Below are positions 1 to 59,138 of a DNA stretch of 59,138 bases, in pieces. The DNA is from Chloroflexota bacterium (lineage in GTDB: Bacteria > Chloroflexota > Dehalococcoidia > UBA2979). The stretch spans positions 131,524-190,661 of the forward strand of contig QGNP01000001.1 in NCBI GenBank assembly GCA_003228125.1. Direction: 5' to 3'. The position numbers were made by a program, and so were the translations under genes. Numbering within the stretch: position 1 is the stretch's first letter; each line of letters begins with the position of its first letter. A model generated the notes under the pieces. The model did no database searches. It was not told the origin of the DNA and was given only the letters and a program-made list of their open reading frames with translations.

Positions 1-589
1 ATTCATTTATAATCACTCCATTTTGGTCTAAAACGCCATCGATATCTGAAAGTAAAATACATTTTTCTGCTGCAATTGCAATAGCTATTGCAATTGCAGC
101 ATTATCTGCATTTACATTTAATAGTTTATTTTTATTTTTTATATCGGTGACTATTGGAGCAATGACTGGAATTAAATTATTTGTTAGTAGAAAGTTTATA
201 TGAGATTTATTCACTTTAAATATTTCTCCTACATTTCCTAATTCTTTTCCTATACGTTTACCAATTAATAAATTTGCATCAACGCCTGATTGGCCTATCG
301 CATTAATATTATTTTTTAAAAATGACGCAACGATTTTCTTATTGACCACTCCAGCTAGTATGCCAGTGGCAATTTCTAATGCTTCATCATCTGTATAACG
401 TAAACCATTAATAAATTTTACTTCTTTATTCATTTGTTTAGACCATGATGAGATAAGCTTTCCCCCACCATGAACAATGATAACTTGCTTGCCACTTTTT
501 ATTAAAAGAGAAATTTCTTTTACAATTTTTTCGTAACTTTCTAATGAAGATCCACCAATTTTTATTACGATAGTTATCTTTTTTGACAT
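1..589 (-). CDS. argB: Acetylglutamate kinase, 3' end outside window
   Basis: Phosphorylates N-acetylglutamate, the second step of arginine synthesis, in the cytoplasm. The first 196 codons are present and the gene runs off the left edge. The amino acid kinase fold shows in the N-terminal KIGGSS motif, the IVHGGGK loop near residues 39-45 that binds substrate, and NVNADN followed by ILLSDIDGVL near the cut end. The start is the ATG at 587-589, giving MSKKITIVIKIGG. It lies 19 bases downstream of argJ on the same strand, so nth, argJ and argB form a likely transcription unit. An Ala-Ile repeat in the coding sequence is written as a perfect DNA palindrome, listed separately. A LysW-type aminoadipate kinase is a less likely alternative, since argJ is the neighbour. 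Confidence 0.93.
   Translation of the reverse strand, partial: MSKKITIVIKIGGSSLESYEKIVKEISLLIKSGKQVIIVHGGGKLISSWSKQMNKEVKFINGLRYTDDEALEIATGILAGVVNKKIVASFLKNNINAIGQSGVDANLLIGKRIGKELGNVGEIFKVNKSHINFLLTNNLIPVIAPIVTDIKNKNKLLNVNADNAAIAIAIAIAAEKCILLSDIDGVLDQNGVIINE
68..101. repeat. 34-bp perfect palindrome inside argB
   Basis: The top strand from 68 to 101 equals its own reverse complement, with the centre between 84 and 85 and nested TGCAATTGCA units. It encodes the Ala-Ile run just before the EKCILL strand. The protein length here matches ordinary ArgB, so the palindrome is a coding coincidence or a tolerated structure rather than an insertion. Confidence 0.85.
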
Positions 590-608
590 GAGTTTCCTTT
601 ATTATGTA

Positions 609-1844
609 TTAAGTTGTCATTTCGCTGTTTATTTTTACATATTCTTCTGTTAAGTCGCATCCCCATGCAGTTGCTGTGCCTTGTTTTTCGTCGAAGTTAA
701 TTGTTATTAATACGCACTCATTGGACATTTCTTGAATTGCAGATGGTGCATTTGCACTGATCGGCACTCCTTTATCATAGACTTTAATTTTTCCTATATG
801 AATCGTAATTTTTTTTTCATTCATTTTTGGTGTTGTATTTCCAATTGTTGATATAATTCTTCCCCAATTAGGATCTTTTCCTTTAACCATAGTTTTAATT
901 AATAAAGAAGAAATTATAGAACGTGCAACTTTTTTTGCAATTGCATTATTTTTTGCTCCCAATATTTTTGCTTCAATTAATCTTGTTGCACCTTCACCAT
1001 CACGTGCAATTTCTTTCGCTAGAAATTCACAAATAAGATAGATTCCATCTTTGAATATTTGAGCAGATGGATGGATGCTATCAATTTTTCCTACTGAGTC
1101 ATCTCCATTTGCCATTAACATGACCATGTCACACGGAGATGTATCCATATCTATATCAATCATATTGAACGTTTGATTAACGACTTCAGCTAATGTTTTG
1201 TCGATCCATTTTTTATCTAATGAAGCATCTGTAGTAATAAATGCTAACATTGTCGCTAGATTCGGATGAATCATTCCAGCTCCTTTTGCAGTGCCTGCAA
1301 TTTTGTAGACTGCGTTATTGGATTTTATTTCAATAGCAATTTGTTTAGAATGTGTATCGGTTGTTAGAATTGCCTCACTAAATTTCTGACCAGATTTTTT
1401 ACCAAGTTCTATTTTTTCTATGCCTTTTTTAATCTTGTTCATTGGTAGCTCAATGCCAATAACACCCGTTGATGCTAAAGCAACTTCCTGAGGTTTAATT
1501 TTTAATTTTTTACTGATATCTTTAGCTATATCTTTAGCATGAGTTAATCCTATAGCACCAACTGCAGTATTTGCATTTCCAGAATTTACTAGTAAAGCCT
1601 TACACGAATTATTTTTTTTAATTATTTTTTTTGTCCATTTTAATGATTCACCATTTAATTTATTTTGAGTGAATTTAGCAGATACCAAGCACGTGTTATT
1701 ACTATAAAGTAGTGCGAGATCTAATTTGTTTTTTTGTTTGATTCCTGAAGCAATAGCCTCGGCATAGAAACCGGCAGGAGTTGTAATAGTTCCATTTTTA
1801 ATTATCGTGATAGTTGGTTTTGTTATTTTGTTTTTATTTATCAT
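609..1844 (-). CDS. argJ: Bifunctional ornithine acetyltransferase/N-acetylglutamate synthase ArgJ
   Basis: Moves the acetyl group from N-acetylornithine to glutamate, recycling it in arginine synthesis, and in some versions also acetylates glutamate from acetyl-CoA. The 411-residue length is normal. The self-cleavage site is visible as HPNLATMLAF: cleavage between Ala197 and Thr198 would give alpha and beta chains, with Thr198 as the nucleophile. GTAKGAGMI just before it and DPNWGRI near residue 320 are also family motifs. The start is ATG at 1842-1844. argB follows after 19 bases. Mono- versus bifunctionality cannot be told from sequence alone. Confidence 0.95.
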   Translation of the reverse strand: MINKNKITKPTITIIKNGTITTPAGFYAEAIASGIKQKNKLDLALLYSNNTCLVSAKFTQNKLNGESLKWTKKIIKKNNSCKALLVNSGNANTAVGAIGLTHAKDIAKDISKKLKIKPQEVALASTGVIGIELPMNKIKKGIEKIELGKKSGQKFSEAILTTDTHSKQIAIEIKSNNAVYKIAGTAKGAGMIHPNLATMLAFITTDASLDKKWIDKTLAEVVNQTFNMIDIDMDTSPCDMVMLMANGDDSVGKIDSIHPSAQIFKDGIYLICEFLAKEIARDGEGATRLIEAKILGAKNNAIAKKVARSIISSLLIKTMVKGKDPNWGRIISTIGNTTPKMNEKKITIHIGKIKVYDKGVPISANAPSAIQEMSNECVLITINFDEKQGTATAWGCDLTEEYVKINSEMTT

Positions 1845-1874
1845 CTACTTTAATTCCTTTTTTAAATAATAACT

Positions 1875-1913
1875 CGAAACTATTAAAAAATAATATAATT
1901 TTTAATAGTTTCG
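1875..1913. repeat. 15-bp inverted repeat between nth and argJ
   Basis: Arms 1875-1889 and 1899-1913 are exact reverse complements around a 9-base AT loop. It sits in the 80-base gap between nth and argJ. It could act as a weak terminator or an mRNA-processing hairpin between the two genes, but no clean T run follows on the minus strand, so the role is uncertain. Confidence 0.6.
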
Positions 1914-1924
1914 CTACAAAATCA

Positions 1925-2572
1925 TTATTTTATTTTTTGACAGAATTGATTGATAACGCATTCATTGCAAAGCGGTTTTTTTGCATGGCAAATTTTTCTT
2001 CCATGTTCAATTAAATTAAGATGAAATATGCCATATGATTTTTTTTGTAATAGCAACTCTAATGCAATTTGCACATCATCTGCAGCAAGGTTAGTTTCGA
2101 CAAGACCAATTCTCTTTACTATACGTCCAACATGGGTATCAACTGGTATAGATTGTATGCCATAGGCAAACAATAATACGCAAGAGGCAGTTTTTGATCC
2201 GACTCCAGGTAATGATGTTAGCCATGCTAGCGATTCTTCCCTATTCATTTTTTTTAGAAAACTTAAATCATAGCTTTCATTATTTTTTTTAATTATTTGT
2301 AAAACTTTTTTGATTCTTTTAGATTTAAGGTTAGACATACCGCCAATCTTAATCTGTTCTTTTATGGTTTGGGTATTTGCATTTGAAACATTTTCCCAAC
2401 TATTAAATTTGTTCATTAAACGTGCAAATGCTATGCCAGAATTTCTATCTGCCGTATTTTGAGACAATATAGTCAGAATTAGTTCACTTATCCCATCGCC
2501 ATGAGGTCTTATTTTTTTTATGGCATATTTTTTTGATAATATTTGTAGAATTATAGAGATATTTTTTTTCAT
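1925..2572 (-). CDS. nth: Endonuclease III-type DNA glycosylase/AP lyase
   Basis: Base-excision repair enzyme that removes oxidised pyrimidines and nicks the abasic site. All landmarks of the family are present in 215 residues: the helix-hairpin-helix LPGVGSKTA with the catalytic Lys127, the catalytic Asp145 in VDTHVGR, and a C-terminal 4Fe-4S loop Cys195, Cys202, Cys205, Cys211 with the CX6CX2CX5C spacing. The start is ATG at 2570-2572. It is divergent from selD, with an AT-repeat promoter region of 89 bases between them, and is upstream of argJ on the same strand. Confidence 0.94.
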   Translation of the reverse strand: MKKNISIILQILSKKYAIKKIRPHGDGISELILTILSQNTADRNSGIAFARLMNKFNSWENVSNANTQTIKEQIKIGGMSNLKSKRIKKVLQIIKKNNESYDLSFLKKMNREESLAWLTSLPGVGSKTASCVLLFAYGIQSIPVDTHVGRIVKRIGLVETNLAADDVQIALELLLQKKSYGIFHLNLIEHGRKICHAKKPLCNECVINQFCQKIK

Positions 2573-2661
2573 TTTTTTTCTAGTATAGTTTATTAATTAA
2601 AAGAGTATAAAATATATATATATAATATATATTTACTTTAAGTTATTAGTGAGTGTTAAAA

Positions 2662-3705
2662 ATGAATGAAGGAAAAAAGATTAAGTTGACTTCTTTTGCT
2701 AGTTGTGCTGGTTGAGGTGGAAAACTGAGTCATAAGACCCTTGAACAAGTTTTGTTTAAATTAGATAAATATACAAATGATAATAACTTAATCAAAAGTG
2801 ACACTTTTGATGATGCAGCTATTTATAAATTAAATAATGAATTAGCAATAGTTCAAACAATTGATTTTTTCCCACCTGTCGTCGACGATCCTTATCTTTA
2901 TGGAAAAATTGCAGCCGTTAATGCTCTTTCAGACATTTATTGCATGGGCGCAAAGCCAATAACAGCTCTTAATGTCTTTGCTGTTCCTGAAGATCTTGAT
3001 GAAGAATATCTTATTCAGATTCTACAAGGTGGAAACGATGCAGCAAAGGAAGCAGGTACTGTAATTATTGGAGGGCATACTATTATTGATAAAGAACCTA
3101 AATATGGCTTAAGTGTTACTGGAACTATTAATCCAAATAATATTATTTCTTCTAGTGATGCAAAGATTGGCGATAATATTATTTTAACTAAAAAAATTGG
3201 TACGGGAATTATTTTAACTGCAGAAAAAAATTATTCAGTATCGACTGAAATTTATAAAGAAGCTATTGATTCAATGATTCATTTGAATAAAAATGCTGCT
3301 GCAATTGCTTTAAAAAATAATGTAAATGCCATGACTGATGTGACTGGCTTTGGATTGTCTGGTCATTTAATTAATGTGGCCAAAGCCAGCGATGTTTCAA
3401 TATTATTGAGAGTTATTGATGTACCACTATTCAGTGGTTTTAACGATTTAATTTCAAAGAATATTAGCACTGGTGGAGCTGATCGTAATTTTGAAAGTTT
3501 TTCTATGCATATAGATAATTTGCATAGTTATGATAGTTCGGTTTCTTCGATGCTTTTTGATCCACAGACTTCAGGCGGACTACTGTTATTTGTAGATAGT
3601 AAAAATACTATGAATTTATTAGATGAATTAATTGATGCCGGTGAATATGCAGAAGTTATTGGTGAGGTAATTAAAAAAGATAAAAGCTCTATCTCGTTAA
3701 TATAA
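2662..3705 (+). CDS. selD: Selenophosphate synthetase, itself a selenoprotein (in-frame UGA)
   Basis: Makes selenophosphate from selenide and ATP, the selenium donor for selenocysteine and selenouridine. The natural start is ATG 2662-2664. The frame then crosses a TGA at 2713-2715 in the context SCAG-U-GGK and continues unbroken to 3705, for 347 residues. That TGA is residue 18, where other SelD proteins have the catalytic Cys or Sec, and Lys21 three residues on is the usual catalytic lysine. A caller that stops at TGA would start at TTG 2752 and lose the active site. A weak SECIS-like hairpin (C2740-T2742 with A2747-G2749, loop GAAC) lies 24-34 bases past the TGA. The AIRS fold follows, with DDAAIYKL, IGGHTI and the C-terminal FDPQTSGGLL. 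Selenocysteine decoding genes (selA, selB, selC) are not in the window. Confidence 0.95.
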
Positions 3706-3721
3706 AGCTTTTATCTTTTTT
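3673..3721. terminator. Bidirectional intrinsic terminator between selD and groL
   Basis: A 16-bp perfect stem has arms 3673-3688 and 3706-3721 and a 17-base loop, with A-rich and T-rich outer flanks, so it gives a T tract for either strand. The left arm overlaps the last codons of selD. It separates the convergent selD and groL genes. Confidence 0.85.
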
Positions 3722-3762
3722 TTATTTTAAATTTCAGTGCAGTAATTTTATTGATTAAACTA

Positions 3763-5475
<1,713 letters not shown>

Positions 5476-5549
5476 TTAATTTTTAGCATCTTTCTCTTTT
5501 GGGATGCCTGACTAGTTTCTGTAATCAAGTACCCAAGCGCAATAGATAT

Positions 5550-5900
5550 TTAAATTTTTTTTATTTTTTTTATAGGATAATATCTTAAAATAGCTTTTCC
5601 AATTACTTCTGAATTATTAATTAATCCAAATTTTCTACTATCTACACTGTTGAGTGAATTATCACCTATTACATAGTACTGATTATTATTATTAATTGAT
5701 TTTATTCTTTTTAACATTTTTTGATTTTTTAAACCATTAAATACAATTATGTCATATCGATTAATTCGATTAATATAATTGTATTTCCAAATAATTAGCC
5801 AGTCTCCATCATTAATAGTAGGTGACATAGAGTCACCTACTATTTTTATTGACTTGAAATTAAATATTTGAAGCAAATTATGTAAAAAAAATAGAATCAA
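5550..5900 (-). CDS. S26-family signal peptidase, probable nickel SOD maturation protease
   Basis: A 116-residue LexA/signal-peptidase-I type Ser/Lys protease. The catalytic Ser24 sits in GDSMSPT and the general base Lys64 in KMLKRI; the GDN...SVDSR block completes the S26 signature. The short hydrophobic start (residues 2-12) could anchor or peripherally attach it to the membrane. It lies 35 bases downstream of the nickel SOD gene on the same strand. In other bacteria such a small peptidase (SodX/SodN-associated) is needed to cut the SOD leader so that His1 becomes free. The role is inferred from the pairing; it is too short to be the housekeeping LepB. Confidence 0.85.
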   Translation of the reverse strand: MILFFLHNLLQIFNFKSIKIVGDSMSPTINDGDWLIIWKYNYINRINRYDIIVFNGLKNQKMLKRIKSINNNNQYYVIGDNSLNSVDSRKFGLINNSEVIGKAILRYYPIKKIKKI

Positions 5901-5935
5901 TAGATTATCAATTTAACACATATTAAGTCGAGGCA

Positions 5936-6370
5936 TTATTTTTTTGAATCCCAGAAAATTTTAGCAAAATCAGCGACTTGTGATTGCAATTTTGTTGCAT
6001 CATCAATGTTTATTCCCACTCTACATGATGACGCAGTTTTCATTATGTTCCAGGTTTTTTCATGTAAGTCAGGGTATTTTTCTAAATGTGGTGGCTTAAA
6101 ATAATCTCCCCAGATAATTCTTATCTCATGTTTAACTATTTCAGCATTTTTTTCTTTAATGTCGATATATCTTGCTATTGAATTGAGAGATTCTTTTGAA
6201 GAAGTGTCAGCTAAATCAGCAATGAGATTCATCATTTTTGTAACAGTTTCTGCCGCTATTTCAGCTGCTATTGGGTTATAAATTCCACAAGGAATATCAC
6301 AATGAGCAGATGCAGTCAATTTAGGCTCTAATGCATTGAAAATTATATTAGTTAATTTACTCTTATTCAT
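5936..6370 (-). CDS. sodN: Nickel-containing superoxide dismutase precursor
   Basis: Converts superoxide to oxygen and peroxide. The nickel hook is explicit: HCDIPCGIY at residues 23-31, giving mature His1, Cys2 and Cys6 after removal of a 22-residue leader that ends TASA. The mature part of 122 residues matches the usual size. The start is ATG 6368-6370 with GGAGAG just upstream; an upstream TTG would give an odd longer leader with no ribosome site. The gene is followed by its probable leader peptidase. A nickel SOD instead of an iron enzyme is common in iron-poor open-ocean bacteria. Nickel uptake genes are not seen here. Confidence 0.96.
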   Translation of the reverse strand: MNKSKLTNIIFNALEPKLTASAHCDIPCGIYNPIAAEIAAETVTKMMNLIADLADTSSKESLNSIARYIDIKEKNAEIVKHEIRIIWGDYFKPPHLEKYPDLHEKTWNIMKTASSCRVGINIDDATKLQSQVADFAKIFWDSKK

Positions 6371-6522
6371 GGTGCTCTCCGTTAATCTTAATTGTTTATA
6401 AATTATCTTCAAATATTGTAGCATTAATATATATCCAAAAAATTAAAAAATACAATTCATTTTTATTATTTTATAATTTTTTTTTTGATTAGTAGTATTA
6501 TATTTGTAGAATAGAGGTTGCT

Positions 6523-6834
6523 ATGAGAAGACACATATATAATTTTAATTTTAAAGATGATGTTAGTGATGAACAGTATAGTGAGATTTATTCTGCTTTT
6601 GAGGATGAGTTTAATGCAAATCCAGGCATGATACATTTTTCAATGGGTAAAAATATCTCTGAATCTAAAAGACCAATGAAATTCAATACAATTATGACTA
6701 TGGATTTTGAAGATTATAAATCGTTTAGAGACTATGAAGATAATGATAATCATCAAGCTATAAAATTATTGTTACATGAAGCTATTGATGGAATTATGGG
6801 CACTGATTATGATGTTGGCGATACTGCAGAATAG
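6523..6834 (+). CDS. Dabb (stress-responsive alpha/beta barrel) domain protein
   Basis: A 103-residue ferredoxin-like barrel protein of the Dabb type: beta-strand MRRHIYNFNF, a helix with SAFEDEF, a PGMIHFSMG strand, the DFEDYKSFRDYE segment and HQAIKLLLHEAIDG. Proteins of this fold dimerise and include small cyclases and heme-binding enzymes, so no reaction can be assigned. The start ATG has AGAGG upstream. It is divergent from sodN with 150 bases of AT-rich DNA between. An acidic tail ends it. Confidence 0.7.
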   Translation: MRRHIYNFNFKDDVSDEQYSEIYSAFEDEFNANPGMIHFSMGKNISESKRPMKFNTIMTMDFEDYKSFRDYEDNDNHQAIKLLLHEAIDGIMGTDYDVGDTAE

Positions 6835-6864
6835 TAGACGTTAATAATTATTCTCGTTCACTAT

Positions 6865-7482
6865 TTAATCACTATGTTTAAATAGTTCTTCTAGTTCATT
6901 ACGAATAGGATCATTTTTAGGTAAATATTGAGAAAAATCACCTGTAGGCTTAGGTCTTTCTCTATCTCCAGTTTTTTCGTATATTTTGATTCTTTCTTGC
7001 AAAAGCATTAATCCCTGCAATAACGATTCTGGTCGAGGTGGACAACCTGGAACATATACATCTACAGGTGTTATTAAATTAACTCCTGGAAGAACTGAGT
7101 ATGCATAGGCAAAAGGCCCCCCCATAGTTGCGCACCCACCCATGGATATAACCCACTTTGGATCAGCCATTTGCATGTAAATTCTTCTTACAACAGGAGC
7201 CATTTTCCACGTTACGGTACCTGCGACAATCATAAGGTCTGATTGCCTTGGAGAAGCACGAAAAACTTCAGACCCAAATCTTGCAATATCATACCTAGAT
7301 GTTGCAGAAGCTATCATTTCAATTGCGCAGCAAGCAAGACCAAAAGTCACTGGCCATAATGATGATGAACGCGCCCATTTTACAATATTGTCAACAGAAG
7401 TTAGCAAGACATTTTTTCTCACTTCTTCTTCTATAGCTTCATTAAGGCTGTCATTGATTCCTGGTAATACAATTTCTGTCAT
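6865..7482 (-). CDS. nuoB: NADH-quinone oxidoreductase subunit B, isolated copy
   Basis: The peripheral-arm subunit of complex I that holds cluster N2 next to the quinone site. Its four ligands are visible as the Cys51-Cys52 pair in [10 protein letters not shown], Cys117 in MGGCATMGG and Cys147 in PGCPPRPE. At 205 residues it carries a 35-residue N-terminal extension and a C-terminal tail of about 40 residues. No other nuo gene is present on either side, which is unusual because nuoB normally sits between nuoA and nuoC. The nearest same-strand gene upstream is iscS, so cluster assembly and a cluster protein are neighbours. It may be the only nuoB or a second copy. Confidence 0.93.
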
Positions 7483-7521
7483 TATTTATTCTTAACTTTT
7501 GAATTAAAGCATAATAATAAT

Positions 7522-8739
7522 TTAATTATTAAGCCATTCAATTTCATTTTTTTTCATTACTTTTTTTTCTGTCGCTAAATTTCTTAAATTATTTATAACT
7601 TTGGGTAATTTTTTATGAACCTGTTCAATGTCTTTCTCATTATTCATTCTTCCAATACTCAGTCTAAGTGAACCGCGTGCTAAATCATTTGGCATTCCTA
7701 TTGATGTCAGAACATGACTAGGTTCAATTGAACCAGTCGAACAAGCTGATCCTGAGGAAGCAGCTATTCCATTAATATCAAGTCCTAGTAATATTGATTC
7801 TCCTTCAACTCCTGCTATAATCATTGAAAGTAAACCAGGGATTCTATCTGTAATCTCTGTTGGTCCTGTAAATCCAATATCACTAATTTTATCTTTAATT
7901 CCTTGCATTAGATACATATATAAATTTCTATCATGCTGAATGTCTTCGTCTCTTGTATTGTTACTTATTTCCATTGCTTTGGATAGCCCAACTATGGATG
8001 CAACATTTTCAGTACCTGCTCGCATGTTTTGTTCTTGCCCTCCTCCAACTATTTGTGGAGAAATAGGCGTACCATTTTTAATGTATAAAACACCTACTCC
8101 TTTTGGACCATAAAATTTATGCCCAGTAAATGATAATAAATCAATACCTAGTTGCTTAACATTAATGTTATGGTGCGCTACATATTGAACTGAATCAGTA
8201 TGAAATAAAATATCTGGTCTTTCTTTTTTTATAGCCTTAACTATTTCTCTAATATTATTAATTGCACCTAGTTCATTATTGGCATGCATAATTGAAATTA
8301 ATTTTGTTTCATTTTTAATGTTTTTTAATATTTCATTTTTTTCAATAATGCCATTTTTTGTTGGATTAATGAGAGAAAAAGATATTTTTCCTTGAGTAAA
8401 TAATAATTCGATCGGATCAATAATCGCATGATGTTCAATTGAACTGGTTAAAATATCAATTTTTTGTCCAGAAAATGCATCTATTACACCTCTGATTGCT
8501 AAATTATTTGATTCAGAACCACCAGAGGTAAAAAATATTTCTTCGGGATTTGCTCCAATTGAATTTGCAATGTATTCTCTAGCATTATCAATCGCCCTTG
8601 ATGCTTTTTGGCCCTCTAGATATATTGAAGATGGGTTATGCCAATTTTCTAAGAAATAATTATTCATTACATTTATTACTTCTGTTTCTACAGGAGTAGT
8701 TGCTGCATGATCAAGGTAAATTCTTTTTGTAGAATCCAT
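7522..8739 (-). CDS. iscS: Cysteine desulfurase, IscS/NifS class
   Basis: PLP enzyme that takes sulfur from cysteine for Fe-S clusters and other thio-cofactors. The PLP lysine is Lys208 in FTGHKFYGPKG, the histidines His103-His104 lie in SIEHHAI, and the persulfide cysteine is Cys333 in the flexible SGSACSTGS loop typical of class I enzymes. It has 405 residues. A second, class II enzyme (SufS) exists in the suf operon at 20334, so this one may serve tRNA thiolation or, given selD here, selenium delivery. That is inference. It is divergent from the A-type carrier gene at 8906. Confidence 0.93.
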   Translation of the reverse strand: MDSTKRIYLDHAATTPVETEVINVMNNYFLENWHNPSSIYLEGQKASRAIDNAREYIANSIGANPEEIFFTSGGSESNNLAIRGVIDAFSGQKIDILTSSIEHHAIIDPIELLFTQGKISFSLINPTKNGIIEKNEILKNIKNETKLISIMHANNELGAINNIREIVKAIKKERPDILFHTDSVQYVAHHNINVKQLGIDLLSFTGHKFYGPKGVGVLYIKNGTPISPQIVGGGQEQNMRAGTENVASIVGLSKAMEISNNTRDEDIQHDRNLYMYLMQGIKDKISDIGFTGPTEITDRIPGLLSMIIAGVEGESILLGLDINGIAASSGSACSTGSIEPSHVLTSIGMPNDLARGSLRLSIGRMNNEKDIEQVHKKLPKVINNLRNLATEKKVMKKNEIEWLNN

Positions 8740-8905
8740 TTTTTCCTTAAGTGAGATGTTAATTACATATTATATTATTTTATATTAATAAATAAGTTAT
8801 TAAATACATTATTGAGTAAAAAGAGTTTTTGCTTTATCATTAATTTGTGCTATGAAGCCACTGAATGATAATAACATTAAACTTAATATTTAGAAAGTGA
8901 AAATA

Positions 8906-9367
8906 ATGAATAGAGACTTAACTTCAACAAATACAGATGTTGATCCTAGCACCACTAGAGATTTAACTCATGAATCTCCTTTAGTCGAGACTGTATTCAA
9001 CAGTCAAACTCAAATAGTCAATGTTACTTCTTTTGCAGCTGATAAAGCCAAGCAATTGATGAGTGACAGAAATATGAAAGATGCTGCTTTAAGAATTTTC
9101 GTTACTCAAGGTGGATGCGCAGGATATGAATATGGTATGTCTTTAGCTGAAACTATTGAAAGCTCAGATAAGGTCATAGAACAAAATGGCTTAAAAATAG
9201 TGGTCGACAATGAAGTCGTACCATTGATTAATGGCATGCAGATTGATTATGTTGATGATATTATGAAGTCAGGATTTACGATTAATAATCCAAATGCAAC
9301 AGCATCTTGTAAATGTGGTACTTCTTTTCAAACTGCTAATAATTCAGGCAGCCCAAGTTCATGTTAA
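8906..9367 (+). CDS. A-type iron-sulfur carrier (IscA/ErpA family)
   Basis: Cluster carrier that hands Fe-S units to apo-proteins. The three ligands are Cys71 (TQGGCAGYEYGM), Cys135 and Cys137 (SCKCGTS). The A-type domain begins near residue 36, so the 153-residue protein has an extra acidic and Ser/Thr-rich N-terminus, and its tail adds another Cys at the very end. Start ATG 8906 is preferred over GTG 8897. It is divergent from iscS and heads a run of three small genes on the plus strand. Whether it is ErpA, IscA or SufA cannot be decided. Confidence 0.9.
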   Translation: MNRDLTSTNTDVDPSTTRDLTHESPLVETVFNSQTQIVNVTSFAADKAKQLMSDRNMKDAALRIFVTQGGCAGYEYGMSLAETIESSDKVIEQNGLKIVVDNEVVPLINGMQIDYVDDIMKSGFTINNPNATASCKCGTSFQTANNSGSPSSC

Positions 9368-9383
9368 TTTAATGAGCTAGCAA

Positions 9384-9890
9384 GTGACTTCTTCAAGGCC
9401 TGATCCAAAAAATTCTGACTGGGATAATATTGATTATTGGAATGAAAGAATTAAATCTGTCGTAGGCGGGTCTATACCTATAATTATTGAAAAAGTTTCT
9501 TTAGACGAAGTGATTTTAAGCTTAGAAGTTGATTACAGATCTCATCAACCGAGCGGGATACTACATGGAGGTATTTCTGTTTTATTGGCAGAGACTGCTG
9601 CTTCTATAGCCGCACATAGAAATACTGCTGATAATAAAAGAGTAGTTGGTTTAGAAATTAATGCCAATCATATTCGTTCTGTTAGCAAAGGCAACATTTA
9701 TGCTATTGCAGTGCCAGTACATGTAGGTAGATCGACTCATATTTGGTCTATTAAAATCGTAGATGAAATCGATCAAATTATTTGCATATCAAGATGCACA
9801 GTTGCGATATTAGATAAAAATGATGATGTAATTTCTGAAAAATTTCCTGAAAAATATCAAATTAGTAAATTAAAGGATAATAAATTATGA
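9384..9890 (+). CDS. PaaI-type hotdog thioesterase
   Basis: A 168-residue hotdog-fold protein. The central helix motif HGGISVLLAETAASIAA, with the preceding SGIL, is that of PaaI/YdiI acyl-CoA thioesterases; the Glu in LAETAA is the usual catalytic acid. The GTG start at 9384 is the only reasonable one. It follows the carrier gene by 16 bases, and its stop overlaps the first start codon of the next gene, so these are probably cotranslated. Likely substrate is an aryl- or enterobactin-type acyl thioester, not resolved. Confidence 0.85.
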   Translation: MTSSRPDPKNSDWDNIDYWNERIKSVVGGSIPIIIEKVSLDEVILSLEVDYRSHQPSGILHGGISVLLAETAASIAAHRNTADNKRVVGLEINANHIRSVSKGNIYAIAVPVHVGRSTHIWSIKIVDEIDQIICISRCTVAILDKNDDVISEKFPEKYQISKLKDNKL

Positions 9891-9918
9891 ATGATGAAAA
9901 AATTATGAATGATGAAAA
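9883..9918. repeat. 18-bp perfect tandem duplication at a start codon
   Basis: Bases 9883-9900 and 9901-9918 are identical. Each copy carries an ATG, so the downstream DinB-like gene has two in-frame starts (9887 and 9905), and its N-terminus repeats MNDE. The first copy overlaps the stop codon of the thioesterase gene. Confidence 0.95.
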
Positions 9919-10429
9919 TTTGTTTAACCTAAGCAGTTTTTCATCTCAGTTTATTAAAGAGCTTATTGATAAATTTATTGAATTAATAAATTTAACTTCA
10001 GAAGATGAATTTCATCGAATTCCACCAGGATCTGTAAATCACATTGCATTTGTGTCATGGCATGTTATGAGAACAATTGACAATGTAATATTTTTTGCTT
10101 TTGATAGAGAAAAACCAATTTGGTTGCAAAATGAATACAATCAAAAATTAAATTTACCTAAAATAGATCAAGGCACTAATTATTCTGATGAACAAGCATC
10201 AAGTCTAGTAATAAATAAGTCTATCTTTATTGATTATTGTAATGATTTAAATGAAGCAGTTAACAAAAAGCTATCTGCAGCTGACGAAACTTATTTTTGT
10301 GAAACAGTTAAAGTTGTACCTTGGGGCGCAATCAGTCGTTTGGAAGCAATAGGAAAAATGATGATAAGTCATGGTAATGAACATTTAGGTGAAGCTCGAG
10401 CAATTAGTACAATAATTAAAAATCATTAA
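9887..10429 (+). CDS. DinB-like four-helix protein
   Basis: A 180-residue DinB/DUF664-like protein, judged by the helix with the metal-type histidine in GSVNHIAFVSWHVMRTIDN and the late SHGNEHLGEARAIS, where histidines typical of this metal-binding bundle recur. Members include mycothiol- or bacillithiol-dependent transferases and many of unknown role. Translation is probably coupled to the thioesterase gene through the overlapping ATGA. Because of the local 18-bp duplication the true start may be 9905, giving 174 residues. Function unassigned. Confidence 0.72.
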   Translation: MNDEKIMNDENLFNLSSFSSQFIKELIDKFIELINLTSEDEFHRIPPGSVNHIAFVSWHVMRTIDNVIFFAFDREKPIWLQNEYNQKLNLPKIDQGTNYSDEQASSLVINKSIFIDYCNDLNEAVNKKLSAADETYFCETVKVVPWGAISRLEAIGKMMISHGNEHLGEARAISTIIKNH

Positions 10430-10459
10430 TAAAAATATGTAATGGCAAGCGTGTAAGCA

Positions 10460-11326
10460 ATGAATCTTGAGCCTTTAACCTTAGTTGTTTTATTAGGCTG
10501 CTTGCAGTTAATATTTGGTGGATATGTTTTTCTGTCATTAATTGATATGAAACTTGACATACCAAGACAACGTAGGGGATATATTCTTACACTTGTTATA
10601 ACCTATTTTCCTTTGACTATTATATCTTTTTACATTTTTCAATTGATAAAAAAAATAGAATTCATGACTCTAAATTTATTAATAGATCAGAGCATGAATG
10701 GGATTATTGACTCTCTTCTCTTATGTGTTATCTTGTTGTCTTTTTTACATTTTGTGATATCTTGGCGCTATGGAAATAAGTTTTTTTTTTCATCATTAAG
10801 ATTTAGAAAACTTGTTGCTATTATGATTGCTGCTATTGCATTAGCTGTAATAATTTTTTTATTTATAAGATTCGATCTAGGATTTATTGGCATAGCACTC
10901 ATAACAGTGCAGTCAATTTTATCTGGATTACTTTTAGGTGGGTCTCTTACATCAATGACCTGGGGTCATTGGTATCTAGTTACTCCAAGCTTACCAAAGG
11001 AACCATTGGAATTATTGACTAAAAATTTACTGATAATAATTTTTCTGAGCTTAATATATTTTATTTTTATAATCTATTTTAATTATTTAATCATTGAAAT
11101 AGATTATAAAAATTATGAATTCTCTTTAATTAGCAATCCAGCATTATGGCTTAGATTTTTTGTCGGACTTTGCATGCCTCTAATACTAACAATTTTTGCA
11201 TATAAGGCAGCTCGAATTAATGGAATGATGTCTGCTACAGGTTTATTGTATCTTGTCTTGGGATCGACTCTTGCGGGTGTTTTTTTATCCAATGCTTTAT
11301 TATTTGAGATCGGTCTATCTCTATAA
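10460..11326 (+). CDS. Multi-pass membrane protein of unknown function
   Basis: I do not recognise the family. The 288 residues contain about eight hydrophobic spans: near 6-28, 42-63, 82-100, 118-140, 143-166, 190-212, 232-250 and 260-282. A conserved-looking loop reads MTWGHWYLVTPSLP near residues 170-183, with a run of aromatic residues that may bind a ligand or cofactor. It follows the DinB-like gene by 30 bases on the same strand, and abuts the AI-2E family gene tail to tail with one base between. Confidence 0.75.
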   Translation: MNLEPLTLVVLLGCLQLIFGGYVFLSLIDMKLDIPRQRRGYILTLVITYFPLTIISFYIFQLIKKIEFMTLNLLIDQSMNGIIDSLLLCVILLSFLHFVISWRYGNKFFFSSLRFRKLVAIMIAAIALAVIIFLFIRFDLGFIGIALITVQSILSGLLLGGSLTSMTWGHWYLVTPSLPKEPLELLTKNLLIIIFLSLIYFIFIIYFNYLIIEIDYKNYEFSLISNPALWLRFFVGLCMPLILTIFAYKAARINGMMSATGLLYLVLGSTLAGVFLSNALLFEIGLSL

Positions 11327-11327
11327 A

Positions 11328-12383
11328 TTAAGACAATCTTTTTGTTGCGTAGACAAGCATTTCTTTAATAAAAGCATAAGTTGGCAATGCTATTAAAAGC
11401 CCAATGAATCCAAAAATGTATCCACTAACAATAAGTAGAAGCAAGATCATGGCTGGCTGAACATCAATAGTTTCAGAGTGTATTTTTGGAACTAGAATAA
11501 GATTTTCTATGAATTGAACAATAAAATAAATAAAAATTACAGCTAGTAATAAGCTAGGATCAAAGCTAAGAACTATTAAAATTGCTGGGATTAAGGCAAT
11601 CCATGGTCCAATGACTGGAATAAGTTCTGTAATTCCAGCAATAATACCTAATGCAAATGACATAGGAATGTTTAGTAAGGTCAAACATAAACTGATAGTT
11701 ATTCCTACGATAAAAGCGAGAAGAAATTGACCCTTGTAATAGTTAGTAACAATGTTTTCAAATTTACGAAGAATAAATTCTAGATCTTTATGCATGTACT
11801 TCGGAGTTATTGAGATAATTTTTTTTCTATTAAATGCGTTATCTCTTAAAACATAAAATATCCAAAATGGAGTAAGAAGAAATCCAAAAAGAATTGCGAT
11901 AGTATTTGTTAAATAAGAGATTAGATTCTTTGATAATTGGCCTATGGCATTAGTAATTGTTATACTAAAATCTGACAAATAATTATCAATTTCTACCTGA
12001 GTACTCATAGGCACTTGATTATGATATTTTTGTAATATATTAAAAAATTCAATTCTAGCTTTTTCAGTTAAAACAGGTAATTCATTGTTCAATTGAGCAA
12101 TTTGGTTGGCAATTCCGTCACCAATGATTAATAATGAACTCATTGCTAATATTGCTAAAAAACCATAAATAAAAATTATTGACAAGGCATTTGTTAATTT
12201 ATCAGAATTTATTCCAGCTTTTTTAATCCATTTTGCCACTTTATTAGTCAATGGCTTTATCATATATGCAAGAATACCACCAATAAAGAATGGTATTAGT
12301 GCTGTTTTTGAAAGCCATATTAAATATAAGATAATTAATATGGTGAATATCCAAATACTGGATAAAATTCTGTTACTTTTCAT
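11328..12383 (-). CDS. AI-2E family (PerM-like) membrane protein
   Basis: A 351-residue permease-like protein of the AI-2E/PerM family. N-terminal paired spans (about 10-50) are followed by a long amphipathic segment, then the family core LGIIAGITELIPVIGPWIALIPA near residues 245-270, and late spans with QFIENLILVPKI. Members have been linked to export of autoinducer-2 or sodium/proton exchange, so the substrate is open. It lies downstream of the FAD oxidoreductase gene with a 72-base AT-rich gap. Confidence 0.88.
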   Translation of the reverse strand: MKSNRILSSIWIFTILIILYLIWLSKTALIPFFIGGILAYMIKPLTNKVAKWIKKAGINSDKLTNALSIIFIYGFLAILAMSSLLIIGDGIANQIAQLNNELPVLTEKARIEFFNILQKYHNQVPMSTQVEIDNYLSDFSITITNAIGQLSKNLISYLTNTIAILFGFLLTPFWIFYVLRDNAFNRKKIISITPKYMHKDLEFILRKFENIVTNYYKGQFLLAFIVGITISLCLTLLNIPMSFALGIIAGITELIPVIGPWIALIPAILIVLSFDPSLLLAVIFIYFIVQFIENLILVPKIHSETIDVQPAMILLLLIVSGYIFGFIGLLIALPTYAFIKEMLVYATKRLS

Positions 12384-12455
12384 AAGAAGTTATTAATTTT
12401 CTAATTATTAATTGATGATATAGTATCACTTAATAATTATATTATCAGTTAATAA

Positions 12456-13760
12456 TTATTGAGAAGCTGAAATCCACTCTTTGTAATTATTATGATAATT
12501 AACACGACTTTGTAATTTTATAATTTTTTCTTGAATAATTTCAAGATCTGCATTGCTCAATTCTTTTTTTTGAGCCAGAAAATTTTCTACTTTTTTCACA
12601 GCAGTGTCTTCTAAATCATTATTTAGGGGACTTAAGTATTGATTTGCTACATAGGCAGAAACTTTCTCTGCATGCTTAAGTGAATCTCTTATATTCCCTT
12701 TGCCAGTTACTACATTTCCAGTGAGAAAAATTCCATCAATTTCTGTATATATACCAAGATTCTTATCCTTGACTTTATATGTTTCACCTTCCATCATAAT
12801 CCCTTCTATTGGTTCAGGAATGGAACCAATAGAAGAAATTACTTGAGTTGTTTGTATATCTTTAGTTTTATGAGTAACAATTAATTTTCCATCAACGAGT
12901 TCAGTTTTTTTTATTTGTATGCCATTAATTTTTCCGTTTTTTATTAGAAACTTATTTGGCGTTGATAATTCTTCAAAATTGAATAAAAATTTATCTTTTG
13001 CTTTTTGCAATATCTTAGATCTGACATTTTTTATTTTTTCAATCATTTGTACAGTTGCATTATCGGGAATATCAGCAAGGGGCATGTCGGTAGCTGTTCT
13101 TCTGTAAAGGATCGTGGATCCTTTAATATTTAAATCTTTATAGGCTATACCGATTTTCTCACAAGTTTTTGGTATTCCATTAGTTTCAATTTTTTCTACA
13201 TCTAAAATTATATTTTTTATTTCCCGAACTGCTTTTATGAAAAGTTCGATTTGACATGCTTTTGCAACATCGATAGATGCTAGTCCGCCACCAATAATTA
13301 TTGCACCATCAATAACTTGTATATTTTCTTTTAAAGAGTTGATATCTTCTCGATGATTAAACCAATAGATAAATTTATTTTGGTAAATTAATCCCTTATT
13401 TATCAATGAATCACTCTTTTTAAGTGGCAAAGGTCTATCTTTCCAGGCACCAATAGCTAAAATTATTGCTGAAAATTTAATTTTATTCGTGAGTTCATCG
13501 AATGAAATATTTGTTCCTAATTTTGTATTTGGAATAAAGTATAAATTTGGATGATCAAGCTTTTGATCTATTTTTGCATATTCTTGTTCTCGTTGTTTTT
13601 GATGCCATATTGGAAGGCCATCTTCAATTTTTCCGTATGGTCTTGCATTTTGCTCAATAATGGCTACCTTGTATCCTTTGTCTAATAATGTAGAAGCAGC
13701 TGTAGATCCTGAAACTGCGCCACCAATAATTGCTATAAAGTGATTGTTATTTTTTGACAA
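12456..13760 (-). CDS. FAD/NAD(P)-dependent oxidoreductase, ferredoxin-NADP reductase-like
   Basis: A 434-residue two-dinucleotide-domain flavoprotein. The FAD site is the N-terminal IIGGAVSGSTAA and the GKIEDGLPIWH region; a second nucleotide motif, IIGGGLASIDVA, lies near residue 155. The layout resembles adrenodoxin reductase and the small subunit of glutamate synthase, which pass electrons between NAD(P)H and ferredoxin. The C-terminal 45 residues are an extra charged helical tail. It uses a TTG start with AAGGGA upstream. The Rieske ferredoxin in the suf operon is one possible partner, by inference only. Confidence 0.82.
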   Translation of the reverse strand: MSKNNNHFIAIIGGAVSGSTAASTLLDKGYKVAIIEQNARPYGKIEDGLPIWHQKQREQEYAKIDQKLDHPNLYFIPNTKLGTNISFDELTNKIKFSAIILAIGAWKDRPLPLKKSDSLINKGLIYQNKFIYWFNHREDINSLKENIQVIDGAIIIGGGLASIDVAKACQIELFIKAVREIKNIILDVEKIETNGIPKTCEKIGIAYKDLNIKGSTILYRRTATDMPLADIPDNATVQMIEKIKNVRSKILQKAKDKFLFNFEELSTPNKFLIKNGKINGIQIKKTELVDGKLIVTHKTKDIQTTQVISSIGSIPEPIEGIMMEGETYKVKDKNLGIYTEIDGIFLTGNVVTGKGNIRDSLKHAEKVSAYVANQYLSPLNNDLEDTAVKKVENFLAQKKELSNADLEIIQEKIIKLQSRVNYHNNYKEWISASQ

Positions 13761-13913
13761 AAGTACTTCCCTTTTGATAAAATATTTTTTATTATCAATA
13801 AAACGTATATCTATTTTTTCTTTCGCTCAATATTTATTTAAAACAAAATAGAAATGAAATAAGAATGTTATACAATTTGTTTTTTTAAATATTAATAATT
13901 AGCCTGGATATTT

Positions 13914-14306
13914 ATGAAGTTTAATTTTTTCTCTTTAGATCAAGACTTTGCTATTAATGAGACAATAGTATTTAATGATGATTATTTTAAAAAATACAAT
14001 ATTGCTACATCGGCTCAAATCAGTAATCAACTTTATAATAAAATATCTCCTCTTGCAGCAACAGCAGTGATTCTTGGTCAATTGTTAGATAGATTTGAAA
14101 TTCCTGTAGGATTATTCCATACTGGTCAAAATATTAATGCATTTAATTTTATTTATCCAAACATTAAACTAGATTTGCTTTTTTCAATTTCTAGATCAAC
14201 AATTAAACATAATACAAAATTTGTAACGTTTGATTTTCAACTGATGCAAGATCAACAGCTTCTTATATCAGGAAATACAAAAGTCACTGCAAAGTTAGAA
14301 GATTGA
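13914..14306 (+). CDS. Hotdog (MaoC/FAS1-like dehydratase) half, N-terminal type
   Basis: A 130-residue single hotdog domain that resembles the non-catalytic first half of two-domain MaoC enzymes; no hydratase Asp-x4-His motif is visible. It precedes a canonical MaoC half after two bases, so the two products probably pair as a heterodimer acting on a hydroxyacyl-CoA or enoyl-CoA. The assignment leans on the arrangement, which recurs twice more in this window (34124/34569 and 36209/35814). Confidence 0.65.
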   Translation: MKFNFFSLDQDFAINETIVFNDDYFKKYNIATSAQISNQLYNKISPLAATAVILGQLLDRFEIPVGLFHTGQNINAFNFIYPNIKLDLLFSISRSTIKHNTKFVTFDFQLMQDQQLLISGNTKVTAKLED

Positions 14307-14308
14307 TA

Positions 14309-14701
14309 ATGATTGATAAAGCATTGGATATTCCTTCAATAACAAGAAAAATTGATCAGCAGCTAGTTAATCAGTATGCAATTGTTGCTAATGATTTAAA
14401 TCCTATACACACTGATCCTGATGTAGCTCAGCATACTATTTTTAAGAAACCTGTCGCACATGGAATGTTGGTTGCATCTGCAATTTCTGAAGCTATGACT
14501 GTAGTATATGGAGATGATTGGTTTCAAAATGGTTGTATTGCAATAAAGTGGAAGGCTCCTGCCATTACCCCAGTTGAAATAAAGACAGAGATAATTTTAT
14601 TTAAAGAAGATGAAAAGGAAATTATTTATAATGCTAAGTGTTTTGATGAGTTTGGCACGATGCTTATTAGCGGCACGGTATTACTAAAAAAAGGTCAATA
14701 A
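14309..14701 (+). CDS. MaoC-like (R)-enoyl-CoA hydratase, catalytic half
   Basis: A 130-residue hotdog hydratase. The motif NDLNPIHTDPDVA near residue 30 carries the catalytic Asp and His with Asp-x4-His spacing, and PVAHGMLVASAISEAM follows as the central helix. ATG 14309 is chosen over the overlapping TTG 14303. It sits between a partner half upstream and a thioesterase gene eight bases downstream, so the three form one unit for CoA thioester chemistry. Confidence 0.88.
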   Translation: MIDKALDIPSITRKIDQQLVNQYAIVANDLNPIHTDPDVAQHTIFKKPVAHGMLVASAISEAMTVVYGDDWFQNGCIAIKWKAPAITPVEIKTEIILFKEDEKEIIYNAKCFDEFGTMLISGTVLLKKGQ

Positions 14702-14708
14702 TAAATTT

Positions 14709-15140
14709 ATGAATAATTTTGCATTACAACAACATAATTGTTTTGGTTGCGGCTTGAAAAATGATATTGGATTAAAATTACATTTTACTAAAAAAAATAA
14801 CTTAATTATTGGTACCTGCAGCACAAAACATGAGCATGAAGGATTTCCTAATATTTTACACGGAGGCATTCAGACTACTATACTAGATGAAGCAATGAAT
14901 TGGGCTTTTCTTATTGATGGCATATTTGTCTTTACTACAAAAATAGAAATAAAATTTCGTGCTCCAGTAGATATCGGTCAAAAAATAACTATAGAAGCTT
15001 CTGTCGTAGAGTTGAAAAATAAAATATATACTGCAACAGGGAAAATTTATTTAGCATCCGGCAAATTAGCAACAGAGTCGTATGGAGAATTTTATTTAAT
15101 CAATGATGAGAAAAAAAGTCAAATTTTATCTTTAATTTAA
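14709..15140 (+). CDS. PaaI-family hotdog thioesterase
   Basis: A 143-residue hotdog protein with the N-terminal CFGCGLKNDIGL signature that is frequent in small thioesterases, then LHGGIQTTILDEAMNW, where Asp replaces the usual catalytic Glu position region. It probably hydrolyses an acyl-CoA. It is the last gene of the 13914-15140 hotdog run and converges on an MFS gene with only four bases between them. Confidence 0.85.
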   Translation: MNNFALQQHNCFGCGLKNDIGLKLHFTKKNNLIIGTCSTKHEHEGFPNILHGGIQTTILDEAMNWAFLIDGIFVFTTKIEIKFRAPVDIGQKITIEASVVELKNKIYTATGKIYLASGKLATESYGEFYLINDEKKSQILSLI

Positions 15141-15144
15141 GTAA

Positions 15145-16308
15145 CTAAAGAGTTAAGTCTTTGCCTTCCTTGCCATAAATAAAAAAATAAGAAACGGCTA
15201 ATAGTATTAAAATACTATTAATGAATAAGCTCATTTCTAAACTGTATGCATCTGCAATATATCCTAGCAATGGTGGTCCTATAACAAAGCCAATATCACC
15301 TGCAGTTCTGTACAAACTCATTGCCATTCCAGTAATTTCTTTCGGAGCTATATCTACAACAAAAGCTGCCGGAGCTGGCCCTGCAAGTGCCATTGTTATA
15401 CTGACTAATATAGATGCAATCAAAAAGATTACAATGCTATGAGAGATTATAAAAAATAATAGAAAAATTGCTGTACCTAGTGCACTAGGTATGATTACAC
15501 TACGTCTTCCAAATTTATCTGCCGCTAATGATGCAGGAATCAATGTCAATAAATGAATAATAGCTTGTAAAGTAAAAATTATACCGAGCTGTCCAGTTGT
15601 TATGTTTAATTTTGTAGTTGCCAATAATGGGATAATTGTATTTCTGCTACCTTGCCTAGTAAAGAATATAGATATTGTGATTAATGCAATAGAAAAAAAT
15701 TTGCGAGATTTTAATAGTTTAAAAAATAATTTTTTCTTATTATCATCTTTTACTTTTTTATTTTTATTATCATTAAAAGTTTCAGGCAATTTTAATAAAC
15801 TGTAAATACTTGTTGAAGCAACGACTATGCTTATTACATAAAATGGCATTCGAAGACCATATAATTCTGCAAGAATACCACCAATAGCAGGTCCTATTGC
15901 AACTCCTGTTAGTAATGCCACTTGATTCATTCCAATATATTTTGCTCGATTTGAATCATCTGAAATATCAGAAATGTACGCGAGAGCTGCTATCGTATAC
16001 ATGCCATGTCCAATTCCGGAAATGAATCTAGAAAATAGTAGAAAAAATAAATTAAATGAAAAGCCGGTAAGTAGAATACCAAATGCATTAATGATAGGAC
16101 CAATAATTAATAATGGCCTTCTACCAATTTTGTCTGCAATGAATCCTATTGGAAAATTAAAAATTAATCTAGCAAATGCAAATATAGAGACTGCAAATCC
16201 AATTGAACTTATACTTATATTTAATTGTTGTGCAAATATAGGTAAAATTGGAGTTATGACTCCTTGTCCTGAAGATATGAAGGCTGTAGAAATGCATAGT
16301 ATTAACAA
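15145..16308 (-). CDS. MFS transporter
   Basis: A 387-residue, 12-span major facilitator, closest in look to drug/sugar efflux carriers: GQGVITPILP in span 1, the loop motif GFIADKIGRRPLL between spans 2 and 3, and its repeat AADKFGRRSVII in the second half. A Lys-rich cytoplasmic loop lies in the middle. The only usual start codon is TTG 16308, which leaves almost no cytoplasmic N-terminus; the open frame continues 19 codons upstream with no ATG, GTG or TTG, so a rarer start is possible. It is divergent from sufC. Confidence 0.85.
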   Translation of the reverse strand: MLILCISTAFISSGQGVITPILPIFAQQLNISISSIGFAVSIFAFARLIFNFPIGFIADKIGRRPLLIIGPIINAFGILLTGFSFNLFFLLFSRFISGIGHGMYTIAALAYISDISDDSNRAKYIGMNQVALLTGVAIGPAIGGILAELYGLRMPFYVISIVVASTSIYSLLKLPETFNDNKNKKVKDDNKKKLFFKLLKSRKFFSIALITISIFFTRQGSRNTIIPLLATTKLNITTGQLGIIFTLQAIIHLLTLIPASLAADKFGRRSVIIPSALGTAIFLLFFIISHSIVIFLIASILVSITMALAGPAPAAFVVDIAPKEITGMAMSLYRTAGDIGFVIGPPLLGYIADAYSLEMSLFINSILILLAVSYFFIYGKEGKDLTL

Positions 16309-16519
16309 TTTATTGTCGTATAGTTTGTTTATTTTTTCACCTAATATTTGTTTATAAAGCTCTACTCAACAACTCAATTTTGAATTATTGATGATATCAT
16401 AGATAATGTCATTTGAATTAAATACACACAAATTTTTATTATTCATAGAATATTGATTTATTTTATATTAAGTTTTTTATATATAAAATTATAAGTTCAA
16501 ATATTATTTTGGAGTTCTT

Positions 16520-17272
16520 ATGACCAATACAATTTTAGAAATAAATGATTTAAAAGTTTCTCTGACAGAAAAACCTGATATTTCAATAATTAAAGGATTA
16601 AATCTTTCCATTAAAAAAGGAGAAATCCATGCAATTATGGGACCTAATGGTTCTGGCAAGAGCACTTTAGCTAATACAATTGCTGGAAATCCTATGTATA
16701 CAATTGATAGCGGTATTATTAAATTAAATGATGAAGATATTACTATAATTAGCCCTGACGAGAGAGCAAAAAGAGGTATTTTTCTATCATTTCAATATCC
16801 AATAGCTATTCCTGGAGTAACAATGGTAAATATGCTTAGATCGTCACTTAAAGCAATAAGGGGCACTGAGCCTTCGGCGCGTGAATTTATTGACGAGTTG
16901 AAAGCAACTTTAGCGACTTTAAAAATGGATGAGGCATTTGCTAGAAGGTATGTCAATGATGGATTTTCTGGAGGAGAAAAAAAGCGGGCTGAAATTTTGC
17001 AACTAGGTATGATTAAACCTAAGTTAGCAATTTTAGATGAAACTGACTCTGGACTAGATGTAGATGCTTTAAGAGCAGTTGCAGATGGAATAAATACTTT
17101 AAAAACTCCTGAAATGAGCATTTTAATGATTACTCATTATGAAAGAATTTTAAATTATGTTACTCCTGATTATGTTCATATTTTAGTAGATGGTAAAATA
17201 GCAAAATCAGGTGGATTTGAATTGGCTAAAGAAATTGAAGCAAATGGTTATGATCCGATATTAAATGCCTAG
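16520..17272 (+). CDS. sufC: SufC, Fe-S assembly ATPase
   Basis: ABC-type ATPase of the SufBCD scaffold that drives cluster assembly; it is soluble, not a transporter. Walker A is GPNGSGKST (residues 41-49), the signature FSGGEKKR at about 149-156 and Walker B LAILDETD near 169-176, all intact in 250 residues. A GGAG ribosome site sits 5 bases before the ATG. It heads a seven-gene operon running to 22389 (sufC, sufB, sufD, Rieske, sufS, sufU, sufT). A 10-bp palindrome at 16391-16400 lies in the upstream region and may be part of a control site. Confidence 0.97.
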   Translation: MTNTILEINDLKVSLTEKPDISIIKGLNLSIKKGEIHAIMGPNGSGKSTLANTIAGNPMYTIDSGIIKLNDEDITIISPDERAKRGIFLSFQYPIAIPGVTMVNMLRSSLKAIRGTEPSAREFIDELKATLATLKMDEAFARRYVNDGFSGGEKKRAEILQLGMIKPKLAILDETDSGLDVDALRAVADGINTLKTPEMSILMITHYERILNYVTPDYVHILVDGKIAKSGGFELAKEIEANGYDPILNA

Positions 17273-17292
17273 GAAATGTTTTTCTAGTTGAG

Positions 17293-17352
17293 TAGGGACT
17301 ATTTATATTCTCTAGTCTCTGTTAAGCAAAAATATTGTGGAGACTAACCCTA
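17293..17352. promoter_or_regulatory. Possible two-state RNA structure in the sufC-sufB gap
   Basis: The 139-base gap holds three related segments: AGGGACTA 17294-17301, TAGTCTCT 17313-17320 and GAGACTA 17340-17346. The middle one can pair with either outer one, and TAGGG 17293-17297 can also pair with CCCTA 17348-17352. This would allow two exclusive folds ahead of sufB. It is a reading by eye, without energy calculation. Confidence 0.35.
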
Positions 17353-17411
17353 GTTTAGATTGATATTTATTGGTAGAATGATAATTAGATAAAAGATTGG
17401 ATTATATTATA

Positions 17412-18824
17412 ATGTCAAAATCAGATGCTGAGTCTGTAGTCGGTGAGTATAAATGGGGATTTCATGATGATGAAAAGCCTTTGTATCAAGCCGAAAAAGG
17501 TTTAAATGAAAATGTGGTTAAAGATATATCACAAATTAAAGATGAGCCAAAATGGATGCTTGAAAAAAGACTAGAAGCATTAAAATTATTTTATGAGAAA
17601 GAAAATCCTCAATGGGAAGGCGTTTCAGACACATTAAAGGAAATTGATTTTGATAATATTCGTTATTATGTAAAAGCAACTGATAAGGATTCTACAGACT
17701 GGGAAGATGTACCAGAATATATTAAAGATACATTTGATAAATTAGGTATACCAGAAGCAGAAAAACAATTTCTTGCAGGCGCCGGAGCTCAGTATGATTC
17801 TGAGGTTGTTTATCATAATATACGTGAAGATCTAGCGAAACAAGGTGTATTATTTTTGGGTATGGATCAAGCATTAAAAGAACATCCTGAAATTGTTAAA
17901 GAATATTTTGGTACAATTATTCCTTCCGGTGATAACAAATATTCTGCTTTGAATACTGCAGTTTGGTCGGGAGGCTCTTTTATTTATATTCCTAAAGGAG
18001 TAAAAGTAGATGTTCCTTTGCAGGCATATTTTCGAATTAACACTGAGAATATGGGGCAATTCGAACGTACTTTAATTATTGCTGACGAAGGTTCATATGT
18101 TCATTATGTAGAAGGATGTACTGCTCCTACTTATAGCAGTGATTCACTTCATTCTGCTGTTGTTGAAATTATTGTTAAAAAAAATGCCAGAGTTCGCTAT
18201 ACAACAATTCAAAATTGGTCTAATAATGTTTACAATTTAGTTACTAAAAGAGCTGCAGCGTATCAAGATTCTGTAATGGAGTGGGTTGATGGGAACATAG
18301 GATCTAAGCTTACTATGAAATATCCATCAGTTTATTTGATGGAACCAGGGGCTCATGGTGAGATTTTATCTCTTGCATTTGCTGGTGATAACCAACATCA
18401 AGATGCTGGAGGCAAAATTGTTCACGTTGCTCCCAATACTTCATCTGCAATTGTTTCAAAGTCAGTTTCTAGAGGATCAGGAAGAACATCTTATAGAGGA
18501 TTATTAAAAGTTCATGAAGGTGCTGAAAATAGTTCGTCTACTGTTAGATGCGACGCTTTATTGCTAGATGATCTGTCTAGATCAGATACCTATCCAACAA
18601 TGGAGGTTGATTCAGATAATGTTAATATTGGTCACGAGGCTTCTATTTCTAAATTAGGAGACGATCAATTATTTTATTTAATGAGCAGGGGTATTACTGA
18701 AGAGGAAGCTGCAAAAATGGTTGTTAATGGATTTGTTGAGCCTATTGTAAAAGAACTGCCTATGGAATATTCAATTGAATTAAATCGTTTAATTGAATTG
18801 CAAATGGAAGGGTCGGTCGGTTAA
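17412..18824 (+). CDS. sufB: SufB, Fe-S scaffold subunit
   Basis: The scaffold on which new clusters are built, in complex with SufC and SufD. It has 470 residues with the family landmarks [39 protein letters not shown], the [15 protein letters not shown] strand and [20 protein letters not shown] near the C-terminus. ATG 17412 is chosen over an in-frame TTG 15 bases upstream. The N-terminus of about 40 residues is Actinobacteria/Chloroflexota-like in length. Confidence 0.97.
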
Positions 18825-18855
18825 TTGATAGTAATTAATAAGTTATAAATAAATT

Positions 18856-20022
18856 ATGAGTAATCAAATTTTATCTGATGCAAAATTAATACAATTTAAA
18901 GATGGAGCAATTGCTTCGTTTAACAACGAATCTATGCCTACAGCTAAAGATAGGCCATGGCGCTATACGGATGTTTCTAAAATTAATCTTGATGAGATTA
19001 AACTATCGTCATTAAATCAAGAAATTAATATTTCAAATTTTAATGATCCAGGAATTATTATTTCGAAATTTTCTGAATTGACTGATCCAAAAAATATTGA
19101 TTTGGTATCGAAATATTTGGGAAAAACAAAACCAATTAATAAAGACAAGTTTTCATTAGCAAACGATGCTTATTGGAATGAAGGATTATTAATTCATGCA
19201 TCAAAAAATCAATTTATGAAAAATGTAGTAAGTATTGAAATTAGTTCAGAAAACCCTTTTATGCTACCTAGAGTATTAATTGTTGCTGAGGAAAATTCTG
19301 AGATACAAATTCAAATAACGTTGTCTTCTAAATCTTCAACAAATATCTCAATTCCTTCTTTTGAAGTTTTTGGACACAAAGCATCACGAATTAAATTATT
19401 TTTAGTAAGTAAGCATGAAAAGACTACTCATGAATACTCATCTATTCGTAGTGAAATTGATCAAGATGCTAATTTTGAAATTGGCCTTTTACCTTTAAAT
19501 GGCAAAGTATTTAAGCAAACAGTTGAGAACTCACTTAATGGATCTGGTTCCAATGCTTCAATTAATGGATTTGCACTAGGTAATGAGGATCAACATTTTG
19601 ATTTTGTTACTATTCAAGATCACATTGGTAAAAAAAGCACCTCAAAAGTTGATATAAAATCTGCTTTAGGTGGTAATTCAAGAAATATTTATTATGGAAT
19701 TACAAGAGTGGAAGAATCAGCGCATGATTCACAAGCTGAACAATCAAATAGGAATTTGCTTTTATCATCTACTGCTAAAGCAGATTCTGATCCTGTATTA
19801 GAAATACTTACTTCTCATGTTATTAAATGTGGGCATGCTGCAACTGTTGGTCCTATGGATAAGGATGCTTTGTATTATTTACAAAGCAGAGGATTAACAA
19901 TAAAAGAATCTACAAAGCTCTTAGTTTCAGGTTCGTACAGTGCTACTTTTGAAAATATGAATCTAGGAAATATTCATGAAAGTTTTATTGAAGCAATTAA
20001 CAATAAACTGGAGCTTATTTGA
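18856..20022 (+). CDS. sufD: SufD, Fe-S scaffold subunit
   Basis: Partner of SufB in the SufBC2D scaffold, where it helps in iron entry. It has 388 residues; the diagnostic segments are RPWRYTDVSKINLD at the start, the beta-helix core, and the C-terminal CGHAATVGPMDKDALYYLQSRG, with the Cys and His that face SufB. Sequence similarity to the end of SufB (GHEAS..., LMSRG) reflects the known paralogy. It lies 31 bases after sufB and two bases before the Rieske gene. Confidence 0.95.
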   Translation: MSNQILSDAKLIQFKDGAIASFNNESMPTAKDRPWRYTDVSKINLDEIKLSSLNQEINISNFNDPGIIISKFSELTDPKNIDLVSKYLGKTKPINKDKFSLANDAYWNEGLLIHASKNQFMKNVVSIEISSENPFMLPRVLIVAEENSEIQIQITLSSKSSTNISIPSFEVFGHKASRIKLFLVSKHEKTTHEYSSIRSEIDQDANFEIGLLPLNGKVFKQTVENSLNGSGSNASINGFALGNEDQHFDFVTIQDHIGKKSTSKVDIKSALGGNSRNIYYGITRVEESAHDSQAEQSNRNLLLSSTAKADSDPVLEILTSHVIKCGHAATVGPMDKDALYYLQSRGLTIKESTKLLVSGSYSATFENMNLGNIHESFIEAINNKLELI

Positions 20023-20024
20023 TT

Positions 20025-20330
20025 ATGGTTTTCTTATGTAAGTCTTTAGAGCTTGAAAATGGAACTTGCAAGTCTTTTTTTATAAACAATAAAAGTTTTT
20101 TAATTTCAAATGTTAATAATGAGTTTTTTGCAATTGAAGATATTTGTACCCATGATGGTGAAAAACTTAGTGGAGGAAGATTGCTTGGTAATGATATTTC
20201 CTGCCCAAGGCATGGAGCATTATTTGATGTAAAATCAGGCAAAGTTAAATCACTGCCTGCTTTATATGATGTAAAATCTTACAAGGTCATTAATAAAGAC
20301 GGAGATCTTTTTATTGCTATTGAAGGTTAA
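20025..20330 (+). CDS. Rieske-type [2Fe-2S] ferredoxin within the suf operon
   Basis: A 101-residue soluble Rieske protein. Ligands are Cys41 and His43 (CTHDG) and Cys60 and His63 (CPRHG), with the right spacing for a 2Fe-2S cluster; the family relates to the ferredoxins of dioxygenases and NirD. ATG 20025 is taken as the start; an in-frame TTG at 20019 overlaps the sufD stop and is closer to GGAG, so the N-terminus may have two more residues. It probably supplies electrons for cluster building; this is inferred from the operon. Confidence 0.93.
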   Translation: MVFLCKSLELENGTCKSFFINNKSFLISNVNNEFFAIEDICTHDGEKLSGGRLLGNDISCPRHGALFDVKSGKVKSLPALYDVKSYKVINKDGDLFIAIEG

Positions 20331-20333
20331 TTA

Positions 20334-21584
20334 ATGTCTTTAGAATCAAAAAAATTATTAGATAGAACTACTCAAATACGCAGTGATTTTCCTATTTTAG
20401 ATCGAAAAATTAATGGTAAAAGATTGGCTTATTTAGACAATGCTGCATCTAGTCAAAAACCAATGCAAGTTATTTCAAAAATAAATGATCTTTATTCAAA
20501 TTATTATGCAAATGTTCACAGGGGAGTTCACTCTCTCTCAATGGAGTCCACGGAGGCCTATGAGTCAGTTAGAGAAAAAGTAGCAAAGTTTATAAATGCT
20601 GGAAACATAAATGAAATTATTTTCACTAAGGGAACTACAGATTCTATCAATTTATTTGCACAATCTTGGGCTAAAAATAATTTAAAAAAAGGCGATCGTA
20701 TTGTGTTATCAGAAATTGAGCATCATGCAAATTTAGTTCCTTGGTTTATGTTAAGAGATGAGATAGGAATTGAATTAGCTTTCATCCCAGTATTGGATGA
20801 TTATACTTTAGATATTGAAGCTGCAAAAAAAATTATTAATAGTAATACTCGACTTGTTTCTATTTCTCATATTTCTAATTCTTTAGGTACTATTGTGCCA
20901 ATTAAAGATATTATTGATTTAGCCCATCACAACAATGCTATAGTTTTAATTGATGGAGCCCAGAGCATTCCACATCAAAATATGAACGTAATTGATTTAG
21001 ATATAGATGTTTTAGTATTTTCTGCACATAAAATGTTAGGACCAACTGGAGTAGGAATACTATGGGCAAAAATGGATATTTTGAAACAGTGCGAGCCAGT
21101 GATTGGTGGAGGCGATATGATTTCAAAGGTTACTTTTGATGGTGCATTATGGAATGATATTCCTTTTCGTTTTGAAGCAGGGACTCCAAATATTGCTGGC
21201 GTGATTGGCTTCGGTGAAGCGATTGATTACTTAAATGAGATTAATTATATTGATCTTTGTAATCAGTCACATGTAATATCTGAATATACACGTAACTTAT
21301 TAGAGGAAATGGAATTTGTTGAAATACTAGGACCTAAAGACAAGCTATTAAGAACAAGTTTATTTTCTTTTGATATTAAAAATATTCATCCTCATGATGT
21401 TGCCCAAATATTAGATAGTGAAGGAGTTGCAGTTCGTGCTGGACATCACTGTGCCCAACCTACGCTTAATAAATTTGGTTTTTCTTCAACAGTTCGAGCA
21501 TCTTTTTATTTTTATAATAATTTTGAAGACGCAAATCAATTAATTGAATCATTGCAGATAGTGAAGAAAAGATTTTTACAATGA
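20334..21584 (+). CDS. sufS: SufS, class II cysteine desulfurase
   Basis: Provides sulfur to the suf scaffold. PLP Lys233 lies in FSAHKMLGPTG, and the persulfide Cys373 in RAGHHCAQP with the compact class II loop; SEIEHHANLVPW is the His region. Length is 416. It follows the Rieske gene by three bases and overlaps sufU by four, so the desulfurase and its sulfur acceptor are translationally coupled. Confidence 0.96.
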   Translation: MSLESKKLLDRTTQIRSDFPILDRKINGKRLAYLDNAASSQKPMQVISKINDLYSNYYANVHRGVHSLSMESTEAYESVREKVAKFINAGNINEIIFTKGTTDSINLFAQSWAKNNLKKGDRIVLSEIEHHANLVPWFMLRDEIGIELAFIPVLDDYTLDIEAAKKIINSNTRLVSISHISNSLGTIVPIKDIIDLAHHNNAIVLIDGAQSIPHQNMNVIDLDIDVLVFSAHKMLGPTGVGILWAKMDILKQCEPVIGGGDMISKVTFDGALWNDIPFRFEAGTPNIAGVIGFGEAIDYLNEINYIDLCNQSHVISEYTRNLLEEMEFVEILGPKDKLLRTSLFSFDIKNIHPHDVAQILDSEGVAVRAGHHCAQPTLNKFGFSSTVRASFYFYNNFEDANQLIESLQIVKKRFLQ

Positions 21585-22030
21585 ATGATGGAATGGATGA
21601 ATTATATAGAGATATTATCTTAGATCATTATAGAAATCCAAGAAATTCTGGATCTATAGAAGGAGATAGTGTCATAATTATTGAAGAATTTAATCCTCTA
21701 TGCGGTGATAAAATCATAGTTTACTTACATTCGTTATCAGGAGAATTAATTGATGACATAAAATTTATCGGTGAAGGCTGTTCTATTTCTCAGTCCTCGG
21801 CATCAATAATGACTGATTTAGTCATAGGTAAAAAAATAGAACATGCAAAGCAAATTGTTCAACAATTTCATACTTTTATTACAGGTGGTAATATAGATGA
21901 AGATGATAATAGCTTAGGAGACATTGATGCTTTTAAAGGGGTAAGAAAATTTCCAGCTAGAATTAAATGTGCTGGATTAGCTTGGAATTCTTTGGATAAA
22001 GCGATTGATTCTATGAAAAAATTAACTTAA
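21581..22030 (+). CDS. sufU: SufU, zinc-dependent sulfur acceptor of SufS
   Basis: IscU-fold protein that exchanges its zinc ligand with SufS to take persulfide. The four key residues are Cys41 and Asp43 (PLCGDK), Cys67 (GEGCSIS) and Cys130 (IKCAGLAW), and the SufU-specific insert of about 20 residues between the second and third cysteines is present (GGNIDEDDNSLGDIDAFKGV). Length is 149. The start overlaps the sufS stop as ATGA. Presence of SufU rather than SufE matches Gram-positive, Deinococcus and Chloroflexota type operons. Confidence 0.96.
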   Translation: MNDGMDELYRDIILDHYRNPRNSGSIEGDSVIIIEEFNPLCGDKIIVYLHSLSGELIDDIKFIGEGCSISQSSASIMTDLVIGKKIEHAKQIVQQFHTFITGGNIDEDDNSLGDIDAFKGVRKFPARIKCAGLAWNSLDKAIDSMKKLT

Positions 22031-22044
22031 CTTAGGAGATTTTA

Positions 22045-22389
22045 ATGAATGAAGAAAAAAATGATGATTTAAAAAAAGAAATTATTTACGACTCCGATTC
22101 CTTATTGGAAGTTTTGAAAGCAGTTGAAGATCCTGAATTAAAAATGAGTATTGTAGAATTAGGATTAATCTATGATGTAACTATTTTAGAAGATAAGAGC
22201 ATTACTGTAAATATGACCTTAACTTCTCCAGGTTGTCCCGTAGGTCCCTTAATTCAGAGTCAAATATATTATAAATTAATGGATTTAGATGGCATCGATG
22301 ATGTCGAAGTAAATATCGTATGGGATCCTCCATGGGATCCAAAAATAATGGCTTCAGATGAAGTTAAATTAATGCTAGGAATTTTTTAG
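22045..22389 (+). CDS. sufT: SufT, MIP18/DUF59 family Fe-S maturation protein
   Basis: A 114-residue DUF59 domain protein that helps to mature Fe-S proteins. The marker features are AVEDPELKMSIVELGLIYD, with the Asp-Pro-Glu near residue 30, and SPGCPVGP with the conserved Cys. ACTTAGGAG lies ahead of the ATG. It closes the suf operon, and its stop overlaps the stop of the convergent lipoprotein gene by four bases. Confidence 0.93.
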   Translation: MNEEKNDDLKKEIIYDSDSLLEVLKAVEDPELKMSIVELGLIYDVTILEDKSITVNMTLTSPGCPVGPLIQSQIYYKLMDLDGIDDVEVNIVWDPPWDPKIMASDEVKLMLGIF

Positions 22390-22889
22390 TATGATTTAGT
22401 CCCAATTTTTCTACCAATTTCTGGGCTTCCATATTTTACATCATTTTTTAGCGAACATTTGATATTAGAATTCATTGCCTGAGTTAAGCAATCACCATAT
22501 TTAACTTTATTTAGATTGATAATAATTTTTAATTCATTTTTTTGTATGATAAACTCATCAAGGTTTTTTAGCTGGCCTGTTGTCAATGCTTCTCCATTTA
22601 TATTAAAGTACGAATTATTACATTCACTATAAAAGACAGGAGTGTAATTTTTGTATTTAATATCTTTCCTGAAATATAAATGACATGATGAATTAGGATC
22701 TTTTGAATAAAATGCACGAATGTTGCTATTATTTTTTATAAACCATACTCCAAGTACATCATTGTTTTTGTCATGTCCAAATATTGATATTGGTTTAAAT
22801 TTGCTGTTTGAAGATAATATTTCACTTTGATTGATGCTTAAATTCTTTGTATTTTGTTCATTATTAAATAACAAAACAGTACATGACAT
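22386..22889 (-). pseudogene. Probable lipoprotein of unknown function with an out-of-frame signal peptide start
   Basis: I do not recognise the family. The 167 residues from ATG 22889 are a secreted-type protein with four Cys after the start. The start MSC is not natural: reading upstream in the same frame gives a basic stretch, a hydrophobic run and VMSC, a lipoprotein-type box. The frame closes at 22968-22970 before any usual start. An ATG at 22969-22971 would fit if the adjacent run of eight A (22961-22968 read on the minus strand) were one base shorter. So this is a slipped gene, a sequencing error in a homopolymer, or a gene with an ATT start at 22959-22961. It converges on sufT with a four-base overlap. 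Confidence 0.55.
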
Positions 22890-23060
22890 AACTGTAAATG
22901 GAAATATAATGTATATTAATATTTTAAAAATAATTCTATTTGTTTTTATATTTTTTTTAATTTTTTTTCATTTCAATATGGCATTCTTATTTATTATATT
23001 TATAATACTTTTTTATTAAATGCTATGTTTTTATTATGAAGTTATATAGGTTTAATAAAT

Positions 23061-24674
23061 ATGCATAATATTCAAATACCACGTAGGCAATTCCTTAAAT
23101 TAGGATTAATGGCTGCACTAAGTGTTGGCTTGGAAGGCTGTAATGCTTTTTCAAATGAATCTTTTCAGTCTAATCCATTGTCTAATTTATATAATTTTGA
23201 TCTACCTGATTTTGTTAGTAGAAATGGTGAATACAAGATAGCAGTATTCAATCAAAATGAAGATGAGATTTTATCTAAATATATTTATCCGTTATGTAGG
23301 GCTAATTTAATAAGCCTAGATGCAGAAAATGGAAAATTATATAGTTCTATTGCTGATAATTTTCAGGAAATAGATAAATTAAATTATCTATTTACTCTCA
23401 GAAATGATGCATATTTTCATTCAGATAAATTTGGCTATGCTAGTCAAATTACAAGCGATAGTATTGTTAATGATTATATGAATAGACTAGATACAGGTGA
23501 TCCATTTTTCAAAAATGTAATAAGTTCAATAAAAAAAATTAATAAATATCAAATTTTATTTACATTAAAGAATCCTTTTCCTTATTTTTTTGAATATATT
23601 TCTAATAGTAATATTGCAGGAATTAGGCATCCAGAATTTTATGATGACTTTGAAATTAATATAGGATCAGGTCCGTTCATTCCATTTAAAGTGAATAATA
23701 ATGATTATCTTTTAATTGCTAATAAATTTTATTTTGATAAAAATCTTCCTTTATTGGACTATATTTATATAACAAATTACAAAAGTTTAGATTTATTTAA
23801 AAATGATTATACTAATTACAAATTTGATATCATTTTATCTAATGAACTGATTGATTCTCTTGCAGGGATTGAAGATCGCTATCATTTGCAAACAAAGCCA
23901 TCTAAGAGTTTGATTTATTTTGGAATTTCAATCGATCAGTCTAAGCATGCCTCTAACATAAATCATGTTCAAGCGTTTCAAAATACAAGAGTTAGATTAG
24001 CATTAGCTAAAAGCATCAATCGCGATCCTTTACTTAAGATTAGTAATGGTTTTTTCTCTGGATTCATTCCTCCTTCATTTCCGTTAGACTCGCTTTCAAA
24101 GGATGAACTTTTAGAGAGTAATTTTATGCAATACGATTTAAATATTGCAAAAAAGCTGTTAAGTGAAAGTGGTTTTAGTGGCTTAGAATTTAGAATTGAT
24201 TTACCAAATACAAATTTGTTTAGAAAAATTGGTGACTTGATACGCGAACAGTTAATTTTAACTGGATTTAAGCCCAAACTTTTTTTTAGAGGCTTAGAAG
24301 AGATCAAATCAATTTTTGATACGCGAGATTTTGAGTCTATCTTATCAAAAATTGATTTTGACATCACTCCTGATAATGGATTATTAATAAATACTGCAAG
24401 AGGAGTCAATGATCAATTTTCGCCCTGGGGGTTTTCTAGTCCAATTTATGATTACGAAGTACAGGAATCTTTTTATGAGAATAATCCAATAAAACGAGGG
24501 TTATTGTCTAAAAAAGCTCAAAAAATACTCTTAGATCAAACACCATCCATGATTCCATTATTTTGTAATTCTGAAAAAGGTTTGATATCAACTAATACTA
24601 ATGGGTTTCAATATAATAAGTTGGATAGTAATTTTAATTTTTATAGTAAATATTGGATTAAAAATACTTTTTAG
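23061..24674 (+). CDS. Tat-exported ABC transporter binding lipoprotein, family 5
   Basis: A 537-residue peptide/nickel/opine-type solute binding protein. The N-terminus has a twin-arginine motif PRRQFLKLG, a hydrophobic stretch and the lipobox LEGC, so Cys27 is probably lipidated after Tat export. The body matches SBP_bac_5: LRNDAYFHSD near residue 113, YILFTLKNPFPYF-like strand, IGSGPFIPFK, and a late KRGLLSKKAQKILLDQTPSMIPLF. No permease or ATPase gene is adjacent. The family's binding pocket is broad, so the ligand is unknown. Confidence 0.88.
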   Translation: MHNIQIPRRQFLKLGLMAALSVGLEGCNAFSNESFQSNPLSNLYNFDLPDFVSRNGEYKIAVFNQNEDEILSKYIYPLCRANLISLDAENGKLYSSIADNFQEIDKLNYLFTLRNDAYFHSDKFGYASQITSDSIVNDYMNRLDTGDPFFKNVISSIKKINKYQILFTLKNPFPYFFEYISNSNIAGIRHPEFYDDFEINIGSGPFIPFKVNNNDYLLIANKFYFDKNLPLLDYIYITNYKSLDLFKNDYTNYKFDIILSNELIDSLAGIEDRYHLQTKPSKSLIYFGISIDQSKHASNINHVQAFQNTRVRLALAKSINRDPLLKISNGFFSGFIPPSFPLDSLSKDELLESNFMQYDLNIAKKLLSESGFSGLEFRIDLPNTNLFRKIGDLIREQLILTGFKPKLFFRGLEEIKSIFDTRDFESILSKIDFDITPDNGLLINTARGVNDQFSPWGFSSPIYDYEVQESFYENNPIKRGLLSKKAQKILLDQTPSMIPLFCNSEKGLISTNTNGFQYNKLDSNFNFYSKYWIKNTF

Positions 24675-24678
24675 ATTC

Positions 24679-25218
24679 TTAGTTTATCAATTTTACCATT
24701 TGTTTAATACTATCAATTTTGGTAATTTTTTTATTAAGATTGTCATTTTGATTATATTTCCAATTTCTTAAAAAAACGGTACAATTTGTAGAATCTGAAA
24801 TCAATTGTACCGTTTGTGCATCATCATCTATATGGTATGCAGCATTCAATTCTAAAATTTTATATAATTTATAATGCGAACTTGCAAATTTAGTATTGTT
24901 AATAATAATTCTACTAAAGTATGTATCAATATTATATTTTTTTAGCCAATTAATGGGGCTATTTCTTCTGCCAGTTAACAGTATGAGATCTTTTGTTATT
25001 GATAATTCTTGCAATGCGTCTTGTACGTCTGGCAATATAGGTCTTGCTGCATATCTAATTTTATCTAAAGGAGTACTAATAATTTTTGGAGGTATGAATG
25101 CAGTTGGGGGACTATTTGCCGAATCTAAAAAATTATTATTGAACCCAATCTTAAAAGGAAAATAAGTGCCACATATCACTCCATCAAAATCAATAGTAAG
25201 TAATTTTTTTGTAGACAT
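24679..25218 (-). CDS. HAD-superfamily hydrolase
   Basis: A 179-residue HAD protein. Motif I is IDFDGVICG with the nucleophile Asp10 and acid Asp12; motif II is LILLTGRR near residue 99; motif IV appears as AYHIDDDAQT, with the acid pair that holds magnesium. The cap is small. It is likely a phosphatase on a small metabolite or nucleotide. It converges with the binding lipoprotein gene and is 14 bases downstream of the PrpD family gene. Confidence 0.82.
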   Translation of the reverse strand: MSTKKLLTIDFDGVICGTYFPFKIGFNNNFLDSANSPPTAFIPPKIISTPLDKIRYAARPILPDVQDALQELSITKDLILLTGRRNSPINWLKKYNIDTYFSRIIINNTKFASSHYKLYKILELNAAYHIDDDAQTVQLISDSTNCTVFLRNWKYNQNDNLNKKITKIDSIKQMVKLIN

Positions 25219-25232
25219 AATTTATGGAACTG

Positions 25233-26600
25233 CTATCTTTGTAGATTAGTAATTTTATTTATTAATTTTCTTGGTTTAATATCCTGTGATTCTATTAATA
25301 ATTGATCGATGAGTTTTTCTGATTTTTTATTAAGCTTGGTTTTTGTAAGTGATAAAAATTTATTTTTTAAATCTATGTTTGATATTGGATTTTCAGGGTC
25401 ACCTAATGGGTAATGTATTAATTTATTGATAATTTTTTTATTTTTCAATTGTATTGAAACATTACTTGGCCATTTTAATGGGTATTCTTTATCTAGAGAT
25501 TTATCAACTGAAAATTTAATTTTTTTAGATAAGCTAATAATTTTTTTATCTTTGATTGTTTTTTCAGTAAATCTGGATGGTCCAAGATCTCCAAAGATAA
25601 TTGCTGATGCTATGCAAAATGGCAAATTAAACTTTGCTGAATATGGCGAGTTTGCTTTTACTTTAGATAGTAATTCTAATGCCTGCGAATATATTTCAAC
25701 ATTGACAGAAACAATATTTGTATATTGAATATTCTCCTCTTTAATTATTTGCAATGCTCCTTCAACGGCAGGGTGAGTATGCCTACAAGAAGCATACATT
25801 TTAAATGAAACATTTTCTATTTTCCATTTATCCAATGCTAATGTTAATTTTTTTACTATTCTACTAGGATTATTTTTAGGTGACATTGCTGCAAATAATC
25901 CTTTGTTTCCTTCAATAATTTTTGTCGCGCCTGTAAAACCATTTTTTGAAAGTAAAGTTGACAATATACCATCATGTGCTGCTTTAGCTGGATGTAATTG
26001 TTTTGACATTGCCCCGTCATCTAAAAATTCCCATAGTCCTGCAGTCATTGTTCCAGCAGTTCCCATAGCCATAAGTGTTTCGTGAACTGCTGCTTTTGAT
26101 ATTCTGCTAATCGCAGCAGCCACACCGATGGTTCCTGCCGTACCAGTAGTGTGCCAATATTGATAATGATCTGTTCCTAGTACTTCGCCAATTCTGATCA
26201 TAATTTCATAACCAATAACAATTGCATCCAGCAATTCATCCATATCTAAATTATGAAATTCAGCATAGGCTAATGTTGCAGAAATTATGGATGATCCTGG
26301 GTGAGAAATAGATCCTCGATCAAGATCGTCCATTTCAATTACATGTGCAGCGGCAGCATTTGTAAATGCTGCTAAAGCTAGGTTACTTTTTTTACTTGAA
26401 AAAAGTATTGTTGCTTGATCTTTTCCTCCTAATTCAGTAATTGTTTTTTGGATAGATTTAATTGGCTTGGTTGCGCTTCCAGCAATTACCGAACCTATCC
26501 AATCAACTAAGAATCGTCTAGCAATCTTTTTTGTCGATTTCTTTACCTTAGCATTCACTATAAAATATGCTATTTCTTTAGAAACTGATTTATTTGTCAT
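25233..26600 (-). CDS. MmgE/PrpD family protein
   Basis: A 455-residue member of the MmgE/PrpD fold, which includes 2-methylcitrate dehydratase and cis-aconitate decarboxylase. Signature parts are FLVDWIGSVIAGS near residue 30, AAAHVIEMDDLDRGSISHPGS (85-105 region), GYEIMIRIGEVLG, and a late YASCRHTHPAVEGAL. The start is ATG 26598-26600; an upstream TTG has no ribosome site. No other methylcitrate-cycle gene is next to it, although a citrate synthase lies 3 kb away, so a role in propionate use is only possible. Dehydration of another tricarboxylate is equally open. Confidence 0.87.
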   Translation of the reverse strand: MTNKSVSKEIAYFIVNAKVKKSTKKIARRFLVDWIGSVIAGSATKPIKSIQKTITELGGKDQATILFSSKKSNLALAAFTNAAAAHVIEMDDLDRGSISHPGSSIISATLAYAEFHNLDMDELLDAIVIGYEIMIRIGEVLGTDHYQYWHTTGTAGTIGVAAAISRISKAAVHETLMAMGTAGTMTAGLWEFLDDGAMSKQLHPAKAAHDGILSTLLSKNGFTGATKIIEGNKGLFAAMSPKNNPSRIVKKLTLALDKWKIENVSFKMYASCRHTHPAVEGALQIIKEENIQYTNIVSVNVEIYSQALELLSKVKANSPYSAKFNLPFCIASAIIFGDLGPSRFTEKTIKDKKIISLSKKIKFSVDKSLDKEYPLKWPSNVSIQLKNKKIINKLIHYPLGDPENPISNIDLKNKFLSLTKTKLNKKSEKLIDQLLIESQDIKPRKLINKITNLQR

Positions 26601-26692
26601 ATAATTATTATACAATATACTTAGTTTTTACGATTACTTTGCCACTTATAAGTAGATTAGTATTTTTTATAGTTAAGATTGATTGTATAAAA

Positions 26693-27682
26693 ATGAAAGC
26701 AATTATTATTTCTAAGCCAGGAGAATCTGGAGTATTAACACTCCATGAATTACCTGATCCAATTATGGATAATGATGAAGTTTTAGTCGAAGTGGCTGCT
26801 GCTGGAATAAATAGAGCAGATTTATTACAAAGACGTGGATTATATCCAAGTCCTCGAGGATACAGAGATGATATGCCAGGACTTGAAATTTCTGGAAAGA
26901 TAGTTGATTTAGGTAATGACGTTCCATCTAAATGGCATCTTGGTCAAAACGTGATGTCTTTAGTTGATGGAGAAGGTTATGCATCATTGGCAACTGTTAA
27001 TCATAAAATGCTTATGAGCGTTCCTCAAAATGTTGATATTATTAGTGCGGCGGCTATTCCAGAAGTTTTTTTAACAGCATATGATGCATTGGTCTTGCAA
27101 TGTGGTTTAAAAATGAAAGATAAAATTTTATTACATGCTGTTGGTTCAGGAGTAGGAACAGCTGCTATACAAATTGCAAAACAATATAATTGTGATATTT
27201 TTGGAACTGCTAGTAGTGAAGAGAAACTGCAACATGCTAAAGATTTAGGATTAAATCATGGAATTAATTATAAAAATGAAAAATTTGATGAGTATATTGC
27301 AGATGCAACTAATAAACAGGGAGTTGATATAATTCTAGATCTTATTGGTTCTGATTATTTTAACCAAAATATTCATTCGTTATCTATTAAAGGAAGACTC
27401 ATCGTAGTTGGTTTATTGAGTGGTTCTACAGCATCTATTCAACTTGGTAAGATTTTAAGAAATAGATTGCAAGTCATAGGTACTGTTTTAAGATCTAGGA
27501 CAAAAGAAGAAAAGATTGCATTGACTGATAAATTTAGTTCAGATTTTTTGCACTATTTTGATTCTAAGGATGCATTTCCTGTTATAGATAAAATTTTCTT
27601 ACCCAATGATGCTCAAAAAGCCCATGATTATATGGAAAAAAATTTAAATATAGGAAAAATATTATTAGATTTTAAAAATTAA
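26693..27682 (+). CDS. Zinc-free NAD(P)H:quinone reductase, PIG3 subfamily of MDR
   Basis: A 329-residue medium-chain reductase. The start MKAIIISKPGESG and NRADLLQRRGLYPSP are typical of the p53-induced gene 3 type quinone reductases; the nucleotide site is AVGSGVGTAAIQIAK near residue 147. The zinc ligands of alcohol dehydrogenases are absent. ATG 26693 is chosen over an open frame extending upstream that has no family match. It is divergent from the PrpD gene, and its stop overlaps that of the AEC permease gene by four bases. Confidence 0.88.
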   Translation: MKAIIISKPGESGVLTLHELPDPIMDNDEVLVEVAAAGINRADLLQRRGLYPSPRGYRDDMPGLEISGKIVDLGNDVPSKWHLGQNVMSLVDGEGYASLATVNHKMLMSVPQNVDIISAAAIPEVFLTAYDALVLQCGLKMKDKILLHAVGSGVGTAAIQIAKQYNCDIFGTASSEEKLQHAKDLGLNHGINYKNEKFDEYIADATNKQGVDIILDLIGSDYFNQNIHSLSIKGRLIVVGLLSGSTASIQLGKILRNRLQVIGTVLRSRTKEEKIALTDKFSSDFLHYFDSKDAFPVIDKIFLPNDAQKAHDYMEKNLNIGKILLDFKN

Positions 27683-28599
27683 AATATGAACTTATTTTTT
27701 ATAATCCATAGAATAATTGTTAATGTAAAAAAGCTTAATGCAGTTGAAGAAATAACAATAATTGTTGCTAATTGAGGCCGAGCATTAAATTCGGTTGCTA
27801 AAATTATTGTGAATACAGCAGTAGGAAGTCCAGCTGATACAATTAATACATTTCTATAAATATCTTCTAGTCCTACAAAGCTAGCAATAAAATACATTAA
27901 TATTGGTGCTAAAATTAGCCTAAAAATAACTGCCGCACTTACATCTTTAAGGGATTCAATTCTAACCCCTTTGTATATCTGTAATCCTAAAACTAATAAC
28001 ATTGTTGGAATTGCTGCGTCACCAAGAAAATTGATTGATTTTAGTAAGCTTTCTGGAACTGTAAAATGAGCTAAATTAAAAATGACTCCTGCAACTGATG
28101 CGTAGATCATGGGATATTTAAAAGGTTCTAAAAAAGCATTTTTTGATACATTTGATGCCCTAGATGCAATAAATATATTGACAGTCGAATATAATGTTGT
28201 ATTCGCAACTAAGAAAATTATTGCTACTTCTAGGCCTATATCTCCAAAACCTAGATAACCAATTGGCAATCCCATATTGCCAGCATTTATTGTTGTGACT
28301 GATAATGAAAAGCTAGCTTTTGTCGCTTTATCACGATTGTTTCTTTGAATAAAATTCCATAAATTTGCAAAAAATAATCCAGCAATGAATATGCCCCATG
28401 TGGCCATAATAACTTTGATAGCTATTTCATTATCCATAGTAGATTGCGAAAGTGATCGAAAAATTAATGCAGGACTAAATAAATAAAATACTATAGCAGA
28501 AATTGATTGGATATTAATCTCTTTATAACGACCAAGAATTATACCTAGAGCGGCAATCATATAAACAGGCAAGATTACATCAGTCAGAATAGCTAGCAC
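27679..28599 (-). CDS. Auxin efflux carrier (AEC) family permease
   Basis: A 306-residue membrane protein with about ten spans in two inverted halves. ISAIVFYLFSPALIFRSL in the third span and NAGNMGLPIGYLGFG in the middle are AEC family signatures; PTMLLVLGLQIYKGV and SAGLPTAVFTIILATEF mark the second half. Relatives carry malonate, malate or other carboxylates. The start is GTG with AAGGTG seven bases upstream. Lying 16 bases downstream of citrate synthase, it may move a small organic acid; that is inferred from location. Confidence 0.87.
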   Translation of the reverse strand: MLAILTDVILPVYMIAALGIILGRYKEINIQSISAIVFYLFSPALIFRSLSQSTMDNEIAIKVIMATWGIFIAGLFFANLWNFIQRNNRDKATKASFSLSVTTINAGNMGLPIGYLGFGDIGLEVAIIFLVANTTLYSTVNIFIASRASNVSKNAFLEPFKYPMIYASVAGVIFNLAHFTVPESLLKSINFLGDAAIPTMLLVLGLQIYKGVRIESLKDVSAAVIFRLILAPILMYFIASFVGLEDIYRNVLIVSAGLPTAVFTIILATEFNARPQLATIIVISSTALSFFTLTIILWIIKNKFIF

Positions 28600-28615
28600 T
28601 TATCACCTTTATTTT

Positions 28616-29746
28616 TTATCTGTTTTCCATCGGTATGTATTTTCTATAATTTGGACCATTGTATTCTAGTAATGGTCTTATTAGGATATTATTTTCAAAT
28701 TGTTCAAGAATGCTGATAATCCATCCCGGTATTCTTCCAATTGCAAAAATTGGTACAAAGTAATCATGAGGAATATTGAGAAGATAATAAACTACTCCAG
28801 CATAAAAATCTACATTTGCTGCAACTCCTAATCTTTTATAAGGAGTCATTTCTTCTTCAACGGCATCTAATATTTGTATCCATTTCTGTTCATTATGTTT
28901 TTCTGATAATTGTTTAACGCCTTCTTTTAAATGTTTTGCACGAGGGTCTTCGGTGCGATAAACTCGATGACCAAATCCCATAATGGCTTCTTTGTTTTTT
29001 CGTTTTGATTTAACATAATTCTTAGCATTAGAAGGATTTTCAATCTCAAGTGCCATTTTCATTACATTTTCTGCTGCACCACCATGGGCGGGTCCAGAAA
29101 GAGATGCAATAGCTGCTGACATGGCGGAGTGAACGCTTGCTCCTGTTCCAGCGACTACTCGGGCAGTAAAGGATGATGCATTAGAACTATGTTCAGCATG
29201 TAAAATAAAATCTTTATCCATTAATTTTATTTCGTCTTGAGATGGTTTAATGCCTGACATCATATATAAAAAATTTTCAGCATGATTTAAATCTTTATTA
29301 GGAACTATAATTTCTTTTCTTTCTTTGATTCTTCTATGATGTGCAATAATTGATGGAGTTTTTGCTATAAGATCAATTCCAATTTCTTTGATGGAATTTG
29401 TATCAATATTTTTTTTCTTATTTAGGGATCCTAGAAAAGAAAATGATGTCTGAAGTACGTCCATTGGGTGCGCTTCAGACATTGATGTTATTAAAGCAAT
29501 TAATTCTTTAGGCAGGAATCGATGCTGTTTAAGTTTTTGGTCATATTCATTTAATTGCTTTTTATTAGGAAGATCTCCTTCAATGAGCAAATAACATATT
29601 TCTTCAAAGGATGCATGTTTTGCTAGTTCATCAATAGAGTAGCCTCTATATAGTAAAATTCCTTTTTTACCATCGATAAAGGTTACATTCGATCTATCGA
29701 AATAGACACCTTGAAGTCCTCTATGTACTTGATTTTTTTCTGACAT
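28616..29746 (-). CDS. gltA: Citrate synthase (or 2-methylcitrate synthase)
   Basis: Condenses acetyl-CoA with oxaloacetate. It has the short, 376-residue form found in Gram-positives and archaea. Catalytic parts are HAEHSSNASSFTARV, GPAHGGAAENV and the MGFGHRVYRTEDPRAK block, with the late VDFYAGVVY Asp. The start is ATG at 29744-29746. It lies 40 bases downstream of the acetyl-CoA synthetase gene, so acetate activation and entry to the TCA cycle are together. A methylcitrate synthase role cannot be ruled out, as a PrpD homologue is close by. Confidence 0.93.
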   Translation of the reverse strand: MSEKNQVHRGLQGVYFDRSNVTFIDGKKGILLYRGYSIDELAKHASFEEICYLLIEGDLPNKKQLNEYDQKLKQHRFLPKELIALITSMSEAHPMDVLQTSFSFLGSLNKKKNIDTNSIKEIGIDLIAKTPSIIAHHRRIKERKEIIVPNKDLNHAENFLYMMSGIKPSQDEIKLMDKDFILHAEHSSNASSFTARVVAGTGASVHSAMSAAIASLSGPAHGGAAENVMKMALEIENPSNAKNYVKSKRKNKEAIMGFGHRVYRTEDPRAKHLKEGVKQLSEKHNEQKWIQILDAVEEEMTPYKRLGVAANVDFYAGVVYYLLNIPHDYFVPIFAIGRIPGWIISILEQFENNILIRPLLEYNGPNYRKYIPMENR

Positions 29747-29786
29747 TTTTTACCTGCCTTACCTGCCGATAAAGTTATAAATATAA

Positions 29787-31526
29787 TTAATCATCTTCAA
29801 GAGTAGAAGTGTCACCTTCTGGCAACCCTAGCTCTCTTGCTTTTAGTAGTCTTCTCATTATTTTTCCAGATCTTGTTTTAGGTAAAGTTTCAATGAATTC
29901 TATTTCTCTAGGTGCTGTTCCAGGTCCTAATCTATTTCTGCAGTGACCAATTAATTGCCTTCTAAGTTCATCGCTTGGCTCATAGCCATGTGAAAGCGAC
30001 ACAAATGCTTTTACTATCTCCATGGCAACTGGGTCTGGTTTTCCAATTACTCCTGCTTCAGCAACGGCAGGATGCTCTATAAGAGTACTTTCTACTTCAA
30101 ACGGGCCCACTAAATGTCCAGCAGTATTAATAACATCATCATCTCTACCAATAAACCAAAAATAACCGTCTTTATCTTTTTTTGCACGATCTCCAGTAAT
30201 ATACCATTCTCCTTTAAAACGTGATTGATATCGTTCCTCATCGTTCCAATATGCTTTAAACATTGATGGCCAAGTTGGTTTTATTGCTAATTGACCTTCG
30301 ATGTCAGGTTCTATTATTTCTTTAAAATTATCATCAATAATTGCAACTTTAATTCCAGGAAATGGTTTACCCATAGAACCAGGTCTAATGTTCATAGAAG
30401 GGTAATTTGCAACCATTATTGAACCAGTTTCAGTTTGCCACCAATTATCATGGATAGCTAGGTTAAATGCCTCTTCTCCCCAAATAACACCCTCGGGATT
30501 CAGGGGCTCTCCTACTGACATTATATACCTCAAAGATTCTAAATTTAAGCTTTGAGGAAGCGTACTACCTGCTTTCATAAGTAATCTAATTGCGGTAGGC
30601 GCGGTATACCAAACAGAAACTTTATGCCTTTTTATTATTCCGTACCATTTTTTTGCACTAAAACCACCTTCATAAATGACACTCGTTACACCATTGCTCC
30701 AAGGTGCAAACATGCCATAAGAAGTTCCAGTTACCCAACCTGGATCTGCAGTACACCAATAAATATCTTCTGGATGTAAATCTAAAACATATTTCCCGGT
30801 TGCATAATGGCTAATTAGGGCGTTATGAACGTGAGCAGCTCCTTTAGGCAAGCCAGTAGTGCCAGAAGTAAAATGCATTACAGACCAGTCTTCCTTTTTA
30901 CTTTCAGAAATTTCAAATTTTTCTGATTGGCCTTTCATTATTTCATGATAATGTAAAATATTTTTGATATGTTTTATTTCTGACCGATGTGAAATAACAA
31001 TTATTTCTTTTAATGTAGGCATTTGATCCCTGATTGCCTCAATCTTATTTAAAAGATTTGGAGTTGTTACTATATAAGATCCTTCAGCTCTATTAAATCT
31101 TTCAGCAACTGGCTCAGGTCCAAACGCTGAGAAAAGAGGAGCCATAATACCTCCGGCCTTTAAAACTCCAAAACAAGCAAAATATAATTCAGGTATTCTG
31201 TCAGTAAAAAAGAACACTCTGTCACTTTTTTTTAAGCCAATGTTAATCATTGCATTTGCAAATTTATTGGATTCATTTTTAAATTGTAAAAATGAATAAT
31301 TTTCTATATTACCATCAGCGCTTTCCCATATCATGGCAAGCTTGTTAGGTGTTTTTTCTGCATGTCTATCTACGCAAATATATGCTTGATTGAATTTTTT
31401 TTCAGGAATATCTAGATCCGTTTCTATATTATCCCATGACCATTCCCTATTTATTTTTTTTAAGTTTGAAAAATTCGGTTCAATTTTGAGTGCTTTAGTG
31501 TTCTTTACAATTTCTTGATAATCCAT
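29787..31526 (-). CDS. Acetyl-CoA synthetase-type acyl-CoA ligase
   Basis: AMP-forming ligase of 579 residues, shorter than the usual 650 of Acs and close to the AcsA (acuA-linked) type. The ATP loop is FTSGTTGLPKGAA near residue 225, the binding block DNWWQTETGS, the hinge YITGDRAKKDKDGYFWFIGRDDD, and the C-terminal catalytic Lys in RSGKIMRRLL, a site known to be acetylated in the family. The Trp-Trp in DNWWQTETG points to acetate as substrate. It lies between a zinc-ribbon gene and citrate synthase, all on the minus strand. Confidence 0.92.
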   Translation of the reverse strand: MDYQEIVKNTKALKIEPNFSNLKKINREWSWDNIETDLDIPEKKFNQAYICVDRHAEKTPNKLAMIWESADGNIENYSFLQFKNESNKFANAMINIGLKKSDRVFFFTDRIPELYFACFGVLKAGGIMAPLFSAFGPEPVAERFNRAEGSYIVTTPNLLNKIEAIRDQMPTLKEIIVISHRSEIKHIKNILHYHEIMKGQSEKFEISESKKEDWSVMHFTSGTTGLPKGAAHVHNALISHYATGKYVLDLHPEDIYWCTADPGWVTGTSYGMFAPWSNGVTSVIYEGGFSAKKWYGIIKRHKVSVWYTAPTAIRLLMKAGSTLPQSLNLESLRYIMSVGEPLNPEGVIWGEEAFNLAIHDNWWQTETGSIMVANYPSMNIRPGSMGKPFPGIKVAIIDDNFKEIIEPDIEGQLAIKPTWPSMFKAYWNDEERYQSRFKGEWYITGDRAKKDKDGYFWFIGRDDDVINTAGHLVGPFEVESTLIEHPAVAEAGVIGKPDPVAMEIVKAFVSLSHGYEPSDELRRQLIGHCRNRLGPGTAPREIEFIETLPKTRSGKIMRRLLKARELGLPEGDTSTLEDD

Positions 31527-31562
31527 AATTAATTCCTTGATTTTTGATTCTTATGCAGGACT

Positions 31563-31727
31563 TTATCTTTTGCCTTTGAATTCAATAAAGGACGCATTTT
31601 CTGAAAAATTATTACATCCTGAGCATAGTACTGATTTTTTTCTAAAAACAATACCATCCTTGATGACATATTTACCACAAATTGCACATTTACCTTCTGG
31701 TCCATTTTCTCCAATTTTAATAGGCAA
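31563..31727 (-). CDS. Small zinc-ribbon protein, 54 residues, TTG start
   Basis: A short gene missed by length cut-offs. Reading from TTG 31725-31727 gives MPIKIGENGPEGKCAICG, then two CxxC knuckles: Cys14/Cys17 and Cys35/Cys38 in LCSGC. It ends in FKGKR. A full GGAGG ribosome site (31733-31737) is five bases upstream of the TTG. The frame that starts at the ATG inside this ribosome region has no domain and destroys the CxxC pairs. It precedes the acetyl-CoA synthetase gene by 36 bases on the same strand. A role in nucleic acid or protein binding is only a guess from the fold. Confidence 0.8.
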   Translation of the reverse strand: MPIKIGENGPEGKCAICGKYVIKDGIVFRKKSVLCSGCNNFSENASFIEFKGKR

Positions 31728-31838
31728 AACATCCTCCAATTATATAATATGAATCTTTAAATAAATTGTATGAATAAAATCATATACTTTTATCCATTTT
31801 TATGCATTAGATAGTATTATTTTATTAAATATTGAAGA

Positions 31839-31858
31839 GCAATTTCTAGAATAATTGC
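31839..31858. promoter_or_regulatory. Inverted repeat in a divergent intergenic region
   Basis: The arms GCAATT 31839-31844 and AATTGC 31853-31858 flank a centre containing TCTAGA. The site lies in the 210-base gap between the zinc-ribbon/acs operon and the PNPOx-UbiA gene and could be an operator for either. The rest of the gap is AT-rich with nothing else recognised. Confidence 0.3.
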
Positions 31859-31937
31859 CCTTAAGACTAATCAATTTTAGTATATAAATATACTCTCATC
31901 AAAGTAAAATGGTAGAGAGAAGAAATAAATCTATTGA

Positions 31938-33410
31938 ATGACGGGAGTAATTATTTTAAAAAATAAAATATTGGATCTATTGGATCGTTCAGATTTTCTC
32001 ACCCTTTCAACAAGCGTCGGCGGTAATGCATCAGCAGCTAATGTCTATTTTGCTAATGATGGACTTGATATATATTTTTTTACATTTAATCCAACGCGTA
32101 AAGCTATGCAAATTGCTTATAATCCTCATGTTCAATGCGTTATAAGGCCAGAAAATGAAGGTGGCATTAAAGAGTTACAAATTGATGGCTTTGCTGAAAA
32201 AATTATAGATAAAGATGAAAAAGCAAATGCAAAAAAAAATATTCTTAATGTAACGAAGGCTTTTGAAACTTATATGAATGATGAATTTCTTATCAAAAAT
32301 GATGTTGTAGGTTATTATAAAATAAAACCTACAGTAATTAAATATGTTGATTTTTTTGCTGATAAACAATTCGAATGGCTAGAAATTACTGAGAACAAGC
32401 CTAGTATTTTTAGAGAAATTTTTAACTCTCTCACTAAAAAAATTAAATATTTCCTTGCAGTAGTTCGCGCACCTTTCCTAACTGCAACAATAGTTCCTAT
32501 CTTATTAGGATCTTCTATTGCTTATTGGCAGTTTAATGCATTTAATTGGGGAATTTTTTGTTTGACTTTCTTTGGTGCAATTTTTGCTCATTGTGGAACT
32601 AATATGATGAATGATTACTTTGATCATACATCAAGAAATGATGAGACTAATAAGTTATTTAGTCCATTTAATGGTGGTTCTAGAATTATACAATCAGGAC
32701 TTATGTCTCCAGTTAATGTGTTGATATACGCTATTCTTTTCTTTATTGGAACTATAGCAATTGGTTTAAAATTAAACAGTGATGTTCATGGTAGTTTTTT
32801 TGCAATTTCTCCTTTAATCTATTTAGGCATAATAGGTGTTTTTTTAGGAATTATGTACACAGGCTTTTTAAGACTTTCATATAATGGGCTTGGTGACATT
32901 GCTGTATTTTTAGGTTTCGGACCTTTGATGGTTTATGGTGCTGGGTATATGCAGAATCAATCTGTTGATGTCCCTACAACTTTACTTTTTTCTATTCCAG
33001 TTGGAATATTGATAGCTTTGGTTTTATTTATCAATTGTTTTCAAGACTACAATGCTGACAAAGCAACTAATAAAAATAGCTGGGTTGTTAAATTAGCTGG
33101 ACCTAATGAAAAAGCAAATTATAGATCTCCTTTTAAAGTTTGGCAATATTCGATGATATTAGCTTTTATTATTATTGTTATCGGCGCTATTGCATTTAAC
33201 TTATTGACGCTTATAGCACTTTTCCCAATTATTTTATTCTATTTTGGTTATCAAAAGGGAAAAAGCTGGCTTAATGAATGGGAAAAAGAAGATGCTAATA
33301 TAGAACAGCTTCCTTATGAATTATTAATTGTCAATGTTTCAACTATTGGCACACATTTTTTAACTGGAATTTTATTAACTATGGGATTTTTATTGAGTGC
33401 TTGGATTTAG
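31938..33410 (+). CDS. PNPOx-like domain fused to a UbiA/MenA prenyltransferase
   Basis: A 490-residue fusion. Residues 1 to about 140 form a split-barrel, FMN- or F420-binding-like domain (LTLSTSVGGNASAANVYFAN, NPTRKAMQIAYNPHVQCVIRP). From about 165 on is a polytopic UbiA-type prenyltransferase: RAPFLTATIVPILLG, the first Asp motif NDYFDHTSRND, GGSRIIQSGLMSP and the second Asp motif DYNADKATNKNSW. The membrane half looks most like MenA-type enzymes that attach a polyprenyl chain in menaquinone synthesis. The start is ATG 31938. Why a flavin-type domain is fused is unknown; it could process the prenylated product. Confidence 0.85.
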   Translation: MTGVIILKNKILDLLDRSDFLTLSTSVGGNASAANVYFANDGLDIYFFTFNPTRKAMQIAYNPHVQCVIRPENEGGIKELQIDGFAEKIIDKDEKANAKKNILNVTKAFETYMNDEFLIKNDVVGYYKIKPTVIKYVDFFADKQFEWLEITENKPSIFREIFNSLTKKIKYFLAVVRAPFLTATIVPILLGSSIAYWQFNAFNWGIFCLTFFGAIFAHCGTNMMNDYFDHTSRNDETNKLFSPFNGGSRIIQSGLMSPVNVLIYAILFFIGTIAIGLKLNSDVHGSFFAISPLIYLGIIGVFLGIMYTGFLRLSYNGLGDIAVFLGFGPLMVYGAGYMQNQSVDVPTTLLFSIPVGILIALVLFINCFQDYNADKATNKNSWVVKLAGPNEKANYRSPFKVWQYSMILAFIIIVIGAIAFNLLTLIALFPIILFYFGYQKGKSWLNEWEKEDANIEQLPYELLIVNVSTIGTHFLTGILLTMGFLLSAWI

Positions 33411-33449
33411 AAGAATTCTGAGCTTCTTCGTATAGTGCAGGAAATTATA

Positions 33450-34100
33450 ATGACATATTTAGATTTACATGCTCATTCTACAGATGCCTCAGATGATGCT
33501 GGTGCTACTATCGAAGGTTATTTAAAATGGTGTGTCGTGAGAAGGCAAAAAGGTTATAAGATTGATGGTTTTGTTTTAACTGAACATCGCTCTTTTGATT
33601 TAAAAATTACATATGATTCAATTGCTGATAAGTATGGTTTCCTTGTATTAAAAGGAGCAGAATTAGAAACAGATATTGGTCATATGTTAGTCTATGGCTT
33701 GAACAAAAAATTCGTTAATCACTTCGATTTGTCTGATGTCCATTTATCACATGTAAAGCTTATTGATGCTTTAAATGATATTGGTGGATTTGCTGTGCCT
33801 GCTCATGCAGGTAGGCCATCTATTGGTATGGCAGCTTATGTTGATGATAATTTAGTGGAAATTGAAAAAATTGTTGCGATTGAAGTTCTTAATGGTGGCT
33901 CAAATAATGAAGAAAATGCAAGAGCACAATTAATTGCTAACAAGTATAATTTTAAGACTGTCGGAGGAAGTGATGCTCATTTTGTCTCCAGTATTGGTAA
34001 GTGTGTTACATTATTTAAAAGTGAGATAAAAAATGAAGAAGATCTTGTGAGAGCACTAAAAAATGATAACTATTCAGCCTATGAAGAACAAAGTAAGTAG
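33450..34100 (+). CDS. PHP-domain phosphoesterase
   Basis: A 216-residue PHP superfamily hydrolase. Metal-binding motifs are in order: LHAHSTDASDD at the start, TEHRSFD, KGAELETDIGHMLVYG, PAHAGRP and GGSDAHF. Relatives hydrolyse phosphate mono- or diesters with three metals. ATG 33450 with CAGGAA upstream is chosen over GTG 33435. It follows the UbiA fusion by 39 bases and precedes the hotdog pair, all on the plus strand. Confidence 0.87.
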   Translation: MTYLDLHAHSTDASDDAGATIEGYLKWCVVRRQKGYKIDGFVLTEHRSFDLKITYDSIADKYGFLVLKGAELETDIGHMLVYGLNKKFVNHFDLSDVHLSHVKLIDALNDIGGFAVPAHAGRPSIGMAAYVDDNLVEIEKIVAIEVLNGGSNNEENARAQLIANKYNFKTVGGSDAHFVSSIGKCVTLFKSEIKNEEDLVRALKNDNYSAYEEQSK

Positions 34101-34123
34101 ATATAATTAATTAAGGAACTAAA

Positions 34124-34576
34124 ATGATTGATTATAATGATAAAGTTGTTGGACAAAAAATTGAATTTGGTTCTTTCGTGGCAACAAAGGATCTTATAGA
34201 GACTTATTGTTTATCTGTTAATGAAACAAATCTTCTTTATTTAGACGAATCTTATGCTCAAAAATCTTTTTACGGTAAATTAATTGCACCACCTTTGATA
34301 TTTGTATCTGTTCAGTTTGAAGTCGAATTACCTGATCCAGAAATAAATTTTGGTAACGCAAGATTTTTAGCCGGACAAAAAATAGAATCATTGCATCCTA
34401 TTTTTGTTGGAGACACAATACGAGCCATAGGTTCTATCACTGATGTTTATGAAAAGACTGGAAGGACAGGCATTATGGTATTTGTTGTAAACGAGACTGA
34501 ATACATTAATCAAAATGATTTGCTTGTTGCAACCAGACAATCATCTATGGTTCATAGGGAGGTTGCTGGTGAATAA
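34124..34576 (+). CDS. FAS1-like/MaoC N-terminal half dehydratase subunit
   Basis: A 150-residue hotdog domain of the type found as the first half of two-domain MaoC enzymes. The IAPPLIFVSVQF segment with the family Ala-Pro-Pro, and LAGQKIESLHPIFVGDTI after it, are the identifiers. The next gene overlaps it by eight bases, and the two products probably form one enzyme working on a CoA thioester. Confidence 0.8.
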   Translation: MIDYNDKVVGQKIEFGSFVATKDLIETYCLSVNETNLLYLDESYAQKSFYGKLIAPPLIFVSVQFEVELPDPEINFGNARFLAGQKIESLHPIFVGDTIRAIGSITDVYEKTGRTGIMVFVVNETEYINQNDLLVATRQSSMVHREVAGE

Positions 34577-35012
34577 ACAACTTTTTTTTTCTGATATAGA
34601 GCTTGGGCAAGAATTTTCTGATACTTACATAGCAAGTTCAGAAAAAGTACAACAGTTCCTTGATGCTAATCGGACTTTAGAAAGAACTGAAATCGAAGAT
34701 GGCAGATTTACTAGCAAGGAAGGTGCATCTACTCTTGGCTTAGAAAAACCAATTCTTCCAGGTGTCATGAGTATGTCAATAATGTCAAAATTAATTACTG
34801 ATATCATTGCACCTAATGGAAAACTTCACAAACTTGATGCAAGTTTTCGAAGACCAGTTTTTCATGATGATTTCTTAAACTTATCTGCTCTTGTAGTAGA
34901 TGCAATTATTGAAGATGGTAAAGGAATTATTAAGCTTGATATCGCACTAGAAAATAATAGAGGTGAAAAACCTTTACAAGGCACAGCAGTCGTTGAATTA
35001 CCTACTAAATAA
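34569..35012 (+). CDS. MaoC-like hotdog subunit, degenerate active site
   Basis: A 147-residue hotdog domain that begins ELGQEFSDTYIASSEKVQQF. The GTG at 34569 is the start, with GGGAGG six bases upstream and inside the previous gene. The segment where hydratases have Asp-x4-His reads DANRTLERTEIED, so the catalytic His is not visible; it may have a shifted site or be structural. LPGVMSMSIMSKL is the central helix. It forms a pair with the gene at 34124. Confidence 0.75.
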   Translation: MNKQLFFSDIELGQEFSDTYIASSEKVQQFLDANRTLERTEIEDGRFTSKEGASTLGLEKPILPGVMSMSIMSKLITDIIAPNGKLHKLDASFRRPVFHDDFLNLSALVVDAIIEDGKGIIKLDIALENNRGEKPLQGTAVVELPTK

Positions 35013-35014
35013 TT

Positions 35015-35800
35015 TTATTTATTTTTTTTCTTAGTAAATTCCTTTGGTCCAGATTTTGCTTCATCAGTCTGTCCTATAATCCATCGAATAGCATGTCCTA
35101 TTCTTAAAGATTCACTCAATGACAAATCCATTGAATGAGCAGCTATTTCTTTTGCTCCAATAATTGCCATAGGAGCATTAGATGCTATATCACCAGCTAT
35201 TTCTTTTGCAATCGGCAAAAGGTTATCTGTTGTCACTATTCTTGAAATAATACCCCAATTCAGCGCATTTTTTGCAGTGAAACTATTTCCAGTTAAAACC
35301 ATTTCCATTGCAGGAGCCTGCGGAATAGCCTTGAGTAATCTTTGAATACCACCAGCGCCAGGTACAAAGCCTCTTTTAACTTCAGGTAGTCCAAAAGATG
35401 AACGATCAGTTGCTATTCTTATATCACAAGTTAATGCAAGCTCAAGGCCGCCGCCAAGGCAGTATCCATCAATTGCAGCAATCAATGGTTTTCGTACAGG
35501 CATGGTAGAAAAACTTTCAACAGGATTATGATTAATAAATTCTTCTACTAATCCACCTGATGCACCTGTAGAACCAGGCTCAGACCATTCTTTTAGATCT
35601 GCACCTGCGCTAAATGATTTACCGCCTGTGCCTGTTATTATGCCTACACGAATACTTTCATCAGTATGTATTGTATTTAATGCATTTATGAGTATATCTC
35701 GTGCTGCATTATTCAATGCATTCATCGACTCAGGTCTATTTAAAGTGATTAATCCAATTTTATTCTCGACTTTGAATAGAACTGGTTCTTCGTTATTCAT
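35015..35800 (-). CDS. Enoyl-CoA hydratase/isomerase (crotonase) family
   Basis: A 261-residue crotonase. The oxyanion hole is in KSFSAGADLKEW and GYCLGGGLELALTCD; the second catalytic acid is the Glu of FGLPEVKRGFVPGAGG, while the position of the first catalytic Glu holds Asp. That mix is common in hydratases of this family. It is the last gene of a long minus-strand run starting at 46499 and is 13 bases after a MaoC subunit gene. It converges with the hotdog pair on the plus strand. Confidence 0.9.
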   Translation of the reverse strand: MNNEEPVLFKVENKIGLITLNRPESMNALNNAARDILINALNTIHTDESIRVGIITGTGGKSFSAGADLKEWSEPGSTGASGGLVEEFINHNPVESFSTMPVRKPLIAAIDGYCLGGGLELALTCDIRIATDRSSFGLPEVKRGFVPGAGGIQRLLKAIPQAPAMEMVLTGNSFTAKNALNWGIISRIVTTDNLLPIAKEIAGDIASNAPMAIIGAKEIAAHSMDLSLSESLRIGHAIRWIIGQTDEAKSGPKEFTKKKNK

Positions 35801-35813
35801 TTATTGTTCCTGC

Positions 35814-36212
35814 TTATATCATTACTTCTACATCAATAGGTTGTAGAATTTTTCTTTCTTCAACTGTAACATTAATTAAAAGTTTTAGTACAGTATTAGT
35901 TTCTGCTAATCGAGAATTGATAGTATTAAATTCAAAATTTACTGATTCGCCAATTGATACCATCGAGAGATATCTTAATTTCATTGATAATATTGTTGCA
36001 TTATTGCCTAAATTTTGAATGAGATGCTTAACAATGATCGCACCAAACATTTGGCCATCTACAAAAGGCTTTTCTACATTAAGTTTCTCTTTAACAAATT
36101 CACTATCATAATGATATCGATGAAAATCCCAAGTCGCACCTGCATAAGCAACTAGGAGCTGTGGTGTTATTGTTAATGATAACTTTTTAATTGATGGTAA
36201 ATTATCATTCAT
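35814..36212 (-). CDS. MaoC-like dehydratase, catalytic-type half
   Basis: A 132-residue hotdog domain. The motif GATWDFHRYHYDSEFVKE carries the Asp and His of the MaoC hydratase site, followed by KPFVDGQMFGAIIVKHL. Its start overlaps the stop of the N-terminal-half gene (ATGA), so the pair is cotranslated and probably forms a heterodimer, mirroring the plus-strand pair only 1.2 kb away. Confidence 0.83.
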   Translation of the reverse strand: MNDNLPSIKKLSLTITPQLLVAYAGATWDFHRYHYDSEFVKEKLNVEKPFVDGQMFGAIIVKHLIQNLGNNATILSMKLRYLSMVSIGESVNFEFNTINSRLAETNTVLKLLINVTVEERKILQPIDVEVMI

Positions 36213-36712
36213 TCATTATTCCTTGTATTAGGCATATAGATCATATCTTCGTGATTTTTTGCTAATAATTTTTGGTTTTGATCAAAATATTGAATCAATG
36301 AAGTCACAATTAAAAACTTTGTATTTTTACTTTGTTTTTCAAAAATGTCTATAATTTTCCAATTTACTTCAAGTAACGTTGAAGGCAGTAGCGGTGAATA
36401 AAGATTGTATTCATTGCCACCTCGAATGATGGAATATTCCATATCTAATGGTATATCCCATGTGTGACCTAGATATCCTTCTTCATTAATTTCTTTACTC
36501 ATATACTGATTAGTTTCAAAAATGTATGTAGGAGGCGCTATAATTTCATGCCATTTTGTTTGTTTAGCGAATTCATTATTTGAATACAGTTTATTATTAT
36601 CACCAATTGCCAAACTAAAATATCTAATAGATGCATAACCAATTTCTTCATTAGCTAGATAAGTTTTTTCTTCGCCAATCATATCTTTGACTTTTTTTGT
36701 TAGTAAGTTCAT
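36209..36712 (-). CDS. FAS1-like/MaoC N-terminal half dehydratase subunit
   Basis: A 167-residue partner domain with the IIAPPTYIFETNQY motif and the YASIRYFSLAIGDNN start of the hotdog. ATG 36710-36712 gives MNLLTKKVKDMIGEE; a longer reading starting inside the RidA gene is possible but has no ribosome site. It comes two bases after the RidA gene and overlaps the catalytic half downstream. Confidence 0.8.
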   Translation of the reverse strand: MNLLTKKVKDMIGEEKTYLANEEIGYASIRYFSLAIGDNNKLYSNNEFAKQTKWHEIIAPPTYIFETNQYMSKEINEEGYLGHTWDIPLDMEYSIIRGGNEYNLYSPLLPSTLLEVNWKIIDIFEKQSKNTKFLIVTSLIQYFDQNQKLLAKNHEDMIYMPNTRNNE

Positions 36713-36713
36713 C

Positions 36714-37820
36714 TTAATTATCCAATAGTGCCATTGCTTCAATTTCTATCATAAGTCCTTTTCTCAATAGTCTCTCGCACACAATTCCAGTCGATGTTGG
36801 GTAGGGAGATCCTAATAGATTTTTTCTAATTTTATCAGTTTTTGCATAGTTTTTCAGACCATCACTAACTACATAATCAACTGTTCTTATTACGTCTTTC
36901 AGGCTTCCATTAGCAATTTGTAATATTTTTTCCATCTCTTTATAAATGTATTCAGTTTGTTTTTCTACGTCACCTGGGTATAAAATTTCTCCAGTTTCAT
37001 AATTAAATGCAGCTAGTCCTGAGATAAATATGAATTTACCAGCTTGGATTGCTGGCGAGAATGTTAAAGACGGATGCCATTGATTATATGGATTTATTAT
37101 TTGTTTATTATTTTTGGAAACTGCGAAATGTACTTGTATTAATTCATCTTTGTTTTTTAGTTCTTTCATAATAATGCCAGTTGAAGCTGGATATGGATTG
37201 GTTAGAAACTTTTTTCTTATTGCGCCTGTATCTTTATAGCTATGCAAAACATCCTTACTAATGAATTCAGTCGTATTAACTACGTTTTCCCATTGAAGTC
37301 CTAATCGTTTTAAATCTTTCTCTATTTGTTCATATATGTATTCTGTTTGTACAGCAAGATCTTTTGTTCCTTTCCCTGATTTTGACAAGAAAATTAAATC
37401 TTCTTGATTCAATTTATTATTGTAAATAATTTCAATCTCTATTAATGCTTCTTTTCGTAACAACCTATTGCACATGATTCGTGTATGTATTGATTCTTGA
37501 GAATCAATTTCTTTATCTCTATATTTGTTAATGAGTGCTATATCTTTTGAGACTGCTGGAGTTATGTATTCAATAAAGTGTAGTATTTCTTTAGATTCAG
37601 ATGCTTCGTAAATTGATTTAATTTTGCTATATACTATTTTGAGTTGCTCTTCTAACGTTCCTTCAGCTGACACTATATTTTTATTAGATATATATCTCGA
37701 TGCTGTATGACCAGATAAAAAAGTTACCTTTTCAGTATGCATGCCTAAGCTAAAACTATATCGCGATGAATCAAGCCAAGGAAATTCGTTTGGTTTTATA
37801 GCATGTCGATTATTGATCAT
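36714..37820 (-). CDS. Double-domain RidA/YjgF-family protein
   Basis: A 368-residue protein with two RidA-like domains in tandem. RidA proteins hydrolyse reactive enamine/imine intermediates, and relatives act on other unstable products. Each half has the TEYIYEQIEKDLK / TEYIYKEMEKILQ type helix and the PYPASTG / PYPTSTG substrate loop (near residues 206-212 and 342-348), and the second also has FIFISGLAAFN and the IEIEAMA ending. RidA usually is about 130 residues and trimeric, so a fused pair with an extra N-terminal part is unusual. ATG 37818-37820 overlaps the crotonase stop; an ATG 12 bases upstream is the alternative. Confidence 0.85.
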   Translation of the reverse strand: MINNRHAIKPNEFPWLDSSRYSFSLGMHTEKVTFLSGHTASRYISNKNIVSAEGTLEEQLKIVYSKIKSIYEASESKEILHFIEYITPAVSKDIALINKYRDKEIDSQESIHTRIMCNRLLRKEALIEIEIIYNNKLNQEDLIFLSKSGKGTKDLAVQTEYIYEQIEKDLKRLGLQWENVVNTTEFISKDVLHSYKDTGAIRKKFLTNPYPASTGIIMKELKNKDELIQVHFAVSKNNKQIINPYNQWHPSLTFSPAIQAGKFIFISGLAAFNYETGEILYPGDVEKQTEYIYKEMEKILQIANGSLKDVIRTVDYVVSDGLKNYAKTDKIRKNLLGSPYPTSTGIVCERLLRKGLMIEIEAMALLDN

Positions 37821-38635
37821 TTCCCCTGCCATTTTGGTTTGCGTTTTTCTTTGTATGCTTCTAATGCTTCTTGTGCATCTTTAGTTTCACGATTTATTTT
37901 TTGCAATTCATAAATATATTGCATAGACTCCGAAAGATTATTTTGATTTGCATGTAAAATAGATTGTTTTAAGTTATTTGCAGTCATGGGAGGTACGTTT
38001 ACTGCTATCATTTCAGCAATTTCATAACATCGGTCCATTAAATTATTTTCGGTAGTAATTTCATTTACGAATCCAAGGTCTTTCGCTTCAATTGCTGAGA
38101 GAGTTGCAGCTGTCATTGACCATTGGAAAGTTTTAGCATAACCAAGAATATCTAAAATAAGCTTTAAGCTTCCATCGTCAGGAAGAATTCCTCTTTTAGC
38201 AAAAACCCACGCAAATTTTGCCTTGTCATTTGTTATTCTGATATCACAAGCAGCCGCTAATCCAACACCTGATCCAACTGCTGGTCCATTTATAGCACCT
38301 ATAACAGGTTTTTGAATATTACGAATTAGGTATGTAATGGCTCTGATATCTGATATATGAGTGGGTAGATTTTTAATCTTGATTGGTTTATCTGGCTCTA
38401 ATGCTTTCCCTTCAGCAACCATCTGTTTTATATTTCCTCCAGCACAAAATATTTTACCTACTGCTGATAGAATAATTACTCGTACATTCTTATTTTTTTC
38501 ATATTCCAATAATATGCTAATAATTTCTTGATTCATTTCAAAGCTCACAGCATTTTTATTTTCAGGATCATTGATTAGAATGACACCAATTCCATTTGGT
38601 TTTATTTCAGTGAGTATATTTTTATTTTTTTTCAT
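37817..38635 (-). CDS. Enoyl-CoA hydratase/isomerase (crotonase) family
   Basis: A 272-residue crotonase. KIFCAGGNIKQM and GAINGPAVGSGVGLAAACD form the oxyanion pockets; ITNDKAKFAWVFAKRGILPDDGSLKLI takes the place of the usual FxxPE segment, so the classical second Glu is Asp or missing. This suggests a reaction other than simple hydration, perhaps isomerisation or ring or C-C cleavage. It lies between the CoA-transferase and RidA genes on the same strand. Confidence 0.88.
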   Translation of the reverse strand: MKKNKNILTEIKPNGIGVILINDPENKNAVSFEMNQEIISILLEYEKNKNVRVIILSAVGKIFCAGGNIKQMVAEGKALEPDKPIKIKNLPTHISDIRAITYLIRNIQKPVIGAINGPAVGSGVGLAAACDIRITNDKAKFAWVFAKRGILPDDGSLKLILDILGYAKTFQWSMTAATLSAIEAKDLGFVNEITTENNLMDRCYEIAEMIAVNVPPMTANNLKQSILHANQNNLSESMQYIYELQKINRETKDAQEALEAYKEKRKPKWQGK

Positions 38636-38658
38636 ATGTTTATATTATCTAATTTATT

Positions 38659-41067
38659 TTAATTAAAAATATCTTTTTTTTCTAATTCTTCTATTTGTTT
38701 ATCAGTTAATTTTAATATTCTAGATAAAATTGATTTAGTATGTTCGCCTAATAGTGGCGCTGGTATAGGCAATGATTTTAAATTATCGATACGCCAAGGT
38801 ACTCCTGGATGCTTGACTTTTCCACCTGTCGGATGATCTGTTTCAATAATAAATTTTCTATGCAGTAATTGAGGATCAGATAAAAGGTCATCAGGTTGTA
38901 ATATTGGGCCTGATTTAATACCTTTGTCTTGGAGTATGTCAGTTAACTTTATATTATTAAATGTTTTAGTCCAATTTGAGATTACAAGTTCTAAGGCATC
39001 TTCATTATCTTTTCTATTTGTTTCTGATGAAAATTTATTTGAATTAATTTCTTCGTTATTTATAATTTCTTTTAATTTCCTCCATTCGTCTTTAGAAGTA
39101 ATTGAAATAGCAATCCATCGATCATATCCTTTTGTTGGAAAGAAGCCATGTGGCGAAAATCTATTATGTCTATTACCTATCCTATGATGCTTAGTATGAT
39201 TTAAAGTTGTATCAATAATTGCACTGGGTATTAATGTAAGCATTGGCTCAAACATAGAACCATCAATGTATTGACCTGTGTTACTTACTTTTACATGGAT
39301 AAGTGATGCAAGTATAGCGAAAACACCATATGATCCTGCTAATGGATCAGGCATAACTGCACCAAGTATTCTTGGCATTCCATCTCCATATCCTGTTAAT
39401 TCAGCTACACCACTAAATAAATTAATTGCACTATGTAATCCGCCATGACTTGCCATTGGACCACTTCTCCCAAAGGCACCAAGGGACAATTGTACTATTT
39501 TTGGATTTAATTCTCTAATGATATTTTTAGAGAGACCAAGTTTATCCATTACTCCAGTTTTAAAATTGTCCACAATTACATCAGATGTCTTTATAATTTC
39601 TCTTGCTATTGCTATAGCTTCTTTTTTTTCAAGATCCAATTGTATGCTTTGTTTTCCTTCATTTAATAAATTGAAATGACCGCTATTGTTATAATGGTCT
39701 TCATTGTTTACAAATGGTGCAGTAACACGAGTAGTCATATGCTTACTTGTTTCAAATAAGATAACTTCTGCACCCATTCTGGAAAGCCATTGAGTCGCAA
39801 AAGGTAACGCAACTACTTGCCCAAAATCAGCTATTCGTATGCCATTAAGAGGTAGATTAGATTGAATGGTTTTTTTATTTGTAAGCATAAGTGGATTTCT
39901 TTTATTGAACCATTCAATTGAACTGTTCGATTTTATTGGATTAAATGATTTAATTTGAATTGGTGTTTTATCTAATTTCATTTGTGGCCCAGGCATACTA
40001 AATGTTTTTTTATTAATGCTGAGATTGAGAATACTTCCTCTTTGTTTGACATGATCGGAATCTAGCATGTCTTGAATGCTATAATATGCAAAAAAAGGCA
40101 ACCCATGTTTATCTGCCATTTTTATAATTTCATCACCAGTTTGTTGTTCTGTCCAATTAATAAGGAGTGCTCTTAATGCATCCCAGTTTGCTGTTCTGTC
40201 ATAAACATTTGCAAAAACTTCTGAATTTGCCCAATCGGGATTATCCATCATTATTTTTAATTTTTCCCATTGATGATCCCATGGTGCAGCTATCGCTACA
40301 TATCCATCCTTACAAGGAATATAATAGTTAGGCATTCTTGCTAAGGATGTAGGTAATCTTCCTATTAATAATTCACCATATGCCCACGCAGTTAAATCTC
40401 TTTGTTCAAATGAAGCCACTGCTTCCTGGATACTAATATCAACATGATGCCCATTGCCACTTACTATCCTTTCATACAAAGCGAGAATTGTTGCATCAGC
40501 TGTAACAATTCCAGCAATAGACTCAGCAATATTAGTATTTGGATGTAAAGGCGGCTCATTTTCTTGGTCAGTGACTACATCTGGAACACCAGGAGATGCA
40601 TATGCTAGTCCGCTCATTGCATAAACAATTAACTCATCAGCATTGAATTTTGAATATGGGCCATCTAATCCAAAAGGAGTGATAGTAGTAAAAATCAGAT
40701 GGTTATAATCTTTGGTTATTTTTTCAGGAGTAATGCCTATTTCTCTTAATTCTGAATAAGAAAAATCTGTGATAAAAATATCTATTTCATTTAATCTAGA
40801 TAAAACTTTTTGAAGGTCATCTTTATCAAAAATATCTAGTTCAATTGATTTTTTATTCGTACTTGTATAAATAAATGCTCCGCTAAATTCTAAATCTTTT
40901 TTGTTATCGGGAAATGGCCCAATGTGTCTTAATGGGTGACCATTTGCATCTTCAAGTAATATGACTTCTGCACCATAGTCGGCAAATTGCTTTGCAGCAA
41001 TTGCACCACTGAACCCTTTTGTTAGTTCAAGGACGCGTATGCCGCTAAGTGTTGTATCATTATTCAT
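38659..41067 (-). CDS. Tandem-fused family III (CaiB/BaiF) CoA-transferase
   Basis: A single 802-residue chain with two complete CaiB/BaiF domains of about 385 and 390 residues joined near residue 395. Half 1 begins LSGIRVLELTKGFSGA and half 2 begins LNGIRIADFGQVVALPFA. The family normally works as interlocked dimers of 400-residue chains moving CoA between acids. In half 2 the Asp of MPDPLAGSYG fits the catalytic position; by eye half 1 has Glu there (TNIAESIAG), so one site may be inactive. ATG 41065-41067 with GAGGGA upstream is the start and overlaps the hydrolase gene by eight bases. Confidence 0.9.
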   Translation of the reverse strand: MNNDTTLSGIRVLELTKGFSGAIAAKQFADYGAEVILLEDANGHPLRHIGPFPDNKKDLEFSGAFIYTSTNKKSIELDIFDKDDLQKVLSRLNEIDIFITDFSYSELREIGITPEKITKDYNHLIFTTITPFGLDGPYSKFNADELIVYAMSGLAYASPGVPDVVTDQENEPPLHPNTNIAESIAGIVTADATILALYERIVSGNGHHVDISIQEAVASFEQRDLTAWAYGELLIGRLPTSLARMPNYYIPCKDGYVAIAAPWDHQWEKLKIMMDNPDWANSEVFANVYDRTANWDALRALLINWTEQQTGDEIIKMADKHGLPFFAYYSIQDMLDSDHVKQRGSILNLSINKKTFSMPGPQMKLDKTPIQIKSFNPIKSNSSIEWFNKRNPLMLTNKKTIQSNLPLNGIRIADFGQVVALPFATQWLSRMGAEVILFETSKHMTTRVTAPFVNNEDHYNNSGHFNLLNEGKQSIQLDLEKKEAIAIAREIIKTSDVIVDNFKTGVMDKLGLSKNIIRELNPKIVQLSLGAFGRSGPMASHGGLHSAINLFSGVAELTGYGDGMPRILGAVMPDPLAGSYGVFAILASLIHVKVSNTGQYIDGSMFEPMLTLIPSAIIDTTLNHTKHHRIGNRHNRFSPHGFFPTKGYDRWIAISITSKDEWRKLKEIINNEEINSNKFSSETNRKDNEDALELVISNWTKTFNNIKLTDILQDKGIKSGPILQPDDLLSDPQLLHRKFIIETDHPTGGKVKHPGVPWRIDNLKSLPIPAPLLGEHTKSILSRILKLTDKQIEELEKKDIFN

Positions 41068-41950
41068 TTTGTCCCTCATCAGGAAGTAAAGCAGATTTAG
41101 ACCAACTTCTTGGATCTCTTATAGGCCATTTTTTATTTTCTACTTGTTTCAAGAAATTATGAATCATTTGATTAAATAACTGAGGCTCTTCAAGATTAAC
41201 TGTATGTCCGGTATTTGGAACAATAAATAATCCTGCTGTTTTGATACACCTTTTCATAAAAAGAGAAGGCTCTAGACACGGCTCATCTTCATCACCAGTA
41301 ATAATTAAAGTCTGAATATTAATTTGCTTCATTTCTGTTTCTAAAGAAAGAATTGATGGCCTATTTCTTTGTACACCTAACATTGTATTAGCATGTCCTA
41401 ATGATGAAGAATTTTTAAAAAGTAGTGTAAATTTTTTCCAAGCATTTGGATTTTTATTTTGTAATTGAACTCTTGTTGCACTAACAGTATAGATGTCACC
41501 AAATTTATCAATGCCTTCCTCAAGTATACGATTGGCAACTTTTTCTGCATCCTTTTCAAAATCACTACGATCTGCCGTGCTTCCATACCCTACTCCAGCA
41601 ATGGTTAATGAGTGACATCTTTCTGGATGCTTAATACCAAAAAGTAATGTAGCATATCCACCCATTGATAAACCAACGATGTGAGCCTTGTCTATATTTA
41701 ATTCATTAAGGATATTTAAGATATCTTCAACTGCATATTCTTGTGAGTAAGATTCTTTAGCTTCTGGGACATTTGAGGGGGGATAACCACGTGCATTATA
41801 GGTAATTACTTGATATTGTTTAGAAAAATATTCTACTTGGTTTTCCCAACTTGTAAGTTCTCCTGCAAATTCATGTACAAATAATAATGGTATACCATCT
41901 CCATTGGTTTCATAGTACAAGCTGATATCGCCATTATTTACTAGTGGCAT
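41060..41950 (-). CDS. Alpha/beta hydrolase
   Basis: A 296-residue alpha/beta fold hydrolase. HEFAGELTSW holds the oxyanion region, GLSMGGYATL is the nucleophile elbow with Ser, and GHTVNLEEP provides the catalytic His. It resembles 3-oxoadipate enol-lactonase and similar ester or C-C hydrolases. ATG 41948-41950 has a strong GGAGG upstream; a longer start was discarded. The extra C-terminal 25 residues (RDPRSW...) are beyond the fold. Confidence 0.88.
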   Translation of the reverse strand: MPLVNNGDISLYYETNGDGIPLLFVHEFAGELTSWENQVEYFSKQYQVITYNARGYPPSNVPEAKESYSQEYAVEDILNILNELNIDKAHIVGLSMGGYATLLFGIKHPERCHSLTIAGVGYGSTADRSDFEKDAEKVANRILEEGIDKFGDIYTVSATRVQLQNKNPNAWKKFTLLFKNSSSLGHANTMLGVQRNRPSILSLETEMKQINIQTLIITGDEDEPCLEPSLFMKRCIKTAGLFIVPNTGHTVNLEEPQLFNQMIHNFLKQVENKKWPIRDPRSWSKSALLPDEGQNE

Positions 41951-41987
41951 TTTTTGCCTCCACATTATTGCTTGACTGCATTATGAC

Positions 41988-42989
41988 TTACTTATTTCCA
42001 AATGTTTTAATAATTTCTGCATAGTATTGAATGTTAACTTCATGTTCGACCCCATGTCTGGGTGAAAAGAAAATAACTCTATCTAAAATATTATCGTATC
42101 TAGAGACTTGGTCTCGGACTTCATTTGGAGTTCCGTATAAACAGCATGAATCAAGCATATTATCACTTATTGCATCTGCAACATTTTCAAGATTACCTGT
42201 TCGAAAAGCTTCTCTTACATCAATTTTTTCTTTTTCCCATCCTCCTGCATCAAAAATGTTATCAAATGCTTTTGGAGATAAATAAAATCCTAGATTCTTA
42301 GCAGCATCACGTCTAGCAATATTTTTATCTTTATTAATCGCAGTAATTACATCACTTGAAAAATTAAAATCACTTCTTGACCTATCTTTTTCTTTTAAAC
42401 CATCAGAAATTAAAGGCAATACTGAATTTTGTAAATGTTGCATACTATTGATTGGATGACCAATTAGCCCATCTGCTACACGCCCAGCAACTTTTAGTGA
42501 AAACTTATTAACTGCTGCCAGATATATAGGTAGCGGATAATTGGACACAATGCCTCTAGATCCACGCAACTGAAAAAATTTCTTTTCCCAGACGATTGGT
42601 TCTCCATTTGCATTCATGACATGCTTTATAAGCTCTATGAATTCTTCAACTCTTGGAGCAGGATGTTCTGCCTGATCGCCAAATATTCCAAAAAATCGAT
42701 TTAATTGAGGCTTTACACCAGAGCCTATTCCAAACATACATCTTCCCCCGGATAGTTCCTGTAAATCAATCATGCTCACAATATGAGTTATTGGATTCAT
42801 TAATGGTTGCACGACAACTGCCGTTCCAAGCTTAATTGATTTAGTGGCCTGTGCAAATGCAGCTAATCTTACATAGCCTTGTGGTCCACTTACCCAAGCA
42901 CTTTCAAATCCTGCAGCTTCTGCTTCTTGTACTATTTTTAGACCTTCATTAATTGGTATTTCTAATGGTGCAATTCCATATTTTGGCAT
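41988..42989 (-). CDS. LLM-class flavin-dependent oxidoreductase, F420-reductase-like
   Basis: A 333-residue luciferase-like TIM barrel. GFESAWVSGPQGYVRLAAFA, the GRCMFGIGSG strand, and EEFIELIKHVMNANGEPIVWEKKFFQLRG are typical of coenzyme F420- or FMNH2-dependent members such as methylene-H4MPT reductase-like enzymes. AAGGAG precedes the ATG. It is one of two LLM proteins in this run (the other is at 44488) and they are of different subgroups. Substrate unknown. Confidence 0.9.
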   Translation of the reverse strand: MPKYGIAPLEIPINEGLKIVQEAEAAGFESAWVSGPQGYVRLAAFAQATKSIKLGTAVVVQPLMNPITHIVSMIDLQELSGGRCMFGIGSGVKPQLNRFFGIFGDQAEHPAPRVEEFIELIKHVMNANGEPIVWEKKFFQLRGSRGIVSNYPLPIYLAAVNKFSLKVAGRVADGLIGHPINSMQHLQNSVLPLISDGLKEKDRSRSDFNFSSDVITAINKDKNIARRDAAKNLGFYLSPKAFDNIFDAGGWEKEKIDVREAFRTGNLENVADAISDNMLDSCCLYGTPNEVRDQVSRYDNILDRVIFFSPRHGVEHEVNIQYYAEIIKTFGNK

Positions 42990-43067
42990 AATCTACTCCT
43001 TACTGTTTGATTTTTGAAGCTTAGCAAGAAATGAAAGAATTAACAACAATGGGAGTTATTAATCGAT

Positions 43068-43751
43068 CTACATATTGATTTCAGTGATATTTTTATCCCA
43101 AGTAATTGCTACTGGAATGTTTTTTTTAATTAAATTTGGATCTATGCCTATTGGATGTGCTAGTAATTTAAATGCGTTTCCTTGAGGCTTGAATATACCT
43201 AGTTCTGTAAAGACCATTGAAACTGTTTTTTTTTGTCCTGTGATAGGCAACATGCATTTATTGACTAATCTTGATTTTTTATCAGGAGTAAAATTTTTCA
43301 TAGCTATAAATAAATTTTGAGCATGCTCTGCAATATCCATTGCACCACCAACGCTACCAAGCTGTAAATATAAATCAGTAGATCTAGTCCAACTACTGAA
43401 TGATCCGTCTTTTGCAACTTCGTAAGCTCCTAATATTGCGTAATCAATTTTACCTGATCTAATTAAGGCAAAAGATTCAGCATGATCTAAAATAGATGCC
43501 CCTTTTGATAACTGCACATGTTGTAGTCCTGCATTGACAGCATCATCATCTTTTACATTTCCAGTTATAATTGTGTCATATCCAATAATTCCATTTTCTG
43601 ATGTTAAAATTATTTGACTATCTGGTGATATAAAATTTGAAATACTCGTTGGCATTCCTATTCCTAAATTAACTATAGATCCATGATCGATAAATGAGCT
43701 AATTAGGGCTGATATTTGGTCTCTATTTAGTGTTCTTGATTCATTAATCAT
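43068..43751 (-). CDS. 3-oxoacid-type CoA-transferase, subunit B
   Basis: Beta subunit of a family I CoA-transferase, 227 residues. NLGIGMPT at the start and ILTSENGIIGYD hold the conserved loop; the Glu in SENG is the one that forms the CoA thioester. GGAMDIAEHAQ is also typical. Its start overlaps the stop of the A subunit gene by eight bases, so they are coupled. Likely exchange is between a 3-oxoacid or dicarboxylate and succinyl- or acetyl-CoA. Confidence 0.92.
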   Translation of the reverse strand: MINESRTLNRDQISALISSFIDHGSIVNLGIGMPTSISNFISPDSQIILTSENGIIGYDTIITGNVKDDDAVNAGLQHVQLSKGASILDHAESFALIRSGKIDYAILGAYEVAKDGSFSSWTRSTDLYLQLGSVGGAMDIAEHAQNLFIAMKNFTPDKKSRLVNKCMLPITGQKKTVSMVFTELGIFKPQGNAFKLLAHPIGIDPNLIKKNIPVAITWDKNITEINM

Positions 43752-44481
43752 TTTTTCTTGTTTTTGTTCTTAATGCTAATAAGTCAACTTCAAAAATTCC
43801 ATTTTTGGGAATTTGAACTAATCTATTAACGTAGATTGATGGAGTATGTATGTATTCAGAATTAATTTTCCTAACATCTTCAATTTCTTGTTCTACTTCA
43901 ACTATTGTTTTTTTTGCTGCAGCTGCCATTATTGGATTGAAATTTCGAGCAGCAAGTCTGTATATGAGGTTACCTGCTTTGTCAGCTTTAAAAGCACGAA
44001 TGAGACTAAAGTCTGCATGTAGTGGTTCTTCAAAAACGTAGCTTTGTTTATTGATTACTTTAATTTTTTTATTTTCTGCAAGCTTTGTATTTATTGATGT
44101 TTTTGTATAAAATCCTCCTAACCCTGCAGCTGCAGCTCTTATTTTTTCTGCTAATGCACCTTGCGTTACTACTTCCGAAAATAATTTTTTGTCTAAAATT
44201 AATTGCTCTGCTGGTCCTTTAATTGAAGGATGTGGCGAAGCAGTAAAAGAGCATATTATTTTTTTTACCATTCCATTTAATATGAAATCACCTATTGTTT
44301 TAATATTAGAATCGCCATGAGATAAACCGACACTATTAGCTATGATTGTTAAATTACAAAGTTTTTTTTTATATAATTCTTTCAATAAATTCCAAGGAGC
44401 ACCTGGACCAAATCCAGGGATCATTATTATAGAATTATCAGTGATTTCTTCAATCGCATCGTGCATGTTATCAATAATCAT
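43744..44481 (-). CDS. 3-oxoacid-type CoA-transferase, subunit A
   Basis: Alpha subunit partner, 245 residues. GFGPGAPWNLLKEL near residue 25 corresponds to the GFGxxGxP loop, LTIIANSVG follows, and the later GLGGFYTKTSINTKLAENK and LIYRLAARNFNPIMAAAAKKTIVEVEQ are standard for ScoA/AtoD/PcaI chains. The start is ATG at 44479-44481, six bases after the LLM oxidoreductase gene. Confidence 0.92.
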   Translation of the reverse strand: MIIDNMHDAIEEITDNSIIMIPGFGPGAPWNLLKELYKKKLCNLTIIANSVGLSHGDSNIKTIGDFILNGMVKKIICSFTASPHPSIKGPAEQLILDKKLFSEVVTQGALAEKIRAAAAGLGGFYTKTSINTKLAENKKIKVINKQSYVFEEPLHADFSLIRAFKADKAGNLIYRLAARNFNPIMAAAAKKTIVEVEQEIEDVRKINSEYIHTPSIYVNRLVQIPKNGIFEVDLLALRTKTRKND

Positions 44482-44487
44482 TTTATC

Positions 44488-45576
44488 TCATAAAAATGAT
44501 GGCATAATTTCTGTACCAAATTTTTTCATTGAATTTTGTACATGATTTTGATCCATGTCGCCCCAATCAAAGCAGGCCATTAGTGATCGAATGTCATTTT
44601 CATTGAGCTCAGCAATTTTTTCTTTAACAGTTTTCACTGATCCATAAATAACACCCCTTGATAAATAATCTTGCACTCCTTCATCAGGAGTAAAAACAGG
44701 AGAACTCCATTTTTGTGAGTCATGTCCCTTTGCTTTTTGTTCTTGATCAGAATTTTCTGGGTTATGTTTTGCTCTTGATGTTAAAAGGTGCTTGCGAAGT
44801 CTATGAGTTGGTTCTTGAATTTCTTCATAAGCTTGTTCATCGGTTTCTGCAACATAAATACTTCTTTGTAAAGTAGATTGATTTAAGTTCTTATCAATAT
44901 CTGATTTGCTTAACTTTGCTTCTTCCATTTTGTTTTTGAAAAAACTTAATCTTTCCACTCCTTTTTTTATGCCCATTCTTGGTAACATAATTGGATAATT
45001 ATGGCGAGCTGCCCATTCTAAAGTTTCATCTGAAGATCCAGACATTTGTATCTGCGGATGTGGTTTTTGTACTGGCATAGGCCTAACACCTGGTATTTTT
45101 AGATCAAAGTATTTTCCTTTAAATTCAATAGGACTTCCTTTTGCTTTCCAAGCTTGACTCATATAATCAATGCCTTCAAACATTCTTTCTCTGTGTTCGT
45201 TATCATCCCCGCTGACTCCAAAAGCAACATATTCAAACTCATTAAATTTGGATCCTCTCCCTATGCCAACTGTTAATCGACCATTCAGAAGATTGTCTAA
45301 TAAACTGGTTTGCAGCAACAGTCTAGTTGGATGATGAATAGCCATTTGCAATATTGCAAAACCAATCCTAATTTTTTTTGTTCTTTGCGCTAAAGCAGCT
45401 GCTAATGGAATAGGATCTCCGTATGCATCTTCGCCAGTAAAATTATGCTCAGTTAACCAAGCATAATGAAAACCTAGATTTTCAGCTAATTCTACACAGT
45501 CAAATTGTTGATTAATTACTCTATTGTCTTCTTCAGGTGAAGGACTTAATGGTAAATGAAAAGTACCAAATTGCAT
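44488..45576 (-). CDS. LLM-class flavin monooxygenase
   Basis: A 362-residue bacterial luciferase-type protein. FGTFHLPL at the start, GFHYAWLTEHNFTGEDAYGDP, GRLTVGIGRGSKFNEFEYVAFG and the late HVQNSMKKFGTEIMPSF match the group-2 alkanal-monooxygenase-like subgroup that uses FMNH2. A charged loop (HNPENSDQEQKAKGHDSQKW) interrupts the C-terminal half. In SAR202 such enzymes are proposed to oxidise recalcitrant carbon; the actual substrate is unknown. Confidence 0.9.
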   Translation of the reverse strand: MQFGTFHLPLSPSPEEDNRVINQQFDCVELAENLGFHYAWLTEHNFTGEDAYGDPIPLAAALAQRTKKIRIGFAILQMAIHHPTRLLLQTSLLDNLLNGRLTVGIGRGSKFNEFEYVAFGVSGDDNEHRERMFEGIDYMSQAWKAKGSPIEFKGKYFDLKIPGVRPMPVQKPHPQIQMSGSSDETLEWAARHNYPIMLPRMGIKKGVERLSFFKNKMEEAKLSKSDIDKNLNQSTLQRSIYVAETDEQAYEEIQEPTHRLRKHLLTSRAKHNPENSDQEQKAKGHDSQKWSSPVFTPDEGVQDYLSRGVIYGSVKTVKEKIAELNENDIRSLMACFDWGDMDQNHVQNSMKKFGTEIMPSFL

Positions 45577-45638
45577 TTTGACTCCAATGCTTAATAAAAC
45601 AGTTTTAGAACATAAAGATAATAAGCTGGATTTTTTTT

Positions 45639-46499
45639 TTATGCAAGCTTTGCTGAGCCTACTATGACTTCCTCTTTATTATCTTTTTCGACTGAAACTC
45701 TTATAGATTGCTTATTATCATAAGAATAACTCGCTGTTATTTCTTCTCCAGCCCATACTGGCCTTACAAATTTTAAAGATAATTGACCACCATTCGTAAA
45801 ACGTGCTCCGTAATCCTTAGCAAGTAAACGAGAAATTAATCCAAACCCAAATGCTCCTTGTGCTAAAGGCCCTGGGTTACCTTGCTTTTTTGCAAGGTCA
45901 ACATTTGTATGCCCATTGATTTCACCAGGACCTTCAAATTGATTCATTCTTTCCTGATTAAGCAATATTTTTAATTTTGACGAGATATTATTTATATTTT
46001 TTTCAGGAATAGATATTCCGCTTTTCTTCAAAGGAAATTTTTTAATTTCTTCTTCAGTTAAAGAAGCAAAATACCAACTTCTTGTATTTCTCTGTACAAT
46101 AGTATCTTGATCTTTAATTTCTGTTATCCAGTCAACATACCCTCTTCCTTTTCTTGTTGACTTCTCGATTACTTTACCAGTAACTGTTAAAGGCACTGAG
46201 TGAGGGATGTCTTTAAAAAATTCAACATTTAGATAAACTAAGCCTGCAGCAATATCTCTGAAAGGAGTAAAAATATTTTGACCACAGTAATATCCGATAT
46301 AATGAGGTGCAAAATCTTTGTATAATGAAACATCATCATCATAAAGCGAACACCATCTTTTAATATCTTCTAAAGATATTGTCATTGTACATTGATTTGG
46401 AAAAGGACCCACATTTAAATCTTTCCAAGTTATACTTGTAGAAGTTGCTGTTTTAGGAATTTTATTAACTGCAGGAATTTCTATTTTGTTTTGGGTCAT
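45639..46499 (-). CDS. Two-domain MaoC-like dehydratase
   Basis: A 286-residue fused double-hotdog protein, the joined version of the split pairs elsewhere in the window. Half 1 has LEDIKRWCSLYDDDVSLY and the half-domain core; half 2 has EGPGEINGHTNVDLAKKQGN and GPLAQGAFGFGLISRLLA as the MaoC central helix. The hydratase Asp-x4-His pattern is not clean. It is the first gene of the minus-strand run that continues to 35015, with a poly-T stretch between it and the LLM gene. Confidence 0.83.
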   Translation of the reverse strand: MTQNKIEIPAVNKIPKTATSTSITWKDLNVGPFPNQCTMTISLEDIKRWCSLYDDDVSLYKDFAPHYIGYYCGQNIFTPFRDIAAGLVYLNVEFFKDIPHSVPLTVTGKVIEKSTRKGRGYVDWITEIKDQDTIVQRNTRSWYFASLTEEEIKKFPLKKSGISIPEKNINNISSKLKILLNQERMNQFEGPGEINGHTNVDLAKKQGNPGPLAQGAFGFGLISRLLAKDYGARFTNGGQLSLKFVRPVWAGEEITASYSYDNKQSIRVSVEKDNKEEVIVGSAKLA

Positions 46500-46647
46500 G
46501 AATTACCACCATTTACTTTCTAGTCTTTTCTAAATTTAATTTTACAATAAAATTCTTATGAATAATATTAATTTGTTTGTAAAAATGTGTTTTAAATGAT
46601 TAAATTAACTTTTATATACTTTTTAATAAATATGGAAATGAGTCAAA

Positions 46648-48165
46648 ATGTCACAAGAAAAACTAATTATTGCAATAACACCTGGCTCAACTGGATTTGA
46701 TGCAGAAGCAAGAGGATTAAATGGATTGTTTATTAAAATGTGTTATTCAAGACTTTTTGCTTATTCTTCAATTTCAGATGATGAAAATAATTTAGTTGGT
46801 GATACTTCTGATGTTGTAGGAATACTTGCTGAAAGTTATGAAATTAGTGATGATAAAATGACTTATTTAGTTAATCTTCGAAAAGGCATAAAATCTGTAT
46901 TTGGTAATGAATTTACATCTAAAGATGTAGTTTGGGGTTGGCATCGAGCTTTTGCTCTTAGAGATGTAGGTAAATGGGTTGCTATTATTGGCTCGGTTGT
47001 ATCCCCTGATTCAGTAACTGCAATTAGTGATTATCAAGTTCAATTTAAACTTCGAGCCCCTAATCTAACTTTTTTACAGCAACTTACTAGAGTAACACCA
47101 GTGATTAGTGACTCTATAGAGGCATTAAAGCATGTCACTGATGATGATCCTTGGGCTACAAAATGGTTGCAAACTAATCCTTGTGGTTTTGGTCCTTATC
47201 ATCTTGATTCTCTAGATCATTGGAGACAAGCTACATTTAAGGCTAATCCTAATTATATTAACCAGCCAAATATTTCCGAAATTCAGATTTTATTTATACC
47301 TAGCAGTAAGAAAAAAATTGATATGTTGCAAGATGGGCAAGTCCATCTTTTACCAACATTAGAAACTGTACATGCTGAAGTATTAAGAAATAATAATGAT
47401 ATTACAGTGTCTCAAATTGCTTCTGGTAGGCATGCTGTTTTAGGCATGCATTTTCAACATGCTCCATTTGATAATGCATTTATTAGAAAAGCTATATCTT
47501 ATGCAATACCTTATGATCAAATTATTAACGAAGCTTATCACGGGACAGCGCGACGCTGGACAAGTCCAATGCCAATGGGAACACCAATGGCAAATGAAAA
47601 TAATTGGCCATATCATTTTGATGTATTGAAGGCTCAGGAAATGTTATCTCAATCTAATCATAAATCAGGTTTTCATTCAGAATTATTTGTCGATGCTGCT
47701 GATGCTGAGCATGTTGCCATGGCTGAAATTATTGTTCCAGCATTAAAAGAAATTAATATTCACCTAGATATTGAAAAAATGGAATCAGGAACTTTCTGGG
47801 CTGGCGCACGTTATTTTCGGCCTTTTCCAATGCTTATTTATGAAGATTTACACCAGGTCCCCGATCCATACTATAGCCTTGTTCATGACTATATGCCTGG
47901 TGGAATGGGATTAATTAATGTTGGACAATATAACAATGAAGATTTTATCAATATTGTTAAGTCTATAGAATCTGCAGGTGAACTAGATGAAAGAAAAATA
48001 TTAGTTGATAAAGCACAACAATTAATTATCAATGATTGCCCATATGCAAATCTTGTTGCTCCGGACTTTTTAGGAGCGTATAGCAATGAAATTGATAATT
48101 GTTACTGGGCTCCTGACAGAAGCCTGGCTATTGAAAAAATATCTTTTAAAGATTTACTGAATTAA
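46648..48165 (+). CDS. Family 5 solute-binding protein without signal peptide
   Basis: A 505-residue SBP_bac_5 protein related to oligopeptide and nickel binding proteins (LAESYEISDDKMTYLVNLRKGIK, EFTSKDVVWGWHRAF, NPCGFGPYHLDSLDHW, FDNAFIRKAISYAIPYDQII). The first residues MSQEKLIIAITPG go directly into the first beta strand, so no Sec, Tat or lipoprotein signal is present, and no longer in-frame start is available in the upstream gap. It may be cytoplasmic or miscalled. It is followed two bases later by an MFS carrier gene rather than ABC permeases, and is divergent from the MaoC gene. Confidence 0.87.
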   Translation: MSQEKLIIAITPGSTGFDAEARGLNGLFIKMCYSRLFAYSSISDDENNLVGDTSDVVGILAESYEISDDKMTYLVNLRKGIKSVFGNEFTSKDVVWGWHRAFALRDVGKWVAIIGSVVSPDSVTAISDYQVQFKLRAPNLTFLQQLTRVTPVISDSIEALKHVTDDDPWATKWLQTNPCGFGPYHLDSLDHWRQATFKANPNYINQPNISEIQILFIPSSKKKIDMLQDGQVHLLPTLETVHAEVLRNNNDITVSQIASGRHAVLGMHFQHAPFDNAFIRKAISYAIPYDQIINEAYHGTARRWTSPMPMGTPMANENNWPYHFDVLKAQEMLSQSNHKSGFHSELFVDAADAEHVAMAEIIVPALKEINIHLDIEKMESGTFWAGARYFRPFPMLIYEDLHQVPDPYYSLVHDYMPGGMGLINVGQYNNEDFINIVKSIESAGELDERKILVDKAQQLIINDCPYANLVAPDFLGAYSNEIDNCYWAPDRSLAIEKISFKDLLN

Positions 48166-48166
48166 T

Positions 48167-49402
48167 TTGTTAAAAAGAGTATTTCCTAACATTTATGAAG
48201 GTTGGATTGTAGTTGGTGCATCTGGCTTAGTTATGATGTTGTCAGGGAGTACTTTTTTTTATGGATTAAGTGCTATTTTTACTTCTTTATTGATTGAATT
48301 TCAATGGAGCGTTGCAGCCACCTCTCTTGCTTTTTCACTTAGAACGGAAGTTCAAGGATTAACTGGACCAATTATTGGATTAAGTATCGATAGGTTGGGG
48401 CCAAAATTTACCATTATGACTGGGATCATTGTTGCTGGACTTGCTCTTTTTGCACTCTCATTCATCAATAATTTATTACAATTTTATCTTGTCATGTTAA
48501 TTTCTGCTTTAGGAATAGGTGCAGCAGGCGGGCAAGTTGGCATGGCAGCTGTAGCAACTTGGTTTGTTAAAAAAAGAGGACGTGCTCTTTCAATCATGAC
48601 TGTTGGAGGTGGTATTTCTGGTGCTTTAGTATTTATTGTCGCTTGGTTAGTTGAATCATTTGGATGGAGAATGGCAGTGCAGATACTCTCTGTTTATTAT
48701 TTAGTGATAGGTATTTTTTGTGCCTTCAACATTAGATCTCGACCGACAGATCATCATCAGCCAATGGATGGGATTGCAGAAATTAATAATAATCCCTTGA
48801 ATCAAATTCGTGGTTATGGATTAAGAATGGCTTTAAAAAAAAATGCACTATGGGCTATATCAATTTCAACATCTTTTTGTCTTTTTGCAGGTGTTCCGGT
48901 TATTTTACTAACGATTCCTTTTTTAGAATCACTTGATTATTCAAAAACTACAGCAAGCACTGGAATGATCGCATTTACGGTTTCAACTGTTATTGGTAGG
49001 TTAGGTTCTGGTTATTTAGCAGATATATATGGAAATAAAAAAATTTTAATAATAGGATATCTTTTTGTAAGCATTGGAACTGGGCTATTATTTTTTGCTG
49101 ACACATTGTATTTGACGATGGCTTTTCTTTTAATTATTGGCCCAGGATTCGGTGCAACAATTCCAGTTAGAGCTTCGCTTATTGCAGAATATTTCGGCAC
49201 TACTTCATTCGGTACAATTAATGGATTTTGTGTATTTTTTTCAAGTTTTGGCGCAGTACTGGGCCCTTGGATTACAGGTAAATTAGTTGACATAACGGGT
49301 AGCTATAGCTACGGGTGGCTGATAGTAGGACTTCTATCTTTTCTTGCTATTCCGATATTGTTTTTTTCAAAGCCACCAGTACATAATAATATTGAGGCAT
49401 GA
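48167..49402 (+). CDS. MFS transporter, OFA/monocarboxylate-like
   Basis: A 411-residue, 12-span MFS protein. YEGWIVVGASGLVMMLSG at the start, the GPIIGLSIDRLGPKFTIMTG loop motif and GSGYLADIYGNKKILI in the second half fit the oxalate/formate antiporter and monocarboxylate group. The TTG start comes one base after the stop of the binding protein gene, and its stop overlaps the next hydrolase ATG. Probable role is uptake of a carboxylate used by this cluster. Confidence 0.88.
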   Translation: MLKRVFPNIYEGWIVVGASGLVMMLSGSTFFYGLSAIFTSLLIEFQWSVAATSLAFSLRTEVQGLTGPIIGLSIDRLGPKFTIMTGIIVAGLALFALSFINNLLQFYLVMLISALGIGAAGGQVGMAAVATWFVKKRGRALSIMTVGGGISGALVFIVAWLVESFGWRMAVQILSVYYLVIGIFCAFNIRSRPTDHHQPMDGIAEINNNPLNQIRGYGLRMALKKNALWAISISTSFCLFAGVPVILLTIPFLESLDYSKTTASTGMIAFTVSTVIGRLGSGYLADIYGNKKILIIGYLFVSIGTGLLFFADTLYLTMAFLLIIGPGFGATIPVRASLIAEYFGTTSFGTINGFCVFFSSFGAVLGPWITGKLVDITGSYSYGWLIVGLLSFLAIPILFFSKPPVHNNIEA

Positions 49403-50229
49403 GAATGACTAAAGAAAATAGTTTGCTGATTAATAATATAAATATTTCTTATACAGACTCTCAAAATGGATTTCCGGTAATTTTTCAACATGGTTATACC
49501 AACTCCAAAAAGGTATGGGCAGAGTTAATTCCTTTTTTAATTAATGATTACAGATGCATTACTTTTGATTCAAGAGGATGTGGTGAATCTGATAGGCCAC
49601 AGGAAGGCTTTACATTAGATGGCTATGTTTCTGATATTATTGCCATTGCAGATACTTTAGGAATAGAAAAATTTAACTTTGTTGGACATAGCATGGGTGG
49701 CCTAATTGGGATGTGGTTAGCTTGTAAAATTCCTGAAAGAATTAACAAGATGATCTTAATTGCTCCTGCTCCATCTAATGGAATTAATGATGGATTGCTT
49801 TTTGAAGATATGATGAAAAGAAATCGAAAAATAAGAAAAGATCAAGATATTGATATTCTTATTCAGGAAAGAATACGAACATCGTCAATGCCAATTACTG
49901 AACAACAAGCAAGAGAACGTTCTTATGATTTTTTAGATGTTAGTGATGAGCACTTTGAGCAATCTGGGCAGATGATATTAAATGCTAATATTCAAACTCA
50001 CTTAAAAGAAATTTTGAATGATGTTTTGTATATAGCTGGTGCAGCAGATTTCCTTATAAAAGATAATTTAAAAGATTATTTGTTAATGAGAAATGCTACC
50101 TTACACGTTTTTAGCAGGATAGGGCATAGTATTCCCAGAGAAATTCCAAAAGAATGCGCATTAGTCATGAAAGATTTTTTTAAACATGGGGTAGTAAATT
50201 TTAAAACTTTAAATAATAATAAAAGATGA
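49399..50229 (+). CDS. Alpha/beta hydrolase
   Basis: A 276-residue alpha/beta hydrolase with FQHGYTNSKKVW, the nucleophile elbow VGHSMGGLIGMWLA and the C-terminal RIGHSIPREIP histidine. The Asp is probably in LYIAGAADFLI. It overlaps the MFS gene by four bases (ATGA) and is followed by a gamma carbonic anhydrase-like gene after seven bases. Ester, lactone or C-C bond hydrolysis are all possible. Confidence 0.89.
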   Translation: MRMTKENSLLINNINISYTDSQNGFPVIFQHGYTNSKKVWAELIPFLINDYRCITFDSRGCGESDRPQEGFTLDGYVSDIIAIADTLGIEKFNFVGHSMGGLIGMWLACKIPERINKMILIAPAPSNGINDGLLFEDMMKRNRKIRKDQDIDILIQERIRTSSMPITEQQARERSYDFLDVSDEHFEQSGQMILNANIQTHLKEILNDVLYIAGAADFLIKDNLKDYLLMRNATLHVFSRIGHSIPREIPKECALVMKDFFKHGVVNFKTLNNNKR

Positions 50230-50236
50230 GGTTGTT

Positions 50237-50749
50237 ATGCCTATATATAAATTAAATAATTTGAGTCCATCAGTGCATCCATCAGCATTTATTGCTCCTT
50301 CTGCTGATATTGTAGGTGATGTGACTATTGAAGCTAATGTTTCGATATGGTTTGGTGCTGTTTTAAGAGGGGATGCTGGAAGTATTATTATTGGAGAAAA
50401 TTCTAATATTCAAGATCTCTGTATTTTACATGAAAATGTCATAATTGGTAAGAATTGTGTTTTAGGCCATGGGGTACTTGCACATGGCATAATCATGGAA
50501 GATGGGGCAGCAATAGGGAATGGAGCACTAGTGCACGAAGGATCTGTTATTGGAAAAGGTGCAGTTATTGCAGCTGGTGCAGTTATTAATGCAAATACTG
50601 AAGTGCCAGCAAATACACTATGGATGGGTGTTCCAGCAAAAATGAAAGGGAATGTTCCTTCAAGAATTAAAGATAGATTCCAAGGAACAATTGATGATTA
50701 CTTAGATTTGAGAGTCTTGTATGCGAATAGTCTCTCGGAAGACAATTAA
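50237..50749 (+). CDS. Gamma-class carbonic anhydrase-like hexapeptide protein
   Basis: A 170-residue left-handed beta-helix. The metal histidines are visible as His65 (ILHENV), His78 and His83 (LGHGVLAHG), with the spacing of CamH/YrdA-type proteins. The helix ends in TLWMGVPAKMKGN, followed by a C-terminal helix. Such proteins bind zinc or iron and often act on CoA thioesters or bicarbonate, so the reaction is unproven. A GAGGTTGTT ribosome site precedes the ATG. Confidence 0.88.
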   Translation: MPIYKLNNLSPSVHPSAFIAPSADIVGDVTIEANVSIWFGAVLRGDAGSIIIGENSNIQDLCILHENVIIGKNCVLGHGVLAHGIIMEDGAAIGNGALVHEGSVIGKGAVIAAGAVINANTEVPANTLWMGVPAKMKGNVPSRIKDRFQGTIDDYLDLRVLYANSLSEDN

Positions 50750-50771
50750 AATAATGATATAGGATATTTAA

Positions 50772-51821
50772 ATGAGCAAAAAAAAATTTCAAATATTATC
50801 AGCAAGTCATTCATTTCAATTAGAAATTGAATTAATTAATGATAATATTTGGTTTCATAAAGATGATATGAGGGAAAAATTCGGTTGGATTTTAAAGCCA
50901 GAAGGTCTATGTAAAGAAGAAGTATGCATTCCTTTAAAGGAACCATTACTTTTACTTAATAATGACCATGTAAACATTAATCAATTTGCTAAAGAATTAA
51001 ATAGGCCAATTGCATCTGAAGTTAGTAAAGGAGTCATCGTTTTAGGCGAATCTGCATCTGATAGAGCTAATTGGTTATATGCTGAACAAGCACCTGATTT
51101 TGAATTACCTGATTTAAATGGCAATATGCACAGACTTTCAGAACATTTTGGTAAAAAACTATGCCTTGTAGTGCATGCGTCTTGGTGAGGATGCAGAGAA
51201 GATTTGCCAGTTTGGCAAACAATTTATTCAGAACTTTCCCAGTATAACTTTTCAGTATTTTCTATAATGGAAGATAAAAATATTGAAGATGCTAGACCAT
51301 GGATTGAAAAATCAGGAGCTAAATTTCCATGTACAATTGACACCAATCATATAATTTCTGATTTATATAATATGTTTAATGTCCCCACTGTAGTGTGGAT
51401 TGATGAAAATGGGAAAATTGTTAGGCCAAATGATGTTGTCGTAATGAATGAAGGTGGAGCAAAATTAGTTAAAGTTGATCCAGAAACTTATATAGAAAAA
51501 ATCAGAAGATGGGTTATAAATAATGATCCACCAATGAATTCAAATGATGACTTTATAAAATATAAACAACAACGTGAACATACAGACAATGAACAAGTAG
51601 CTCGTGCAGAATTTTTAATAGGACAATGGTTGTATAACAATGGAGAACTTGAACTCGCTACGCAGCATTTTGAAACAGCTACTGAACTTTCACCAGCAGA
51701 CGTAATGATACAGCGTGGCACGATGTCAATGAGAGGAATGGATCCAATGAAAGATTATGGTCCAATTGCAGGTAATATTATTAAAAAAGGCCTTAGATTG
51801 TATAGGCCTATTAGGGATTAA
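50772..51821 (+). CDS. Selenocysteine-containing thioredoxin-fold protein with TPR-like tail (UGA at 51186)
   Basis: One continuous frame of 350 codons crosses a TGA at 51186-51188. The context is VVHASW-U-GCREDLPVWQ, where TlpA/ResA and AhpC-type redoxins have their active site (ASWCGPC), so the TGA is read as Sec139 and Cys141 is the resolving residue. UGC has one residue between the two redox atoms instead of two. Residues 1-95 are a separate domain I do not recognise, 107-245 are the redoxin fold (APDFELPDLNG, VPTVVWIDENGK), and 265-320 resemble a TPR helix pair. A SECIS-like hairpin follows the UGA. There is no signal peptide, so it is cytoplasmic. It sits between the gamma carbonic anhydrase-like gene and a crotonase, in the same direction and with spacings of 22 and 9 bases. 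Confidence 0.9.
51203..51219 (+). promoter_or_regulatory. Candidate bacterial SECIS element
   Basis: The sequence TTTGCCA (51203-51209) and TGGCAAA (51213-51219) form a 7-bp perfect stem with a GTT loop, or a 6-bp stem with loop AGTTT. The loop G is 22 bases after the TGA, within the 16-37 base window known for SelB-recognised elements, and the loop carries the G-U pair needed for SelB contact. Confidence 0.7.
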
Positions 51822-51830
51822 GGAATAGAG

Positions 51831-52640
51831 ATGTCATATAAAAATTATGAAACACTAGTTGTTACTGTAGATGATTATGTTGCTACTGTGCGCATGAATA
51901 GGCCTGAAAAATTAAATGCTTTTAATCAAGTCATGGGTAGGGAATTGATTAAAATTACTGATGATCTCAAAAATGATAATGATGTTAGGTGTATTGTTTT
52001 AACTGGAACTGGCAGAGGATTTTGCTCAGGAGTTGATCTTGGACAAGATAGATCACAAGGCGATGATAATTTATTTAATAGAGGAATGTTAGATGAACAT
52101 GGTTTTAGTGGCAGGGTTGCATTGGCATGGAATCAGATTGATAAACCAACTATTGCATCAATTAATGGAGTTGCTGCAGGCGGAGGATTAGGCCTTGCAA
52201 TGCTACAAGATATAAGAATTACTTGTAAATCTGCTAGGTTGATTCCAATTTTTACAAGAAGAGGCATACCTCCAGAATTAGGAATGAGTTGGACCGCCCC
52301 TAATCTTATTGGTTATAGTAAAACCCTTGAATGGTTTTATACTGGTAACGAGCTTTCAGGTCAAGCAGCTTTTGATATTGGCATTGCTAATCATGTTGTC
52401 GATGATGATAAACTTGTCGAAACAACAATGAATCTTGCAAAGAGAATTTCGGAGTGGAGCTCTCCTATTGCAAATAGATTAACTAAACGAACTGTATATG
52501 CGAGCTTAAATGCGGATAGTTTAGAAAATCATTTAATTTATGAAGCGATGAATGTAGGCTTAGGTAGCGCAACAGAAGATACCATTGAAGGCAGGCAGTC
52601 AGTAATTGAGAAAAGAAAGCCAAACTATAAAGGTAAGTAA
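51831..52640 (+). CDS. Enoyl-CoA hydratase/isomerase (crotonase) family
   Basis: A 269-residue crotonase. FCSGVDLGQD and GVAAGGGLGLAMLQDIRI are the oxyanion pockets; TRRGIPPELGMSW gives the acid Glu in the IPPEL position that is typical of a subgroup with the RRG-PE-G-SW pattern. It lies 9 bases after the selenoprotein gene on the same strand and converges on a hydrolase gene. Confidence 0.9.
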   Translation: MSYKNYETLVVTVDDYVATVRMNRPEKLNAFNQVMGRELIKITDDLKNDNDVRCIVLTGTGRGFCSGVDLGQDRSQGDDNLFNRGMLDEHGFSGRVALAWNQIDKPTIASINGVAAGGGLGLAMLQDIRITCKSARLIPIFTRRGIPPELGMSWTAPNLIGYSKTLEWFYTGNELSGQAAFDIGIANHVVDDDKLVETTMNLAKRISEWSSPIANRLTKRTVYASLNADSLENHLIYEAMNVGLGSATEDTIEGRQSVIEKRKPNYKGK

Positions 52641-52648
52641 ATTAATTA

Positions 52649-53488
52649 TTAATTAATATAATTATTAATGATTTCTGCCCATTGAGTAGGATTTTTTTCT
52701 AAATTCATTAAAGAAGGACTTTTTGGTCTTATTCCTTCACCATTTGGAATGCCATTTACGAAGTCATTATGTTGGACGCCTAGAGCACTTTCACTTCCAT
52801 GTACAATTAATGTTGGGACTGTAATTTTTTTAATTTCTTCAAAAAAATTATACTTTAACATGCAAAAAGGTATAGCTCCCTCCCATCCAAAATCAGCATA
52901 AATATCTTCAACATTTTCTCGCGAATCCAATATTAAATGATCTATAACTTTATCCATAACCCTATTAAGGTTGGCATCAGGATCGCTGCCACCATTTTTT
53001 TTCCAGATATCTAATAGATGACTGCCATTATTTTTGACTGGATAATAATTATGAGCTTTAAATAATCTCTCTTTTCCGCCTTCTAAATTGGCGTAATGAA
53101 ATGGTTCTTGAATGATCAATTTATTAATTTTATTACTGTAGAGCGCTGCGAAAGACATTGCTAATGCTGAACCAGTATGAGTAGCAAAAATATCAGTTTT
53201 GTCAATGCCTAATGAATCTAGAAACCAAAGCATTGTTTCAGCATATTGATTCATCTCTGTGTAAGGAGTTGAGGGCCTAGCAGATTGTCCGCATCCCATC
53301 ATTGTCATGGCTATAACTCTTCTATTTTGAGCCACTCTCCACATATGCTGATCGTATTGCCTTGATGATTGAGGGAGTCCATGTAAAAGTAATAGTGGTT
53401 TTCCTTTTCCTATTTCACGATATTCAATTTCTCCGTCAGGAGTTTGTATCATTCCTCTTTGCGGTCGATTTTCACTGTTCACTGTCAT
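52649..53488 (-). CDS. Alpha/beta hydrolase with His at the nucleophile position
   Basis: A 279-residue alpha/beta fold protein. The HGLPQSSRQYD oxyanion loop is normal, but the elbow reads FATHTGSALAM, so His stands where the catalytic Ser is expected (compare GLSTGS in the neighbour at 53603). The same His-Thr-Gly elbow occurs in a known subgroup of this fold. It could be a lyase, cofactor-free dioxygenase-like or inactive protein. AAGGAGGGT is a near-perfect ribosome site before the ATG. It is divergent from the next hydrolase gene. Confidence 0.87.
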   Translation of the reverse strand: MTVNSENRPQRGMIQTPDGEIEYREIGKGKPLLLLHGLPQSSRQYDQHMWRVAQNRRVIAMTMMGCGQSARPSTPYTEMNQYAETMLWFLDSLGIDKTDIFATHTGSALAMSFAALYSNKINKLIIQEPFHYANLEGGKERLFKAHNYYPVKNNGSHLLDIWKKNGGSDPDANLNRVMDKVIDHLILDSRENVEDIYADFGWEGAIPFCMLKYNFFEEIKKITVPTLIVHGSESALGVQHNDFVNGIPNGEGIRPKSPSLMNLEKNPTQWAEIINNYIN

Positions 53489-53602
53489 AATGACCCTCCT
53501 TACTAGTGCTTGATTATTCTAACATAGAGACATAAAGAATGATAATAAATATTCTGATGAAAAAAAATACATTAGTTTTAGTTCTTGAATTACCATATAA
53601 AT

Positions 53603-54382
53603 ATGAAAGTTTTAAGAAATTTTATTGATACAAGTTTTGGCCAAGTTCATTATAGGGATATTGGCTCAGGTATTCCTATTGTACTTTTACATATGACTCC
53701 AGGATCTTCATTAATATATCAAGAATGCTTGAAAGAACTAGGAGTAGGTGGCTTTCATGCAATTGCCATGGACACTATGGGCTATGGTGACAGTGAATCG
53801 ATTGGTGAAAATCGTACTATTGATGATTTTGCCGATACAGTGATATCTTTAATTGAAATATTAAAACTTTCTGAAGTTATTTTAGTTGGCTTAAGCACTG
53901 GTAGCATTATTGCAGCTGCTGTAGCAATTAATCGCCCTGATCTAATTAAAAAGTTAGTCTTAGTTGAACCAGGAGTCTTTAATACTCCTGATAGACAAAA
54001 AAAAGGATATTTTGGCACAAGACCTGATTTAGATAAAGATGGAAATTACTTACAAAAAAGATGGTTGCAAATTAGTAAAGGATTTGGAGGTAATCTTACA
54101 CTGAATCAAGCGCATGTGCTTTTTTTAGATGCTTTAAGATCTACGGAACATCAACATGAAGCATATCAAGCATTAATACACTATGATCTATTGAATAATT
54201 TAAATAAAATTCATATGCCTACAATGTTGATGACAGGCAAATTGTCAAATCGGACAGTCCCGATTTCTATATTTTTAGATGGGATAAAGCATTCAATACA
54301 TAGAGAAATTCCCAACGCAGCAAATGCTCCTCCTTTAGAGAATCCGATAGATTTTGTAGAAAATTTGATCCAATGGTTATAG
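53603..54382 (+). CDS. Alpha/beta hydrolase
   Basis: A 259-residue alpha/beta hydrolase with LLHMTPGSSLIYQE, the elbow VGLSTGSIIAAAVA with Ser, and a C-terminal KHSIHREIPNAANAP histidine region. ATG 53603 is preferred to an upstream TTG. It overlaps the amidohydrolase gene by ten bases, so the two are translated together. A meta-cleavage type C-C hydrolase or esterase role is possible. Confidence 0.86.
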   Translation: MKVLRNFIDTSFGQVHYRDIGSGIPIVLLHMTPGSSLIYQECLKELGVGGFHAIAMDTMGYGDSESIGENRTIDDFADTVISLIEILKLSEVILVGLSTGSIIAAAVAINRPDLIKKLVLVEPGVFNTPDRQKKGYFGTRPDLDKDGNYLQKRWLQISKGFGGNLTLNQAHVLFLDALRSTEHQHEAYQALIHYDLLNNLNKIHMPTMLMTGKLSNRTVPISIFLDGIKHSIHREIPNAANAPPLENPIDFVENLIQWL

Positions 54383-55230
54383 ATTTACAGGTACATTTTT
54401 GGGAAGATCATTCTGAAAAACATCCACACTTAGATATTTCAAATCCTAATTTACCTTATCCATTTGGGCCCGCACAAATGTTACCTTTAATGAAGGATGC
54501 AGGGGTGGATCATGCAGTTATTGTACCGCCTGGATTTATGGGTTCTGATAATGAATATGCTTTAAATTGTGCCAAAGATTATCCAGAATCATTTTCAGTA
54601 ATGGGATTAATTGATATTTCATCTGATAATTTATTAAATCAATTAGAAACTTGGCTTGATCAAAAAGGAATGATAGGCATCCGAACACATTTGAGTAAAA
54701 GAATGAGAGATCGCTGGCCTAATGCAAGATCTGGAAATATTTTATGGGAATTATGTAGTAATTTTTCAATTCCTGTTGCTGTTTTTGCATCCGGCGAGGC
54801 AAAATATTTGAAAAATATTTTGGTTCAATATCCAAATTTAAAACTAATTATTGATCATTTTGGATTGCCACCAATTGATATAACTAGAAAGAATGGTATT
54901 GACGAGCAAAATTTAGCTGATATTTTATCTCTGTCTAAATTTGAGAATGTTTATATTAAGACTTCTACTCTTCCAGTTCGATCTCATGCAGCTTATCCAT
55001 TTGATGATATGAAGCAAGTTGTAAAAATGACATATAATGCTTTTGGTCCTCAAAGAATGCTTTGGGCAACTGATTTTACTCAATCCTTATCAAGGTTGGG
55101 ATCAACATATAAAGAAGAAATTTATTTTTGGCAATTTGCAATGCCATTTTTGAAAGACGAAGATATTGATTGGATTTTAGATAAATCTGCACGAGAATTT
55201 TTTCCGCATCTCTCTTTACTGAATAATTAA
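54373..55230 (+). CDS. Amidohydrolase-2 family metal-dependent hydrolase/decarboxylase
   Basis: A 285-residue TIM-barrel protein of the ACMSD/amidohydrolase-2 family. The first metal motif is DLQVHFW, where Gln takes the place of the first His of Asp-x-His-x-His; later ligands appear as IDHFGLPP and the Asp of WATDFTQS. Relatives include decarboxylases and lactonases, and the Gln form (IDxQVH) recurs in that group. It overlaps the preceding hydrolase gene and, at the other end, the ThDP subunit gene by four bases. Confidence 0.87.
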   Translation: MVIDLQVHFWEDHSEKHPHLDISNPNLPYPFGPAQMLPLMKDAGVDHAVIVPPGFMGSDNEYALNCAKDYPESFSVMGLIDISSDNLLNQLETWLDQKGMIGIRTHLSKRMRDRWPNARSGNILWELCSNFSIPVAVFASGEAKYLKNILVQYPNLKLIIDHFGLPPIDITRKNGIDEQNLADILSLSKFENVYIKTSTLPVRSHAAYPFDDMKQVVKMTYNAFGPQRMLWATDFTQSLSRLGSTYKEEIYFWQFAMPFLKDEDIDWILDKSAREFFPHLSLLNN

Positions 55231-55805
55231 TTTCTTTTCAATGATTCAATAAAAACATTTCTTTTTTCAGTACTGTAGAGTTGTTTAAAATTATCTTTGA
55301 ATTTTTTTTTACCAGGCTTTAAGTGCAGTTCTATAAATGTTAGTTTTTTATTTTTTAGTATTATAGGAATTAATTTACCCCATTCATTTAAATCATTAAT
55401 TGAGTAACATTTTTCATACCCAGCTGTTTTAGCTATGTTACTAAATAATCCTTCCTTGTATCCTGGAATAGGTATGCTGCCATTCGTTTCATAAATTTCA
55501 TTTACGCATACACAATGAATGAGGTTATTGGGCTTGATATTACCTATTGTTACTAATGATCCTAGATTCATTAGTAAGCTTCCATCGCCATCTAAGACAA
55601 TGATTTTTTTATCAGGTCTACCTACAGCAAGTCCTAATGCATGAGATGAAGCTTGCCCCATTGCTCCAGTAAATGTATAGTCCAATTTAGATTTTGATAA
55701 ATTGGACCAGGTTGTTGCAGCTTGGTACACTGAAACAACTATTTCATCTGTTCTAGATTTATTCAGTAATAATAATGCATCTGTTCTATCAATAGCTTTT
55801 TTCAT
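55227..55805 (-). CDS. ThDP-dependent decarboxylase, beta (cofactor-binding) subunit
   Basis: A 192-residue ThDP C-terminal type domain. The Mg/diphosphate motif is VLDGDGSLLMNLGSLVT with NNLIHCVCVNEIYETNG as its far end; TGAMGQASSHALGLAVG is the entrance loop. It resembles the beta chain of sulfopyruvate (ComE) and phosphonopyruvate decarboxylases, which act as alpha/beta complexes on 2-oxoacids. It overlaps the alpha gene by four bases and the amidohydrolase end by four. The 2-oxoacid substrate is not determined. Confidence 0.88.
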   Translation of the reverse strand: MKKAIDRTDALLLLNKSRTDEIVVSVYQAATTWSNLSKSKLDYTFTGAMGQASSHALGLAVGRPDKKIIVLDGDGSLLMNLGSLVTIGNIKPNNLIHCVCVNEIYETNGSIPIPGYKEGLFSNIAKTAGYEKCYSINDLNEWGKLIPIILKNKKLTFIELHLKPGKKKFKDNFKQLYSTEKRNVFIESLKRN

Positions 55806-56308
55806 TCTTGAGGAACTCCACCTATTAATACTACATGTGGCTGAGCATTATTATACGCGTTATTAATAATGGGTATAATTGATGGCTCTTGACCATTTTT
55901 ATCAATGTAAGTAAAAGAGGTGTCCATTGCAGTTAAAATAGATTGCATAATTTTTATTCCATATCTTTCTGAATTATTTGGATCAAATCCTGACTTATGG
56001 CGAAGAAGTCCTACTAGAAATACAGATGGATTCTGTATTTCCATACTTACTGCTCTCAAACTATTAATTGAATCAAGTAATCCTGTATGTTGAATTAAAA
56101 TAACAGATTTTTTACCTGCAGCATAAAGGCCTGCAGAAATTGAAATTGCTTCATCCTCTTTGCAGACCTGTATTACTTGGAATCTTTTGTCTTTGAACAA
56201 TGGCTTTAAGACATGTTCGCTAGTAGTGATATCTGGAAGTGATAAGATATATTCTATATTTGAGGCAGCAAGAGCTGAAATGATTTCTTTTCCAACAAGT
56301 TGTTTCAT
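55802..56308 (-). CDS. ThDP-dependent decarboxylase, alpha (PYR domain) subunit
   Basis: A 168-residue ThDP N-terminal PYR domain. The glutamate that activates the cofactor lies in VCKEDEAISISAGLYAAG near residue 53, and IQHTGLLDSINSLRAVSME is the ComD/phosphonopyruvate-type helix. It starts at ATG 56306-56308 and is coupled with the beta gene. It is divergent from an SDR gene, with a 21-bp inverted repeat in the shared 100-base gap. Confidence 0.87.
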   Translation of the reverse strand: MKQLVGKEIISALAASNIEYILSLPDITTSEHVLKPLFKDKRFQVIQVCKEDEAISISAGLYAAGKKSVILIQHTGLLDSINSLRAVSMEIQNPSVFLVGLLRHKSGFDPNNSERYGIKIMQSILTAMDTSFTYIDKNGQEPSIIPIINNAYNNAQPHVVLIGGVPQE

Positions 56309-56368
56309 AATTTACATTCTAGTTCTTTTTAAGTCTATTTATCAACAAAGCATTTGTAAGCTTTATTG

Positions 56369-56415
56369 ATTGCATATCTTTCCTTATAATAAATTTATAA
56401 GGAAAGATATGCAAT
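56369..56415. promoter_or_regulatory. 21-bp perfect inverted repeat over an SDR ribosome site and start codon
   Basis: Arms 56369-56389 and 56395-56415 are exact complements with a 5-base spacer TAAAT. The right arm includes AAGGAAAG and the ATG at 56409. In RNA it would be a long hairpin hiding the ribosome site; in DNA it could be a repressor operator for this gene and the divergent decarboxylase. Confidence 0.85.
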
Positions 56416-57194
56416 TAAAATTAAATAACAAAGTAGCAATTGTAACTGGCGGTTCCAAAGGCATTGGGTTTGCAACAGCTAAAATATTGCTTGAAGAACG
56501 AGCCAACGTAGTTATTTGTAGTCGTTCTAATGAAAATCTCATGCATGCAAAAAGTAAATTAAAAAAATATGATAATTTATTAACAGTGCAATGTGATATT
56601 GGTATTGATGGAGATGTTAAAAATTTATTTAAACAAACAATTAAAAATTTTGGTAAAGTAGATATTTTAGTAAATAATGCTGCTCCAACTAGTTGGGGAC
56701 CATTAATGGATGAAATTGATGAATCTGAGTGGTTAAATGCAGTTAATGATAAATTGTTAGGTTACGTTAGATGTACAAAACTTGCAATCGAAGATATGCT
56801 ACTAAGGAAATCTGGCAGAGTGATTAATATTGTTGGTATGGGAGGCAGGGGACCTAATAAACGATATTTAACTGGAGGACCAATTAATGCTGCGGTGCTT
56901 AGTCTTACGAAAGCATTGGCTGATTATTATGGGAAAAATGGCATTCTAGTTACAGCACTTTCTCCTGGCCCCATTGACACTGGACACCATAAAAATATTT
57001 TAACATGGGTAGCTCAAGAAGCTAAAATTTCAACTGAGCAAGCCATGTTAAATTTTATAGAAGGGATTCCAGTTAAAAGATATGGACATCCTGAAGAAGT
57101 AGCTAATGCAATAGTATTTTTAGCATCTGATAAAGCTAGTTTCATAACTGGTTCAGAAGTTTTAGTTGATGGTGGTAGATTTCGATCATTATAG
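56409..57194 (+). CDS. Short-chain dehydrogenase/reductase lacking the Tyr-x3-Lys pair
   Basis: A 261-residue SDR with the NAD(P) site VTGGSKGIG (residues 13-20), the adenine Asp in VQCDIGIDG, and LVNNAAPTSWG. The end is normal: TGSEVLVDGG. At the catalytic place, where SDRs have Tyr-x3-Lys before AAL-type helix, it reads TGGPINAAVLSLTKALA, so Tyr and Lys are Gly and Asn and the Ser is also missing. Such variants exist in a known subgroup. ATG 56409 has GGAAAG just upstream and lies inside the inverted repeat. Confidence 0.87.
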   Translation: MQLKLNNKVAIVTGGSKGIGFATAKILLEERANVVICSRSNENLMHAKSKLKKYDNLLTVQCDIGIDGDVKNLFKQTIKNFGKVDILVNNAAPTSWGPLMDEIDESEWLNAVNDKLLGYVRCTKLAIEDMLLRKSGRVINIVGMGGRGPNKRYLTGGPINAAVLSLTKALADYYGKNGILVTALSPGPIDTGHHKNILTWVAQEAKISTEQAMLNFIEGIPVKRYGHPEEVANAIVFLASDKASFITGSEVLVDGGRFRSL

Positions 57195-57210
57195 CAAGAA
57201 AGTAGAATTT

Positions 57211-57909
57211 ATGAGAAAAAATTTTTTAGTAGTAAGTGACAGCAATTTTTTTGTTGATGCTTTGAAAAAATATTTTCTACCTAACGATTTTAATTTTGCA
57301 TATTGCATCACTGCTCAAGATATTGACTTGAATAGTATGCCTAAATTTGATAATAAGTTGATGGCTTATTGCAATCCTATGAGACATGAGCATGTCCAAT
57401 CAGTGACAAAACAAATAATTGACATGCATGAATCAATAGATGGACTGATTATCTTTTTGAACTCAGAAGGTGGTGAGTATTTTTCTACTAGTCCTGATCA
57501 GTGGCTTGATTATTGGAATTATAAAGTATTAGGTAGCATAAGATTTATTAATCAAATATCAAAACATATGAAAAAAAATAAAAAAGGAAAAATAATTAAT
57601 ATTCTTAATTTAGAAGCAAGATTTCCAAATTTAATTAATGCAGTTGGTAATTCTGCAGACATGGGCTTGATGAATTTAACAAAAGCGATGGCTGCAGAAT
57701 TAGCTCCATTGAATATTAATTGTAATTCGATATCTTTGGGTGATTTTGAATTTACAAAATTCAATAATAAAATGAATGATATTCCTATTAATAGACAAGG
57801 AGACAGCAGTGATTTAATGTCACTAATTGATTATTTATTGACAGGCAATAGTTCATATATAGTAGGAGAAAATATTAACCTTGATGGTGGATTTTCAAGA
57901 ATTCTGTAA
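57211..57909 (+). CDS. Degenerate SDR-family protein, possible pseudoenzyme
   Basis: A 232-residue SDR relative. The first strand FLVVSDSNFFVDALKK lacks the glycine-rich TGxxxGIG motif, and the active site segment reads NSADMGLMNLTKAMAAELAP, with no Tyr-x3-Lys. The late INLDGGFSRIL ending and the NINCNSISLGD strand identify the fold. It follows the SDR gene above by 16 bases and may form a mixed dimer or tetramer with it, by analogy with paired SDR subunits; that is inference. Its 3' end overlaps the VOC gene by 15 bases. Confidence 0.8.
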   Translation: MRKNFLVVSDSNFFVDALKKYFLPNDFNFAYCITAQDIDLNSMPKFDNKLMAYCNPMRHEHVQSVTKQIIDMHESIDGLIIFLNSEGGEYFSTSPDQWLDYWNYKVLGSIRFINQISKHMKKNKKGKIINILNLEARFPNLINAVGNSADMGLMNLTKAMAAELAPLNINCNSISLGDFEFTKFNNKMNDIPINRQGDSSDLMSLIDYLLTGNSSYIVGENINLDGGFSRIL

Positions 57910-58755
57910 TTTTTCTGCAACAATATCCTCTATTCTGTCACTATTAATTCTCGTCTGTATTCCAAAGATTTGCCCAGACAAATCATGAAAATAAAAAACT
58001 TTACCAGAATTATCCGCAGTGATATGAGGTTTTTCTAAGAGTTGTTGTTTTTTATTAATAAGTTGATCAGCTATTGATGTGGCATTTGATGATCGAAAAA
58101 CAATGGTTTGTTTAGAATCTAACCTAGTTCCATGTTCTTTATTTTTTATAGAGGAATGCATGAAAATAAAATTTGTATAATTATCTATAGCTAATTCAAT
58201 GGAATTGTTATTTTTTTTTATCATTTTAAATTTAAAATTATTTTTATAAAAGTATGCATTGTCATGCCAGTTTTGACTGCGAATGACAATAGATGTAATT
58301 CCTAAAAAATTATTTCTCAGAGTGTACTTATTATTTAATGTTGGTTTTGTTTTTAATATTCTTTTATTCCAATATCTATCAAAATAATCTGGTTTATTTT
58401 TTGACATTTCTTTGATCCCAAAAACTATTCCTTCTTGATCTTTTAAAAAGACAGTATCATTTATATTATTTAATTCTGCATTATTTACAATTAGTAAATT
58501 ATGAGATAAAACACTTTCAATTGATTGCACTTTGAAAATCATAATAAAGTTCTCTGATGATTTTTCTTTCAGGGACTGTTGTTTTTGTATTTTATTAAAA
58601 CCTATGACAGTTGTGCCACCACACCAATGAATAATATTTTCATCATGTAAACGAATGATTGGAATTTCGAGAGTATGCTCATAAAATGCAGATATTTTTT
58701 TTGTATCTGTTGTTCGTCTAAGTATCCATCCAAGGCTATCAATAATTTTTGTCAT
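57895..58755 (-). CDS. Two-domain VOC (glyoxalase/dioxygenase-like) protein
   Basis: A 286-residue protein with two vicinal-oxygen-chelate modules, the first from SLGWILRRTTDTKKISAFYEHTL to IKEM (about 1-116) and the second beginning NFLGITSIVIRSQNWHDNAYFYKNN near residue 148. The double layout matches extradiol dioxygenase-like proteins, but I do not see a full His, His, Glu metal set, and the function is open. It converges on the second SDR gene. Confidence 0.75.
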   Translation of the reverse strand: MTKIIDSLGWILRRTTDTKKISAFYEHTLEIPIIRLHDENIIHWCGGTTVIGFNKIQKQQSLKEKSSENFIMIFKVQSIESVLSHNLLIVNNAELNNINDTVFLKDQEGIVFGIKEMSKNKPDYFDRYWNKRILKTKPTLNNKYTLRNNFLGITSIVIRSQNWHDNAYFYKNNFKFKMIKKNNNSIELAIDNYTNFIFMHSSIKNKEHGTRLDSKQTIVFRSSNATSIADQLINKKQQLLEKPHITADNSGKVFYFHDLSGQIFGIQTRINSDRIEDIVAEKLQNS

Positions 58756-58766
58756 GCTGCAATCAT

Positions 58767-59138
58767 TTAAATTGGGATATCTTCTGGACTGGCTCCAATT
58801 GATAAATAAGTTGATCTAATTTTAGCAAAAAGTTCTTCTTCTGAAATAAATTTACTATTATTTATCATTTCCAGAATCATTGCAACTTCTCTATCTATGC
58901 CACCTTTATCTTTTGTTCCTCTTAATAATCCATCACGCGATATTGGGAATTCTAATCCAGCAATTGCTTTTTTAAAGTCTTGTTTTCCAGCATGCGGTCG
59001 AACTGATAGCTGTGCAGAACTAGCAGACACAACAATAGGCTTTTCTTTTTGTGCATCTTTTTCATTTGCACTACTATCTTGGGATATTTCTTTTTCAACA
59101 CTTGTTGTCTCAATTAATTCAGGTTCTTTTTTAGTTTC
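58767..59138 (-). CDS. Uncharacterised protein, 5' end outside window
   Basis: The reading frame is open from 58767 to the right edge, 123 codons, so the GTG at 59028-59030 is not the real start. The upstream 36 codons encode a Lys/Glu/Ser/Thr-rich low-complexity region (ETKKEPELIETTSVEKE and so on). The folded C-terminal part, GLEFPISRDGLLRGTKDKGGIDREV type, resembles small helical DUF2795-like domains by eye. No function can be given. It lies 11 bases upstream of the VOC gene on the same strand. Confidence 0.6.
   Translation of the reverse strand, partial: ETKKEPELIETTSVEKEISQDSSANEKDAQKEKPIVVSASSAQLSVRPHAGKQDFKKAIAGLEFPISRDGLLRGTKDKGGIDREVAMILEMINNSKFISEEELFAKIRSTYLSIGASPEDIPI

Follow-up and report, generated by a model that had tools for sequence, protein, structure and literature searches.

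A TGA triplet splits what would otherwise be one open reading frame on the forward strand of a 59,138-nucleotide stretch of Chloroflexota DNA (hereafter the window), which raises the question of whether it ends a gene or is read as an amino acid and, if read, what kind of protein it belongs to. Translation of the window gives a single frame from an ATG at 50772 to a TAA at 51821, with one internal TGA at residue 139 in the context LVVHASWUGC, extending to HASWUGCREDLP. An earlier note, made by reading the sequence alone, had placed this TGA at 51186 in a single frame on both sides and had expected ordinary gene calling to report two false genes. Both points hold: the standard ORF list gives two ORFs, 50772-51188 and 51204-51821, so that the gene is split by standard ORF calling, while the call of a selenoprotein can be checked independently. 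Our comparisons confirm the TGA as a predicted selenocysteine (Sec) codon at the active site of a protein resembling thioredoxin. Its 349-residue product is very probably a TlpA/ResA-type thiol oxidoreductase of the UGC-containing selenoprotein family, in a sister subfamily to the NCBIfam model NF041054. SelB and tRNA-Sec would decode UGA codon 139, guided by a stem-loop downstream. The features of the locus are collected in Table 1.

Table 1. Coordinates of the selenoprotein gene, its parts and a related gene in the window.
Feature	Position	Strand	Details
Predicted selenoprotein gene	50772..51821	+	349 codons and a TAA stop; Cx4CxP domain at the N-terminus, then a ResA/TlpA-like redoxin domain and a helical TPR-like tail
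N-terminal domain, residues 1-104	50772..51083	+	Cys47 and Cys52 (Cx4CxP) invariant in 39 homologues
Redoxin domain, about residues 105-251	51084..51524	+	Pfam AhpC-TSA; ResA/DsbE fold (Z 17.7-18.9)
TGA codon, predicted selenocysteine 139	51186..51188	+	Homologue comparison, sel machinery
Cys141 (TGC), paired with Sec139 in the UGC motif	51192..51194	+	Invariant in 43 aligned family members
Putative SECIS stem-loop	51203..51219	+	7 bp; 5-bp core kept in all Sec homologues; loop G 51210
TPR-like helices, residues 272-309, C-terminal tail	51585..51698	+	TPR_2 E 0.0024; helices in model
selD (selenophosphate synthetase)	2662..3705	+	Own Sec codon 2713-2715 (SFASCAGUGGKLS); supplies selenium for Sec synthesis

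Selenocysteine machinery and stop codon usage

The genome containing the window (1.1 Mb in 22 contigs, 84% complete) carries selA (523 bits), selB (302 bits) and selD (364 bits, inside the window itself), as well as a tRNA-Sec gene (selC) with the anticodon TCA (72 bits); the earlier note had pointed to selA, selB and selC as something to look for. The selD gene has an in-frame TGA of its own, making it a second selenoprotein gene in the window. It was identified separately from a scan of the window for TGAs lying between two open stretches, which returned 58 cases and, among the 30 listed, no further redox motif. The genome has a third predicted selenoprotein, a redoxin with LLRHFGUIFCRKQ, encoded on the reverse strand at G000:C11:16937-17218 (L146).

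The window is AT-rich, with a GC content of 31%, and for such a genome one might consider that the organism reads TGA throughout as an ordinary residue such as tryptophan. However, TGA terminates 10 of the window's 55 long ORFs, so it is still a stop elsewhere, and this usage contradicts a change of code. The same TGA also occurs in homologues from GC-rich phyla, the alternative residue at the aligned position is Cys rather than Trp, and a tRNA-Sec with a TCA anticodon is present, all of which makes a reassigned TGA exceedingly improbable.

Exchange of selenocysteine and cysteine among homologues

In the closest comparison available, a relative from the same genus with 69% identity, the TGA stands at the identical codon. 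The ratio pN/pS between the two genes is 0.48 upstream of the TGA and 0.25 downstream of it, and the latter value argues that what follows the TGA is selected as protein in the same frame. More broadly, 89 homologous genes were collected from a genome-wide scan, seeded on the motif itself, and a class-wide search. The position of Sec139 is occupied by Sec (TGA) in 57 of these and by a Cys codon in 32, which is the exchange that the earlier note had proposed looking for, and [U/C]xC is found in all 89, having been found with that pattern. The 57 Sec homologues are spread over many phyla, and at least two changes between Sec and Cys are needed on the tree.

Were the TGA a true stop, the locus would hold either a 138-aa protein and, from 51204 on, another gene, or else a gene in decay, and the two ORFs of the standard list are what one would see. 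Such a stop is nevertheless very improbable given that 57 homologues from various phyla keep the TGA, the alternative being Cys, that purifying selection acts downstream of it, and that termination would break off the redoxin fold inside its active-site motif. A pseudogene was rejected in view of purifying selection on both sides of the TGA. The reading as selenocysteine is also where the earlier note had staked its claim, on three points that all went its way: homologues read through the TGA, a Cys exists at the aligned position, and the sel genes are present. The sel genes, the conserved TGA and the purifying selection on both sides together support insertion of Sec.

Of 24 tested genomes with a Sec form, 21 have a SelA that scores above the cut-off; the three that fell short are G028 (73% complete), G057 (81% complete) and G183 (fragment only). 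A further 13 genomes with a Cys form were tested, and SelA passed in 6 of them, where it may serve other selenoproteins. One Cys form of the same family, with CSC in place of UGC (G003:C32:52991-53920, L009), comes from a genome that is 96% complete and has no selA; its motif reads ASWCSCRLC, with Sec changed to Cys and an additional Cys gained nearby.

Several further observations were made while comparing family members. In one genus of the class (g94) the family occurs as two copies on one strand, separated by about 1.1-1.3 kb (G187:C4, G217:C4, G244:C117, G252:C27, G260:C72 and G268:C45). The copy on L117, a contig labelled as part of a Klebsiella pneumoniae MAG, is almost the same in the tree as that of a Deltaproteobacteria MAG, and this contig is probably misbinned. 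An in-frame TAG in the redoxins of genus g95 was considered and set aside as an ordinary gene end, with the next gene following in frame.

A stem-loop within the coding sequence

A stem-loop begins 14 bases downstream of the UGA, with arms TTTGCCA (51203-51209) and TGGCAAA (51213-51219) around a loop of GTT (51210-51212). Its 7 bp and its loop G, 22 bases past the TGA, are positioned as the earlier note had described for a SECIS-like hairpin. The 5-bp core of the stem is paired in 56 of 56 distinct Sec sequences versus 11 of 32 Cys sequences, a contrast that amounts to few independent switches, as the Cys sequences are confined to few clades. With two tree-independent Sec/Cys pairs, the stem contrast was unable to reach significance.

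The two codons that pair in the stem were more informative. Among the 56 Sec forms, Leu145 is encoded solely by CTG or TTG, and all but one have Gln at residue 149, whereas additional Leu145 codons occur in the Cys forms and residue 149 is frequently Glu or Asp. Within the Sec rows, the tree requires at least five changes of the third base of the Gln149 codon, and every Gln CAA in those rows is paired with Leu TTG and never with CTG, i.e., C-G has become U-A with zero mismatches. The tree holds at least five independent compensated stem changes of this kind, and these are the strongest evidence for the stem-loop being, as predicted, a working SECIS element. The folding energy gives none, being unremarkable for the 45-nt hairpin piece (z -0.6), and a search of the region with Rfam matched no model, returning chance hits only. 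Judging by this comparison, the stem-loop, being inside the coding sequence, restricts the codons of Leu145 and Gln149, and the locus illustrates cleanly how a SECIS element constrains a protein, with Gln149 in 55 of 56 Sec forms set against the Glu or Asp often seen in Cys forms.

Domains and predicted fold

We generated a whole-chain structural model from 43 relatives, with Sec modelled as Cys, which reached a pLDDT of 94 and a pTM of 0.91. The N-terminal domain was also modelled with confidence alone. The earlier note could name no relative for this domain, and that remains the case, as it has no credible Pfam family or PDB sequence match. Structure searches with it were too weak for use (best Foldseek E 0.2; best VIA-align Z 6.4, to 5h3k), and usher N-domains were rejected as relatives on VIA-align Z values of 5-5.5. 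A search for the domain in 197 genomes of the class gave 28 hits in 25 genomes; within these 197 genomes it was not found apart from the family, the compared hits being family genes, one of them truncated at a contig edge.

The redoxin domain is matched by AhpC-TSA/Redoxin in Pfam, and its closest structural relatives are ResA, DsbE and TlpA by PDB sequence profile, Foldseek and VIA-align (Z 18.9 to 3gl3 and 17.7 to ResA), in agreement with the ResA/TlpA-like core first suggested for it. Judged by sequence motif and not by coordinates, Pro205 in NVPT occupies the cis-Pro site known from thioredoxin-like oxidoreductases. The window protein shares this motif and the fold with ResA, TlpA and DsbE. 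In contrast to their CxxC, it has UxC, with one residue fewer between the redox pair, and it differs further in its extra N- and C-terminal domains and, as judged by eye, in showing no evident signal or anchor. The genome also encodes ordinary CxxC TlpA-like proteins (L142 and L145), so the window protein is not its sole one.

The TPR-like tail named in the earlier note also stands, with helices in the model and a TPR_2 match in 11 of 11 members scanned (best 1e-7), the match being weak in the window's member. Inspection of the N-terminus by eye revealed no hydrophobic stretch and no evident signal peptide or anchor, and the product is therefore probably cytosolic.

Place among known selenoprotein families

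The earlier note implied a new kind of protein, and this implication fails, since both the architecture and the UGC motif match a published selenoprotein family. A "Prx-like (UGC-containing)" family was described in GOS in 2008 with 46 Sec and 855 Cys sequences (PMC2398784), appears as "UGC-containing Prx-like protein" in PMC9312934 and is called "UGC-containing TlpA disulfide reductase family protein" in a 2026 review (PMC13188914). The window protein has the defining AhpC-TSA/TlpA domain with a UGC motif. Compared by description rather than letter by letter with a member sequence, it shows no difference from the family of PMC2398784 and PMC13188914, with which it shares the AhpC-TSA domain, the UGC Sec and the occurrence of both Sec and Cys forms. 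The window protein is a well-supported added member of this published family and no discovery in kind.

Its best NCBIfam match is NF041054 (WAxxUGC_long, "ResA-like WAxxUGC motif-containing protein"; E 4e-64, 217 bits), the top model match for every family member checked. The two have the same order of parts, namely the N-terminal Cx4CxP domain, the UGC redoxin and the TPR-like tail, and the N-terminal domain and tail are standard parts of a known family. The window protein, however, falls short of the curated cut-off (217 versus 300 bits), has HASWUGC where NF041054 has WASWUGC, and has a shorter segment past the redoxin domain. A tree of 90 members separates a clade with the NF041054 members from a second, sister clade with the window protein (support 100/100); the second clade holds 26 rows that are all Sec and 31 that are all Cys, and members above the cut-off do not share a clade with the window protein. 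Nine second-clade members scanned against the model, one of them (L089) given without its N-terminus, scored 158-276 bits, and none reached 300. As judged from these scores and the tree, the window protein sits in a sister subfamily that NF041054 does not name. The NCBI model misses this subfamily, in its Sec and Cys forms, in Chloroflexota, Rokubacteria, Pseudomonadota, Acidobacteriota and Actinomycetota.

Possible activity

As to substrate, catalytic direction, the role of Cys47 and Cys52 and cytosolic location, what follows is what we infer. Sec139 would be the attacking residue, on a disulfide or a peroxide, and Cys141, two residues on, would resolve the intermediate by closing a selenenylsulfide that a cellular thiol could then reduce. 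As the earlier note put forward, the UxC spacing would plausibly give a tighter selenenylsulfide ring than CxxC. The invariant pair Cys47/Cys52 may pass electrons to this selenenylsulfide, and a partner may be held by the TPR-like tail.

The same selenoprotein might instead act chiefly in peroxide reduction, as a GPx- or Prx-like thiol peroxidase in which Sec139 attacks the peroxide and Cys141 resolves. A Sec with an adjoining Gly recalls the GPx active site, 8 of 11 members are matched by GSHPx of Pfam (best 9e-6), and the family was first named Prx-like. Peroxiredoxins carry the motif PxxxTxxC, and GPx has a catalytic Gln and Trp-Asn motifs. The former is absent from LVVHASWUGC, and inspection of the sequence found neither of the latter. 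Disulfide exchange is favoured because of the NVPT cis-Pro motif and the best fold matches, which are ResA, TlpA and DsbE, and a chiefly peroxidatic role is a genuine, though less likely, alternative. A further and rather improbable reading gives the sister subfamily its own distinct activity, with the family-private Cx4CxP domain as a second redox or metal-binding centre exchanging electrons with the Sec-Gly-Cys site in one chain, as a self-contained and previously undescribed cytosolic selenium relay.

Gene neighbourhood

A redox role for the surrounding CoA-ester cluster, suggested in the earlier note, was not supported. The CoA-ester neighbour genes are syntenic only in the one same-genus relative, and we discarded conserved neighbourhood as a functional clue on that basis. 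No neighbour recurring family-wide was found, with gene calling in GC-rich loci being crude, and actinobacteria have clade-specific neighbours. Within the window, a 286-aa ORF on the reverse strand (45639-46499), with no NCBIfam match at 1e-5, lies beside CoA-transferase and luciferase-like genes.
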